This document shows, piece after piece, positions 1 to 64,000 of a stretch of DNA of 64,000 nucleotides (its first letter is position 1; every line of letters begins with the position of its first letter). Below the pieces are notes generated by a model that was not told the DNA's origin, did no database searches, and saw only the letters and a program-made list of their open reading frames with translations. The DNA comes from Brachionus manjavacas (lineage: Eukaryota > Rotifera > Eurotatoria > Ploima > Brachionidae), in the NCBI GenBank assembly GCA_019054805.1, contig JAHQIY010000005.1, positions 2,587,501 through 2,651,500 of the forward strand, given 5' to 3'. The translations under genes were made by a program, and so were the position numbers.

Positions 1-327
1 TTTTTACAGCAATTTAGCTTTAAAAAAACCGAATTATAAATTTTAGCTTCACAATTTGATATAAAATGAAAGAAATCTAAAATTTTTTAATTTGATGTCT
101 AAAAATTACGACTAATTATTAATTAATTATCTAAGAAAATAATCTCAAATTTCATGTTAAAAACATAAGATGTTAAAAACATGGCTCAAAGATTGTGTCT
201 GACCAGCTGATCTGACCAGATTCTGACCAGATTCTGACAAGAGATTTTGCATTATTTTTAGAAAAAATGGTATTTTTTCAACAAAACTAATTAATTTCAA
301 ATTGTAATAAAGAAAAAATTGTGTTAC

Positions 328-3300
328 TTTATCAATTAATTCATTAATAATTCCATTCCATTTTCCATTAACCAAAGTTCCATGTACACCATCCGCCACT
401 GGCTTTATTGTATAATTAAATCCACATATTTTCGATATTTTTACAAGTAAATCAACACAGTAACCTTGATATTTTTCATTTCCTATTAAAGTTTCATTAT
501 TTTCGGGAATTTTCATCATAACATATGGTGCTTCCTATGACAGTCAGTAAATAATATAAAAAATTAAATAAGTATTAATTAATTTTTCAAACTATTTTTG
601 TTGTAACAATTAAATTGCGATTTAATTTGTTCAAAATGTTATCCTTTTCTTTGGCATAACTTCTGACAACACTAATAGGCTTAGAGCTTGCATCTTTCCA
701 AAATCCTATTAGTTCGACTCCGTACTTTGTTCTATCTACTATAGATAGAGTTACATTTTTTCTATATCCGGTATTTTTATCAAATTCGATATTGCCACTT
801 AATCCATTCAATTTCATGCTCTTAAAATGTTCGAGCATTTGTTGTCCATACGACCATTGCTTTTCAGAATCGCACGAAATAGATGGTGATTCTGGTAGAA
901 AGTCTACTAATTTTTTTTGTTCTATTGTTTGCGCTACGAGTTTTATGGCATCATGTATAAAAATAGCAGAACTCTAAACAAATAGAATTTTAATCTATAT
1001 TCATCTACTGTGATGTTCCATTTTTTTTTAAATTAACCAATTTTTTTTTTTTAATCAACCAATTTTTTTTAGGCAAATTAATTTAAATTTTCCAAATTTT
1101 ACGCAAAATTAGAGAAATTTTCAACGTAAATAAGCTTATGAAGGCGGTCTACTAGGAGGTCGCCTATGATAGCACATTGCCCTATACAAGGAAAATTACA
1201 GAAATAGAAGAATTTAGAAGATTTAAGAATCAATAGACATTATTTATAGTACAAAACTAAGAACAAATTTTTTTGTTAAATTAAAATTTTTATGTGGTAA
1301 AAACTTGATGACCGGTCATGAAAGCATCGTTGCGTATATATTTTTTTAAATCAATTTCTATTTAAATAAAAAAGACGTAAAGTTCTTAAATTTTTGTTTT
1401 TACAACAATTTACTTAAAATATTGAAAATTATTCTAATTTTACGTAAATTTTTGAAAAAACCAAAAATCGGAATACCACTGTGTCTAGTAAATAATAATT
1501 ACTGGCATGTATTTAAGCAATTTTTTTTGAGAAACCAAATTTTTTAAGTTAAACTCAGCGAAAACATTTCTAACATTTAGATCATTCGGTTCGAACATTT
1601 GAAAAGCGGTCACATTAGCAGATGGTGTGTAATCAAATGCTGCAAGATCCAAGCTAGTGAACAAAAAATGAAAATAAGTTGTCATTAAACCAGCATCCTC
1701 AGCCTAAAAATTAATTAAGCTTTAAATTCTCTTTTTTTCTTTTAAAACTTACAATTTCAAGAAATTTGTTCAAATATTGGGTTGAAACATCTACTAAAAC
1801 ATGAGATGATCCGCTTAATTTTAGATCGCTAATCAAATCGAACCAGAGCGATGGGTCTGTACTCAATTGCTTAACAATTACTCGAAATTTGTTGCTTAAA
1901 GTATTTTGATTAGAAAATCCACTCGCAACACTTAAATTATTTGGGATTTTGAGAAAATCATCAAGTCTCTTTAAACCTGATGATTCTTGGAATAAAATAG
2001 TTACATATTCCCATTTATAAAGTTCTATTAAATCTATATAAGCTTTAATTAGCTTGTTTGCTGGCGGGTGGATATTTATTTTATCTGATCTTGACCAAAG
2101 GTTGTCATTTTTTTGATTCATACTCGACAAAACTGAGTACTCGTGACTCAATGTGTTCCATTTGACTTCAATATAAGGTATTTTAAGCGAATTGACTATA
2201 GATTCAATTATTTTAAATGCAGGATTTTCTCCAATGGCAATTACTGCTATCCGACCTTCTTCTATGTCATTACATACTAAAATTAAATTAAATTTTTTAG
2301 GGCATTCTAAAAAATGTGATTGAATTTTTTACATGTCTGAGCCAATTTGTAAGCTTTACTCTTGTCTACTTTGTGAGAAGTGAAGTCTAACTGAAATTTT
2401 GACTGACGGTAAATACGATTCACCGAATCAACTGAATAAGATATAAGGTCTTCACTATTTTCCGATAAATCATCATAGAAAACACCTTTAAAATTCACAA
2501 TTATATTAAAAAAGTCAATTGATTAATTAAAAATGTTAATTAGTTTTTTTCTTTCGATTTGTTTTAAATAGATTTAATGAGTAATCAAATGAGAAGGAAT
2601 TAAATGTAAATTTTTTAAGCGAATTTTGCTAAATTTATTTTTTAGATTGTTTAAGTCCATTTTAGAGAAGATTTTAATCCAAGATTTAAATTTTTTATGT
2701 AATATTTTTGAATTTAAAGATTGATAGTGCCTCAAAAAGTAGTAGCGAATCCACAAAAATAATTTTGTTTTTTTCATTTATTTTAAAAGTTTTTTCAAAA
2801 AAAATAAGATCACTTTTCACGTAAAAAAATCAAAAGAAAATATTCAGCTAATGTCATCGCCATTCGTTTGCCAAACTAGAAATTTAAAAAAACGTATCTA
2901 AATTTTTCCTAGATCTTCTAATGGAATTGACAAAGAGTTGGTTAACAAATCTATACCTGAACAAATGAAAAGCCATTTAGCAAGGCAAGAGAAAAAAAAG
3001 TTATACTCACTGTCAAACCCAAAAATGACTCAAAACTTGGGTGTCTTTGTTACAAATGATTTAAAGTAGAACAAACAATGTTCTGTGGGAGCTATAAAAG
3101 CTAACATTTAAAATATATGGAATCGCATTAAGAACCTGAACTTTATACTCATTTGAAGTATGCAATAGACACCTGGAGTTCCAAATTTAAGAATAGATAA
3201 GTTCAAAGAAAAGAGACAAAGCTGATAAATTATATTAGAAAAAACCTTATGAAGATAAATTTTAATATCTAATATCATCAAAATCACATAATTCTTAAAA

Positions 3301-3933
3301 ATCGTTGATTAAGGGAGACTTAATTCGAGTGTAAAATTATTAATGGTTTTGAAAAATTATCTTTAATAAATGGTATCAACTTTGGTATTAATGTAAAAAA
3401 TCTAAGAAGAACACATGACAAGACTGATCTAGAAAATAAATCGGAGAGGCTCTTTTAGACATTATCTTTTAATTAATCGTTATGCAAACTCTTGGAACAG
3501 CTTGTCATTGTCACAAAAACAAAAAATATTTTCAAAGCAGTTATTGAAAGAGAAGTCTTTGGAATTTTGGGCAGCAATGTCTGTCAAAGCCTGACATTAA
3601 TTTACTCTAAGGCTAAACGCCTTTGAGTGTTAGCGTGGATAGAAATATCTATACTGCAGATACTAAAACTATTGATAAAAATTAAAAGATTTAATAATTT
3701 GAAATTAAAAATTTAAATTTTTAAAGAAAAAATCTTTTTTTAATTCTCTTGGGTTCAATAATTTGATTTGAAAACAATGGTTTATGAGAAATAATACTTA
3801 AGAAATTAATTTTTTTTGATTGAAAAAAAACACATTTAATAAACTTACTTATTTTAAAAATTTTTTGCTCTCTTCGATTGACGACCAAATTAGGAAATAA
3901 AAATAACCAGAGTAAACAAAAACACAAGGTCAT
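328..3933 (-). CDS. kainate-type ionotropic glutamate receptor, copy A (5' part, runs off window)
   Basis: Subunit of a glutamate-gated cation channel of the plasma membrane. Exons on the minus strand: 3849-3933, 2333-2485, 1753-2276, 1503-1703, 593-973, 328-534; all junctions are GT..AG and in phase, giving 517 codons. The start at 3933 gives a signal peptide (MTLCFCLLWLFLF), followed by the amino-terminal domain (VFYDD, LCNDIEEGRIAV, ANVTAFQMFEP) and the start of ligand-binding lobe S1 (EAPYV, GYCVDLL, GKWNG). Exon 2 is 153 nt, as in copy B. Copy B has no intron where copy A has 1704-1752. After S1 residue K at 328 a possible donor (GTAACA) opens an intron; the rest of S1, the membrane segments and S2 must lie left of base 1, or the gene is broken there. 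The upstream in-frame ATG at 3987 is less likely than 3933 because the latter puts a signal peptide first. The family is sure; the exact agonist is not. Confidence 0.8.
2870..3660 (+). mobile_element. decayed LINE 3' end in intron 1 of receptor copy A
   Basis: Plus-strand reading in several frames gives pieces typical of the C-terminal part of CR1/Jockey-type LINE polymerases: LGVFVTNDLK, then a YAIDTWSSKF stretch matching the usual RPHLEYA..W block, then INGINFGINVKNLRRTHD. Frameshifts and stops are frequent, so this is an old relic. It partly explains why this intron (2486-3848) is about 1.36 kb while most introns here are about 50 nt. The ends are approximate. Confidence 0.6.
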
Positions 3934-5870
3934 TTGATCTGTGTAAAAGTCTAAATTTATTAAATAAATTGTCAGAAATATTTTCATTTAAGTAAAATAA
4001 TTGAGGAATTTAAATTATTGAATGAATGGAAAAATAAAAAAGAATTAATTTGCCATTAAAGTGATATTTCCCGTGTGTGTTATGTAAAAAAATTGTTGGA
4101 TGAAAAATGAAATTTTCATTAAATTTCTAAAAGACTTTATTTGAGTAGGAACTTGCTCAAAGATACATTAAAAAGCTAATTTTATCCATTTTTGTTAGAT
4201 TCAATTTAAAAAATATCTATCTTTTTCGATTAATTTTTCAATTTTAAGTTTTGACTCGAAGGCTTCTACAAAAATAGCGGAAATTTAATTAATTGTGCAA
4301 ACTAAAATTTTGAAGCGACTTTCGTCTAATTAATCGATTTTTGAATCAATTTCATTTCACTGCAAATGCTAAGTAATACCTTTTATTTTTTGACAAGTGC
4401 ATTGCAAATTATTCAAAAAATCTACCACTTCACATGATAGATTATCATTTTAAAAAAATTAGAAATATTTAGTACTCCTCAAGGAGTAAATTTTTTAATT
4501 TTGTCCAAATACTGTCTCATAAGTTTTCAGAGATATGCAAATACGGTCCTTCATCTTTGCTCTAAAAATTATCCACAAAAGATTTTACTACTTTAAAAAA
4601 AACGAAAACTATTAATTAAAACTTTGTTTTTTGTTACAATTTTGAACCCATTATATAATTAATAAAAGCCCTTTAGTTTTCACAAAGCATTTTAATCTAT
4701 TTTAGAATGCTGAAAAAATCATTTATTTAGAGATTTAAAATTTTGCACTAAATTAAATAACAAAATGAGTCAAAATTTTTGTCAAAAATATAAATGTAAG
4801 CTTTTTTATTCAATCAATTCGGGTAAAATATATAATTCTGATAGATTTAAAACTTTCAATTATTTTCCAGAAAAAAAATTATTTATAATTAAAAACCACT
4901 GGAATTAGTCAACATTAATTTACTGATAAAATAAATATCAATAAATAAAAATCAAAACTTAACCATTATTTTATCGTATTATGTAATTTAAAATTGTCCA
5001 AATATTTAAGTTTGATAAACAAATAATGATTATCATTTCAATAAAGTTTTCGTTTAATTCTAAATAAAAAAAATCAATATTAGTTTTAGTATCTTATTTT
5101 TAAAATACATATTATTTAAAATATGAAATTTGAATTTATGAACAATAATCGTATACCCTTGCAAAAAAGCGCCCTCATAAGATTCCATGTTTAGAAGCAT
5201 ACCAACAGCGGATTTGTTTTATCTGTTTGTTTACTTGTTTAAATGCTTAAATCTACAAATAATATGATTTAAATAAGGAAAATAAAAATATGTTTTAAAT
5301 ATGTCTTAATTCGGTCTCTAAAATTAGATACTCTAGTTTGCTTAAAAAAACAAACTCTATTAAATTTGTTTCATGTTAGTAATATAAAAAAATTTAATTA
5401 CGATAAGTCAATTATATTACACGAATTCCAAATTTAAGGAAGTTATTGAAATTTAATATCCTCTAGAAATAATTAAGGCTCGAAAAATTAGAGCAGTTTG
5501 ACTAAATTCTCAGTAAGACAATACAAGGCTCTCTTTTCAATCAATTTTTATCAAAATTTTTATTAATCAATTAGGAAACTTTTTATCTTTATTGTTTTTT
5601 TTTGCCATCACAATTAGGAAATCTTTGTTTATCATCAAAAATCGCAAAAGAAATTTTGCAACATTTTTTCTTTCATTTTTTCACTAGAAAATAATTGCCA
5701 TCTTAAATTCAAATAATTGCATTCCATTGATTATTTTATCGATTTATTTTAAAATGTTCAGAATTTTACTCATTAAATTTTGAAATTATCTTAGATTTTT
5801 AAAAATTGTGCTGTTAATTTTTGTGAGATTTAAACATATTCAAATATTTCTCTAAAGTCACTTGATTTTA
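3934..5870. other. intergenic, AT-rich; no gene seen
   Basis: This is the space upstream of receptor copy A; its promoter should be in the first few hundred bases. I see no coding potential. At about 5150-5180 there is one copy of a motif (CCCTTGCAAAAAAGCGCCC) resembling the terminal inverted repeat of the small element at 59728-59942. Confidence 0.5.
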
Positions 5871-5879
5871 TATCTAATG

Positions 5880-6600
5880 AGACAGCTAAAGTGCATTATG
5901 TTGATGTAATCTACCTCGACTTTTCAAAGGCGTTAGCTAAAGTACCACATAAAAGATTGCTCAAGAAATTAGATACTTATGGAATTAAAAGGGTGCGTTT
6001 TTGAACTTGATTGAGGCGTTCACAACTAACAGTATGTAAAGAGCTGTACTAGGAGCCAACATTTAATACAACTTAATACATACAACTCAGATTGGGAGGA
6101 TGTAGATAGCAGGGTTAATGAAGGATCCGTTCTTGGACCTCTCTTATTTTTATTGTTCATTAATGACCTTCCAGATAAAGTATTCAATACTTTAAAATTA
6201 ATTGCCAAATAGCAAAATATTTGTAGTTTCTGATGATAATGTAGGAGCTGAATGTGGCTAAATGTAGAGTTGTGCATTTTGGTGATAAGCCGAATAATAA
6301 AAGCTATCGTATGTATGACAAGAATGGACTAATACATACTGTAGAAAAGAACGAATACGAGCGTGATATGAGCGTCAATGATGTGAGTTTGGTGATCTTA
6401 TAAAATAATGTATAATCCTTCGAAGAAAAGAAGAATTGGATTGGAACACCATACCAATAAGAAGGAGGTTAGAAGGCTCAGCTGGCGCAGTTTGAGGTCA
6501 TTACTCGAGAATTATCACACAAAATGCATATTCTGTTGCTGAACTTGCAAAAGAGATATAACTCTTTGTGCAATCAGCACTACTATTACTTCTACTAATT
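5880..6600 (+). mobile_element. LINE reverse-transcriptase relic
   Basis: Plus-strand translation in shifting frames gives reverse-transcriptase blocks: YLDFSKAL with KVPHKRLLKKL, then EGSVLGPLLFLLFINDLPD, then a KCRVVHFG block. Reading frames are broken repeatedly, so it is not active. It ends near 6575-6600 in ACT-rich repeats (actactattacttctact), like the 3' end of the larger LINE at 19420-19440, which suggests the same family. It lies between the two receptor genes. Confidence 0.7.
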
Positions 6601-6904
6601 TTCAAATATTATTAAACTATTTGATTTAAAAATATTAAAATTTCTTCTTTAATAAATCATAATTTTAAACTTAATTGTTATTTAAATCTAATTAGAATAA
6701 ATGAAAATAATAATTAGGCAATAATTTTTACCAAACAACTTTAAAATCAACACATTATAATCTAAATATTATATTATTATATATAATCACAGATAAAATT
6801 TAAAATTTATTTGTCTCATACCGTGATTAATGATTTGGAATACTAAAAAATTGAAATAATTAAAGATTTTGAAGACCATTTTATTAAAAAAATAAAAAAT
6901 GCTG
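6601..6904. other. short intergenic stretch, nothing seen
   Basis: AT-rich sequence between the LINE relic and the end of receptor copy B. It shows no coding potential or repeat structure that I can support. Confidence 0.5.
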
Positions 6905-6994
6905 TTTATTCACTAATATTAAAGATTAAAATAAAAAAATCAATTAGTTTTTAAACTTTATCGCAAATAAAACAAATTATTTTCTATTATTTCT

Positions 6995-7267
6995 TTATGA
7001 ATGATATATGCACCTAAGGTTTTTATCGTAGCCTAATTGTTTCATTTTAATTTGATCAACTTTTGTTAAATGTCGTTTGTATTGCTCGATTGGTGGCAAA
7101 TATGAATAGTCTGAATTATCTTCAAAAAAGTTTTCATATCGTTTGGGTTCTGTTATTTTTAATTCATTTTTTAAATCAAAGTTTTGTACATTTTGAGTTG
7201 TTTTTTTGGTTTTATGATGACACATTGCAAATTTAAATTCTTCAAGCATTTTATCTTTTAAACTTCT
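6995..7267 (-). other. possible alternative terminal exon 9b of receptor copy B
   Basis: A polypyrimidine tract and AAG acceptor precede a phase-0 open frame of 90 residues ([19 protein letters not shown] start). This resembles the membrane-proximal tail of kainate receptors (a MxEFKFA-like block). AATAAA lies on the minus strand at 6905-6910, suiting a transcript end. It could be an alternative last exon to 9a; no transcript evidence is available here. Confidence 0.55.
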
Positions 7268-10200
7268 CTTAAAAAAAAAAATTAGAAATTGTTAAACTTC
7301 AGTAATTCAAAAAAATATGTTAAAAAAAGTATTTCATTGTTAGTTAATGTTAGTCAAAAAGCGTTAGTTTATAGAAATCAAATCTCGTGATTACTTAAGA
7401 ATTTTGAACATTATTCAAATGCTGAGCATATCGGGTTACTGGACTAGAATCACTATCAATAAAAAATGGACTGGAAAGATAGTTATCAGACATGTTCTTT
7501 GATGATTTATGATTGAATTTTCGCGACTTATTTGCTTTTTTTACCAAAAAATTTTCAGTTTCCTCTTCATCAAATTGTGTATTAGAAATGTTTGATTTTA
7601 TATTTTTCACTTTATAAAAAGGATTTTCAAATTCTGCCTTAAAAAAATTTTCCATAGTTCGTCTAAAGCCATTATTACACTGCTTAGAAAAACTCAACTG
7701 TGAAACAATTGTAAAATTTAGGTAATAAAAATTAAAATTTTTTCAAATTTTACTTGATCATTTGATGTTTGTCGAGCTTTCCAGAGAAATTCCAAAATGG
7801 CCACCAAAAAACTAAGACATAAGCCAAGAGACAATACCAGAAATACACCGCCCACGTTTGCCAAACTTAATTCACTGGCTGAATCTTTTTTTTTGTCTTC
7901 CGAATTATCACATTTTTGATTCGGATCTTTTCCTTCCTTTTTCCACCACTTTATATACAGCTCCTGCAAGTCACCTTTTTCTTGCAGCTGAAGAATAGCA
8001 TTAGATATTTGATCTCTCCAAGGAGATCCAGGTGGAGTGCCAATTCCATATCCTTTCGTATCAATTAGTCCCCCTACTTGCATCAATTCGCAGTCACGTT
8101 GTCTTAAATAGTCATTAGTAGTCGATTCTACCAGATAGGCATAGCCGCCTTTTTTTACTCGCGCTATTCCTTCTTCCGGAGATGAGACAAATACGTCCGG
8201 ATTACTCTTCATGAAATTCCACATTCTTTCATAAGTTTGAATTTTTGATTCCTTTAGAAAAAAAAGAAAAATTATTTTAATTTTTTTTTTCATTGATTTA
8301 GACACCAATACTACAAAAGACATGCATTTAAGGAAGTTGAAGAAGTAATTAAGTGCTATGGGGGTTTAAATGGCCAAAAATACTCCAAAAAATTGTTGTG
8401 TAGAGCCTCCATTCAAACAACCATAGCGAATCTCAGTTTGTTTAGCCAAATCATCACTATTTTGAATCGGATAAATCAAACGGCGACTAGTAAGAAAAGC
8501 AGCCAGATTGGCAGTATAAGAAGATACCATTATAAGAGCAAAAAACCACCAAGCAGTCGTCAAAATTCGTGTACTACATGATTTTGTATGAATATCATTT
8601 CCTTTAATAATGCATGCAAGATTAAAATAAAACTAAGGCAATTGAAAACAAGGTAAATAGGAAAAATCAGGCTTAAAAGTCCTGATTACTTTAAAAAAAT
8701 TTTCCGTAGACCCACTACGAACCGAGCCATATTTGATCTCAGTTTGTTTACTCAAATCTTCAGCATTTTCAATTGGATTTTGCATACGCTGAACGGTAAG
8801 AAATGCAGCTAAATTAGCTGTGTATGATGAAATTAGTATAAGAGTGAAAAACGCCCACACACAGCTAATTAAGCGTACAGAGGGAGCTCGTGGGTTTATA
8901 TCAGTTCCTAGGAATTTTTTTTTTAATTTTTCAGAAATTTTATTTTTAAATTACCTTGTTGCATCAACGATCCTATTGTAAACCACAGACTATTCAAAAC
9001 TGTAAATTGATTAACTACTACACCCGAATCTTGGTTACAAGGATGTGGATTTTGCCATTCATATGGCGAAAAACGGGCCAGAACAAAAAGCATAAAGCTT
9101 ACAACTAAATGTTTGTAAATTTAATAAAAGCAATTTTTAATTTTCAAAAGTGTTAATAAAATTACTCAAATAAGCTGCGAGCATGTAAAGCCATATTTCA
9201 ATTGAAAGTGGGGACAAAAAGGAAAATAAATTTGGAGTGTTTTTTTTTGGTCTTTTGTATAAGATACTGATTCCCAAGTTTAAAAATGGCTTTGTAAAAT
9301 CAATCGCTTGCTCACGCTGATAAGTGATCGTCAAACCAGCTACTGCTAGATCAGCCTTTTTTTCAACTATTTCATTCACCATTCCATTCCATTTTCCATT
9401 AACCAACGCCCCATGAACATTGTCTTCAACTAGCCTTATCGTATAGTTGAAACCACAGATTGATGCTATTTTTTGCAATAAATCAATGCAATAGCCAATA
9501 TACTGATCGTTGCCGGTTAATGTCTCATTATTCTCTGGCTCCCTTCTAATAACATATGGTGCTTCCTAAGTAAAAAATTTAGAAGAAAAAATTTTTTTTA
9601 AAAATTCATACTAGCTTAGTGGTAATAATTAAATTTCTATTCAACTTGTCCATTACTTGATCCTTCTCTTTGGCATAGCTTCTTACGATTTCGATGGGGC
9701 TATCTGAATCAAAGTCCCTCCAAAAGCCCACTAAATCAACACCAGTTCTAGTCTTGTCCACAATAGCCAATGTTATATTTTTCCTATAGCCCGTATTTTC
9801 ATCAAATTCAACAGACCCACTTAAGCCAGTAAATTTCATTTTTCTTAAATGGCTCATAAACTCAGCTCCATATGTCCATGGAATTTCTGTGTCACACGAT
9901 GCTCTTGGATATTCGTCTATCACATCAACTAGATATTTTGTTTCTATAGTCTGCGCCAACAACTGAATAGCATCATACACCAACACAGCTTCACTCTTAA
10001 AACAAATATTTTAAAATTTAATTTTAAAGTTGTGCCTATTTTACCGGCATGTATTTGAACATTGGTTTATGGGAAACCATATTTTTAAGATTAAATTCAG
10101 CGAACAAACTACGAATTTGCAGATCGTTAGGTTCAAATATTTGCAGTGCAGTCACATTTGCGGAAGGAGTATATTCCAAATAGGCTAGATCCAAAGTGGT

Positions 10201-11146
10201 AAACATAAAGTGAAAATACGATGTTAAGAGACCGACTTCTTCGGACAATTCCAAAAATTTATTCAAATATCGCTTTTGGATATCAACAACAATGTGAGAT
10301 GAGCCACTTAACTTAATATCCTTAATTAGATATATCCACTCGCTGGTGTCTTTGCTCAATTGTCTGACTTGGACACGAAATTTTGGATTTATGTTATGAG
10401 ACTTTGCAGCACTATTCCTGTAATATTTTCTTAAGTTCAGCTTAACTAAGTCTTCTATTCGAGCAAGTCCTGTTGTTTCCTGGAAAAGTACTGTTATATG
10501 ATCCCATTTGTAAAAGTCGATTAAGTCTATAATTGCTTTAATTATTTTATTAGCCGGCGGATGGATGTTTATTAAATTTTCAACTTTTTTCGGCTCATCA
10601 TCCGCTTCGTTCAGCAAATTTTCAATGTTCTTGTATTCTTCATTTAGTTTATCCCATTTTATGGCAATGTACGGAATTTTTAGGGTGCTCGCTATCAAGT
10701 GAACAAGCGAAAATACAGGACTTTCGCCAATTGCCAAAACTGCAATCCGACCATCTTCTAACTCATCACAAACTTAAAAATAATATCAATAGTTATTTTA
10801 CTTTAATAGAAATGGGTTTTACGAATTTTTGTTATTTTGAAGCTCTCTGATTTTAGAGTTTTAGTGATCGAAAATTCAAATTGAAATGCCGAGTTTCTGA
10901 ATTGACGATTTATCGTATCAATCGAATATGATACTAAATCTTCTGCACTTTCATGATTTTCATCGTAAAAAACAGCTTTGAAATAAAAAAAATTATTTTG
11001 TTAAATAATATTTTTAGTAATTAAATTGTGTTTTCTTTTAATCAGTGTAAATAAATACCAATTTTGTAGAACTTTTGATCCCGTTTGGCATAACATTGAC
11101 TGGATGAAAAGAAGTAAAGAATCAAAAATTGAAAATAATACTTCAT
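6995..11146 (-). CDS. kainate-type ionotropic glutamate receptor, copy B (complete, alternatively spliced)
   Basis: Glutamate-gated cation channel subunit. Exons on minus: 11059-11146, 10823-10975, 10045-10772, 9612-9995, 9166-9565, 8955-9104, then 8690-8907 or 8384-8601, then 7754-8251, then 7395-7697 or 6995-7267. With 8690-8907 and 7395-7697 it gives 973 residues, about the usual kainate receptor length. In order: signal peptide ([14 protein letters not shown]), amino-terminal domain, S1 (EAPYV, GYCIDLL, ITYQRE with the ligand-binding Arg, IDFTKPF), M1, pore loop M2 with genomic CAA (Gln) at the Q/R site (GSLMQQG), M3 (SYTANLAAF), S2 (LVESTTN with the ligand-binding Glu, [12 protein letters not shown]) and M4 ([18 protein letters not shown]). 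In S1 the usual Pro of the APLxIT block is Gly (LAVAGLTIT). It lies head to tail with copy A. The family assignment is firm; kainate over AMPA type is judged from S1 and the pore. Confidence 0.9.
7395..7697 (-). other. terminal exon 9a of receptor copy B (cytoplasmic tail)
   Basis: Acceptor TTTCACAG, phase 0, in frame after the M4 exon; 100 residues then TAA. It encodes a basic then acidic cytoplasmic tail ([21 protein letters not shown]) ending [12 protein letters not shown]. It has its own stop, so exon 9b cannot follow it in the same protein. Confidence 0.7.
8384..8601 (-). other. exon 7b of receptor copy B (M3 exon, downstream version)
   Basis: 218 nt, exactly the length of 7a, 88 nt downstream of it, with the same entry phase (1) and exit phase (0). 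Acceptor TTAAAG, donor GTATTT. It encodes a second M3 ([19 protein letters not shown]) and S2 start (GGSTQQFF). By my count 39 of 72 residues match 7a, identical through [12 protein letters not shown]. It is fully open with no decay. Using both 7a and 7b would shift the frame, so only one can be used per transcript. Confidence 0.85.
8690..8907 (-). other. exon 7a of receptor copy B (M3 exon, upstream version)
   Basis: 218 nt, acceptor CCTAG, donor GTAATC; it enters in phase 1 and leaves in phase 0. It encodes the end of the pore loop region, all of M3 with [11 protein letters not shown], the M3-S2 linker and the start of S2 (SGSTENFFK). It joins exon 6 (QQ-G) and exon 8 ([11 protein letters not shown]) without breaking frame. 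Confidence 0.9.
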
Positions 11147-13555
11147 TTTTTGTTGTCTATGTTAAACTTTTTAAACATATTAAATAACAAATGAACACCT
11201 CGTTTTCGTGAGGATTCTGTTTGATTAAACAAGTTCTAAATTGGCTAAATGAAATTGAATTATATGGGAAAAACTATTTTTTTTTGGTAGCAGTAGATGA
11301 ATCATTAGGAAATCGGGCTTCAAGTCTGAGTATGAATGCCAAGCATATAAACAAACTTTTTATTAGCAATAAATGGATTTGTAAAAATTGAATTTTCAGG
11401 TTCGTTATTACAAAAATATGTTTCAATTAATTAGGTTTGAAATGATTATTTCAAAAGAAAAACAAATAGCTTGGGAAGAAAAACAAAACCATATAACTTT
11501 TTGAACACTCAGAATCCAATCAACATTGATTTTAAATTTCAATCTACTTTTAGATTATCTATAATCGATCAAATTTCTTTAAGTTCAATTAACTTGGTTT
11601 TTATTTCAGCTCGAAGCCTTTTGTGATTGCTAAAATATATTCAAATGGCACTAATAAATAAACAATTTAATTTTATTTCCTTTGCATTTCCGCACGTTTT
11701 ATTCATATGTAGGGTGCTATTGTCTCATTAATATAGTTGTGATTTATAATGCAAATTGAAGCTGATTTTCAATTTTTAAATTTACTCTAAAGAAAAGGAA
11801 ATAATTACAATTTTTTTTGAGTTTTCAAAAATGGAATTTTATACGAATTTTGTTATCTTCTTTTATCAATTTAATAAAATAGATTGAACTTGTTGTATCT
11901 CCAAACGCAATTCAATGTTCAATTTATTCCTTCAGGACTTGACGATAAATTTTCAATCTAAAAATCGTCTATTTTAGAATTCGTTGCTCAAAACAATTTT
12001 TTTAAAGAGCCACTTATTCAGCTATATTTTAGGAATTAAAAGAAAATTTAATAATAAAAAAAAATAACTACTTAAGATACAATTTAGATCAGAATTTTTA
12101 GTGTATTTTACAAAAATTCCAAGATGAATAATTTTAATCGATTTCTAATAATCGATAGCAAATTCTGGAAAGAGCAATAATTTAGAATTTAAAAATGTAA
12201 TTCATTAGTTAATTGACTTAAATTTTTAAAGATAATAATTACAAAATTATTTTTCAAATTAATTAAAAATATTCTAAAATATTAAGTTTCCGTAAATTCA
12301 TCAAATTAAAAAAAAAGCATTTTTTTTCATTATATTTATTTATCTGAATTTTTGAAATTATTCACAAGTAAATATATTTTTGTTTAAAAAATTCAAAAAA
12401 TTTATTTCTAAAAAAAATATTAACTTGAATTGTAAATTTGATCTTTTAATTAGCGAAATTAAATTTAATGACATGATTTTCTATTTTATCTCAAGTTCGA
12501 TCGGGTGAAGTATCTTATCAAATAAATACAAGTAAAAAGCGATAATATCTTTAAACCATAAATTAATTAAAAAATTCCAAGAAAAAAAAGAAAATTTTAT
12601 AAAATTAAATTTTTTAAACCATATTTATTTTTTTACTACTAATTTAATTAAATTACAGAAATCATTTTTTATTTACCGTATATCAAGTATATTTTTTTGG
12701 TTTAATTTTTTTTTGCATTTAAGCTTGATTAATCGGATTTTCTAAAATACTCTTTAATATATTTAAAGCGCTTCAAAAAAGTTTCTATCTAATCAAATTA
12801 TTTTTAATTATTTGAAATTAATTGATAAAAAATATCTTTTAACTAATTTTAAAAGCACGAAAGATAATTAACTTTTCAGTTCAATTTATTTTTTAATTAA
12901 TTTACTAAATTTATTAAACTTTTATTTGATTTACAGTTTTTTATGATCTAAAATAAAATGGCAAATATACTCTGATTATTTTGATATTTTTGAAATTTTT
13001 TGAAAAACAATTTACGAAATTTATTACAAAATAAATTAAATACCTCACGCAGAAAATGGACATAATGAGCGAAGCAATGAAATCCAAATTTTGTTTTCTG
13101 CTACAGTGATTTGAAGAAAAATTTACCGATTTTTACGTAAATTTACGTAAGAATCGATGATTTTGATTTAGTTTAAGATTTTCTTCTAATAATTAAAATA
13201 TCATTTTATTTAATAAAAAAAATAAACAAAAAGTACAATTAATTTAACTTTGTATTTAGCGTTCTATTGATCTTCTAATACTTCGTTACTTCCATAATAA
13301 AGTTCAGCTCGTTCTGCTTATTAATTTCTTTTAGAGTTTTTCTTTCAAGTTAAAATTATGTAAAAATTCTAATATGTGCTGGTAGATCGGTTTATTCAAC
13401 CCGGTTTTTTCTAAGATCGGTTTCATTTCAAAATAGAATCGGTTAAAAAAACTGATATAAATTTAGAACCGGTTTAAGTGTTTGCATAAAAAAAGATCAA
13501 TAATTAAATATACTAAATTAAATTAAAAAAAAAATTATCAAAAGATTATTTACAG
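11147..13555. other. intergenic upstream of receptor copy B; no gene seen
   Basis: Very AT-rich. The promoter of receptor copy B should lie near 11150-11400. I found no exon with a family signature on either strand. Confidence 0.5.
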
Positions 13556-13559
13556 ACCT

Positions 13560-14480
13560 TCATTATTAAAAGGCAAGAGATTTAAAGATAGTCGCTAATT
13601 TTCTCTCTGATACCCCGGGATGGACCTGATTGGGATAAATATTAGCAATACAAAGGATTCCACATTGTTGAGACAATTCCTTATTTTTAATAACTGGATC
13701 ATGTCATTCCTAGTTTTACTTTCGTTTGGAGGAGTCAATTCCAAGACTTAAAGACGATCATAATAACACCAAGTTGAGGATTCATGAAACAAGTACGGTG
13801 GGGTGTCTTTGCAATTATAAAGGATGCTGCTTTTTTTAACAGTGTTAGGTGACCAAACTACTGACGCACATTCAAGATGAGACCTTAAGTATGTCAAGTA
13901 TAGTGTCTTAAACGAAGCAATGGTCTAGAACTTAAAAGTTCTTTTCAACGGCCCAAGGATAGAGACAGTCTTGTTAGCTTGAGTTTTGATATGTCTAGAG
14001 AAATTGAGGTTGCTCGAAAAAGTAACACCTGAATTCCTCTCTGTAATGGTTTAGCACAGTGCTCGCATTGAATTACTCATTAATTATTTAGTGTTTGAGA
14101 GTTAACCATAGCCTGAAACGGTCGAATCTTACATTTCTCAATGTTGAATATCATGGTTTATTTAATGGACCAGTTAAAAAATGCCTCCTTGTCTTGTTGT
14201 AACATCATCAAGTCAATGTCATTACGAATGATTGTCATTATTTCGCTGTCATTGGCAAAAGGCTTGATGAGATGGATCTTTGCGTCTCATTTGTCATTGA
14301 TAAATGTAGCAAAAAGGAAAGGAGCTAAAACACTTCCTTGAGGCACACCACTGGGACTCTCCACTCTGCAACATGCTGTCCTATGATTACGCGTTGTTTC
14401 CGGTAAGACAAAAAGTCAGTCAATTTATTAGCAAAATCTCTGACATTATCTTGATCTTTAATTGATGAAGATGATTTTCA
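13560..14480 (-). mobile_element. LINE reverse-transcriptase relic (minus strand)
   Basis: Minus-strand reading gives QGSVLAPFLFATFIND (the usual PQGSxLGPxLFxxYIND block) near 14280-14345, followed by IHLIKPFANDSEIMTI, where the YADD catalytic block has decayed to FAND. Lower down come C-terminal pieces with a YLRSHLECAS..W block near 13850-13900. Stops and frameshifts are common. The ends are estimated. Confidence 0.6.
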
Positions 14481-14912
14481 TATTGTACTTTTTGAATGAT
14501 AAATATAAATTCAGTATCCTTTTTTATATTTATTTTTTTAAATTTCCAATAAATTGGTTATTTATTATTTAATTATTGGAAATTTAATTGCTATTCTTAA
14601 TTTACAATTAATTTTAAAATAAACCAGTCAAAGCATATAATTTTTTTAACTATTAAAACCACCAAAATCCAGATTATCTAAATATTGGTGACAAAATTTT
14701 AACATGTAAATTAATTAGATTTACATGTTAAAAAAAAAAAAAAGCTCAATTAAAATTGATCTCAAAATGTTGATATTATATTCGATCATCAGTATCCCCT
14801 TTGTGAATTGAAATTAATTTTTATTCTGTTAATATATTCAAACGCATTTTGTTCCATGTTGTTTCATCATGAAAATTTCTAGCTAAATTTTTACAATTTT
14901 AATCAATAAAAG
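14481..14912. other. AT-rich spacer, nothing seen
   Basis: Between two LINE relics. A short ATT-rich run near 14912-14930 is the probable tail of the LINE that follows on the minus strand. Confidence 0.4.
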
Positions 14913-15310
14913 AGGATAATAATAATAATTTTTTAAATTCTGCGGTCAATTTAGTTTAACTAAATTAACAAAGCAGAACGACTAACGTAGTCCCGCTATT
15001 GTAGACTTTTAATTCTTTTAGTTTATTTCTACCGACGTATTTGATTCGTTTGATCTTCTTTATTCGATGTCACCGTTACACAAAAATATACCTCTTTTTC
15101 ACAAAATTGATACTTATGCTTCTTTGTTTTTAAATGTATAGACCATAGACTTTTCACTTTTTTTCTTGTTTTTTTCTGTATCTACCGACATTGTCTAGTC
15201 TGTTTTTGAACTGGTTGATCGAACTTGCAAACGACGTTGATAACGCATTCCATTCATTAACTATTCTGTTACAATTTATATAAATCTTTAGTCCGATCAA
15301 TTTTAGACTA
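14913..15310 (-). mobile_element. 3' end of a minus-strand LINE ('W')
   Basis: Minus-strand translation near 15180-15280 reads IVNEWNALSTSFASSINQF then KNRLDN, the conserved last block of CR1/Jockey-type LINE polymerases. It then runs into non-coding sequence ending in an ATT repeat near 14913-14930, a typical 3' tail. It is probably the end of the element whose earlier parts are at 15816-16022 and 19535-20115, separated from them by later insertions. Confidence 0.55.
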
Positions 15311-15324
15311 TTCTTTTCCTTTTA

Positions 15325-15815
15325 GACAAAAAACTACAAGCAATTCAGAATACAGTAGTAAGATCTATCCTTAAGTTAAAATATGATACTCCCTCCAACA
15401 TCGTGCATCATGAAGCTTTTAATAAACTAAAATTACTAACAGTCTCGAATCATCTTTTTGAGTTGAGCGAGAAATATGTTGGGACAGGACTGAGTCATTC
15501 TATTCCATTGATTGTAAGACTGGTGGAGGAATACAAAGAAGGTTTCGAATCGAGATATATTGAATACCCAACTCCATTGTGTAATTGCTACCTTACTATA
15601 TCCTCCTTTTTTCCTGAAATCTGAACTATGCAAACATGTGCCACATGTAACAATCTACGTCTTATAAACTTTCATTTTTTTAGCTTATTTACTTTATTTT
15701 GATTTTTTTTATCTCACTTATTAACTTTAATTTTATTTTTTATTTTGATTTTTTTAATTTATTCTGAAGGAGCCATAGCTCGGTACAGAAAAGAAATAAA
15801 TAAAAAAAATAGGAA
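15325..15815 (+). mobile_element. 5'-truncated LINE 3' end ('X', copy 1)
   Basis: The plus strand encodes an open C-terminal LINE stretch (LQAIQNTVVRSILKLKYDTP, then LLTVSNHLFELSEKYVG) ending at 15624. A 3' UTR follows, ending in GAAGGAGCCATAGCTCGGTA and an A-rich tail. The same UTR and end occur at 25006-26152, so this is a repeated family. It sits inside the minus-strand LINE W. Confidence 0.7.
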
Positions 15816-16022
15816 GTGTCGCCTTTCTTCACATTTTGCTAGCTGCGAAAGAATTGTATGCTTAGCTCGCCTAACACCTCCACTTGAACCATCATTGTTC
15901 AATGAAGCAGCCACACAGTATTCTAGGTGCGGTATAATATGTTTTGTAAAGTTGCAAGAATGATTGGGCATTCCAATACACAATTTTTTTCTTGAGCATT
16001 CCAAGTAGTATTGGTGCCCGTG
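15816..16022 (-). mobile_element. middle part of the minus-strand LINE ('W')
   Basis: The minus strand reads YWNAQSFLQLYKT and then, with a frameshift, a PHLEYC block and GVRRAKHTILSQLAKCEER (the usual RRATK..L..L.YEERL). This follows in order from the reverse-transcriptase part at 19535-20115 and precedes the last block at 14913-15310. It is cut at both ends by insertions. Confidence 0.55.
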
Positions 16023-16450
16023 CAAGCAGACAGTAAACGGGCCAAAATTTTCCTAAACCGTGAACGTGACTGTATTAACCTTCCAATTTTGGCGGACGGA
16101 CCTTAGCCCGTTTAGCAGACGTTTAATTTTAAACCGGCGGACAAAGTTCGAAATTTGGTGGGCGGTATTGTAATTTAATAAAAATACTTTTCTTAAATAA
16201 TAAATTGAAAATAAATTTTTAAATATTTCTAAAAAACGGACTTGATAATTATTTTTTATTATTATCAAGTCAAATTTTTAATTTGAATTTGCCGTTCCAG
16301 GTAGTTCTTTAGCGGCCTGGTTAAAGTCAAAGTCACTAGAATAAAGGTTTTTAGAAAAAATTTAATAATTTATTTTATTTAAATTAAAACGGTTACTAAA
16401 CGAGTACAATGCCCACCCGCCAAAGTTGGCACGGTTTCATAGCCCGCCCG
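16023..16450. other. GC-richer patch of unknown origin left of LINE V
   Basis: The sequence is visibly richer in G and C than its surroundings, with repeated GCCCGTTTA-like words (near 16108 and 16424) and AAACGGGCCAAA at 16033. The same AAACGGGCCAAA word returns at 19465-19485 on the other side of LINE V. It may be a separate small element into which V inserted, or the end of a composite insertion. I see no protein here. Confidence 0.4.
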
Positions 16451-18810
16451 TTTATGCAGCTCCCGACATCATTTTTATCTCTCAAACTTGGTACCACAAT
16501 GGGTCGATCATTCATATTGAGGGATATGAATGTTTCAGGAGAGATAGAAGAGATGGAAATGGTGGAGGGGTCTGTATCTACGGCAAAACTTCGAGAGCAC
16601 TAGTTTTTAGAGATTTGGACTTCGAACAATTTGGATCAGCAGGTATTGAACAGGTTTGGTGTGCGGTGGATGTGGGTATAGAGTCGATTCTCTTGGGTTG
16701 TATATACCGACCGGAATTTCTGAGAAACAATAAAGGTGTTGTATGTGATAAGGGGATACATAAGAGGAGGGATGAAAATATAAATGAGTCAATAAAAAAG
16801 GCGGGTAACCTAATAAGTAATAAAAAATTCCAGGGGGTGATAATTGCAGGGGATTTTAATTATAATGAAGTTACATGGGACCAGGCATTAGTACCAACAA
16901 TTACAAAAAAATCAGAATCGGCGGATGAATTTATCAGAACGCTTAATGAAAGCTTCATGACACAGAATATATATTTCAAAACTTTCCAGAAGAAACATCA
17001 TGAGAGGACATATATGACGAATACATTGGATCTGGTTATTACGGAAGGAAGGGAAAGGGTTTATGAATTGGAACAGGGTAAAGTGCTGGGGGATGCAGAA
17101 AGTGGTCATGTCAGTATTAGTTGGTGTTATGGTTTGGCTGCAGGAAATATTAAGGGTGAAAAAAATAAAACGTTTACTAGTTATAAATATAATTATAGGA
17201 GGGGGGATTACATAGGCATGAATGAGTATTTAAAAGGGAAGGATTGGGAAACTTTGTTTTCAGGTGCGGGTGTCCAGGAGCAATATGAGATATTTCTACG
17301 GGAATACGAGGAGGATTGTGAGAAATACCTTAGGAAATGTAGAGATGTGGATGGTAGGAAAGAAAGACCGCCTTGGATGAGTCGGGATTTAAAGGGACTG
17401 ATACGGAAAAAAGCTAATCTTTGGAACAGGTATGCGATAAGTGGAAAGAAGGGAAGTCTTGATGAATACAGAGTGTGTACAAAAAATGTCAGAAAAAGTG
17501 TCAAGGAGGCGATTAAGGCGTATGAATTGGTAATAATAAGTAAAGCTAAGGATAATCCAAAGCTATTGTATGCGTACATAAACAACAGGCAGCAAACTAA
17601 GGAGTCTATTAGGTCGATTAAATCAGAAAATGGTGAGAATGTGACGGATAGGAAGGAAATCGCATCGATCCTGAACCGGCAATTTAAGTCAGTTTTCATT
17701 GTTGATGACGATAAAGAGATGCCAGAATTTAATCAGAGGACACATATGGTATTTGAAGGGGATGTTGAAGAAATGTTTGGATTGGATGGTATAGTGAAGA
17801 GACTGGAGAGACTAGATGGTGCTAAGGCAATGGGAAGGGACAAGGTATCACAGATGGTACTTAAAAGTTGTGCTAAGGAATGGGCTAAGGCATTAGAAAT
17901 TATATTTAAGAAGTCATATAGTGAGGGTGAGGTTCCAGAAGAATGGGGGATGGCAAATATTACACCGTTATTTAAGAAGGGGAGCAAACTGGAGGCAGTG
18001 AATTACAGGCCGGTGTCTTTAACGTCAGTGTGCTGCAAAGTGATGGAGGGCATAGTTAGGGATGTATTGATGGGATATTTTTATCAAAATAAATTAATTT
18101 CGAGGCAACAACATGGGTTTGTCAGAAGGAGGGCGTGTGTGACCAACCTATTGGATTGTCAAAATATGGTTTCAAGGAATATACTAGGTGGAAATACGGT
18201 TGATGTGTTATACACAGATTTTTCAAAAGCGTTCGACAAGGTATCACATAAAAAGCTGATATATAAACTGAAGGCGTATGGTGTGAGAGGTAGTATGCTG
18301 AGTTGGGTGGAGGCTTTCTTAAAAGGAAGGAAGCAATGTGTTGTTCTGGGTGATGTTGAATCAAATTGGGAGGAGGTGACTAGTTCTGTGCCACAAGGGT
18401 CAGTATTGGGTCCGTTTTTATTTGTAGTATACATTAACGATTTGCCAGAATGTTTAGAAAATGAATGTGAGATGTATGCGGATGACAATAAGGTGATAGC
18501 AGTAAATAAATTAGGCTTAAATAACGGACTTCAGTTGGACATTAATAATACTGTGGAATGGTGTAAGACATGGTCAATGAGTTTGAACGGCCCAAAATGT
18601 AAAATCATGCACTTTGGAAGAAATAATCCTAGGGACAAGTATTGGATTGAGTGGGATGGTGATAGATTTGAACTGGAAACAACGGAAGTGGAGAAGGATT
18701 TGGGAATTATGGTCACGGCCGATGGAAAGTGTTCGGCACAGGTGGAGGCAGCGGTTAATAAGGCGAGTTGGGTGTTAGGTAGAATTAGAAAGACGTTTAG
18801 ATATTTTTAA
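16426..18810 (+). CDS. endonuclease / reverse transcriptase ORF of LINE V
   Basis: 794 codons. The endonuclease domain covers about residues 12-230 (PDIIFISQTW, GCIYRPE, IIAGDFNYNEVTW), but its first motif and N-terminus are missing. Reverse transcriptase covers about residues 500-770: YRPVSLTSVCCKVME, QHGFVRRRACVTNLLD, YTDFSKAFDKVSHKKL, SVPQGSVLGPFLFVVYINDL, and the catalytic YADD near residue 684. The real ORF of the family would start upstream; the first ATG here lies in flanking sequence. The frame stops at 18810 just before the C-terminal block. The product would copy the element's RNA into DNA at a nicked target site. Confidence 0.8.
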   Translation: MARFHSPPVYAAPDIIFISQTWYHNGSIIHIEGYECFRRDRRDGNGGGVCIYGKTSRALVFRDLDFEQFGSAGIEQVWCAVDVGIESILLGCIYRPEFLRNNKGVVCDKGIHKRRDENINESIKKAGNLISNKKFQGVIIAGDFNYNEVTWDQALVPTITKKSESADEFIRTLNESFMTQNIYFKTFQKKHHERTYMTNTLDLVITEGRERVYELEQGKVLGDAESGHVSISWCYGLAAGNIKGEKNKTFTSYKYNYRRGDYIGMNEYLKGKDWETLFSGAGVQEQYEIFLREYEEDCEKYLRKCRDVDGRKERPPWMSRDLKGLIRKKANLWNRYAISGKKGSLDEYRVCTKNVRKSVKEAIKAYELVIISKAKDNPKLLYAYINNRQQTKESIRSIKSENGENVTDRKEIASILNRQFKSVFIVDDDKEMPEFNQRTHMVFEGDVEEMFGLDGIVKRLERLDGAKAMGRDKVSQMVLKSCAKEWAKALEIIFKKSYSEGEVPEEWGMANITPLFKKGSKLEAVNYRPVSLTSVCCKVMEGIVRDVLMGYFYQNKLISRQQHGFVRRRACVTNLLDCQNMVSRNILGGNTVDVLYTDFSKAFDKVSHKKLIYKLKAYGVRGSMLSWVEAFLKGRKQCVVLGDVESNWEEVTSSVPQGSVLGPFLFVVYINDLPECLENECEMYADDNKVIAVNKLGLNNGLQLDINNTVEWCKTWSMSLNGPKCKIMHFGRNNPRDKYWIEWDGDRFELETTEVEKDLGIMVTADGKCSAQVEAAVNKASWVLGRIRKTFRYF

Positions 18811-19437
18811 GAGATAACATAATCGTTTAGATAACATAAATCTTTTTAAGAGGTTATATCCTACTTTTGTGAGGCCACATTTAGAGTTTGCATCATCGGT
18901 GTGGAACACGTTGAATAAAAGGGAGATAAGGAAGATAGAGGGAGTTCAGAGGAGAGCTACAGGAATGGTGGTGGAGCTAAAAGGACTGGAATATGGGGAA
19001 AGGTTAAAGAGTTTGGGGTACACTGACCTGGAATTAAGGAGAAAAAGGGGTGACTTAATACAATTATATAAAGTATCCAGGGGGTTAGAGGAGGTGGACC
19101 TGGGGATGACTATAGGAAGGGAGAATGTAGGTAGATCACATACACACCAAATTGCTAAGGAGATCTGTGGGAATTGCAATATAAGAGGGAAATTCTTGCC
19201 TAACAGGACTGCAACCACCTGGAATTTACTTCCATCCTATGTAGTAAATGCGGTTACAGTAAACGGTTTCAAGTCGAGACTTGATGCACACATGGCGTCG
19301 GGAAGTCTTAGGAGATCGGTATATCAGGTTTAGTAATTGGCATAGCAGATAAGGATTTAGCTGATATAATGTAGCCTTATAAACTACGTTCACACAGGTT
19401 CGCCTGTGTCACAGCTTTCAATACTACTACTACTACT
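16451..19437 (+). mobile_element. near-complete non-LTR retrotransposon (CR1/Jockey-like LINE, 'V')
   Basis: The best-preserved transposon of the window. It has an apurinic-like endonuclease, then reverse transcriptase, then the C-terminal block, and ends near 19437 in an ACT repeat (actactactactactatt). The endonuclease start is missing, so it is 5'-truncated. Its G-rich coding composition differs from the AT-rich host genes. One break separates the main ORF from the C-terminal block near 18810. Confidence 0.85.
18811..19333 (+). pseudogene. C-terminal block of the LINE V polymerase, separated by a frame break
   Basis: Open from 18869 (RPHLEFASSVWNTL, KIEGVQRRATGMV, RRKRGDLIQLYKVSRG, TATTWNLLPSYVVNAV) to a stop at 19333. 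In relatives this continues directly from the reverse transcriptase. Here a short local duplication around 18792-18835, where the words CGTTTAGATA and TTTTTAAGAG each occur twice, brings in stops and shifts the frame, so this copy is probably inactive. Confidence 0.75.
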
Positions 19438-19534
19438 ATTAAACTAGCCAAAAAGTAGCTCGCCAAAATAAACGGGCCAAAGACCGCGAGTAACCGCCCC
19501 TCTATTGGATCGGTTAGCTCTGTTCGCATCCAAC
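19438..19534. other. GC-richer patch right of LINE V
   Basis: Carries AAACGGGCCAAA and other GC-rich words like those at 16023-16450. It is probably the other flank of the sequence into which V inserted, before the minus-strand LINE W resumes. Confidence 0.4.
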
Positions 19535-20115
19535 ACTAATTCCAAGCATGTTGTTGGCTTTATTAACACAACTTTCAATTTGGTCATTTCATTTGAGTTT
19601 GTTGTTCACCATTTCACCAAGGTCGCGCTCAGTAGTAGTCTCAGCTAAAGTTACAAGTTCCGGCAAGTCATTTATGAAGATTAAGAATAATAGCGGACCA
19701 AGAATTGAACCCTGTGGGACCTCACTTAGCACATCAACCCAATCAGATTCGTACTGATCAATTACTCCTCTCTACTTCCTATCATGTAGAAAGTTTTCAA
19801 GCAATGCCAAAAGCTTATCAGTAAACCCATAACTCTTTAGTTTTATTTTTAACAGCTTTTGTGAAACGCGGTCAAAGGTTTTTGAGAAATCTAAAAATAC
19901 AACCACTGAACTGAATCTTCTACTCAAAGCCTCAGTGACGATATCTAAAGTTTTCAGTAAGTTGGTTACACAGGATTTAGCTTGCATGAAACCATGTTGA
20001 TGGGCTGAAGAATTATGAAGATTATGTACCATTAAATGCCTAACCATTTCATCTCTTAAAAGCTTCTCAATTAGTTTTATTAGTATCGGCAGCAATGAAT
20101 TTGGACGATAGTTTT
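19535..20115 (-). mobile_element. reverse-transcriptase part of the minus-strand LINE ('W')
   Basis: The minus strand is open over 19772-20095: LIEKLLRDEM, HQHGFMQAKSCVTNLLKTLD, VVVFLDFSKTFDRVS. In another frame it continues with EVPQGSILGPLLFLIFINDL and NNKLKWNDQIESCVNKANNM down to about 19540, where it breaks off. The YADD catalytic block is deleted. The later blocks of the same protein appear at 15816-16022 and 14913-15310. Confidence 0.75.
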
Positions 20116-20546
20116 AAGGATTTTATTATTTTAATTTTTGGAAGGCTTAAATGAAATCAAATAACTTTAAAAAACGCAATCTTAAGACCATTAATGGGTG
20201 ATATTATTTTCGATTTGCTGATTGTTTTAAATCAACAGAAGAAAACATATAATAAAAAGATTGCTTGTTAATTGTTTTATTTCTCTAATAGTTTTGCTTC
20301 TTTATCAATTAGATCTTTCTTAGATAAATCTAAGAAAATAATCTGCTTTTTTATTTCAAGTTAATAAAATTTATTTAAAAAATCTACCAAAAATGCTAAG
20401 TTAAAATTTATCCTCATTAAAAAAAAATTTTTAAAAAAGGAATGATTAAATTAAAAAGAATTAGTCTAAATTAATTGGTGATTGATCTAAAAATCAACGG
20501 AATAATCATTAATCGGTTAGTAAATATATATACAAAAAAATAATTA
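20116..20546. other. AT-rich spacer at the 3' end of the PPEF gene
   Basis: No coding signal. It contains the 3' UTR of the PPEF gene (minus strand). Confidence 0.4.
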
Positions 20547-23500
20547 TTAAGTATAGATAATAAAAGCTTGAGTAAATTCAGCCAAATCTATTTTTCCATC
20601 TTTGTTAGTGTCCATGGCTTCAATCATTGATTTGATAGCTTCGTCACTAATAGCTTCATTTTGATCTAAAAATATTATTTTACAAGCATTGGCAAACTCC
20701 TGTAAATTAATTGTTCCTGAATGATTATCATCAATTAGGTTAAATAAAGCCACTAGAGTGTCTTTATATCGAGCCAATGCATCATTGATATCATTATGCT
20801 CGGTGGTAAATGTATACAATATATCACAATTATCAAAACTACTTTCATATTTGACCATATTTTTCTTTGGATTGTAGTCAACTAGTTTATCCCTATATCT
20901 AAGCCATGGTATCTTTTCGACTCCCATTGCTTTGGTCAATGCCATCGACCAGTCACTCAGACTCAAATATCCGGTGTTTTTAGGATCTAGTTTTTTAAAA
21001 TGTTCTCTGATATTGTTTCTATTTGCATAGACTAATCTTTTGAGGCCACGAATTGCTTTGGTTTCAAATAATTCAACTCTATGCTTGTCCATTTCTCCGG
21101 ATCCAGGAGCTATGAACTGTTTAATTTCTAATTTTTGCTTAGGTCGTATAATGCAAATTGAGCCTTTATTAATTCCACCACAATAATTCGAGGCGGAAAA
21201 AATTGTGATACATTTATTGTTGTGATGAAATTCATAGCCCTCTACTTTGCACTCATGAGAGCGGATTAGTAGCGATAAGCCGTATTTTTCCAAAATGGCC
21301 TCTGTTACATCTGGACCAAATCTAAAAATAAAAAATTTAAATTTTGATCGATTTAATAAATAATTCTCTACATAATTTAAAATTAATATGAAGCAATTAA
21401 TCTCAGCTAGTCTAACTACATTAAAAATTTTAAAAAGCTTGATTTAGAAATATTTCAAGTTATTATTTAATTGATGAATAGTGAAAATTAGTATCAAAAA
21501 TTTAAAAATAAAAATAAAAAAAATTTAAATAAGAAATTAAAAACTGCATCTAAAAGATATTTATGAATAAAATTTTGAAAGCTTAGATTAAAGATATATA
21601 GATAATCTTTTGTGATGAGATAAGTATTATGATGTTTTAGTTTTTCTTTTTATTAAAAAGAAGATAAAGAAGACATTTAAGACTTAAGGATTTAAATTCA
21701 ATTCAATTTAATCTGCTAACTACTTGGTACTTTTTTTAACATCACAATGAAAAAAAATATAGATTTTTTAGAAAGTATAAGGTATACAAAATTAATTGGA
21801 GTTCATTTTGTATTATATTTTATATTTCATAAGCAAAATATAAAGAAAATTTAAAGACAATTTAAAAAAAATAATTTTCATATTCATTTTTATTTATTAA
21901 ATTTTTTTTAATATTAAGGAGACAAAGAGAGTTATGGGTCAAGTGTTTTTAAATTGGTCAGAAGTTCTAAGCAGAGACCTTCAAAGCTCTGTTGTTGCCA
22001 CTTGGTCTTATATAAAATTTATTAACGACATGCTCGATATGCTTAGGTGCAAAAATTTTGCAGATGAAACAAAATTAATCTCTACCATCAAGAATCCTTT
22101 TGACTTAGCTAGTCTCCAACAGGACTTAGTAAACTTGATCTATTGGTGAAATTTGGAGTTACCAATCAACGTCAAATCAGAAAAACGACAGAAAACAGAA
22201 AATCGTTCAAGTATTGGACAGAATAAATTTTCGAGTTATTCTATATTCTATCTTTTGATAACTCATCTTGTATATGTGGCAATTTGATGCCCAAATGCTA
22301 GAAAAGACATTCAAATTTTATTAAGAGTTCAGATGAAAGACAAAAAATTGGTACAAAACACGCTTGGACTGTATCAAAATTGGATTAGATATCGTGGACA
22401 TATTGATGTCGAAAGTGTAAACGTGTAACAAGAACTTTTTCAAAAAGGGTCTAACATAAATCTAGGAAATTAAATTTTGAAAGGTCAATTTAAGCCTAAA
22501 GCTTTTGATTACTAATTATTACTGTTAGTATTTTTTTGTTCTTTAAAATATTTATAAAACATTTATTGAATTCAGCAGAAGTTTCAAGAAAAAAAGAAAT
22601 AAAATTAAAAATTAATTTCATATTTTTTTCAAAATTTTTAACTTATTTTTTGAAGCTTTCCGGAAGCTTTTTTCCGAAAAATACCCCATGACATAAAGAT
22701 TTGTTCAATGCTTTAATCAATATTACAAAAGATCAAATGTATCTTCCAGACATATGCATCGACAATGAATTCGAGAATATATAAAGAATGCATCGATACA
22801 TAAAGTGCCAGAAATTAACTTGTCACATCATACAATCTGATATTATCTGATATCAAATGATATTAGCTATCAACTGATATCAGTTTAGATATTTTTTTTT
22901 ATCCCTTCCTCATTTAGCTGTTATCAGCTAATTATAGTAAAAAATTGTAACAAAAAACAATTTTAAGAATGACAATTAATTTAACTTAAGTAAAAAGTTT
23001 AATTTAATTAAAAAAAAAATTCAATTAAATTAAAATCGACTTTTCTCCAGAGTTTTTCAGAAGTCAAAAATTCAAAGTAGAGTCATTTGACTTTGAATTT
23101 TATTTAAATGATATTAAACGTAAATTTGAAGTTGAGGATAATTTTACTCTAATATAGAAAGTCAAAAGTGAAAGTCAGACTTTTTCTTTTATTTTGACCG
23201 ACAAATAATATGCAAATAATGCATAAATTGATAGCTAATAATTATTAAATATTTTATTGAATAATCTTGAGTTTCTTAATCTATTTTGACTTTAGACTCT
23301 GACTTTTGACCAACTCTGGCCTTAAAATAAATTTTTTCAAATACAGTGAGTATTTTAAAAACAACACGATATGTTGCAGCGTCAATCATGATACAGTTTT
23401 TGTCGCGACCATTGGGGCTGTAAAATTTTTAAAATGCCTACTGTAGATTTAATTTCTATTTTGAACTTATGATGATCTTCAATTTTTAGAACTGATTAAT

Positions 23501-26500
23501 TATCACTCTTTTTATATATAACTCCTTAAATTTCAAAATAAAAATTTCAAAGTCAAGTCAAATGGCTTTTTATTTGATTATTTCACAAATTTTCTTTTGA
23601 ATTTTTTTTATATAGGTTTCCCATTTATTTGGTTTTAGAAACTGAATAGATTCACAAATGGCATAATTTATTTCCTGATTATTTTTTTGAATATTTTTCC
23701 TAAAAAATTGCTTTAAATTATGCCTTGCTTTTAATCTAGAAAATTGGCCGGTGTCCTGTTCTATTTTTTTATATATACTTTATAATATATTATTTTTATA
23801 AAATTTTAAATGATCTTTTGAGAGTAAACTTTTTTACTTAGTAACACTAGTGCAATTTTCTTTCTTTTTTTAAATTCAACTTGAATTTAATGCAATTTTT
23901 TGTAATTTTGCCTATGGGGCTTTAAACTAATAAATAATAGTAATAATAATAATATATCAAATGATGTAAGTAATTAATAAATCAAACCGGCTTCAATTTT
24001 AATTTGGCTGGGTAATAATAGCGGTGTAAATGATCAACCGGGATGCAGTAACTTCTGTGTCAGATCGGAGTCGTTGCTCAAAAAGGTCCTTGAAAAGGAG
24101 ATGAGTGCCTTCTCATTATTCACTAGGAAAGAAAAGGTACAATCAAATTAATAAATTAGTATTACGAGTTGTGTAGGAAAGTTACTGGAACGAATAGTCT
24201 TTTCAAGATTATACAATTTTTTAGAATACAATTCATTTCTAATCTATCTGGAATTAGAAAACACTGGCGAACATCAGATAATCTTTTCTTTTTAACTCAA
24301 AAATTGTCGAGTAATTTAATAGAAAAAAAAGAGTTGTTGCCTGTTTTTTGATTTTTCCAAAGCCTTTGATAGGATTTGGCATGACGGTTTACTTTATAAA
24401 TTGATTAAAATGAATCCACCTCATTACTTGACTAACTGGAATAAAATAACTTTCTTAACTTTCTTGACTTTCCTAACTGGAATAAAATAACTTTCTTAAC
24501 TTTCTTGACTTTCCTAACTGGAATTTAAAAACTTTCTTTAATTAACTTTCTTGAATTTTACCACTTGAGAGAAGAAATCCAAATAACCGCAGGTGTCCCT
24601 TAGGACTCAGTAGAAAGTCCTCTTTTATTTAGTTTATATATTAATGATATTTCCAAAAGAAACAAAACAAATAATGAACTCTCTGCTTTTCCCAGATGAT
24701 CTAGTTACATTCTTCATTTACAACCAAAAGGGGAACCTAAATTCTAAAGATGGATTATTTAATCAACAACTTTGAGAATTTGAATGTAAGAGTTAATTAT
24801 TCAATATTATTTTTTTTCTTGATTTATTTTTTTACTTGTCAATTAGAACTAGTCAAATTTAACTTAGTCATTTTTTCTTATATCTAATTAAAACAAATTA
24901 TATAAAAATTTGTCAATTTAATCTATATTATTCTTTAACTTGTCATAATTAGCTAGCCACATTAAAGTCTTTTAAATTGAACTTGTCAAAGTAAGCGGAC
25001 ACCGTTGGGACAGGATTGAGTCATTGGTTGTCAGACTGGTGGAGGAATACAAAGCAGGTTTCGAATCAAATAATATTGAATGTTGGCAGATCGGAGAGAA
25101 GACGCGTGGCAAGGCGAGCTCACGTTCGATAACGATAAGATATATAAAATAGAAAGACTGAAATATTTGGGCGTCGAACTGAACGAGGACTCTAGTGACA
25201 CGCTACACTTAGACAAGAGAAAACGAGCAGCAAGATTAGCACTAATAAAACTCAAAAACAATAAGCTGATAACCAAAAAAACTAGCGCGTACTTAAAGGG
25301 ATATCTGTATAAAAGCTTCATTATGCCAGTGCTATTCTATGGAATGGAAACGATAAATCTTAGTAAAAAAACATGAATAGTCTAAAGAACTGTGAGAACA
25401 GCATCATTCGTACTATATACGGCATTCCAAAACGTTGTAGAATGAGTAACCTAAGACTCATTAACAACATTAATGATCCCTATAATAGACTTAAAATATT
25501 ACATGTCAACTTCTTTGAGAGGCTTTGGCTCAACAATTACACCAAGGAAATACTTAAAGAACTTTTTTTAGACTAAAAGGTTAGTGTGTGCATCAAAAAC
25601 CTACTGGAAACGCTGGATGAGATTGAATGTGATCGAAACATTGACCTCCTAGGCAAATGTAAATACTACAAATACAAGATGAATATATAGTTCGAGACAA
25701 GTAAAAGAAATAACCAAGATCTGGGACAGCTCAAAACACTATTCAAGAAACACAATGGGACAAGTGAGAAGATATACCAACTCTTAAGATATGACAGATG
25801 TATGAATGACAATTCACTGTAATTAAATAATTTACAAAAACTAAATAATTTAGGAATACAACGTCACCTTTTTTAACGGGACATTGAGAAAGTGGTCGGA
25901 AAACGGCCTCGGCACTAGAATTAATAATAATAATAATATTAAATACCCAACTCCATTGTGTAATTGCTTCTTTACTATTTCCTCTTTTTTTCTTGAACTA
26001 TCAGATATTTAAAAATGTGTCACATTAAAATACAACCTTAAAATTTCAATTTTTGGCTTTTTAACTTTCTTTACATTTTATTTTACCTTCTTTACTTTAT
26101 TTTGATTTCTTTTTATTCTGAAGGAGCTCTAGCTCGGTACAGAAAAAAAAATAATTAATTATCTTATATCCAAAATTTACCGAAGTCTGTTGATGTGTCT
26201 TAAAACATATCATAGTGTTTTAATAAAGGGAAAAAAGGTAAATAATGACTAAATTTTTTTCGATTATTTAACTTCAAATTTAAGGATTAAGATACTAGAA
26301 ATTTATTTAAAATAATATCCTTAGTTTCTTAAATTTACGTTTTAAAATTAATTTCTAATAATTTTATTCTAATATTAGCTTATATCAATTGATAGCTAAT
26401 ATTATTTGATATCGGATAATATCAGATGATATGATGTGACAAGTTAATTTCCGGAACTGTATGTTCTTGACTAAATGCATGTAATTTTATTTATTTTTTG

Positions 26501-29072
26501 TAAAATTAAAATTCATTGTTTGAAAAATTAGCTTATACCGAAAAAAAATATTTTGGATCTATTAATCGATATTTGAAAATGTTTTTAATGTTTAATTACT
26601 TAAAAAATTCTAAAGTTTTCATGAATTTTTATTTTATTGATATTTTTCATGATTTTTCTGATATTCAATGGCTATTTTTTATTTAGTTTTCTTGTAGCAC
26701 TTTATAGTATATAATTTTAAAAATGTAATGATAATGATAATTTTAACACTAGAAGCACCGAAATTTTTTTATTCTTCATTTTAAACATCGGCGATGTCAT
26801 TTTGTCATATCTTCACTGCTATCTATTAAATTGCGAGTTATTTTATTTAACTTTTTTTTAAAATAGATTTAAAATTTAAATTTTTATTATTTTAGAACTT
26901 TTTTAAAGATTTTTGCTTTCAAATCGTTTTGAACTCATTCTAAGTTACCTTAAAATAAATGATGAAAAATTCAAAAATCTTGAAAAAAAAAATTCAATTT
27001 TAAAATGAAACATACAAAAGAAGCTCTACAGCGTTGTCCAATTATGAATCATTGTTAATGAAAGGGTCTAAAAAAGACAAGAAAGCTTTCTTTTTAATAA
27101 TTCAGGAAGATTTTTTAAAAAACACATAACATTTCTTTAAATTTTTTATATTTGTCTAAATGACATCTACTGATGCTTTTCAGCATATTGGTCAATTTAT
27201 CTTGAAGTAAAATATCTGAAAAAAACATAGGATTTAATTTTGGTAAATAACCACTACAAAACTTTATTTGCAAATTTTCAGTCCTAAAAACGTTAATTTA
27301 CTATATATTTTGATGAATCACAACTCGAAATATGTCAAAATGACATCGCCGGTGCTTCTAGTGTTAAGGTTGATGGAATTCATACCAAGTTTTTCTTAAA
27401 TTGTCTTAATTTGGCATTTTTTTATTATCAAAGTTTTGAAATTTTTTTTGTTAATATTGAAATGAACATTTTTCAATTTTTTATCAGATGTGATTAATTA
27501 AAATTTTGAAATTTTTTTTACTCTAGGTGAAAGCTTAATGAAATTACTAACAAAATAAGACTCGTTTATTCGATCCTGGTTATGTGAAATTCGATAAAAA
27601 AAAACAATAATATACGAATACACATCTGATTTTTTTTAAATTAAAATATTTGTTCAACAAATACAATGCAATAAACATCGGTGCATAATTTTTAATAGGT
27701 AAAATTCAGGTTTTTGGATGAAATAAATTCATTCAATTTTTAATTAAAAATTTTACCAAAGAAAACTAACATCAAATTTTTTCATCGTATAAGATAACTT
27801 AAATTTACAAAAAATCATAAAGAAAAAATGAATACTCACTGCTTAGCAATATGTCTTTGTCTATTAAAAGTACAGCCAAAACTATTCTAAAAAGACAATT
27901 TATTTAAAAATAAAAATAATGATAGAATGTTACTTGTGGATCAGACCAAAGAAGATCTTGCATTTGCTGTTTTTCTTTTCTTTCTTTTTCAGTTGAACCT
28001 GAATAAGTTCCATCAAGACTAGGATATTTGTTTCGCTCCAAAGACATGATCATATTTAAATCAGTATCTTTTGATATACCACCATGAACTAAACAAAAAT
28101 TTGAAATAAAAAATTATAATAAATAAAAAAATACAATTTTGTTTTCTAATAATTACCAACTAAAATTCTATTAATTTGTTGCCTGTTACTTTTTTGATAG
28201 ACCATAGACATAAGTGGGAGTGAAACAAATACTTGAGCACATTTTTTCATCAGTAATTTTGAATATAAACAGTATTTTGTCATTATTTCTTCCTTAAAAC
28301 CGAATCGAACCGAGCACCCATAATCTTCATGATTGCCCCTATTGAGGAAAAAACTATTGTACTTTCCACCATAAAGGACTAAACCATAAAGTAAAGTGAA
28401 TAAGACTTCGCATTGCTGTGCTCCTCTGTCAACAAAATCGCCATTAAAAAGATAGATATTTTTCCTCGAAGGAAGACCATTGAGATCAAAAATGGTAAAT
28501 AAATCAATAAATTGTCCATGTAAATCTCCAACAACATTAACTTTAAACTCATTTTCGTAGTTTTCTGGTTCGGGATCTTCAATACAATTTATTTCATTAA
28601 TATTTGGTAGATTTTTCAAATAATCAATGGATTTATTGATAATCATGAGTGCATACCGGGTATGCAAAATTTGCTCATTTCGAAACGAGTTAACTAATTT
28701 TTCGAAATCAGATTCACAAAACTCCTCGTTCAAATGAATGCCTGTATAGTCTGCTTCAATTTTTATGTCCACCTCGCTTATTTTCATAAAGTCGTCCTGA
28801 ATCGAGCTAGAAATGTATCGATTCATTTCATCATTGTCAGTGTGTTTAATCAATTTAATCCATCTCAGAAAGAATTTGTTAAGATTTAAGTGATCTTGTT
28901 CCTCGGAATACTCAATCAATTGCTGTATGTTAAATGCTGCTTTTTCCCTAGCCTTGAGCCGGTCTTTGAATCCGCGAAAATTTTTTTGTATTGTCTCAGC
29001 TGCCTTATCGGCGAATGATAATGGCGAGTTGGCTCCACTACTGCGGCCTGAAGACATTTTTTCCAATATCAT
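20547..29072 (-). CDS. PPEF: serine/threonine protein phosphatase with EF-hands (PPEF / rdgC homologue)
   Basis: Calcium-regulated PPP-family phosphatase; the fly member rdgC dephosphorylates rhodopsin. Exons on minus: 28157-29072, 27934-28088, 27840-27886 and 20547-21321, with GT..AG ends and consistent phase, giving 630 residues. In order: an IQ calmodulin-binding motif (residues about 26-40, AAETIQKNFRG), catalytic motifs GDLHG (182-186), GDFVDRG (211-217) and RGNHED (245-250), VHGG, LLWSDP, RSHE and SASNYCGG, then three C-terminal EF-hand-like loops: DPKNTGYLSLSD (weak), DDNHSGTINLQE and DTNKDGKIDLAE. The 47-nt third exon reads NRQRHIAKQFG where relatives have N..RGGGxYFG: the Arg is kept but the glycines are replaced. 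The third intron is about 6.5 kb and full of transposon remains. Translation could also start at 29057 (MSSGRSS). The family is certain; orthology is inferred. Confidence 0.88.
21920..22440 (+). mobile_element. LINE relic in PPEF intron 3
   Basis: The plus strand reads FINDMLDMLRCKNFADETKL, a decayed IND..L.....FADD block of a LINE reverse transcriptase, then LASLQQDLVNLIYW. Further on, past stops, it gives ARKDIQILLRVQMKDKKLVQ. No intact frame remains. Confidence 0.5.
22800..22895 (+). repeat. left arm of a long inverted repeat (Tc1/mariner-like terminus?)
   Basis: It contains GAAATTAACTTGTCACATCA followed by TGATAT-rich sequence. Its reverse complement, with few changes, is at 26365-26458. 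The outer edges (about TA-CATAAAGTGCC here and TA-CAGTTCC in the other arm) look like Tc1/mariner termini next to a TA. Confidence 0.6.
23040..23335. repeat. small inverted-repeat element in PPEF intron 3
   Basis: The left part (TCCAGAGTTTTTCAGAAGTC) and the reverse complement of the right part (GCCAGAGTTGGTCAAAAGTC) resemble each other. A related TTTGACTTT..GACTCT stretch occurs near 53680-53730. It is probably a decayed MITE. The match is imperfect and the ends uncertain. Confidence 0.35.
24160..24780 (+). mobile_element. LINE reverse-transcriptase relic in PPEF intron 3
   Basis: The plus strand over several frames gives a GKLLERIVFSRL-type start, RKHWRTSDNLFFLTQKL, then CFFDFSKAFDRIWHDGLLYK, and later LFSLYINDIS. 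This is the DFSKAFD to YIND region of a Jockey-like LINE, with frameshifts. A 41-bp tandem repeat interrupts it at 24433-24555. Confidence 0.65.
24433..24555. repeat. 41-bp tandem repeat, about three copies
   Basis: A unit beginning TAACTGGAATAAAATAACTT starts at 24433 and again at 24474 (identical), then a diverged copy starts at 24515. Within the unit ACTTTCTT recurs. It expanded inside the LINE relic. Confidence 0.85.
25006..26152 (+). mobile_element. LINE 3' end ('X', copy 2), split by another LINE
   Basis: 25006-25079 and 25940-26152 match the copy at 15480-15815: GTTGGGACAGGAttGAGTCATT, GGTGGAGGAATACAAAG, then CCCAACTCCATTGTGTAATT, then the UTR end GAAGGAGCTCTAGCTCGGTA plus an A-rich tail. 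The two halves join exactly where copy 1 is continuous, with the foreign stretch 25080-25939 between them. Confidence 0.8.
25080..25939 (+). mobile_element. 3' part of a different LINE ('Y') inserted into X copy 2
   Basis: An open stretch from 25080 to about 25576 (one frame change near 25375) has LKYLGVELNED, LKGYLYKSFIMPVLFYGME and ENSIIRTIYGIPKRCRMSNL, the C-terminal region of a non-LTR polymerase of a clade different from V and X. It then decays and ends in an AAT repeat (aataataataataatatt). The flanks aatattgaa and aatattaaa look like a target-site duplication. Confidence 0.7.
26365..26458 (-). repeat. right arm of a long inverted repeat (Tc1/mariner-like terminus?)
   Basis: Reverse complement of the arm at 22800-22895; read on minus from 26458 it gives CAGTTCCGGAAATTAACTTG next to TA. 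Either the two arms bound one 3.66 kb element that later received LINE insertions, or they are two separate short copies in opposite orientation. Confidence 0.6.
26747..27363. mobile_element. piggyBac-like MITE (617 bp)
   Basis: Perfect 14-bp terminal inverted repeats, CACTAGAAGCACCG at 26747-26760 and CGGTGCTTCTAGTG at 27350-27363, are flanked on both sides by TTAA (26743-26746 and 27364-27367), the target duplication used by piggyBac transposases. A second inner inverted word, GCGATGTCATTTTG, is present at both ends, about 30 nt further in on the left. There is no transposase ORF, so it would be non-autonomous. It lies in PPEF intron 3. Confidence 0.85.
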
Positions 29073-32000
29073 CTAAATTTTCATCAGTGAAAATTTATTG
29101 TATCTAAAATAAAAAATTAAAATTAATTAAAATTGTTTCATTTTCGGGCCAAATTGCATTCAAATGTGATGTAAATTCTTTGGTTAAAATATGCCTTAGA
29201 GATTTTCTCTTAAAAAAAATACTCAAATGAGAATTAATTTCCATCAGAGCAAAAGATTGATTTTTTGAAATAAGGATCAAATATTGAAAATTTTGTCATG
29301 TGTAGATTTTTCTTATTTATGGATATTTTTTGAATAAAACTTTTGTTTTTCATTCAATAATTAAAATTAAATTTTCACAACACCTAATTCCAGAAAAAAC
29401 AAACATTCTTTGATAAAAAAATCAATTTATCTAAAAAAAATGCCATTTAAAAACAAAGCATCTGAAAAAGAATCGACATGAATTTTGTTTTACTAAAGAT
29501 TGTGACTCGATTTTTATTTAATAATCAATTAGGCAAAGAAAACCTTTAAATCGGACTATTTTTGGCAAATAAGAGCGATATATAAAATAAATAATTAATA
29601 CGAAACCTCTTTTAGATTTGTATTCAAAACTAATCTTAAAACCTTAAATCAAATTTGTGTTATGCAAAAACTAATGTTTATAATCAAAATTAAAAAAATA
29701 AAAACAAGGGTAAAAACCAAGTTATAGTGTAGTGTGTAAGTAAATGGTAATTCTAATTTTAAAATAATTCGATTTTAAGCTTAAATAACCAACAAAATAC
29801 AATCTCAAAGCGTTTCCAATAAACAATCCAAAACAATAAATCTAAATCAAAAAACCATATTTTTAGAAACAAAACTCTTAATATGTAGTGTATTTTTTTT
29901 AAATTTTTTGTTTTATTCATTTATCAAAATTCGTTCCACTAGTTCTACTTATTTCTGATTAACATGAAGATTAAAAGTTTCTAAGAATTCTTTTTTTCGA
30001 GAGTCATGCTTCACAAGTCGCGCCTGACTGCTCAACAAACTCAATTTATCTTAAATTTAATCGATTTGTTTGTTTAATTATTGTAGCAATAAATTTTAAT
30101 TTATTTTATACATTTATTATGTCCGGTTTTGTTTTTTAATAAAACCAAGTGATCTGTAAAAATTCTTTCTAGCTCACAACTTATTTGCTTGAACAAAATA
30201 ACTACAAAAAGCTTAAGTGCTAAATCCCGAAAATTAATATCTAAGACAAACAAATACACAGAACTAGAAGTTAATTTAATTGCCCATTTCTGGGTATTGG
30301 AGAAATGATGGTGCAAACAAAACTCATAAGAACTAATTGCTTTTCTAAAAAAATATGCAAAAGAAAATATCTAAAATACAACAAATCCTAATGAAAGACT
30401 AGTTTATTATTTGCAAATTAATTCTGCGAAAAGTTTTATGAACCGTAGGAAGCAAGTATATTATTTTTTCACTTGTTAAAACTATTAGACGTCCATATTT
30501 CAAATAAGTATTACTTAATTATTTTCACAAAAGGGTCAAAAAATATATTTGTAAATAAAAAAACCTTTTTTTTAAATTATTCTTCCAAGACAGTGTCTTT
30601 GTGAGTATCTGAAAATAAAAGTCCTTAAATTTTATTTTAACCTAATAACATGATTAACAGGATTTTACTTGAAAATTACATACCTTCCTGATTAAATATA
30701 GAACTAGTTTTGCTTTTCTTAGTTTTGATTTTTTTCAATCAAGTTTGTCAAAAGAATAATTTATAAAAGAGTCTTTCAAAATCAAAATAAATTTCCTAAA
30801 ATAATTTAATGCGGCTAATAGCAAGAATTTTAATGAATAATAAATTTTTCTTTTTTATCATTATTAATTTGGAAAAAAGGTTAGCATTAAAATGTTTTCA
30901 TTTTTAGGTAAAATATGACTTTTGAAAAGATTTCTACTATTTAAAAGGCCTTGGTGAAATTTTATCATGTAAAACTTTGAATAAATACTTAGCTAAAGCA
31001 TGATGAATGGTAATTCGACCGAAAATTCTGAACCTGAAAATTTCGCGTCCTTTTAAAAAAGTAAAATACTGTTTGAAAAATCTACAATATTTAAATAAAT
31101 CAATTTACCTCTAAGTAGAGTATCCATGGTTTTGAAGCCTTCTGTCATCTCGAATCTTATTTGAATAAAAATTTAACAGCTGAGAAGAGAAACTTATGGC
31201 AACTAGCAATACTATAGCAGGCTTCAGGTAAAATCAGAATAACAGAATAACGTGTTATGATAGAATTATTGTGTGTTAGCTATTTTACTTTACCATTTTT
31301 AATGAAAACTAATTTTAAAACTTTTTACTAAAAAAAATGTTAAAATTGATAAAAAAATAGCTTCAAATAGCAATACCTTAATTTTTGGTGTATTTAATGC
31401 AAAGAAAAAGCTCTAATAAAAACTATATACGATAAAATTTACCTTTAAGGTAAACTTGTGTTTTTGATTTATTTACAAAATATTTACATTTAATTTTAGA
31501 TTTTTTTTCTAATTATTTGCAAGATTTGATCAAATATCAGCAAATGGAATTTTAAAAAATATCTAATTTTATATTGCATTCCACTTCTTTTATTTCTTTG
31601 TAATAAAGTTGATATTTTAAATTTTATTAAAAAACATTATTGGGAATTCAAGCATGAACCATTTATCACATTTTATAACAAGAAAGAATTTACTTTTCTC
31701 CATTAAATAAAGATTTGATTTTCTCAAAACTTTGGTTTAACTAATAGAATCTGGTTTTAGAATTAACTGTTGACTTGGTTACAAATTCTTAGATTAGCTC
31801 AAGAAGCAGCTTTTTTTAATTTTTTTTTTTAAATCATAAATAAACAGCAATTACAGATGTATATTTTACTTTAGCGTTCAATTCTCTAATCAAACTTAGC
31901 TTACCAAAAACATTGAATTAATGTTCAGACGGATTGCAGCTATTTCTTAACACAAAAGGCTTCGTTTAAGACTTAAAAAAACACATTTTAAATAATTTTC

Positions 32001-35000
32001 TTTTTTTAATTCTTTGAACAATCAAATTTAATTCAATATGAATATTTGAATTTGATTTTGAATAATTGAATTTCGAACAACTTCAAAGGTGTTTTTCAAA
32101 TATTGAAGTAAGAATCTTTACCAACTATTAAATGATCATCTGATCGAGTATGATTTGCTCTCAACATAAGTCTATAAATTATGTTTTGTTATTAATTTGA
32201 CCAAAAATAAAATAAAAATCTACATTAGTCCTTTTATGACTCATTATTTCTAATCAAATCAAGACACTCACGATTTCTTCTAACTAAATAAATTCTAACA
32301 GAAAAAACTAAAACTTGAATTATTTAATTATTAGCTATTTTCTTAGACTTGATATAATTTATCACGAAGAAGCAATAAAAATAAAATATTAGACAAGCTA
32401 TTTCTAAATTTTAATTAGGATCAGTAGTAAGTAAATTGAAAATTTTACCTTTAAGAGTAATTAAGAAAAATCTTTATCTATAAAGCAGTATTGAAAATTA
32501 CTGCAAAATTAAAATAAAAGGTTCCTACGAAATAAAAATAGTCTTTGAAACTCTAAATTAAAAAAACATAAATTTAAGAAAACATAAATTTATCTAGATT
32601 AAAAAAAAAAAACGGGGTTATTATCTGTAAAATTTACGTCAAACTAAAATTCCTGTTGTTTTCGTTGTTTCCAATATTTATTTTAATTAATCAGTAATCG
32701 TTGGTTCGTTAGAATTCATTTGAAAAAAAAACACAATTTTTTTATGATAAAAATATTAAGAAATTCGATATTGCTTGTCTATTTCATTAACAAAATAACA
32801 AAATAGTAAATAATTGACCATTTATTTTAGCGTTTTAAAAGCACAACTAATTAATCATCAAAGTTTATAGTAGAAATGTTAGACATTTGTTTGAATTAAG
32901 AGTTGAGTTAAATATATAATAAAAATAGTTACAGCATTCGAATTTAGTCAAAAAATACTTTAATATCTGACTAAAATTTATAATGAAAATATTAAAAATT
33001 AAATAACCTAATAAATTATATAAGAAATAAAAGCAACTCTGAACAAATAAGTTAATGAGTATCATTTCTAGCAAAAATAATTTTATAAAGATTTTTGTGT
33101 AAAAACATCATTTTTTTTGGGAAAAAAGGTTAATTTCATGAAATCAAATGATTTCCTTGGAACCTCAAATAAATATAAATATCATTTATTAAATTTATAC
33201 TTAAAAAAATGATAATTAAAAAAATTTTCTTTGAAGAAGATGTTTTATTTAGAATCTTGAAGATGAACTGATTTTTGTTGATTCAAGAAAATTTACGATA
33301 AGGCCCCAATCTAAATTACTTATTTATTCCATTAGAAAAAAATCATTTTATTATCTTAATTAACAATTTAACCAAATTATCTGCATTGAGCTAATAGTTA
33401 ATCATCATTAAATTTTATGAAATTTTAGACTAGGAAGTCAAATCGGGATAAATACAAATCAATAAATTTTTGGAACCTAATTATAAGGAAAAAATGGCAG
33501 TTTCGAATCAAATTTTTTTTAAGTAAATCGATTCAGTTTCTTTTTTTATCTAAAAAAAACACAAAAATTTTAATGAGACATATGTTTGTTGCGCGAATTA
33601 ATTTATTATTTGTTTTTCAAAAATTCAGTTTCGAACTCATTCTGAAGCATATGAAAATTTAATTATATTATTTTTGAACGAATTGACAAATATTGCCTAA
33701 AATTTAATTCATTTTCATTAAGTTGAATTCCTCCTTGCTATTAATTCTTTTTAATAAATTTTAAATAATAAAGTTTGACTTTTAGCTAAAAAGATAATAT
33801 AAATCCTTTAAAACTCTTAAAGAAATAATAAAAAGCTTTTTTCTAGTGCTGAAGTTTTAAAACCGATCTTTTTTCATTTGAAATCAAAATTTGATATTGA
33901 AGAAATAAGCTTTTCATCCTTTTTTTTAAATCGGTTTTATCATGTTATGAAACAGAAAATAATTAAACCACAATGAAAAACACGATAAAACATGTCATTT
34001 CAAATAAAATGTTCCAGAATTTTAAAGCTTATCTTCAAACTCTATCAAAATAATGATCAAAATGATTTATCGATTTATTCCAAGAAATTATTGTTTATAA
34101 TGATTTAATATACTAAAAATTTATCGGATGCAAATGACTTTTTCTATTATTAATCATTTTTTAGTCCATATTATCAGTAAAAATAATTCATCAAAAAACA
34201 CCTTGATCATCTATTTACATATTAATATTATTATTTGTTTTCTCTTGAATCCATTAAAAAATAAAAAAATTGCAAGTGAAAATCCAATTTTGCTTCTTAA
34301 AATTTTATTAAAAAACTATTATTTGATATAATAAATTTCGTCAAAATTACTACTATTTGCTTTCTTAAATTAGACTATATCTTTTTAAATCTTAACACTT
34401 TTTAAAACTTGCAAAATGATCTCAAGCATACTGTTTTTAATGTGTTCAAAGCAAGGACAATCAAACAAAAAATCTTTCATATGCATTTTCATTTTGAATC
34501 TCAGTATGTGTATATTTTTAAAGTCTATCTAGATCTTACTGTTTTTTTTTAAATTTGTTTTAATTCATAAAAAACATACTAATGCTCACCTACGAGCCAT
34601 TATTCATTTTGAAAACTTATTTTGGTTAGAAAAATATCATTGAAATTTTTATGATTATTTTAAAGGCTTATAAAATAAGAAAATTAAATCATCTTAAACT
34701 ATTCTAGGTAACTTCGCTAGCTGGAAAGGAATTTTAAAATAAAATGAAAATTCAAGATTATTAATTCAAAAGTTTCATTACTTTAAAAACTAAAAGACAA
34801 ACTTTTATTATTAAAAATAAAATGTTTATATGATTTAATGAATTGATTTAAAAAAATTATAATAATTTTTTTTTCTGATATATTTGAGATAAAAAAATCT
34901 CAAAAATAATAAAATACGACTTTTATTCGCTATCACTATCAAAATAAATGAAAAAGTTTTTTTTTTTTTTTTAAATCATTAAAAGAAAATTCAAAAAATT

Positions 35001-35635
35001 ATTCTAATTTTTTTTTATTTTATTTTATTTTATTGGAGTGTATCTTAAAAATAAGTAGTCAAAATTTAATATATCTTTTAATTTTTTTTTATATTTATCT
35101 AAATTTTCTAAAAAGGTATCAGTTTGAAATTTCTTTTGATTTGACACGTTATATCTTATTTGTAACTAAGTTGGTTGAAATAATAAAGCTTTTTTTGTTA
35201 TTACTTATACCCGTTTCCTATTTTCATCTAAAGGAGCATCTTTAGCGTTTCTATGTTTCTAAATCTTGGATGACGATAAAAAGAAGACTAGATAAAGCTT
35301 AGAAAAAAATTAAATGTATTAGTCAAAACAAATTTTCTCATGTTAGTTGGATTTTAATTTTCAGCGATGAGCCAAATAATGATTTTCATAATATTCAGTA
35401 AGATATTAATATGAATTTTTAATAAATTAGATTAGATAATGAAATTCAGATTTCTAATATTTAGATAAGATAAAAATATAAAAAAGACACTTAAAATACA
35501 GAAAAAAATATTGATAGCTTCTAAAATAAAAGTATTTCAAACGTTTGATGAGAACTAAATTAATAGAGTAAAATTAAATAGCGTAAATTCTATCATTTAA
35601 TTTTAAAAATTGATCACTGATTATTTTAATATTTA
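29073..35635. other. 6.5 kb AT-rich intergenic region; no gene recognised
   Basis: The promoter of the PPEF gene should be at its left end. No open frame here has a family signature or convincing splice context on either strand. It may hold exons of non-conserved genes or non-coding RNAs that I cannot see by eye. Confidence 0.45.
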
Positions 35636-35639
35636 AATT

Positions 35640-36170
35640 ATAATAATAATGATAATAATAACAATAATAATGATGAGCCACGGTGATTTATCCCACCAAA
35701 CAAAAACCCATATAGGGAACGATATAATAGCTTTCCGATTGTGCTTAATGCTCCTTAAACTATCGCGAATTATTGATTTCGTCAAACATTTTCTTAAAAA
35801 AGTTCTTTGAACTGCTTGCTTTGACTACTTTAAGTGGAAATCTGTTCCAGTTGTCTGATACTCTATTAAGTATGAAATGTTCATTCTGTGTTGGTACTCA
35901 CGTATACTGCTCGCAGGACCACAACAGTTCAATGAATCGAAGTTTGTTTGGATTGTGCCAGTTCACTTTGGTTAAACCATTATTTTCTTGAAATATCGAC
36001 AAGACCTCCTCTCTCTCTTCTCTTGCTCAGGATAGTGAGTCCCAACTTCTCTAATCTCTCCTCATATGATAGATGCTTAAGTGACTTGACCAATTTTGTT
36101 ACTCTTATTTGTACCTTATCGAAAACTAAAATGTCCTTCTTTGTGTACGGACACAAATTTAACAAATTTT
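35640..36170 (-). mobile_element. LINE 3' end relic (minus strand)
   Basis: The minus strand, 36165 to 35980, reads LCPYTKKDILVFDKVQIRVT, then LVKSLKHLSYEERLEKLGLT and RRERGGLVDI, the RRATK..YEERL..L.L..L..RR.RGDLI block of CR1/Jockey-type LINEs. In another frame near 35830-35870 it gives RVSDNWNRFPLKVVKAS, the final block. It ends in an AAT/ATT repeat near 35640-35670. Confidence 0.7.
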
Positions 36171-36179
36171 TTATTTAAA

Positions 36180-37077
36180 TTTAAATTTGATTCTTGAAGC
36201 AATAATTGAGCCAGAGGGAATTTTGAATAATTTAAGTAATTTTTAAATTTTGCATGTAAAATTTACTTAACAACAGAGTATACAATTAAAAACTAAACAA
36301 ATGTCGCAATTAGCCTATTACAGTAATTTTCAAAAATTCTCTATTAATGAAAGCTTTTATTTATAAAATCCAGCTGATTTTATCTGATTTTCAAAAAAAT
36401 TTTGATAAAAATTTGAATAGGATCATATTTAGGAAAGTAAATTTGTTATTTCTTTCATTGAAATTTTTTTAAAGTGAATTCAATAACGTTAAAATAAATC
36501 TATTTAAACTAGCTAATTTTTCTAATAATTTAAAAAATTTGTCGGGCAAGACCACCTCTTTACCCTTCTAATTTTATTCAATTGTGAGAAACAAAAAAAC
36601 AGGCTGATTTTGAAGCTCATGAGACCATGATTAAGAATGTGTTTAGCTCTTAATTATTAGAGTTGGCCTTTCAAATTGAAAATAGTGCAAAATTTTTTTT
36701 TCGACAATTTTAGATGCATTTTTTAGGTTAATTAAGAATCATTTTAAACATAGAAAAAATGAAAATTAATTAGAGTTAATTAGATTTTTTATTTTATAAT
36801 GAATAATTTAAAATTATTAATCTCATACCATTCAAATTATTTTTACTCTAAAGTATAAAATTTAGAGATAATTATGTGCTTTAGAAAGTAACATGTCCAA
36901 AATTTAAACTTTTAAAGAATTAAAAAAAAAAAAATTAAAAAATTAAAAATTAATAAACTTCTAAACTAATTTTGAATATTTATTTGAAATTTTGCTTTAC
37001 AATTTTAATTGAAGTAAATAATCATCTTGAGATTTAATTTAATTTAACATTGAAAATGAAATTTTTTGATTTTTGGA
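36180..37077. other. AT-rich spacer; no gene seen
   Basis: No coding signal. A possible polyadenylation signal (AATAAA on the minus strand, near 36977) may serve the small gene that follows. Confidence 0.4.
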
Positions 37078-37428
37078 CTACTTTGGTTTATTTTTTTGTG
37101 ATGAAGCAGCGATTGCACTCTTTTTTCGGTGGCTCATTTGAAGCCATTCATCGATAGATGGTGATAAAGGAGACTGATTAACCAAGTGTAATTTGGAAGA
37201 CGAACTGTAAATTTCTTTGAGAATCAAATTTTTTTCTACACGAGAATCCCATTTCTGAGAGCGTTTTAGTTTTTTTTCTTTGATGGCGATTTCCTGCTCG
37301 AGTTTACGCTCTAAAACGTTAAGCTTTTCCTTATGCTCAAAATCTCGACAATTTGCACCGATTAGACTTATTTCACCACTGAGTCGTCTCCGAGGAGAGC
37401 TTGACTGAAGTTTCGTGTATTCATTCAT
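37078..37428 (-). CDS. small unknown protein, 116 residues, or last exon of an unseen gene
   Basis: I do not recognise it. The predicted protein is rich in charged residues and Ser, with a short probable coiled-coil (EHKEKLNVLERKLEQEIAIK) and a basic C-terminus (KKSAIAASSQKNKPK). Composition and codon use look more like real coding sequence than the surrounding chance frames. The frame stays open upstream of the ATG to a possible acceptor (TTTTTAAAG, near 37457), so it could instead be a terminal exon. The next gene upstream on this strand is SPATA7, 2.7 kb away. It could be a lineage-specific protein. Confidence 0.45.
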   Translation of the reverse strand: MNEYTKLQSSSPRRRLSGEISLIGANCRDFEHKEKLNVLERKLEQEIAIKEKKLKRSQKWDSRVEKNLILKEIYSSSSKLHLVNQSPLSPSIDEWLQMSHRKKSAIAASSQKNKPK

Positions 37429-40092
37429 TTTTAAATTTTCTATATATTCACTTTAAAAATCGATTAGAAAAGTAGGAATATTTTAAAATTTGGGAATTCT
37501 TACGAAATAAAGAAAAAATCAGTCATTGAAATTTATTTCTAGCGTAAATAAAAACCCAACTGCTCGAAAAACACAAACTAAAATATTTCAAAGAAGCCCT
37601 CAAGACTTTGAATGCTTCCAAGGAGGAAATCACAAATTAAAAAAAAAAACAATTATTGAGTGATTTGTATGAACTTATTTTTGATCAATTTAAAATTTTG
37701 TACTAGCTAAAAAGTCAAAATATTGATTTTATATAAGTAAAATAGTAAACATTAGAAAATTGAATTTGCCAATAATTGAAAATAAATTAGAATCAAATAG
37801 GATTACAAAAATAAAAAAGTTGATTTTTAACATTTACTTTAAAAAATTAAAGGTATCCAAACAAATAACTTAGTTTTTGATTTTCTTTTATAATCTGAAA
37901 ACGTTTATTTAAATGTGTAGGCTTAAATAAAATTATTTTTTGATTATTTGAATGTGTCTATTGTTTAAAAAAAATTTCAAAAAGATTTATTCTCAACTTT
38001 AGATCCACTTTAAAATCATTAATCTCAACTCAATGATTGATTTTTTTCAACAATCAATGTCTAGTTTATTTTAAAAAAAATGAAAAGACAATATTATTCT
38101 CAAAGAAATGAAAAATATTCGTTGTAAAAATTTGTTTTAATCAAAAAGAAAATTTTCAATGGGATCTAAAAAGTAGAAATCAGCATGATATTAAGTTTTG
38201 AAATTTTTAAATTATTAAAATTGAAAATTTTCTTTAATTTTATAATAAGATTCAAGCTTGGCAAAAATGGTTGCCATTATCTTAATTTTAAAAATTAATC
38301 TAATTTTTTACATAATATCATATCGTATTGATTTCTTGAAATATTTGTTTATTCCCACTGTTTTGTTGGATTTTTGCAATTAGAATCTAAATGCAATCAA
38401 CTTGAATATTAAGAGTTTCTAAATTTTAAAATTTTCAATTTAAGCTTATGAACTTAAATACAGCTTAAATTAGAAATTTCACATTGTTTTATGTAAGTAT
38501 AATTTTTTTGCCAACATTGTCGATGAAGAACACTAATTATTTTTTTCTTTTATTTTTTCTTGCGAAAATAAATAAACAATAATAAGTATTCAAATTTACT
38601 TAATTATGTTTTCAAACATATGATTCAATAAATAAAACATATCAGGATTCATTTTTTGAAATTTATTTAGTTATATCATTTTATATAATAAAAAACATAA
38701 AAATTTATTTGCTTTTACTATAAAATGTTGATCTTTAGAGTGCTTTTTTACATATTAATAAAAATTTTCTGACTTTAGAATTTCAAAAAAAGTCAATTTT
38801 TGTAAAAATCTTTTAAAAATAGTCTTTTTTTAAATCTTGGCTTATAGCTTATTTGATTAGATCAATACTGATTCAATACTGATTTTCTTAGTAAGTCATC
38901 TACATAAATAAAAAAGATATAGTTAAAAAGTAGAAACTTCAATTTTATCTATTTAATTATATTAAAAATTATTGTAACTTGTCTGGTTTAAAATTTTTCA
39001 AGGAAACAGCATACTGTTGCAAAATATTTTGAGAATTTTTTATTCTTGTATTTTCCTTAATTTTTATTCATACAAAAATTTAAAAAAAATAAAAAATTAA
39101 TTTATTTTATCAAAAATACCACAGTAACTTAAATTTCAATTAAATACTCTTAAAATAAAATAAAATAAAGTATAGTTAAAAAATTTAGTTTTTGACGAGC
39201 AGAATTTGAAAATTATAATGAGAAAGACTTATAAACGATTGTATATATTCATTTTGTTATTCAATATATGGTTACAATGTAGGGTTTTAGGAATATATAT
39301 TTCTTTTAAGTTTTATCTACAACTGTATTGGAATCCTGTTTTGCTACATTCACTTCTTGTGGAGCATAGGGTCATTACTTTTGATTTCCACTCAAGTCGA
39401 TCTTTACGACTTGAGTGGACTTGAGTTTCTTTTAACAAAGAATTTTTGGCTGAAATTCTTTGTTCTTTTTTCGCCTCCTAGGAAAAAATTCTAGATTCCT
39501 ACCTTACGTCGCCCTTGAAATGTCCATTGAAATGGATCTTTTTGGTATCCGTGTTTTTTTTTATTTTGCTTCTAATGAATTTATTTAATAACAATTTTAA
39601 AAATTTTGAAAAAATTAAAGCATTAATGTTTGTTCATTTAGCTAATATTTTAACAATCATGATAAAATTCTTTTATCAAAATCATTATAAAATAAATTCT
39701 TTTTAACAATCATGATAATATTCTTTTATCTTGCTTTTTTGATAATTATTCTATTAAAATGTGACAAATTGACGAATTATTTTAATTAATTTAAAAAAGC
39801 TAGAAGGATTGAAATACTTGCTTTTATTTTCTAAGATTTTTTAGTTCATTTTTATATCCTAAAGGTTATATTTAAAATTTCAAGCTTTAAAAAAGTGGGA
39901 TCATTGTTGAGAAATATTGAATATTATTGAATTATTTAAAAATCAAAAAAAAATTAATGTTCATTTTAATATTTCTAAAAATAATTGTAAATTTTAATTT
40001 TTTTTAAGGCGCTTAATAAAATTTCTTTTAAAAATATCTGAATCAAAGAGTTAAATTAGTAATTTAACTTTAATCACACTTATTTGAAAACT
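37429..40092. other. intergenic region with a hairpin patch; no gene recognised
   Basis: Mostly AT-rich without coding signal. At 37545-37640 the plus strand has a short GC-richer stretch open in two frames with no start or splice context. At 39388-39482 there are consecutive perfect hairpins (separate entry). Confidence 0.4.
39388..39482. repeat. consecutive perfect hairpins containing SPATA7 exon words
   Basis: Hairpin 1: CCACTCAAGTCG (39388-39399), 7-nt loop, CGACTTGAGTGG (39407-39418). Hairpin 2: AACAAAGAATTT (39434-39445), 7-nt loop, AAATTCTTTGTT (39453-39464). The 20 nt at 39446-39465 equal 41501-41520 in SPATA7 exon 6, and the next 17 nt, 39466-39482, equal 41425-41441 of the same exon, in swapped order. 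Confidence 0.75.
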
Positions 40093-42511
40093 TTAAAAAT
40101 CATCTTCGTCCGAAGTGTTTTCTGCATTTGCAGTTTTCACTTGATTTGAAACATTTTTAGTAGCTCTCGGTTTTGGAGTTGGCGTATCTACAGATCTATT
40201 GTCACTTCCGCTACTATCAGAGCTTTTTTTTCGTGATGCTCCTTTCCACATCTGCGTATTGAGCTCATTAAATTGATCATCATTTTCCGATCCGCCACTA
40301 TCCATACCTGGTGCTCCATAATTGTCATTAAACAAAGCATCTTCGTCAACTACACTATTCCTAATCGAATTTTCCTTTACTTGGCTGCTTCTTCGACTAC
40401 TATTATTACTAGTATTTCTTGAGTCCTTTTTTGATGTAATAAAAATATCATCGTCATCACTATCATTATTTTTATCATTTATATGGGCCTCATTCTCTTG
40501 AAAGGATTTAGGCAGATTAACTTCTTGATTTTTTGGATCCAAAAATTCCTTTCGACTTGGTAGTGACGATTGGCTTGGTGATTTTTTCAAAATAGAACTG
40601 TGTCTCGATAATTTAGGAGTTGATTTGTCTGATTCTACTGAATTTTTTCGACTTTGTTCATTTCCACTACTTGAAGATTTTCTTCTAATAGTTTGAATAT
40701 TTTGAATAATTTGATTTTCATAGTCATCGAATAATTTCTTTCCGTGACTCACATTTAATTCGGTTCTTTCATCGCCCAATAATGATCTTGAGCTATTGAC
40801 TCTACTTGGATAGCCAAACTTTTTCAATGACAAATATTCATTTTCTGCATCTGTGTTTTCCTTATTTTGCTCTTTATCCATTAAAAGCGCCTTGTTAACT
40901 GTTTGGTACAGATTTGAGTCGATTTCAGTTTCACTTTCATTCGGAATTCCAATATCAACTCTAAGGGAGTCGAGAATCTCGCGCATTTTTCTATCATCCA
41001 GGTGATTTCTGTTCTTTTTTAAATGATAATTGAAACAATTAGCTATTACTTTATTGCTGGTGATTCCACGTTCTAATATATCTGTAGTAACATCTTTTAA
41101 AAATTCTATATATTTTAGTTGTTCTTCTCTTTTAGAAAGAAAAAAAATATTTGATTAATTAATTAATTAATTAATTAATTTATTTATTTATTTTACTTTT
41201 CTGCAGCTCTCTTTAGACTTATTTGACTTGCTGACAATCTTTTGGATCCAGTCGAAGCATTGAAAATTTCAGAACTGTTTAATTTTGGAGGGTATAAATC
41301 TTCTGCATCGGACTCCTCATCGAAATTTTTTGATTCATTCAGATTAGAATTCCTGACAGATAAATTTTCATCATTTTCGTGGTCAGGATTTCTGTTCGAA
41401 TCTTTGACATTTTGGACAGTATTTTTTTTTCGCCTCCTAGGTGGCTCGTAGAAATTCGATTGTCGTAATTTTGAAGAGGATTTTTCCAAATTTTTTATTC
41501 TTGGCTGAAATTCTTTGTTCGGATGCTTAAATTTATCCGCATGAAGATCGAGTACGTCATAATTGTGACCAGATACGAGGCGAGACATAGTCTTTAGTGC
41601 TGGATTCATAATGCCAGATAAATTTCTTAAATTTTTTTGTTTCAAAACAAAGTCAAACAGATTTTTAAATTTTTCTTACGGATCATTTGAGGCATGCACA
41701 TTAAACAAAAGAGTAGTGAGCATTTCTTTAGCTACTCTTTCGGTCTTCTTGTTTTCGGAAGCAGGTGAAAATGGATTAACAAAATGGGTTTTTTCTTGCT
41801 CATTAGGTTTGTAGAGTACAACTCGATTTGGATTGTGTTTGGTAAAGTTTATCATCATACTGGACATGGATTTGTTAAGCTTTTTTTGGTCTGGCAAAGT
41901 TCTGGATTTGCTCTCCTCAGTTTTAAGAGTGCGAGACACAGTAGTCAACGATTTTGAATCGGATATATCATCTCCTAAGCTCTTTGGATTCAATTTTATT
42001 AAAAAAATTAAAAGCCTTAAAATTTAGGTACCACTGGATTTTCAGCACTTTTTGGTCTATTAAAATTTTTGTTAGCCCATGAAAGCTGCATCATTTCTCG
42101 CTTGACCCTATCTTTTGCTTTTAAATATGCTTATATTAGTTTATAGGATAGTAAAAATATATATTTTTATATATATATATTATATTTTTTTTTTCAATTT
42201 ACCTTTGACGCTTTTTGTCAACGATTTGGGTGGTGTTGTATCAATCGAAGCTACAATTTAGAACAAAATTAATAATGAAAGCTTAATGAACTAGAATTGT
42301 ACATTTTGCATTAATAACTCGCCTATAATGTGAAGCCATATTCTGGGCTGTTATAAATTGTTTTTCTAATTTACAGCTTTCGGTAGCCAAAGCTAATTAA
42401 TAAAAAATATTTAAGTCATTTTTGCAAATTTAATCACTTACGAGAGCTTTTGGTGATTAATAAACCTTTGGTGGCCGTAACCGAATTGCTCTTTTGTGGA
42501 AGATTTGACAT
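40093..42511 (-). CDS. SPATA7: SPATA7 homologue
   Basis: In vertebrates SPATA7 works at the connecting cilium / transition zone of photoreceptors. Exons on minus: 42442-42511, 42303-42392, 42203-42250, 42032-42129, 41680-41981, 41197-41625, 40093-41128; the phases agree throughout and give 690 residues (human about 600). Two conserved regions show the identity: the N-terminal block (KLEKQFITAQNMASHYRRVI, then NAKSSID) and the central block (EEQLKYIEFLKDVTTDILER, SNKVIANCFNYHLKKNRNHL, MREILDSLRVDIG). The C-terminal third is low-complexity, Ser- and Asp-rich, and ends DEDDF. Most introns are about 50 nt; the intron before the last exon contains an ATTA microsatellite. It is divergently placed 588 bp from the bHLH-PAS gene. 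Identification rests on those two blocks recalled from the family, so orthology is likely but not tested. Confidence 0.8.
41153..41194. repeat. ATTA/ATTT microsatellite in a SPATA7 intron
   Basis: A run of ATTA units followed by ATTT units fills most of the 68-nt intron between the last two SPATA7 exons. Length differences between individuals are likely. Confidence 0.85.
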
Positions 42512-43099
42512 TTTTTTTTAAGAGAAAATTTACAAATCAATAAAAAAATGCAAAGTAATTTTATTATAAATTATAAAATTGGTTATAATATTTTTAACTT
42601 AAAGCATGACCTTAACACTGAATATGCGTTTCTGTAGCAACTAAGCTTGTTTAAATAAAGGTTTAGACTGAGAAATTCAAAAAATTTCAACTAACCTTAA
42701 TTATTCAAGTTTGTCTAATTAAATAAAATATTAGTTAATTTTTTACATTTGTCTATTGTATTCAAAAAATAAAAAATAAAAGTTTTAAAAGAAAAAACAT
42801 CTGTATTTAATAGATCTTAAAATTAAAATAAAATTATTTACATAATTAAAAACAATGGCCTTTACAAATTTGTTTGAAATAAATCTAAGAAAAACTTGAT
42901 TTTTTTCTTAATAAATTCAACTGAATTCAAAATTTAAATTCCCAATACAGTGACAAAATTGCCGAACATTGCTTTATTCGTTCATTAAAGATAATTTTTA
43001 TTGTTTATTCAAACAAAGCTAATTAGAAGAGTTTCAGGCGGGATTTTTAATTTTGAGTTTCATCTTTGACCAAATCAAAGAACTATAAATAAAATTGAA
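42512..43099. promoter_or_regulatory. shared upstream region of SPATA7 (minus) and bHLH-PAS gene (plus)
   Basis: 588 bp separate two divergent start codons, so both promoters must lie here unless unseen 5' exons exist. It is AT-rich; I cannot point to a specific core element. Confidence 0.4.
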
Positions 43100-46000
43100 A
43101 TGAATAAGATACAAAACTTGAAGACAATGGTCAATAAAATTAAAAAGTAGAATTTTTGCTAAATAGAGAAAATTTTTTATAGTTTTTTTTTATTTTTCAA
43201 ATTTTTAGCTATCCGGAAAAGAATAATAAATCAAAAGAGGCTGCGCGGTCAAGACGCAATCGTGAAAACGACGAATTTAAGTTTTTGTCGGCATTGCTTC
43301 CATTACAGAGCGAAATTACCAGACAACTTGATAAAGCATCTATTATACGCCTCACAATTAGTTATTTAAAATTGAAAAAATTTTATTCTGAATGCAATTT
43401 TAAAAATGAAAGTAAGATTCTATCTAATTTTATCATTCGATTTATGATTGTTTTTTTTAAGTTCCGAAAAACTTTGCAAGAGAAAAGTTTGAGATTAATT
43501 CTTTTATACCTTCAGTAATAATTTTCGATTAGTTTTATTTTGTATACTCAACTCCCAATTTCATTATAAAAATGCAACCATCATTTTTTTTATCTAAAAT
43601 TAAATTTCTGATGACTTATAATACTAAAAATGAAAAAAAATCTTTACAAAATTATCATCACCATCTGTACGCAGAGTTGTACAAAAGCCACGAGTTCAAG
43701 TCTCGAATTGTTGGAAAAAATTAAAACAACTCCAATCACTTTAATTCAAATTTTTTTCTGCAAGTTTGATCGACCAAAAATTCATGTTGCCACAACTGTT
43801 TGCACTTAAAACGGCGTAAATTTCATTTGGATGCGATTAAATACGCTCAGTATGGCAAAAATTTAATTTCACTAATCTGCTTAATAAAGTCGATCATTTT
43901 ATTAATTTAAAAACTGTTTTAACAAAAAAAAAACTAAAGATCAAATTAAAATTAAGGAAATTAAATATTCTTCCTACAAGGGGTCCACTTTGACTTTTTG
44001 AAAAAATTCTTTGAGTCAAAGTGGGACTTTACATTGAAAATCCGATCAATAGTGTATTTATATGTGTCCACAACCTCATTTTCAATTTAATAAAGAAAAT
44101 TTAGGTTCTTGTCTTAGCGCATACTTTTGGATTTTTTTAAATTCAAGTCCATTCCCCATTTATATGTCCACTTTGTAGATTATCCAAATTCGTCTGGCGA
44201 CCAAAAAATTCAGATGATTCAATAATTCCTATTTTACAACATTCGCGTAAAGTAAAAAAAGGCAATTAAAAATATACAAAACTTTTGGAACCAACTTGTG
44301 ACAGACAATGATCGCGATACTTAATACCCCAAAAACTTTCTTTATTCTATTTGTCAAAAAAAGTTAACATTCATTTTCTTTACCAAAAAAACAACTAAAT
44401 TTTAATTTTAAAATAGAATTTTATCACAAAAATTATTAGAGAATTTTTATTAGTTTTTCGATGCATTTTAACTTAATGGATACATTTTACATTAAATAAA
44501 AATTTGAGAGTTGAGGAATGTTTTTAATTTGATAATCAGTAAAATTTTCAATTTTGTAGATAGTTGATGGATTTTTATTTATGTTGGGCCATGATGGAAA
44601 ATTTCTTTACATTAATGAATCAGTTTCGTCTATGTTGGGTCTATCCCAAGTAAAAAGATCAGAAATTTTTTTTTTAAATAAATGCTTTTAATTTAATTTT
44701 TTAACCAGGTTGCTATGATTGGAACGCATATTTTCGAATATATTCATCCAGATGATCGCAAGGAATTTTCAACAACACTTGGCCTAACCAAAATTGGTAA
44801 AAACAAAGCATATCTTGACTCTGCCGGATCTGATTATTCAGATGATAATATTGAAGGTAATAATATTTTAATTTGTTTAAGCAACTTCGATTATTTTAAG
44901 TTTTAGAAGAATATATATTCGAAAATTCACTTGGAATCAATGATAAAAAAGTATCTTTGCACATTCGTTTTAAATCAACTCTAATGAAAAAATCAAATTT
45001 ATCAAACAAATCATCTGGCTGGCGAGTAACTTATCTCAGTTAAAGAAAAAATGTCAAATAATAATTTTTAAAAGCTTGTTCAAATTATTGGACGATTGGA
45101 TTCGTGTTTATCAGATTCAAAAATAGGTGCTGGCTTTTTTGGAATAGGTCTAAGCGTAGAGACTCAGTCTTTGTGTGAAATTTATCTTCAAAATTCCACT
45201 TTCATCATAAAATTAGATAACAAGTTACAAATTGAATCAATTGAAAAGTTTTAATTATTTGAAATTATTTGAAATTTTCATAATTATCTATTTAATAAAT
45301 TTAAGTTTTCCACTAGAATTAGATACAGATATGGAAGCCATTTTTGGAAAATCCATTTTCCATCTTGTCAATCCCAAAGATTTGTTGTTTGTTAGAGACA
45401 AACTAATAGAAGGTAATTTTCTTTTTAATCATTTAAATTTTTGATAATAATTTTTTTTGTAGTTAAAATAAAGGAACACGGAACATTTTCATTTAGACTG
45501 GCTCAAAACATGATTGATAATTTGGTATGTCAATGTAATGCTGTTTTAATTCCTAAAGCAACTTTCTTGCCATTAAATGGGCATGAGTGTTCAATTGTAG
45601 AATCGTTTCAAATAATATTGATGAATGATTTGCACAGGTAAATACATGGTATTAAAAGAATAGCTTATATTTGACAAATAAATTTCAATAATTATTATTT
45701 ATTAATTTTCAGCTCGTAGAAAAAAATTATTAGATATTTTATCAATTTTTTCTTTTTTTTGTAATGAATTCCACAAAACATCTGAATTGAGAATTAGCCA
45801 GTTTAGATTTAGAATTTTTAACAAATTTTTAATTGATTTTACCATTGCAATATGCTGATTTATTTTTATTTTTTATAATTTTAGTTTAAATTGGATAAAT
45901 TAACAATTGGGTTTTTCTTTTCAAACGGTTTTCATGCATGATAGCATCAAATTAAAATTTATCTTTAGATTTTTTTTTAATTTTAAAAATTTTTATTTTT

Positions 46001-46867
46001 GAATATTTTTATTATTCAAATTTTCTAATAAACTATTTAACTTTTTTTAAGGATTGATGAATTAATGGCTCTTCAAATGCCATCAGGTAATACGAATTTC
46101 TTTAATAAAACGAAAATGTTGTTTATTTTACAAGAATCAAGTTTAAAATAAAAATTTTTATTCTAGATTACTTTTCCAAAATATTAAGTGAATACAAGAG
46201 ACTTAGATTTTTAGATTCTGAATTTAAAAAAAAAAGCTTAGCTCTGTATGATGATATTTAAGATTGTCTACTTAATTTAAATAAAAATCCACTCTAGCGC
46301 TCGACTTTTTGTTTTTCACTTGGTAATTAAAAGTTAATTTTTTTAGAAATATCAAAAGCAGTTATCAATGAAAATTATTTTGCTAGTAAAAATGCAGTTC
46401 CAACACCGTCAAAAGAAATACCAGAAAAAAATTTACCACTAAAAAAGAATAAAAACAAAATGAAAACCACGTTCCTCAATTCGATTGATGAATCATATCA
46501 AAAAGAGTCACTAAAAGAAAGAGCTAGAAAATATTTCAAAATAGACACTGCAAACGTCGAATGCAGATATGGACAAGAAATTTTTGAAGAGTCCATGTTT
46601 GAATCATCAACAACTGGTCACAATTCTTTTAATTTTGAGCCAAACAGACAAAATTTTTTCCATTCGATTGATTATGATTATCAAAGCATGTATCGTTTTG
46701 GCAATAATGACACAAATTACATCAATTCCTATCCTTCTAACGGGGTACAAGATTTTGGACGAAACTTTGATTCAAGTTCACAAATTTATTGGGATCTAGT
46801 CAAACAAGATGAGCTACATTCTTACGCCAATTTGGCGAGTTTTGCAAATTTTTCTGATAATATTTAA
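43100..46867 (+). CDS. class I bHLH-PAS transcription factor (SIM / Trachealess-NPAS / HIF-alpha group)
   Basis: DNA-binding regulator expected to pair with an ARNT-type partner in the nucleus. Exons: 43100-43146, 43209-43411, 44564-44649, 44709-44856, 44907-45025, 45075-45247, 45306-45412, 45463-45637, 46052-46086, 46167-46187, 46347-46867; this chain is in frame and gives 544 residues. In order: basic region ([17 protein letters not shown]), HLH ([24 protein letters not shown]), PAS-A ([46 protein letters not shown]), PAS-B ([38 protein letters not shown]) and a C-terminus rich in Asn, Ser and Tyr with no domain I know. The short exons (21 and 35 nt) and the 1.15 kb intron 2 are less certain; a missed exon there is possible. 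Which subfamily it belongs to needs a tree. AATAAA follows 6 nt after the stop. Confidence 0.82.
43984..44027. repeat. 13-bp-stem hairpin in intron 2 of the bHLH-PAS gene
   Basis: GTCCACTTTGACT (43984-43996) faces AGTCAAAGTGGGAC (44014-44027) across a 17-nt loop, with one bulged G. The core word GTCCACTTTG returns once at about 44168. It could be a small palindromic repeat or a precursor-like hairpin. Confidence 0.6.
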
Positions 46868-46873
46868 TTCTTG

Positions 46874-46879
46874 AATAAA
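46874..46879 (+). terminator. polyadenylation signal of the bHLH-PAS gene
   Basis: AATAAA six bases after the stop codon, which implies a very short 3' UTR. A T-rich stretch follows. Confidence 0.6.
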
Positions 46880-49711
46880 CCTTTTTTTAGCAAACAAAGT
46901 CTTTTTTTGAATTTTTAGATTAAATTTTCAAATTTTTCAAATCTTAGAATAATTTAACCAAAATAAATCAACTAATTAGGAAAAAGGCTCTACATATTAA
47001 ACACAAAATTATTTATTATTCTTTACAATTTTAACCTTTTTTTGTTTAATATTTTTACATAGCTCAAGCGGCGAAAATTAAAATAAATAATAATTAAAAT
47101 TATTCTATTCATTTTTCTTAATAATAAATTTCAAAATTCGAAGAAAAATAAATAATTTAATTTGATGTATTTATTTCAAATGAATTAAGAGTTGAAATTT
47201 AAAACGCAGTTTAAAAACGTGATATAAACAAGAATGAAAATGCATATTTGAAATTTTGACCAGCTTGTTTATTTCCGTAATATAATTTTTTTTCAAAAAT
47301 AATCAATAAAACATACAGCAATTTATTTAAATTTGATTGATTCCAGTTATTATTTAGACATAATAATACGAGAAACTATCATTTTGAAATCCACGATAAA
47401 GCTCTTTTTAGCATATATTTCTTTATATTACTATGCTTTCCTAATATATTTCTTTTTTATAAATAGGAAGTACTAACATACCAATCGATCAATTTTCAGG
47501 CTTTGATAATTTAATTTGGATTTTAATTTGTGTCTGTAGGATTAAGAATTAGTAAAATTATTTTTTCAGATTATGGATTTAAAATTTTAGCAATAATTAA
47601 TACTGAAAATATTGTTTAATTGTTTTAAGGCTTTAAAATAAAGCACAATTCTACTTCAAAGAAATTATTATTTATTTATTAAAATAAAATTTTAGGGACA
47701 CCCTAGGACTTTCCGGAACATCATTTAAAAATTGGTTTTGCCGAAATAATACAAAGATTCTTTGTCATATTTCTCAATTAGATAAATAAGATAAATAAGT
47801 ATTTGGTCTAAATTTTAACATTTTACTCGAGTAGTTTTTTGAAAGTGAAATTGTATTTGATTTTTAAACAACTTGATAAAATCAGATTTTCCATTAGCAG
47901 CAAAGATTTCCGCTTTCGATTTATCAAATTATTCTATTCAAAGAGCCAAAAAATAAAATAAAGTAGCTTTTAATTTTTGCATTATTAACGAAATTAGAAA
48001 TTGATAGAACTTTGTTTGCTAGTGAAAAACTTTGTTAAGAATAATTTTCTGGAGTCTATCATAAGAAAAAGCTTATAAAAAAATTAGATATAAGCGTCCT
48101 GGTAAATTCGTCACTATTTTCTAATTCGGAAATTAATACTTAACAACTTAAGCTAATGAAAAGCCCAATATACAAATGATATTCTTTGAAGCGTTTTTTC
48201 CAGAGGCAAAATTTCGATAGTTTAATTTTCTTAATAAGTTTTATCTTTCATTTAAATCTATTTGTTTCAAAAATTTAAGTGCTGCATTTTCAAAATTTTT
48301 GAAATAAAATCTTTTTCCAAGATAAACTTAATTAAAAAGATAAAAGCACAAATTCAATTAATTCTTGTAGCGCTAATAATTCTGGCGTAAAATGTCGGCT
48401 TTTTTCAAAAATTCAATTAATTAAATTTTCAGTTTAGAATCGGTAAAAAAATCAATAACAAATTGCTATTTTATTCGTGCAATTCCTTCTTAAATATAAA
48501 TCTATATTTTCAAAATCATAATCACCATTTAATCATAGATTTTCAGTGATTTATTTAGTCATCAAACAAAAAATCATTACCAAAATTTTTAGATTTGTCG
48601 TAACATTTAGCTTGACTTCCTTGGTATAAAATTAAATATTAATTTAGCAAAGCAGCGGACTATTTTTGTCATTGTAGAATGATTTTTAATTATTCAGATA
48701 TTGACTTTTGAAAACTAACTGAATCATTATTAAAATATTTTGATCAGAAAAAAATATCATCTAAATTATAAATTTAAATTTTGATTCTTTTCGAAAAAAA
48801 ATAAGCTATTTAGGTAAGTAATATATTCGGAAATTAAAGCTGGCTCTTTGACTCCCTGAAAAATAAAATTTATTCTTGATCATTTTTCTTAATAAATAAC
48901 TTAATAGATAAATTAAAAAGAAATTTTTAAGAATTAATTATCAGAATTATAACTAAAGGCAAGCTTAAACAGACAATTAGCATCAACTATAGTGAGTAAT
49001 AAGAGCAAAAAATTAAGATATAAACGAAAAAGTTCGATTTTTAGATAAGAGCAATATCATGAATATTAACTATAATAATAATAATATGAACGAAGATGAC
49101 CAAGGAATCTAAATAATCATTTGACTTGAAGTCTTAAATATAAAACTTTTAATTAGAATAAATTTGATTAAGAACAAATATTTTCAATGGTATCTGCAAA
49201 ATTAGTTACTTTTATATTTAGTTGAGTTCGCACAGAACTAGTTGCTGAATTCCAAGGAGCAGCTTAATTATTTCGATTAAAAAATCTTAAAAATCAATAG
49301 CATGCAAATTAATGATCTTAATTTTGTTAAAGATAAAAACTTTTAAGAATAGAAATCTATTCTAAATACTAGGTTTAGGAATTGAAAGAAAAAAGTTCAT
49401 TATTTTTGTAAATAAAATCCAAAATTTTCTAATAATTACCTAAAATAAATTAGCGTTAAAACACAAATCCTGACTTGATCAGAAAAAGATCCAGGCCGAA
49501 TTTGATATGAACCACCATTAAAATTAGGTTATTTTAACGGTATTTCAACAATAGATAACAAATCTTTGAAATATAAATCATAAAGATTAATATTTGTTTA
49601 TTATAGATTAGAAAAGATTTTTTTGTTTTTCAATTACCAAAGAAACTAAATTTAAATTAATTTAGAAGATATTTCAATTTTTCTAATTAAATCAAAATAG
49701 AAAAAATTAAA
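46880..49711. other. intergenic, AT-rich; no gene seen
   Basis: No exon with family similarity on either strand. The promoter of the calcineurin B gene should be at its right end. Confidence 0.45.
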
Positions 49712-50447
49712 ATGGTTAGTGATTTAATAAAAAATTTCCTAAATTTTATTAATTCTTCTCTAAAAAGGGCAATGACATGCAAATACCAATGGAATTATGT
49801 TCACATTGTAACATTTTCACAAATTACATTTGAAATGCAATCTAAAGTTTGTTTTTTAATTTTTAGTTGAGCCTGATGAAATTAGGCGACTTGGTAAACG
49901 TTTTCGTAAATTGGATCTAGATGGTTCCGGATCGTTGAGTGTTGATGAATTTATGAGTATACCAGATTTGCAGCAGAATCCTCTAGTGCAGCGGGTAATA
50001 GACATTTTTGATGCTGATGGGAATGGAGAGGTTGACTTTCGGGGTAAACTTTTTATACTTTATTTTAATTCCATTTAACTTTTTGTTTATCTTCTTTAGA
50101 GTTTATTCAAGGTATATCTCAATTTAGTGTTAATGGTGATAAAGAAGCTAAACTAAAATGTAATTTTTTTCTTTAATTTCTGATAGAATTAAAATTTTAT
50201 TTTAGTTGCGTTCAAAATTTATGATATGGATCGTGATGGTTTTATATCGAATGGTGAATTATTCCAGGTACTAAAAATGATGGTTGGAAATAATTTAAAA
50301 GATGCCCAATTACAGCAAATAGTCGACAAGACTATTATCTATGCTGATAAAGACAACGATGGTAAAATATCATTTGAAGAATTCAAAGCAGTAATTGACG
50401 AATCTTTGAGGGCTAATATTGAATCAAAATTGACAGTTCATGTGTAA
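49712..50447 (+). CDS. PPP3R1: calcineurin regulatory subunit B
   Basis: Calcium-binding regulatory subunit of the phosphatase calcineurin, which it activates with calmodulin. Exons: 49712-49714 (ATG alone), 49768-49807, 49867-50043, 50100-50159, 50206-50447; 173 residues (human 170). Gly2 (MGND) is the expected myristoylation site. Four EF-hands have loops [36 protein letters not shown] and [12 protein letters not shown]. Typical calcineurin B stretches include [15 protein letters not shown] and [14 protein letters not shown]. The identity is certain. The start exon holding only ATG is inferred: a GTTAGT donor gives a normal 53-nt intron, while another ATG-GT site at 49187 would give a 578-nt one. 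In this protein the C-terminus after EF4 is slightly longer and different ([14 protein letters not shown]). Confidence 0.92.
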
Positions 50448-50493
50448 AATATTATTTAGTTTTGTTTTTAAAATGTTAGTGATTATTTGTTGA

Positions 50494-50499
50494 AATAAA
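50494..50499 (+). terminator. polyadenylation signal of the calcineurin B gene
   Basis: AATAAA 46 bases after the stop, followed by T-rich sequence. Confidence 0.6.
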
Positions 50500-51565
50500 T
50501 TTTTATTCATTATCTTAAATATTTTATAGAAGATAGCTAATAAATTAATTTATAAAGCGTTATAATTTATTTAAGAATATGTTTAAAGATTAGTGTTATA
50601 AAGAATATTTTCAATCAATTCTTTTTTAATTATAAAGCCTCTAAAGTTATTGATGTAAATAAATATACTAAATAAATTTTCAGTTAATGCCGAAATTTGA
50701 AAGTAATTGAATGCTAAATTTAGTATACCGCGATGAAAATAAATCTTCGATAATGATAGAGAATTAATAAAAAAAAGCAAGCTCTTGTCGATTATAATTA
50801 TTAATAAACAAAATTTTTTTTCGACATGTTTATTTTTTATCATTTTCATAAAAAAGAAAATAAATCAATCTTTTAGTATTTTCATATCATTAAAAAAGCT
50901 ACATTGATATTAATCGTCAATATCAAAAATAATTCATTTAAAATTTTTAAGTATTGAATCATATTTTTATTCTGCAATTAGTTGTGTAAAAATTAATAAT
51001 TGTATATTTTAACACTACACTTGGTTATTATTCAGCATAGATAAAATTTTAAATTTTAACTCTAGTTCAATCGTTTCTAATTATCTCCCCATTATCGTGA
51101 TAACATAATTGAATATATTTTATTTTACAAATTTTAAAATTAAGTTTAAGTAAAATTCAAAAAATATTTTCAAGATTTTACTTTTAAATAAACTTGCGTG
51201 ATTAGTTTAAAAGTTTAATATGTATATTATCATCAGATGGTTATTCGACTTCTTTATTTGTTTTCATAATAGATGATATTTTACCTTTAATTTTTAGAAA
51301 ATGGATTAAATTTTTTTTAGATAGTCAATAAAAAATTAAAATCTTTTAATTATTTTTTTAAAAATTTATTTTGTAAAAAAAAACATGTTATATTATATTT
51401 TATCGATCTTTGATTTTAAAATTTTTCCAAAAAATTTATTAAGCATTTTTTCTGTTTAATAAGCGAATATTCTTGAGCAAACAAAATCACAAATCAAATG
51501 ATAAGCTCAAAAAAAAAATTCAATTTGCGTCACTGTTTAAAAATTTACAATATAAAATAAAATAT
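50500..51565. other. intergenic between convergent genes; nothing seen
   Basis: AT-rich space between the 3' ends of the calcineurin B gene (plus) and the coiled-coil gene (minus). It holds no gene that I can support. Confidence 0.5.
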
Positions 51566-54500
51566 CTAACTTGTGATTGAAGTTATTTTATAGATATTGT
51601 TCGCTGTTAAAAGTTCTATATCATTCAAATTTAACTTTAAACTTTCTAAGATATTTTTCGTTTGAATTTTAGATCTTTCTAAGCTCATAAGTTTATCTTG
51701 AAAGCTTTTAGCTAAAGATTCTCTTGCTCGCATTTGTTCATCTCTTAGCATAGATTCATTTTGACTCTCTAGAGATTCATTACAAGAGCCTACCATGGGT
51801 TTTCTAATATTTGGAGTTATTAATAAAGATGATATTGGCTGATTCATACATTGACGTGCTGATGGAAATCTATCATGATGTTCAACTTGATCTTTTAAGA
51901 CTTCTTCTAGATTATTTAATTTAATTTTAATCAGTCTTAGTTCTTCTTGATTACTAATAAAAAATTAAATACGGAAAATTGATAAAAAAAATTTTTACTT
52001 AAAATAATCTTGATTTAAATGTTCAAATTCTTTGGTCTTTTGTTCTAGTTTATTTTCTAGTTGATCGATCTTTATCTTCTTTTCGTTCATTTCCTCTTGC
52101 AAATCACGTAAACTAATTTTTGAATTTTATTTAAATAGAACCAAAAAAATAATGGGTTGTTCTTACTTTTTTGAATTAAGCTCATTTTCTTCTAATGATT
52201 TGTTGAGTGATTTATTTTTACTTTTCAATTCGTCATAGCATTTTTTTTGCTTTGATAATTCGTTCTAAAATTCAATAAATTGAAATTAAAAAAATATATT
52301 CATATTTTGGTAATATTTTACAGTTTCAATTTTAAAATTGAGACCAAGTAGTGTAATTTTAAGTATTAAGCTTTATTTTAAGTTTAAAAAAATAACTTTT
52401 TTATTTATTTATTTATTTATTTTTCCTTTTTTAAAATTTAATTTTAATGATGACTTAAAAATTTTGCAATAATTTCGACGCTTTATTTCAATTTTATATT
52501 TAAAAAAACATAATAATTCTTTCAAAAAATTGACAACATTAAATAATATAAGTTCATATTTGATTAGGATTTTCAAAAATTCATTTCAAATCTATATAAA
52601 CTAAAATAAATCGTAAATTTCATAAATTTTCCTTAATATGTTGAAATACTATTTTATGATCGAAAGATTAAAATGGAGAAAGGTTTTATAAAAAATTTGT
52701 AATTTTGTCAACTTATCGGTCAATAGATTAAAGAAACAATTTTTATCAAAAATATGAGCAGTTAGTCTTAAATGTATATTTCTTAAATAAGCCGATTATA
52801 ATTTTTACTTTTTCTTATACTTTTGCGTTTAAATATTACTTCAAATTATAAATTAAGATTTTCTTAAAAAAATAATAATTACTATGTTTTTATTTTTCAT
52901 TAGTTAATATTTTTAGCTAAGACTTTCTTATTTTTGAATTTTCTTTCCTCTTTATTTTGAAAAGCTCATGACTTAAAGAATACTGTGCATTTTGGAAAAA
53001 AATCCAAATTTTTAATTTTATGATCCAAATTAATAATGATATTTTTTTAATCAACTCGACGAGCTGAATCCAAAAATGTCAAAAATGACTTTAAACTAGA
53101 AAACGTTTTAAAATTACCCTCAACTTTTTCAAAAAAAAATTAATGTTTACAAATATGCTTAAATCTTTAATTTCTTGTAAGATAAATTTTTAGTGGAATC
53201 ACCTGACTAGTAATTTTTTTGAATTCCTCATTTATTTTTGAACATGCTATTAAAAACCTTAGAAATGACTAAAATATTGTCATTATAAATAATAAGCCCA
53301 TTTAGACTTTAAGATCATTTGACTTTTGAAAGAATAGTGCGATTTGAAAGTTTTCGATATTTTTGGATTCAGGTCGTCGAGGTCATTAAAAAGATATCAT
53401 AATATTAAAAATTTGGATTTTTTTCCAAACTTCCCAGTATTCTTTAGATTTTCATTTCGATTTTCAAATTTATTTTATTTTTATTTGAAAATAAATTTAG
53501 AGTCCTAGAAATTCCAGGACAGTTTCGAAAGACTAAAATCCTTTTTTCAGCCCTTATTTGAAGTAGACCTTCGCAAAAGTCAGAAAAAAAATTTCAAAGA
53601 CTTTGAAATAAAAATTGCAGCTTTAATAACTACACGGAACGGCAAAAGACTAATTTAAAAAAAAATTGAAATTGAAGTCAAAAGACTTGACTTTGACTTT
53701 ATGACTCTTAAACAACTCTGAATTGAAGATATACATTTAAAATATCTACCTAATGTCGATACTCGGGTCTTCCGTGTTTTGTTGAGTTTAAGGCGACCAA
53801 AATTGTGAACAGACGGGTCAGCTATGTACTGTTTGAATGTGATCACAAAAATTATTTTTTTACCAGAAAAAAATACAAAATTAAAACAAAAATTAATATT
53901 AGTAGGAAATAATTAAAGAGTTTGATAAAAACGAATCATGTTTTATAAAAAGTAATCTGAAGTGCTATAATTTTTGATCTCTAAAAGTTCTTGTGAGATT
54001 CTTTGATGCTAACTTGAATTTGATTTTTTATCAGCTAAAGAAACAGTTTAATGATATTTTAGTGACCATAATTTTTCTAATAGACCTATTTATTGGTCAC
54101 AAAACAGAGAAGAACCTGGTTCTCTTATTTTTTAAAAAATAATTCTTAGAATTTTGTTTTGACAGATTTGAAAATCTTTTTTTATCTTTTGAGTACCAGA
54201 TTTTAAAATAACAAAATAGTAATCAAATCAGAGATTTTTATGATGTCTTGTATTAGGAAATTTATTATAAAACGTTTCATTTTTTTCAAAATATTAATTT
54301 TTGATAGTGTCTTTTTACCAACTTCTAAGTTTTGATTACAGTTTATTTACTAATTTATTTAAAGATTTTTCATGTTTATTTGAATGGCTTTTTTATAAAT
54401 TTTTATTTTATAAACTTTAAATTAGAAAAGTTTCTTTAAAAAAGTTATGTCACTTTAAATATTCAGTGAATGATTGATTCAATCAAAGTCTATAATTAAA

Positions 54501-57500
54501 AAGCAATCAAATCTGTCTATTTTGATGAGTTTTTTACTTGAAAGGAATATTTGGTTTACATTAAAAAATAAAAATATTCCTTCTTTAAAAATAAGATGCA
54601 ATTAAAAAGATTTTGTTAATTACCTGTATGGCACTTAGCTGTTTTTTTTCATTTTGATATTCATTTTTGATTTCCTCTAAATAAACTTCGAGTGATTCTA
54701 GTTCATCTTTTTTTTCTAAACACTTTTCATTTAATTGATCGAAAATTTTTTGTTTATTCTGATTTTTAAATGTCAAATCTTTTAATTTATATTCATAATC
54801 TTTGATAGTTTCAGTCAAATTTTCAATTTCGTGTCTTGATGAATTATTTTTTTTCATTGAATCACTCAATTCCGATTGATTTTGACTCAATTTAATTTCA
54901 ACATTTTTGAAATTTTCCTCTAATTTTTCCAATTCATTTCTTTTCTTTTTAAGTTTATCATTCATCTTATCAATGTCCTGATTCAGGGATTCTTTTTCAT
55001 ATTCTAAATCGTTCACTTCGTCTTCAAGTCTTTTGTAAGCAAGTTGTTTTTCTTTGATTAAATTTGTTATATTTTTCATTTCGTTGTCTCGAATTTCGTA
55101 CTCTTGATCCATTTTTTCCAAAATATCGTTCAAATTAGTCAACTTGTTTTTGAGATCAATTTTAATTGAATTTAGTTCTTCATTAGTGTTCTTTAACTCG
55201 TCGAAGTTAGATTTCTCAACTTCAATATTGGACCTGAGTTCTTCTAAATTTTTAACATATTCTTCCTCGTTTTGCCTCAACTTTTCCAAAAGTAATTCCA
55301 TTTCCTGACACTCGTCCTTTTTATCTTTTAGATATATTTCTGTATCAGACAATTTTTTAGACTCGTCGTCTTTCATTTGTACCACCCTAGCCAATTCCTT
55401 TTCATTTTGAGCCAATTGGTAGTTCCTTTCTTCTAACAAATGAGACTTTGTTCTCATTTCTGATTGATAATGTTCAAATTTTGTCTTAATCTGAGCTATT
55501 TGATTGAGCAAATTATCTTTAGTATTCCTAAGGTCCAGAATCTCTCGTTGTGATTGATCAGCTTCTTGCTTGAAAAAATCAGTGTATTTGTTATTTTTTT
55601 CTTTAAGGAGATCCATCTCCTTTTTCTTAGATTCAATCTCTGCATTTAGAGATTCTAAAAGATTTCTTTGCTCAATTATATTATTTTTAAGCTCATTGAG
55701 ACTGTAATTTCTACCCAAAATTATTTGACTTTTTTGATTTATATCCTTGACTCTGATTTCTTGCAAAAAATTGACCATCTCCAATTTTAAGGTTCCAATA
55801 GTTGATTCAATATCTCGCTTTTCCTCTTTAGCGTAACCTAATTCTTCCTGTACTGTTATGAGTTCTATTGCGGCATCATCAGCTTTTTTGTTCAAAGCAC
55901 TCATTTCTTTTTTTATTTTGGAATTTTTCTTCTTAAGCAAATCGCACTCTTTTTCGACCTTGCACCAAAATTCATTTTTATTCTAAAATGAAAAAATAAA
56001 AAAAACTCACTCGGACTTTCGATGTTTTTAAGGTCATTAAGTCCCTTTTGCTCACTTTGATTACATGTTCTAGATCTTGCAGTTCCAAATTGCGCTTTTT
56101 CAAAGTTTCTTCTAGGCAATAAATTTCTTTCTGGATCGAAAAAGTTAATTTAGAATCGGATAAATAAGAATACATTTTAGTTATCGAATTTAAATGCTAA
56201 AACAAAAAAATGTTTGATACTAAACGCTTGATTTTAGATTACCATGTTTACAGGACCAATTCAAATTTTTGACCCAAAAAAACATTTTTTTTAAGTCTAG
56301 AAATTTTCTGAAAAGAATTTAATCTATAGGTCAAGAGTCTAATTTGACTTGGTTTATATTTCGAAGGCATCATCCTTATAAAAAAATTTAAATTTTTTTC
56401 TGTAATTTAAATTTTAAGACATGCATTCTAAGAATTTTTTTAGAAATAGTAAATAAAATTCACTGAAAATGGTTTAAATAAAAAATAAAATTATGCTTGT
56501 GTATCTTTGAAGGTTTGAATACACTGTTTTATAGAAATAAAACTTGAAATGAAATTAATTTTTGTTTGAACAAAAATTTGAAAGCCTAATCAAAATAAAC
56601 TGAAGCCGGAAAATTTCAATTTTGTTGAATAATTTCAGTGTTTTAAACTTTTAGTTTTATTTTTGAAAAAAGATTAAAAGTTTTCTTGGTAAATATTAAA
56701 AAAATTAAATAAAAAGTAATCTATTGTACGAATTCTTAATTTGAGCTTCTTAATTCTTAAAACTTTTTAAAGTAATTGACCGTGAAAATCTATATTGCTT
56801 AAACCTTTAAAAAAAATTTTTTTTAAAATTTACAAGTTTAGCAAACACTTGGAATGATTTATTAACAATAATAAATATAATATTTTAGGATTAAGTTCAT
56901 AATTTGAAACTAATTTTAAACAGTTAAAAAAAGCATAGAAAACATTAGCAAATTGAAATTAAATATCAATTTTGAATAATCAAACTTGTAATTTTATAAT
57001 TTTGTCACACAAAGTTTTATGCCAGAATTTATTAGTGATTTAAACAAATAATTTCAAAAATATGAACACATTGCAAAAAATTTTAACTTTAGATTTAGCA
57101 TTGAATCTGCATTATTTGTCAACAAGTTGAGCAATGTTTTTTTATAATTTAAGATTTGTTTGACTGCTCTAAAGTTGATCTTCTTAGATGGTGTTTTATT
57201 CTTGTAAACATTTTTCAAAAATATTTTTGGTCAAAATTTTTTAGATCTAAAAATTAAATTGTTTTGTAAAGCCCGAAGATTTTCATTTAAAAATGAGGAT
57301 TGAAATTCTGGATTTTTTTGGAAAAAATTATTACCGAAAGCTGAAAAATCGTCATTTCTTTGAGCTTATTTAAGGTTAGGTTAGGTTAATGGTTAGGGTT
57401 TTAAGCAAAATTGAAAATTAAAAAACCTCTGAATACTTGTTTTAATTCCATTTTAAAAGTTTAACAGGCAATATTTTCAGCTTGAATAATTTTAGCTTAA

Positions 57501-60500
57501 TTTAGTAAATACGCCAAATCATAAATGTCATTAAATGTATAATTTTCAAAGTTGATTTGCTGAAATGTAACTCAAATTTTGCTGAATGGAATAGATTAAC
57601 TTCAAAGCTTCTGCAAAATATAGTGCACCGTACAAACATAAAACATACTTGCAGAGTTTTTGCATGGACTGAATTTAGTTGAATTATTGTTTATATCAGC
57701 TGATAAAATTTGCTAAAACTACAATTTAGAAAATAAGTTATTGTAAAACCTTGCAAATTACCCCCGAGTTATGGGTTGAAACTCGCCAAAGCCCCCTACA
57801 ATAGCATAAAATTTAGTCTCATTTTTATTCAAATTAGTTTTTTTCTAAAGACAAAAGATTTTTTCTGGTCGATGGATTGAAAATATAAATTTTTCTAATA
57901 AAATTTATTTTTTTATAAAAAATGCCTCTAAATGATTTTATTTATTTTCAATAGACTCATGGAATTTAAAATTTAATTATAAAAATACAACACCTTTTAC
58001 AGTCGGCGGGTGCTTTGATTAAGACCGTTATAAGTTTTTCATCCTGATTTTTGGAATGATTAGCTAATTTAGCGAAAACTAATACCAATTCGAACAATGT
58101 TCGACTAAATTATGTAATGATGATGAAAAAGCTTTTTTTACTTAATATTTATTTCTTTTCAAATCCAAAGAAATTTTATTGTTATCTAGTCAAAATTTTT
58201 CTTTTTTATTTAAAAGTATTTGGTAGAATAAATACTTTCTTAAAAATCTGTATTTTTAAATCTTTTGAAAAAAATTATCCTACAAATAAGTGCTCCGTCC
58301 ATTTTTTATAAAACCATGGGGTAGTTTGCAAGATTTTGTTTATTTTGATTTTTTTATAATTTTTGGGTCAAAAAGGCAAAAAGGATGTTTCTAAGCTCCA
58401 GTTTGGTTTGATCATTAGAAGTCATTTAATTGGAAACACTTTCAATTTTAATATTTAACAGGTTTGAAAATATATTCAAAATTTTTTGCCTTGTTTTTAT
58501 TTTAGAACACATTTTTTTGTTAAAACATTAGTAATTTTTCTAATGCTTACGCAATGCAATAATAAATTTTAATTTTTTGAAAAATGGTATGGTGAGATTC
58601 TTCTAAAAATAAGATTGTTTTTCCAACTTTGACCTTATTAAATCATTGAAAGTAAAAATAACAACAAAGTTAAGTCTTCGAAAATGAATCAATCATTTAA
58701 TGAATTTTATTTTTTTATTTTTTTTTCAAAATTTTAGAGTTGCAATGCTGCCCATTTAGTAAAAAAAATTCCAAAACAAATCTTTATGAAAAAAACTACG
58801 AGAAGTTAATACTTATTAAAAATTTATTTTTTGCTTATTGTAAATTTTATTAAACTATATATAACTTTAGTAAAAAAAATAGACATTGTTGATTTATAAT
58901 TATTAATTCTTTAATTAAAATCTTATACTATAAGCTTTTTAAATATAAAAAATTAAATGACTTCTTAGGATTATATTAGCTGATCCATGGTGCCCTCCAT
59001 TTATCTAAAACAACTTTAAAATTCTCTAATTTGAAAATGTCTAATCTGACTTTAATCCAAAGCAATTTTGGTATGGAATGTAAGAAAAAATCATGTCCAG
59101 TGGTTATTTCTGAAAACCAAAAATACCAGAGGAAAAACTCTAAAAAGGATCTTTCCAAAAAATTTTATTGTACTCTTAGTAATCAAAAAAAGTATCCAAC
59201 CTCAATTATATTAGTTGGTGAAGAAGTGGTCTAAACAACTTCATTTTCACGATAAACTGGGAATGAATCAAAACATAGAAAAACTTAGAAAGGCAAAAAA
59301 ACGAAGAAAATTACAATATAGAAAAATAAAAACGTAGAATTTAATTAATTTAACGTAAAAACGTAGAAAAAATAAAACATAGAAAATTTTGCAAGAATTT
59401 GAATTAAAATTAGTATTTTTTTTAAAAGATTATAAAAATAGAATAAAGAGAAACGAATCAAAAAAATAAACAATTAGCTTATCAATTGAAATTAATCAAT
59501 TTTCTATATTTTTGATTTTTTACGTTTAAAAATGTCTTATATTTTTTTTCTGTTCAGAAATACAAAACAGGCTTAAAATCAAGCAATTGTTTATTTTTAA
59601 ATTAATGTGAAATAATTTTTTATCTTTAATTATTATTTAGAGAAAAAAAAGTATTCAACTAGAAAAGAACTAAAGTTACTTAGCAATAAATTCGTTCTAA
59701 ATTCTAATTAAGTATTAAATTATTTTTGTACCGTAAACCCTTGCAAATAAGTGCCCCCTTAGACCCCCTTTTAAAAACCTAATCAAAAGTGGCTTAGTTC
59801 CATCTTTGTTGCTTTTTTATAAAGCATGCTTAGATCCTTATAAAATATTTAATTTGAAGAAAGTTTTCTATCATATAGGGGCCTAAATTCTTCAAAAAAG
59901 ACACGATTTTGGGGGCACTTTTTTTCAAGGGTATACGGTACTTGATTAGAATCAATCTTACAATAATAAATCAAAACTCAGATTAAAAATCTTACTTGAA
60001 TCATTGAACTGTCCTTATCCAAGTGAAGCTGATGGTCAAGTTGCATATTTTTTGTCATTTCAAGCTTTAACAATTGTTGTTTACGTTCATTTATTGCCAA
60101 GTCAAGAGCCTCGAATTCAGCTTTTTTTTCCGACAAGTCATACTCATTCATTCTATCAGGTCTCGTGTCTCTTATATAATTCTTAAGTTTGGTCATTTGC
60201 TGTTTCATTTGATGATTTAAATCCTCTAATTTGTGGTGTTCAGGTATTGTACAAACTAATGGGTCGTCGTTGTCTTTCTTTTCACATTTTGTTTCTTTAT
60301 GTTTGTTCCTCTCATTTAAAATGTCATTCAGCTGGCCCTTAAGTGAATCGATTTCATCAGCTTGCTGCTGAAGTTTTCTATTAAGCATTTCATTTTTCTT
60401 GCCATTAATGAGCATTTCATTTGATTTTAGTTCATCTAGTTGTCTTTGCTGGTCCAATTGACGACTGATTATGTCGTTTTTTTGATTCAAAGCCTTCCGC

Positions 60501-62637
60501 AAGTCGTCTATTTCCCTTAGGTATTTTTCGCTGCCACTGCTATACGGTTCTGTCATGGTCTGCTTTTCAGGACCGGGTCTTTTCAAGCTTTTTAAGCTCA
60601 CTGACAGACCATTTTGTTCTAGAGGATTCCGGAACTGAACAACACTCCTGGCTCGCTTGTCCCTGTAGTGGCTAGTGTCCGAGTCCGAAGAGCACGAAGT
60701 ACTTGTTTTCCTTGAGCTATTGTCCGATTTGCTTCTCTTCTTAAGGCCTTTTTTAAATGTCTCCAGCTTTTCGGCCGGTATTTCAACACTAGATGTGTAC
60801 TTTTTGTCAGCAGGCCTATTGTCACTCTTGGCTACATAAAAAAATTGTTTTTTTTTCGAGTCCCTGTGGCTGGCTGTGTCGCAGCCGGACTCTTGATCAA
60901 CTGGTAGAAGCATTTTTTTCTCGTACTTTTTCTGCTCATCTCTGACCAAAACAAACTCGTTCTGAAATTGATCCGACGCTATGTATTCACTGGTGCACTC
61001 GTCGTACAGCTCGAGAGGCTCAGTTCGGTATGTGCTCAACTGGTCGCCGCTGCGAATGTGATTGATGGGAAGAAAGACTGTGTGGGAACTTGATTGACTT
61101 GGATTTTGAAATATTTCGCTCGAAGTTGCCTTCATTTGGTTGAGTTGATCGCCTTTGGCCAACATTTTTGCCTTCAGCACTCTAATTTGGTCGTTTAGAT
61201 ATTTGAGTTCTTTGGTGTCGGTGTCTTCGGGCGGGCCAGAGTTGTGGCGATTTTTGTATCGCTTGCTAAACACCGGCACAGAGTCTTTGGCATCGATTTT
61301 GGCTCGAAGAACCTTTATTCTGTCGCTTAATTTTTTGATCGCATCCTCTTCCTCTGTCAAAAAGCTTCCATCCGAATTTCTGTTCAGCATGGCACACAAA
61401 TTTTTCACAACCGCCTCCAACTCGATATGTTTTTCGTACAGCAACTTCTCAATCATGCCCTTTAGGTTGCTTATTAGCAATCGGTTCGACTGAGTGGTGT
61501 TCAAGCAGTCCAAGTCCCTGAACAAGTAGAATTTGGCTTTTTCCAAATTGTCCTCGGCGATTCGGAGCGAATTTTTGAACTTGTCTATTTCGTTCATCGA
61601 CTGCTCCACAAACTGCATTGTCTTTAGCTTAAATTCTAGATCCTTGGCCTGGTTGAACAAAAAGCAGCAGTCTTGTTCTATTTGATTTCTGAACTGGTTG
61701 TATTTGCGGTAAATTTCTCCTGTTTCGATGAAATCGGACTCGATTTTTTTCAATTGAAGTGTGGGTGAAACGTTGGTGAGTCGTCGCATGGTGCGCGAAT
61801 ACTCTTCGTATATTTTGTTGCCCGAATAGCCCCAATTCTGGCCCGAATTTTCCATCATTTCTTTCAGCATCGTTCTTATTTCGCCCATGACCTCCTCGTT
61901 TCGCTGACATGGCCCATTTTTCTCACAATTGTGACCCTCTATTTTCACCAGCTCGGACTCTAGCTTGTGAATGTCCTCAATTTTCTGAAGCATCTCTACT
62001 TTAAGCTTTTCCAGTTCACTGTGAATCACGTCACTTTTTTCACTTATTCCACTAAAATCCCTTCCACTGGTCTCTTTTTTGAGTCTGTTGACATTTTTGA
62101 GTTCGGAATCGAGCTGCTCGGTCCTGGTCCGGTATCCGTTCAGCTCAAGAATGTTGACAGCAAGTTCCCGCACAATCAAATGTTTTTTTGTCCGTGTTTC
62201 GTCGTTTGACTTGGGACTAGCATGAAAAATTGGCAGCACTCTTGGGCTGGTTGTGTGATGGTTTGGTGTGCTGTGAGTGAACTGCATTTGGGAGTTGGAT
62301 GGTGCGATGTTAAAATTTCCCTGGTTGGTGTCTTCTTTTGAGCTAGGAAAATATTTAGATAATTAAATTTCTTTTTAATTAGCTGATAAAGCTAGTAGTT
62401 TATCTACCTGACAAATGAGGGCTTTATTGGAGATAAATTTTGCACATTGTTTTTTTGTTTTTGAGTTTTTTGTTGATTAATGCGCGTTTCTTCGTGAAAT
62501 TTATTAGTCTTGACAAGTTTTATTGACGTGGTCGTACTAGGATTTCTTTGGGTTAAATTGGATTTTTTAGGAATATGGCTCTTTTCATTAAATATTTCAA
62601 GTTTTATTGGAATTTTTGTATTGGTTTTAGAAGACAT
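51566..62637 (-). CDS. long coiled-coil protein, centriolin-like (centrosomal type)
   Basis: Probably a structural protein of the centrosome or basal body. Exons on minus: 62408-62637, 59996-62342, 56011-56196, 54624-55982, 52167-52264, 51999-52112, 51566-51953; all phases fit and give 1573 residues. The N-terminal about 110 residues are basic and low-complexity. Coiled coils then run over about residues 110-470 and 640-860 and almost without break from 860 to 1450 (heptads such as LEKLRQNEEEYVKNLEELRS), with a Ser-rich basic linker between (KKRSKSDNSSRKTSTSCSSD). The C-terminal block (ESLAKSFQDKLMSLERSKIQ) resembles in layout the conserved end of centriolin (CNTRL), but the leucine-rich repeats of vertebrate centriolin are absent, so the name is tentative; coiled coils resemble each other easily. 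Introns range from 28 nt (55983-56010) to 3.8 kb (56197-59995). Confidence 0.8.
52975..53445. repeat. long inverted repeat (fold-back element) in an intron of the coiled-coil gene
   Basis: The left arm 52975-53080 and the reverse complement of the right arm 53356-53445 share AAAGAATACTG, GGAAAAAAATCCAAATTTTT, and CTCGACGA.CTGAATCCAAAAAT. The arms are about 90-106 bp and the spacer about 275 bp. No ORF is present. It is probably a fold-back or MITE-type transposon. Confidence 0.7.
57372..57403. repeat. short telomere-like run
   Basis: Contains AGGTTAGGTTAGGTTAATGG followed by TTAGGG. It is only about five imperfect units, inside the 3.8 kb intron of the coiled-coil gene. Confidence 0.4.
59728..59942. 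mobile_element. 215-bp MITE with about 31-bp terminal inverted repeats
   Basis: The left end GTACCGTAAACCCTTGCAAA with TAAGTGCCCCC and the reverse complement of the right end (GTACCGTATACCCTTGAAAA, AAAGTGCCCCC) pair closely. The interior has no ORF. Related single ends occur near 5150 and 57757. It lies in the 3.8 kb intron of the coiled-coil gene. Confidence 0.75.
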
Positions 62638-64000
62638 AGTAAAGTTTGCCTAGTAATTATTAAATTTCTTCATATTCCGATTCGGGCGTAATATTAGACT
62701 AAATAACAATAATAAAGAAAAACACAAGAGACCGAGAACCCTTCTATTAGCTAATTTTTCTGCAAATAGAATTATAAATTTTAGAAAAAAAAAATACTTT
62801 TTTAATATTAAAAGATAAATTTTTCTTTACCAAAATAGAAAAATGACCTTTATTAAATTTTTTTTCGTAGCTATTATCGCCATGACTACAAGTCGTGCTC
62901 AAAAAGACAAATAAAAACAACTGAGTACATTTAATTGTTTAGGTTTTGGCTAGCTTTTATATTCAAGAGTGTTTTGGTTGGAGTGAATTCGCTTAAAATA
63001 ATATCGAGACCTATTTGGCTTATTGCATACTTTAATTCTATCTAAAGGAAACCGTAATTTTTAAATGGATTAGCCTCCTAATGCAGTTATTTAAAATAAA
63101 GAAATTCATTATTTTTTTTTATTAGTTAACGATTTTGAATTACTTTTGTTTCAAAAATTGGGTTAATTATTACTTATATATGTTTTATATTCTAAAGTCA
63201 ACACATTTTAAATTGTGGAATTTCAATTTAATCTTTTTTTTTAAACAAAATCATTCAGCTGGTTTGGATCACAATGAAGTTGAAAAAAATTTTCGTTTTT
63301 TTATATTTAATTTAATCTTAATTTTTTTTAAACAAAAGAATTATCAGTTGTTTATTTTTAAATTTAATAAATAAAAATATAGGTTAAATATATATTAAAA
63401 ATTAAATATAAAAATACAAAAACGTTGAGAAATGTGCCTATATACGTTGAGAAATATATTTAAATTATTTTTCCTAATTTTTCTAAATTTAAACCACTTG
63501 TTGTCCTTATACATGTGAATTGATTTCGGCGTTTCTAATGAGAGTTCTTCGCAAGCTCGCTTGCCGTATTTTATTATATTATTTTTATTATTTTTATTAT
63601 TATTTTATTGTTATTTTTATTTTTAAATGTATTTAAATTAATTTAGCAATGGTTTTTTAAAGAAATTCGTCAAGCTATAAGAAAGACATGAAACTCTTTG
63701 ATTATAAATATTTAAAAAAATTAATTTACCTTCAGGAAGCCATCCATTCAAAAGAAAAAATGAAGGAGCTTAAATTTAGAAAATCTTAAAAATAATTTGC
63801 AATTTTATTAATTTGCCTTAAATTTAATTAATTTTCAGAATTAATAAATTATTTAATCGCTTTTAAATTAAAAATTTGTATTGATAAACTTTTTTAAATA
63901 ATTAAAAAATCTATTTATATTTTTTTAAATTTTTATTTAAAATATTCATTAATATTTAAAATGTAAAAAAAAATTTCAAAGTTATTTTTTTAATTTAGCA
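62638..64000. other. right-edge intergenic region; no gene seen
   Basis: It should contain the promoter of the coiled-coil gene. Near 63540-63620 a GC-richer GCAAGCTCGCTTGC palindrome is followed by TTA/TTTTTA repeats, which looks like the 3' end of a retroelement, but I could not identify a coding part. Confidence 0.4.

Follow-up and report, generated by a model that had tools for sequence, protein, structure and literature searches.

Two probably alternative versions of an exon encoding the M3 gate module in a kainate-type glutamate receptor gene of the rotifer Brachionus manjavacas

A kainate-type ionotropic glutamate receptor gene of the rotifer Brachionus manjavacas carries two adjacent and homologous versions of its seventh exon (7a and 7b), which are probably mutually exclusive exons whose exclusivity is enforced by the reading frame. 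An earlier note on this DNA had proposed that the pair gives one gene two channels. Of that interpretation, an exon pair arranged and phased as mutually exclusive exons would be was recovered. In addition, 7a is conserved and 7b shows constraint, and the use of 7b in transcripts is predicted from these features. The gene lies in a window of 64,000 nucleotides (the whole stretch of DNA that was analysed; contig JAHQIY010000005.1, positions 2,587,501 to 2,651,500 of the forward strand, assembly GCA_019054805.1). The genome scanned comprises 114 Mb in 61 contigs.

Gene B and its two versions of exon 7

Two adjacent kainate-like receptor genes, A and B, are found on the minus strand; the existence of a receptor copy A agrees with the earlier note. 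Gene B, as rebuilt from the sequence, spans 11146-6995 and encodes a kainate-type receptor from a transcript of nine coding exons: 1 to 6, 7a or 7b, 8, and 9a or 9b (Table 1). The kainate-type assignment is borne out by matches to solved structures (7a form), where GluK2 scores best (500.9 bits) compared to 424.5 bits for the best GluA2. An arginine of S1 and a G-S/A-T triplet and a glutamate of S2 have roles in glutamate binding in this receptor family. In gene B these residues all align with those of GluK2 (TITYQRE, GST and ESTT), and the SYTANLAAF gate motif is present and identical in 7a and 7b. The 9a tail weakly resembles that of P0233 (45% over 20 aa, E 0.003 with nine sequences compared), and the 9b tail is 63% identical over 67 aa to the tail of the Brachionus calyciflorus protein P0002. 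The choice of 7a or 7b and of 9a or 9b would permit four gene-B proteins.

Among the matches listed when the protein was first searched, the two of highest identity (83% and 81%) are the B. calyciflorus proteins P0002 and P0004, which are apparently encoded on one contig of 36,692 bases. Outside the amino-terminal domain, P0002 compared with gene B and P0004 compared with gene A are 89-99% identical per segment. A scan of viral contigs for DNA of the relatives found nothing. Elsewhere in the window, two adjoining open frames on the plus strand (16369-19333) resemble a non-LTR retrotransposon with endonuclease and reverse transcriptase when judged by eye, and open frames on the minus strand (20547-29072) resemble, also by eye, an EF-hand phosphatase of the rdgC/PPEF-like type.

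Table 1. Features of gene B and of paralogue A (window positions unless L009 is given; window position = L009 position minus 5501)
Feature	Position	Strand	Description
Gene B exon 1	11059..11146	-	start codon, signal region
Gene B exon 2	10823..10975	-	amino-terminal domain
Gene B exon 3	10045..10772	-	amino-terminal domain
Gene B exon 4	9612..9995	-	amino-terminal domain
Gene B exon 5	9166..9565	-	S1, start of M1
Gene B exon 6	8955..9104	-	rest of M1, pore loop M2; ends ...MQQ-G
Exon 7a	8690..8907	-	218 nt, phase 1 in / 0 out; post-pore segment, M3, start of S2; ...GSTENFFK
7a/7b intron	8602..8689	-	88 nt
Exon 7b	8384..8601	-	218 nt, phase 1 in / 0 out; alternative version; ...GSTQQFFG
Gene B exon 8	7754..8251	-	rest of S2, M4; holds A/B gene-conversion tract
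Exon 9a	7395..7697	-	first alternative last exon; 100 aa tail, own stop
Exon 9b	6995..7267	-	second alternative last exon; 90 aa tail, own stop
Paralogue A, amino-terminal domain to part of S1	328..2485 (exons 2485-2333, 2276-1753, 1703-1503, 973-593, 534-328)	-	first exon not located
Paralogue A, remainder	L009 4906-3377, just beyond window start	-	single 7b-like M3

The coordinates and lengths that had been given for 7a and 7b proved exact, as did their phases: both exons are entered after MQQ-G and left ahead of the first residues of exon 8. The span claimed for the pair, from the post-pore segment through M3 to the first part of S2, was likewise recovered and includes the M3-S2 linker. Both exons are bounded by GT-AG sites (acceptor ...TTCCTAG and donor GTAATC for 7a; acceptor ...TTAAAG and donor GTATTT for 7b). 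The two are identical at 138 of 218 nt and at 40 of 73 residues when the split first Gly is counted, which equals the 39 of 72 reported earlier. A tblastn search of the 64-kb window with 7a finds 7b at E 1.3e-26; thus, the likeness of the exons reflects homology and not chance. Splicing of 6-7a-8-9a or 6-7b-8-9a gives an open protein of 973 aa. The predicted frame break was also confirmed, with a stop at codon 721 when both exons are included and at codon 642 when neither is. The pair is in these respects typical of mutually exclusive exons, being adjacent, homologous, similar in length and equal in phase, with either exon alone keeping the frame.

By alignment, exon 7 corresponds to GluK2 positions 623-695. 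A 12-residue gate segment (GluK2-equivalent 649-660) and the G-S-T triplet (688-690) are unchanged between 7a and 7b, as had been claimed. The 33 residue differences are distributed over 624-639 (12), 641-648 (4), 661-675 (9) and 681-695 (8). The earlier description of a swap of the whole gate helix holds for the genomic unit but not for the gate motif, which is identical in the two exons and is surrounded by the changes. In the open GluK2 structure, L655 is the gating hinge and tension of the M3-S2 linker kinks M3, as described in part of the source (PMC11186766). L655 lies within exon 7 and is the same in 7a and 7b, and the M3-S2 linker differs at 661, 662, 664, 665 and 666. Column counts were taken from 234 distinct gapless windows around SYTANLAAF or AYTANLAAF, drawn from 350 listed matches. 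Position 662 is E in 191 of these windows, Q in 7a, R in 7b and K in copy A. At position 641, 210 of the 234 windows have W, as does 7b, and 7a has A; this second M3 Trp is also replaced by Ala in the B. calyciflorus orthologue and in two other 7a-type proteins. Position 685, in the ligand pocket, is occupied by V in both 7a and GluK2 and by L in both 7b and copy A, and is presumably equivalent to L650 of GluA2 (GluA2 numbering), by its spacing to the S-T pair. In the GluA2 L650T mutant, AMPA becomes a partial agonist, according to a passage of PMC3607592. From the assignments at the linker and at 641, 662 and 685, it is likely that the 7a and 7b forms differ in efficacy and gating.

Origin of the exon types and relation to gene A

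The earlier note had asked whether copy A contains the same exon pair, and the search of copy A gave a negative answer. The M3 of gene A lies within a single 1283-nt exon (L009 4659-3377), and neither the window nor L009 yielded another convincing M3-like stretch when searched by tblastn with the two exons. Gene A is intronless from within M1 to its stop; the 1283-nt exon covers exons 6, 7, 8 and 9 of gene B and carries a 7b-like M3 together with a 9b-like tail. Paralogue A also has two introns that B lacks, one in the amino-terminal domain and one in S1. The intronless 3' half of gene A may derive from a reverse-transcribed 6-7b-8-9b message, and plain intron loss fits equally with its structure.

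Exon 7b resembles the A-type sequences more than its neighbour, with identities of 53/73 to Bcal_A, 50/73 to W_A and 40/73 to 7a. In a tree of exon 7 (35 rows, 73 columns; 31 of the rows are database proteins chosen by hand from the 350 listed matches), 7b groups with the A-type rows, including the bdelloid ones, at 92/95 (not starred, the bootstrap being not settled), on a branch of 0.49. Exon 7a groups with two other 7a-type proteins, presumably of another monogonont, at 99/99. Forcing 7b into a clade with the Brachionus 7a sequences costs 28 lnL units (p-AU 0.048), compared to 15.9 with all 7a types (p-AU 0.19) and 3.3 with the Brachionus A sequences (p-AU 0.37). A recent self-duplication of 7a is thus disfavoured as the source of 7b, which is nearer to paralogue A. 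Silent divergence is pS 0.547 between 7a and 7b, 0.745 between 7b and A, and 0.877 between 7a and A. Where residues are the same, codons are shared at 22 of 39 positions for 7a and 7b (16.6 expected, P 0.046) and at 25 of 47 for 7b and A (19.4 expected, P 0.055), and 7a and 7b have one identical run of 15 nt. The lower pS, the shared codons, the identical run and the p-AU of 0.19 for the wider clade make some local exchange between 7a and 7b possible.

Genes A and B do exchange sequence, as a gene-conversion tract is apparent in exon 8 (window about 8077-7900, compared to L009 about 4117-3940). In 30-codon windows at codons 765, 780 and 795, pS between A and B is 0.17, 0 and 0.10; it is 0.46-1.08 in the other windows. 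A B-like start of exon 8 followed by an A-type tail is seen by eye in P0326. Given this exchange, gene B may have acquired 7b through ectopic conversion or unequal exchange with a gene A that still contained introns there, in which case the pair would be younger than the genes and its members would still be alternative exons. The closeness of 7b to the Brachionus A sequences and the low cost of tying it to them favour such a capture, but gene A is today intronless around M3, and the length of the 7b branch together with the bdelloid A-like rows in the clade allows an older origin. Capture is accordingly considered a real possibility, albeit not the favoured one.

The alternative is that the exon types predate the A/B gene pair, as is suggested by the conservation of exon 7 relative to its flanks. 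Exon 7 ranks first in conservation in four pairs of compared sequences (0.73-0.82, compared to 0.59-0.71 for S1-M2 and exon 8), yet it is the least conserved of the core between the A and B genes, with 0.62 compared to 0.75 and 0.82 for W_A and W_B, and 0.59 compared to 0.80 and 0.89 for Bcal_A and Bcal_B. This pattern suggests exon types older than the genes. Between W_A and MonoX_A, exon 7 has no lead (0.67 compared to 0.66 and 0.65), so that faster change of the A-type exon is a possible alternative explanation. In the flank trees, from which W_B7b was omitted because its flanks are the same as those of 7a, Brachionus A and B are sisters at 100/100. The four Brachionus A/B sequences also form one group (100/99) in a tree of the amino-terminal domain, which was built without MonoX_A, MonoX_B1, MonoX_B2, Mono2_A and W_C2 (this part being absent or not rebuilt) and from which the program dropped u234 and Bugula. 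The bdelloid genes were considered as simple orthologues of A and rejected: their M3 is A-like, but they fall far outside Brachionus A/B in the amino-terminal-domain tree. Tests of discordance between exon 7 and its flanks are suggestive only (p-AU 0.089 for exon 7 and 0.078 and 0.077 for the flanks).

Two histories fit these observations: either the exon pair came before the genes and one type was retained in A, or genes A and B came first and their flanks have been homogenised. In the first, which is favoured with less confidence than mutually exclusive splicing, an ancestor would have had both exons; B would have retained the two, and A would have retained only 7b-type sequence, with loss of its 3' introns. 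Extended to the two tails, this history would describe a gene that switches its M3 module by splicing through a choice older than the gene family, with gene A as a frozen 7b-type isoform (7b-like M3, 9b-like tail and no 3' introns) that arose perhaps via a spliced-RNA intermediate; the proposal in this full form is tentative and rather doubtful. An AMPA-like gene on contig C1 has in common with gene B the intron after FFR, and the downstream boundary of exon 7 is thus probably old; its upstream intron is placed elsewhere. On contig C1 of G000, two AMPA-like receptor genes are arranged in tandem at a distance of about 5 kb (8872397-8878158).

Constraint on exon 7b and the probable manner of exclusion

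Exon 7a is conserved in another species: it is identical at 72 of 73 residues to the B. calyciflorus gene-B protein P0002, and the B. calyciflorus gene-B model uses 7a. No gene-B protein with 7b is found among the matches listed in three protein searches (best 120 of 5316, of 3802 and of 388). In P0270, a 7a-type exon is followed directly by exon 8; provided that its contig is genomic, that relative lacks the 7a/7b pair. Constraint on 7b was gauged from the placement of its differences relative to conserved columns, as counted in 237 windows with slightly different filters, the motif and the windows first met in P0002, P0004 and P0232 being omitted. Outside the motif, 7b has 20 differences from Bcal_A and 23 from W_A, and in each case only one falls in the 20 of 64 columns that are at least 95% conserved (P 0.0015 and 0.0003, respectively). 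At cut-offs of 90% and 85%, two and three of the 7b differences fall in conserved columns, compared with Bcal_A as with W_A (P 0.003 or less). In the same test, other pairs show similar behaviour, with counts of 0 of 13 (7a and MonoX_B1) and 1 of 24 (W_A and MonoX_A). Against copy A, 7b has a pN of 0.214 and a pS of 0.745, with silent sites near saturation. In a simple neutral simulation starting from A, 6% of 4000 runs retained an open frame with at least 50 matches when the rate was 0.25 hits per site, and no run did so from 0.5 upwards. The avoidance of conserved columns argues that 7b is an exon that evolved under constraint, part of which may belong to the A branch.

The splice sites of the pair are on the weak side. 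The scores are 2.21 (donor) and -0.87 (acceptor) for 7b and 3.24 and 0.77 for 7a; the other sites, scored by leave-one-out, range from 0.4 to 7.0 (13 donors) and from -5.4 to 11.2 (14 acceptors), such that 7a and 7b are low but inside the range. The longest T-run in the 20 nt before the acceptor AG is at most 2 for 7a and 7b and 3-11 at the 14 other acceptors. Weak sites were rejected as proof of regulation since the weakness is clear only with self-inclusive scores, and the leave-one-out values provide no more than a hint.

Whether 7b is instead a relic, a decaying copy that is rarely or never spliced in and is heading for loss, is weighed by the same data. Its site scores are the lowest of the pair, its residues H627, T628, C631 and R662 occur in none of the 234 windows (P628 is kept in 226), and it is missing from the gene-B proteins of relatives among the matches listed; its length is, by contrast, exactly 218 nt, its frame is open and both its splice sites are intact, and the excess of silent over replacement divergence from A, the avoidance of conserved columns and the drift simulation all argue against decay. 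A relic is thus unlikely, and a recent loss of 7b use would be compatible with the evidence of constraint. A second possibility is that 7b serves as a regulated poison exon, its joint inclusion with 7a breaking the frame and lowering receptor output. The stop at codon 721 would have this effect, and the human flip and flop exons, which have the same outcome, are joined in up to 12% of junctions and the joined forms are expected to be degraded (PMC8257547, in part). A poison exon, however, needs no conserved coding sequence, while 7b keeps the conserved columns of the receptor, which makes such a role very improbable. Misassembly of allelic or paralogous copies can yield a tandem exon pair, but an assembly or gene-model artefact is hardly credible here, since the exons differ at 80 of 218 nt and the next best genomic match of 7b (8 places scored) is gene A at 69%, which sets 7b apart from a misplaced copy of either 7a or A.

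For the favoured reading, mutually exclusive exons, the spliceosome would join exon 6 to 7a or to 7b and then the chosen exon to exon 8. Transcripts with both exons or neither would be out of frame, reach an early stop and presumably be degraded, so that no receptor is made from them. Other means of exclusion were considered. At 88 nt, the intron separating 7a from 7b exceeds in length each of the six introns that border neither exon (46-83 nt) and thus should be spliceable, with no sign of steric exclusion. Compared with the minor-spliceosome consensus, the GT-AG sites of 7a and 7b display no minor-spliceosome signature. RNA structure was rejected as the selector, as folding of the three introns that adjoin 7a and 7b is unremarkable (z -0.80, 0.50 and 0.63). 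A 7-bp stem (AATCAGG/CCTGATT; window 8650-8710, minus strand) begins two bases past the 7a donor boundary, within the intron, and might hide this donor; the hairpin has a z of -1.99 in a stretch chosen by eye and of -0.80 over the whole intron. With no steric, minor-spliceosome or folding sign, the reading frame remains as the probable enforcer. Exons of a length not divisible by three are included in 60% of human clusters, according to part of PMC5740500. The criteria given in that paper for mutually exclusive exons are junction reads of each exon that span the other, and no reads linking the two except where such joining would break the frame.

The amino-terminal domain, S1, pore loop, gate motif of M3, M4 and the greater part of S2 would be common to the two predicted receptors. 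Their differences would lie in the stretch ahead of M3, in the inner half of this helix, in the M3-S2 linker through which the gate is pulled, and at the margin of the ligand pocket. The exon switch would thereby most likely tune agonist efficacy, gating and desensitization rather than permeation.

Significance and comparison with known systems

Splice variants at the S2-M4 edge and the termini are already known to modulate ionotropic glutamate receptors. The module exchanged in gene B would contain the gate helix, the M3-S2 linker and one position of the ligand pocket, and the choice of exon is seemingly divided between the gene copies. Natural channel pairs that are 33 positions apart around an unchanged gate motif would provide a ready-made test of gating residues.

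The closest known parallel is the flip/flop pair of the AMPA receptors (GRIA1-4), which, similarly to 7a and 7b, consists of adjacent exons of equal length, not divisible by three, of which both or neither break the frame (PMC8257547, in part). Flip and flop are 115 nt exons of an AMPA subunit that encode 38 aa, differ at 8-10 residues and are located at the end of S2 before M4. By contrast, 7a and 7b are 218 nt exons of a rotifer kainate-like receptor that encode 73 residues, differ at 33 and cover M3 and the start of S2; the pair is thus distinct from flip/flop in length, position and subunit class. The GluK1a-c and GluK2a-b variants are, like those of gene B, products of kainate-type splicing, and 9a and 9b resemble their C-terminal variants. 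Unlike 7a and 7b, the kainate variants are length isoforms of the N- or C-terminus, and none that exchanges M3 is named in the portion of a 2025 review available (PMC12580572). In the parts consulted of the open PMC literature, with subscription journals mostly outside it, no mutually exclusive exon pair other than flip/flop is named for ionotropic glutamate receptors. An exon swap of the M3 gate module is likely new for this receptor family.

Membrane segments are exchanged by splicing in sodium channels and in CACNA1C, which belong to unrelated channel families. Mutually exclusive exons, comparable in this to 7a and 7b, are named for these channels in PMC5740500 (in part). Gene models of two bivalves (Mya P0094 and Mercenaria P0031) and a louse (Polyplax P0235), found among the 350 listed matches, similarly to 7a and 7b contain two adjacent M3 units in a kainate-like gene. 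A trout model (P0121) repeats a shorter piece and was set aside, as it looks like a model artefact. The Mya unit differs from 7a and 7b in that it has 66 residues, would keep the frame and seems to begin after the pore segment, not at QQ-G, and it thus looks independent of the rotifer pair. The tandem M3 units of the bivalves and the louse are possibly independent alternative M3 exons; if so, splicing of the gate module would have been invented more than once in animals.
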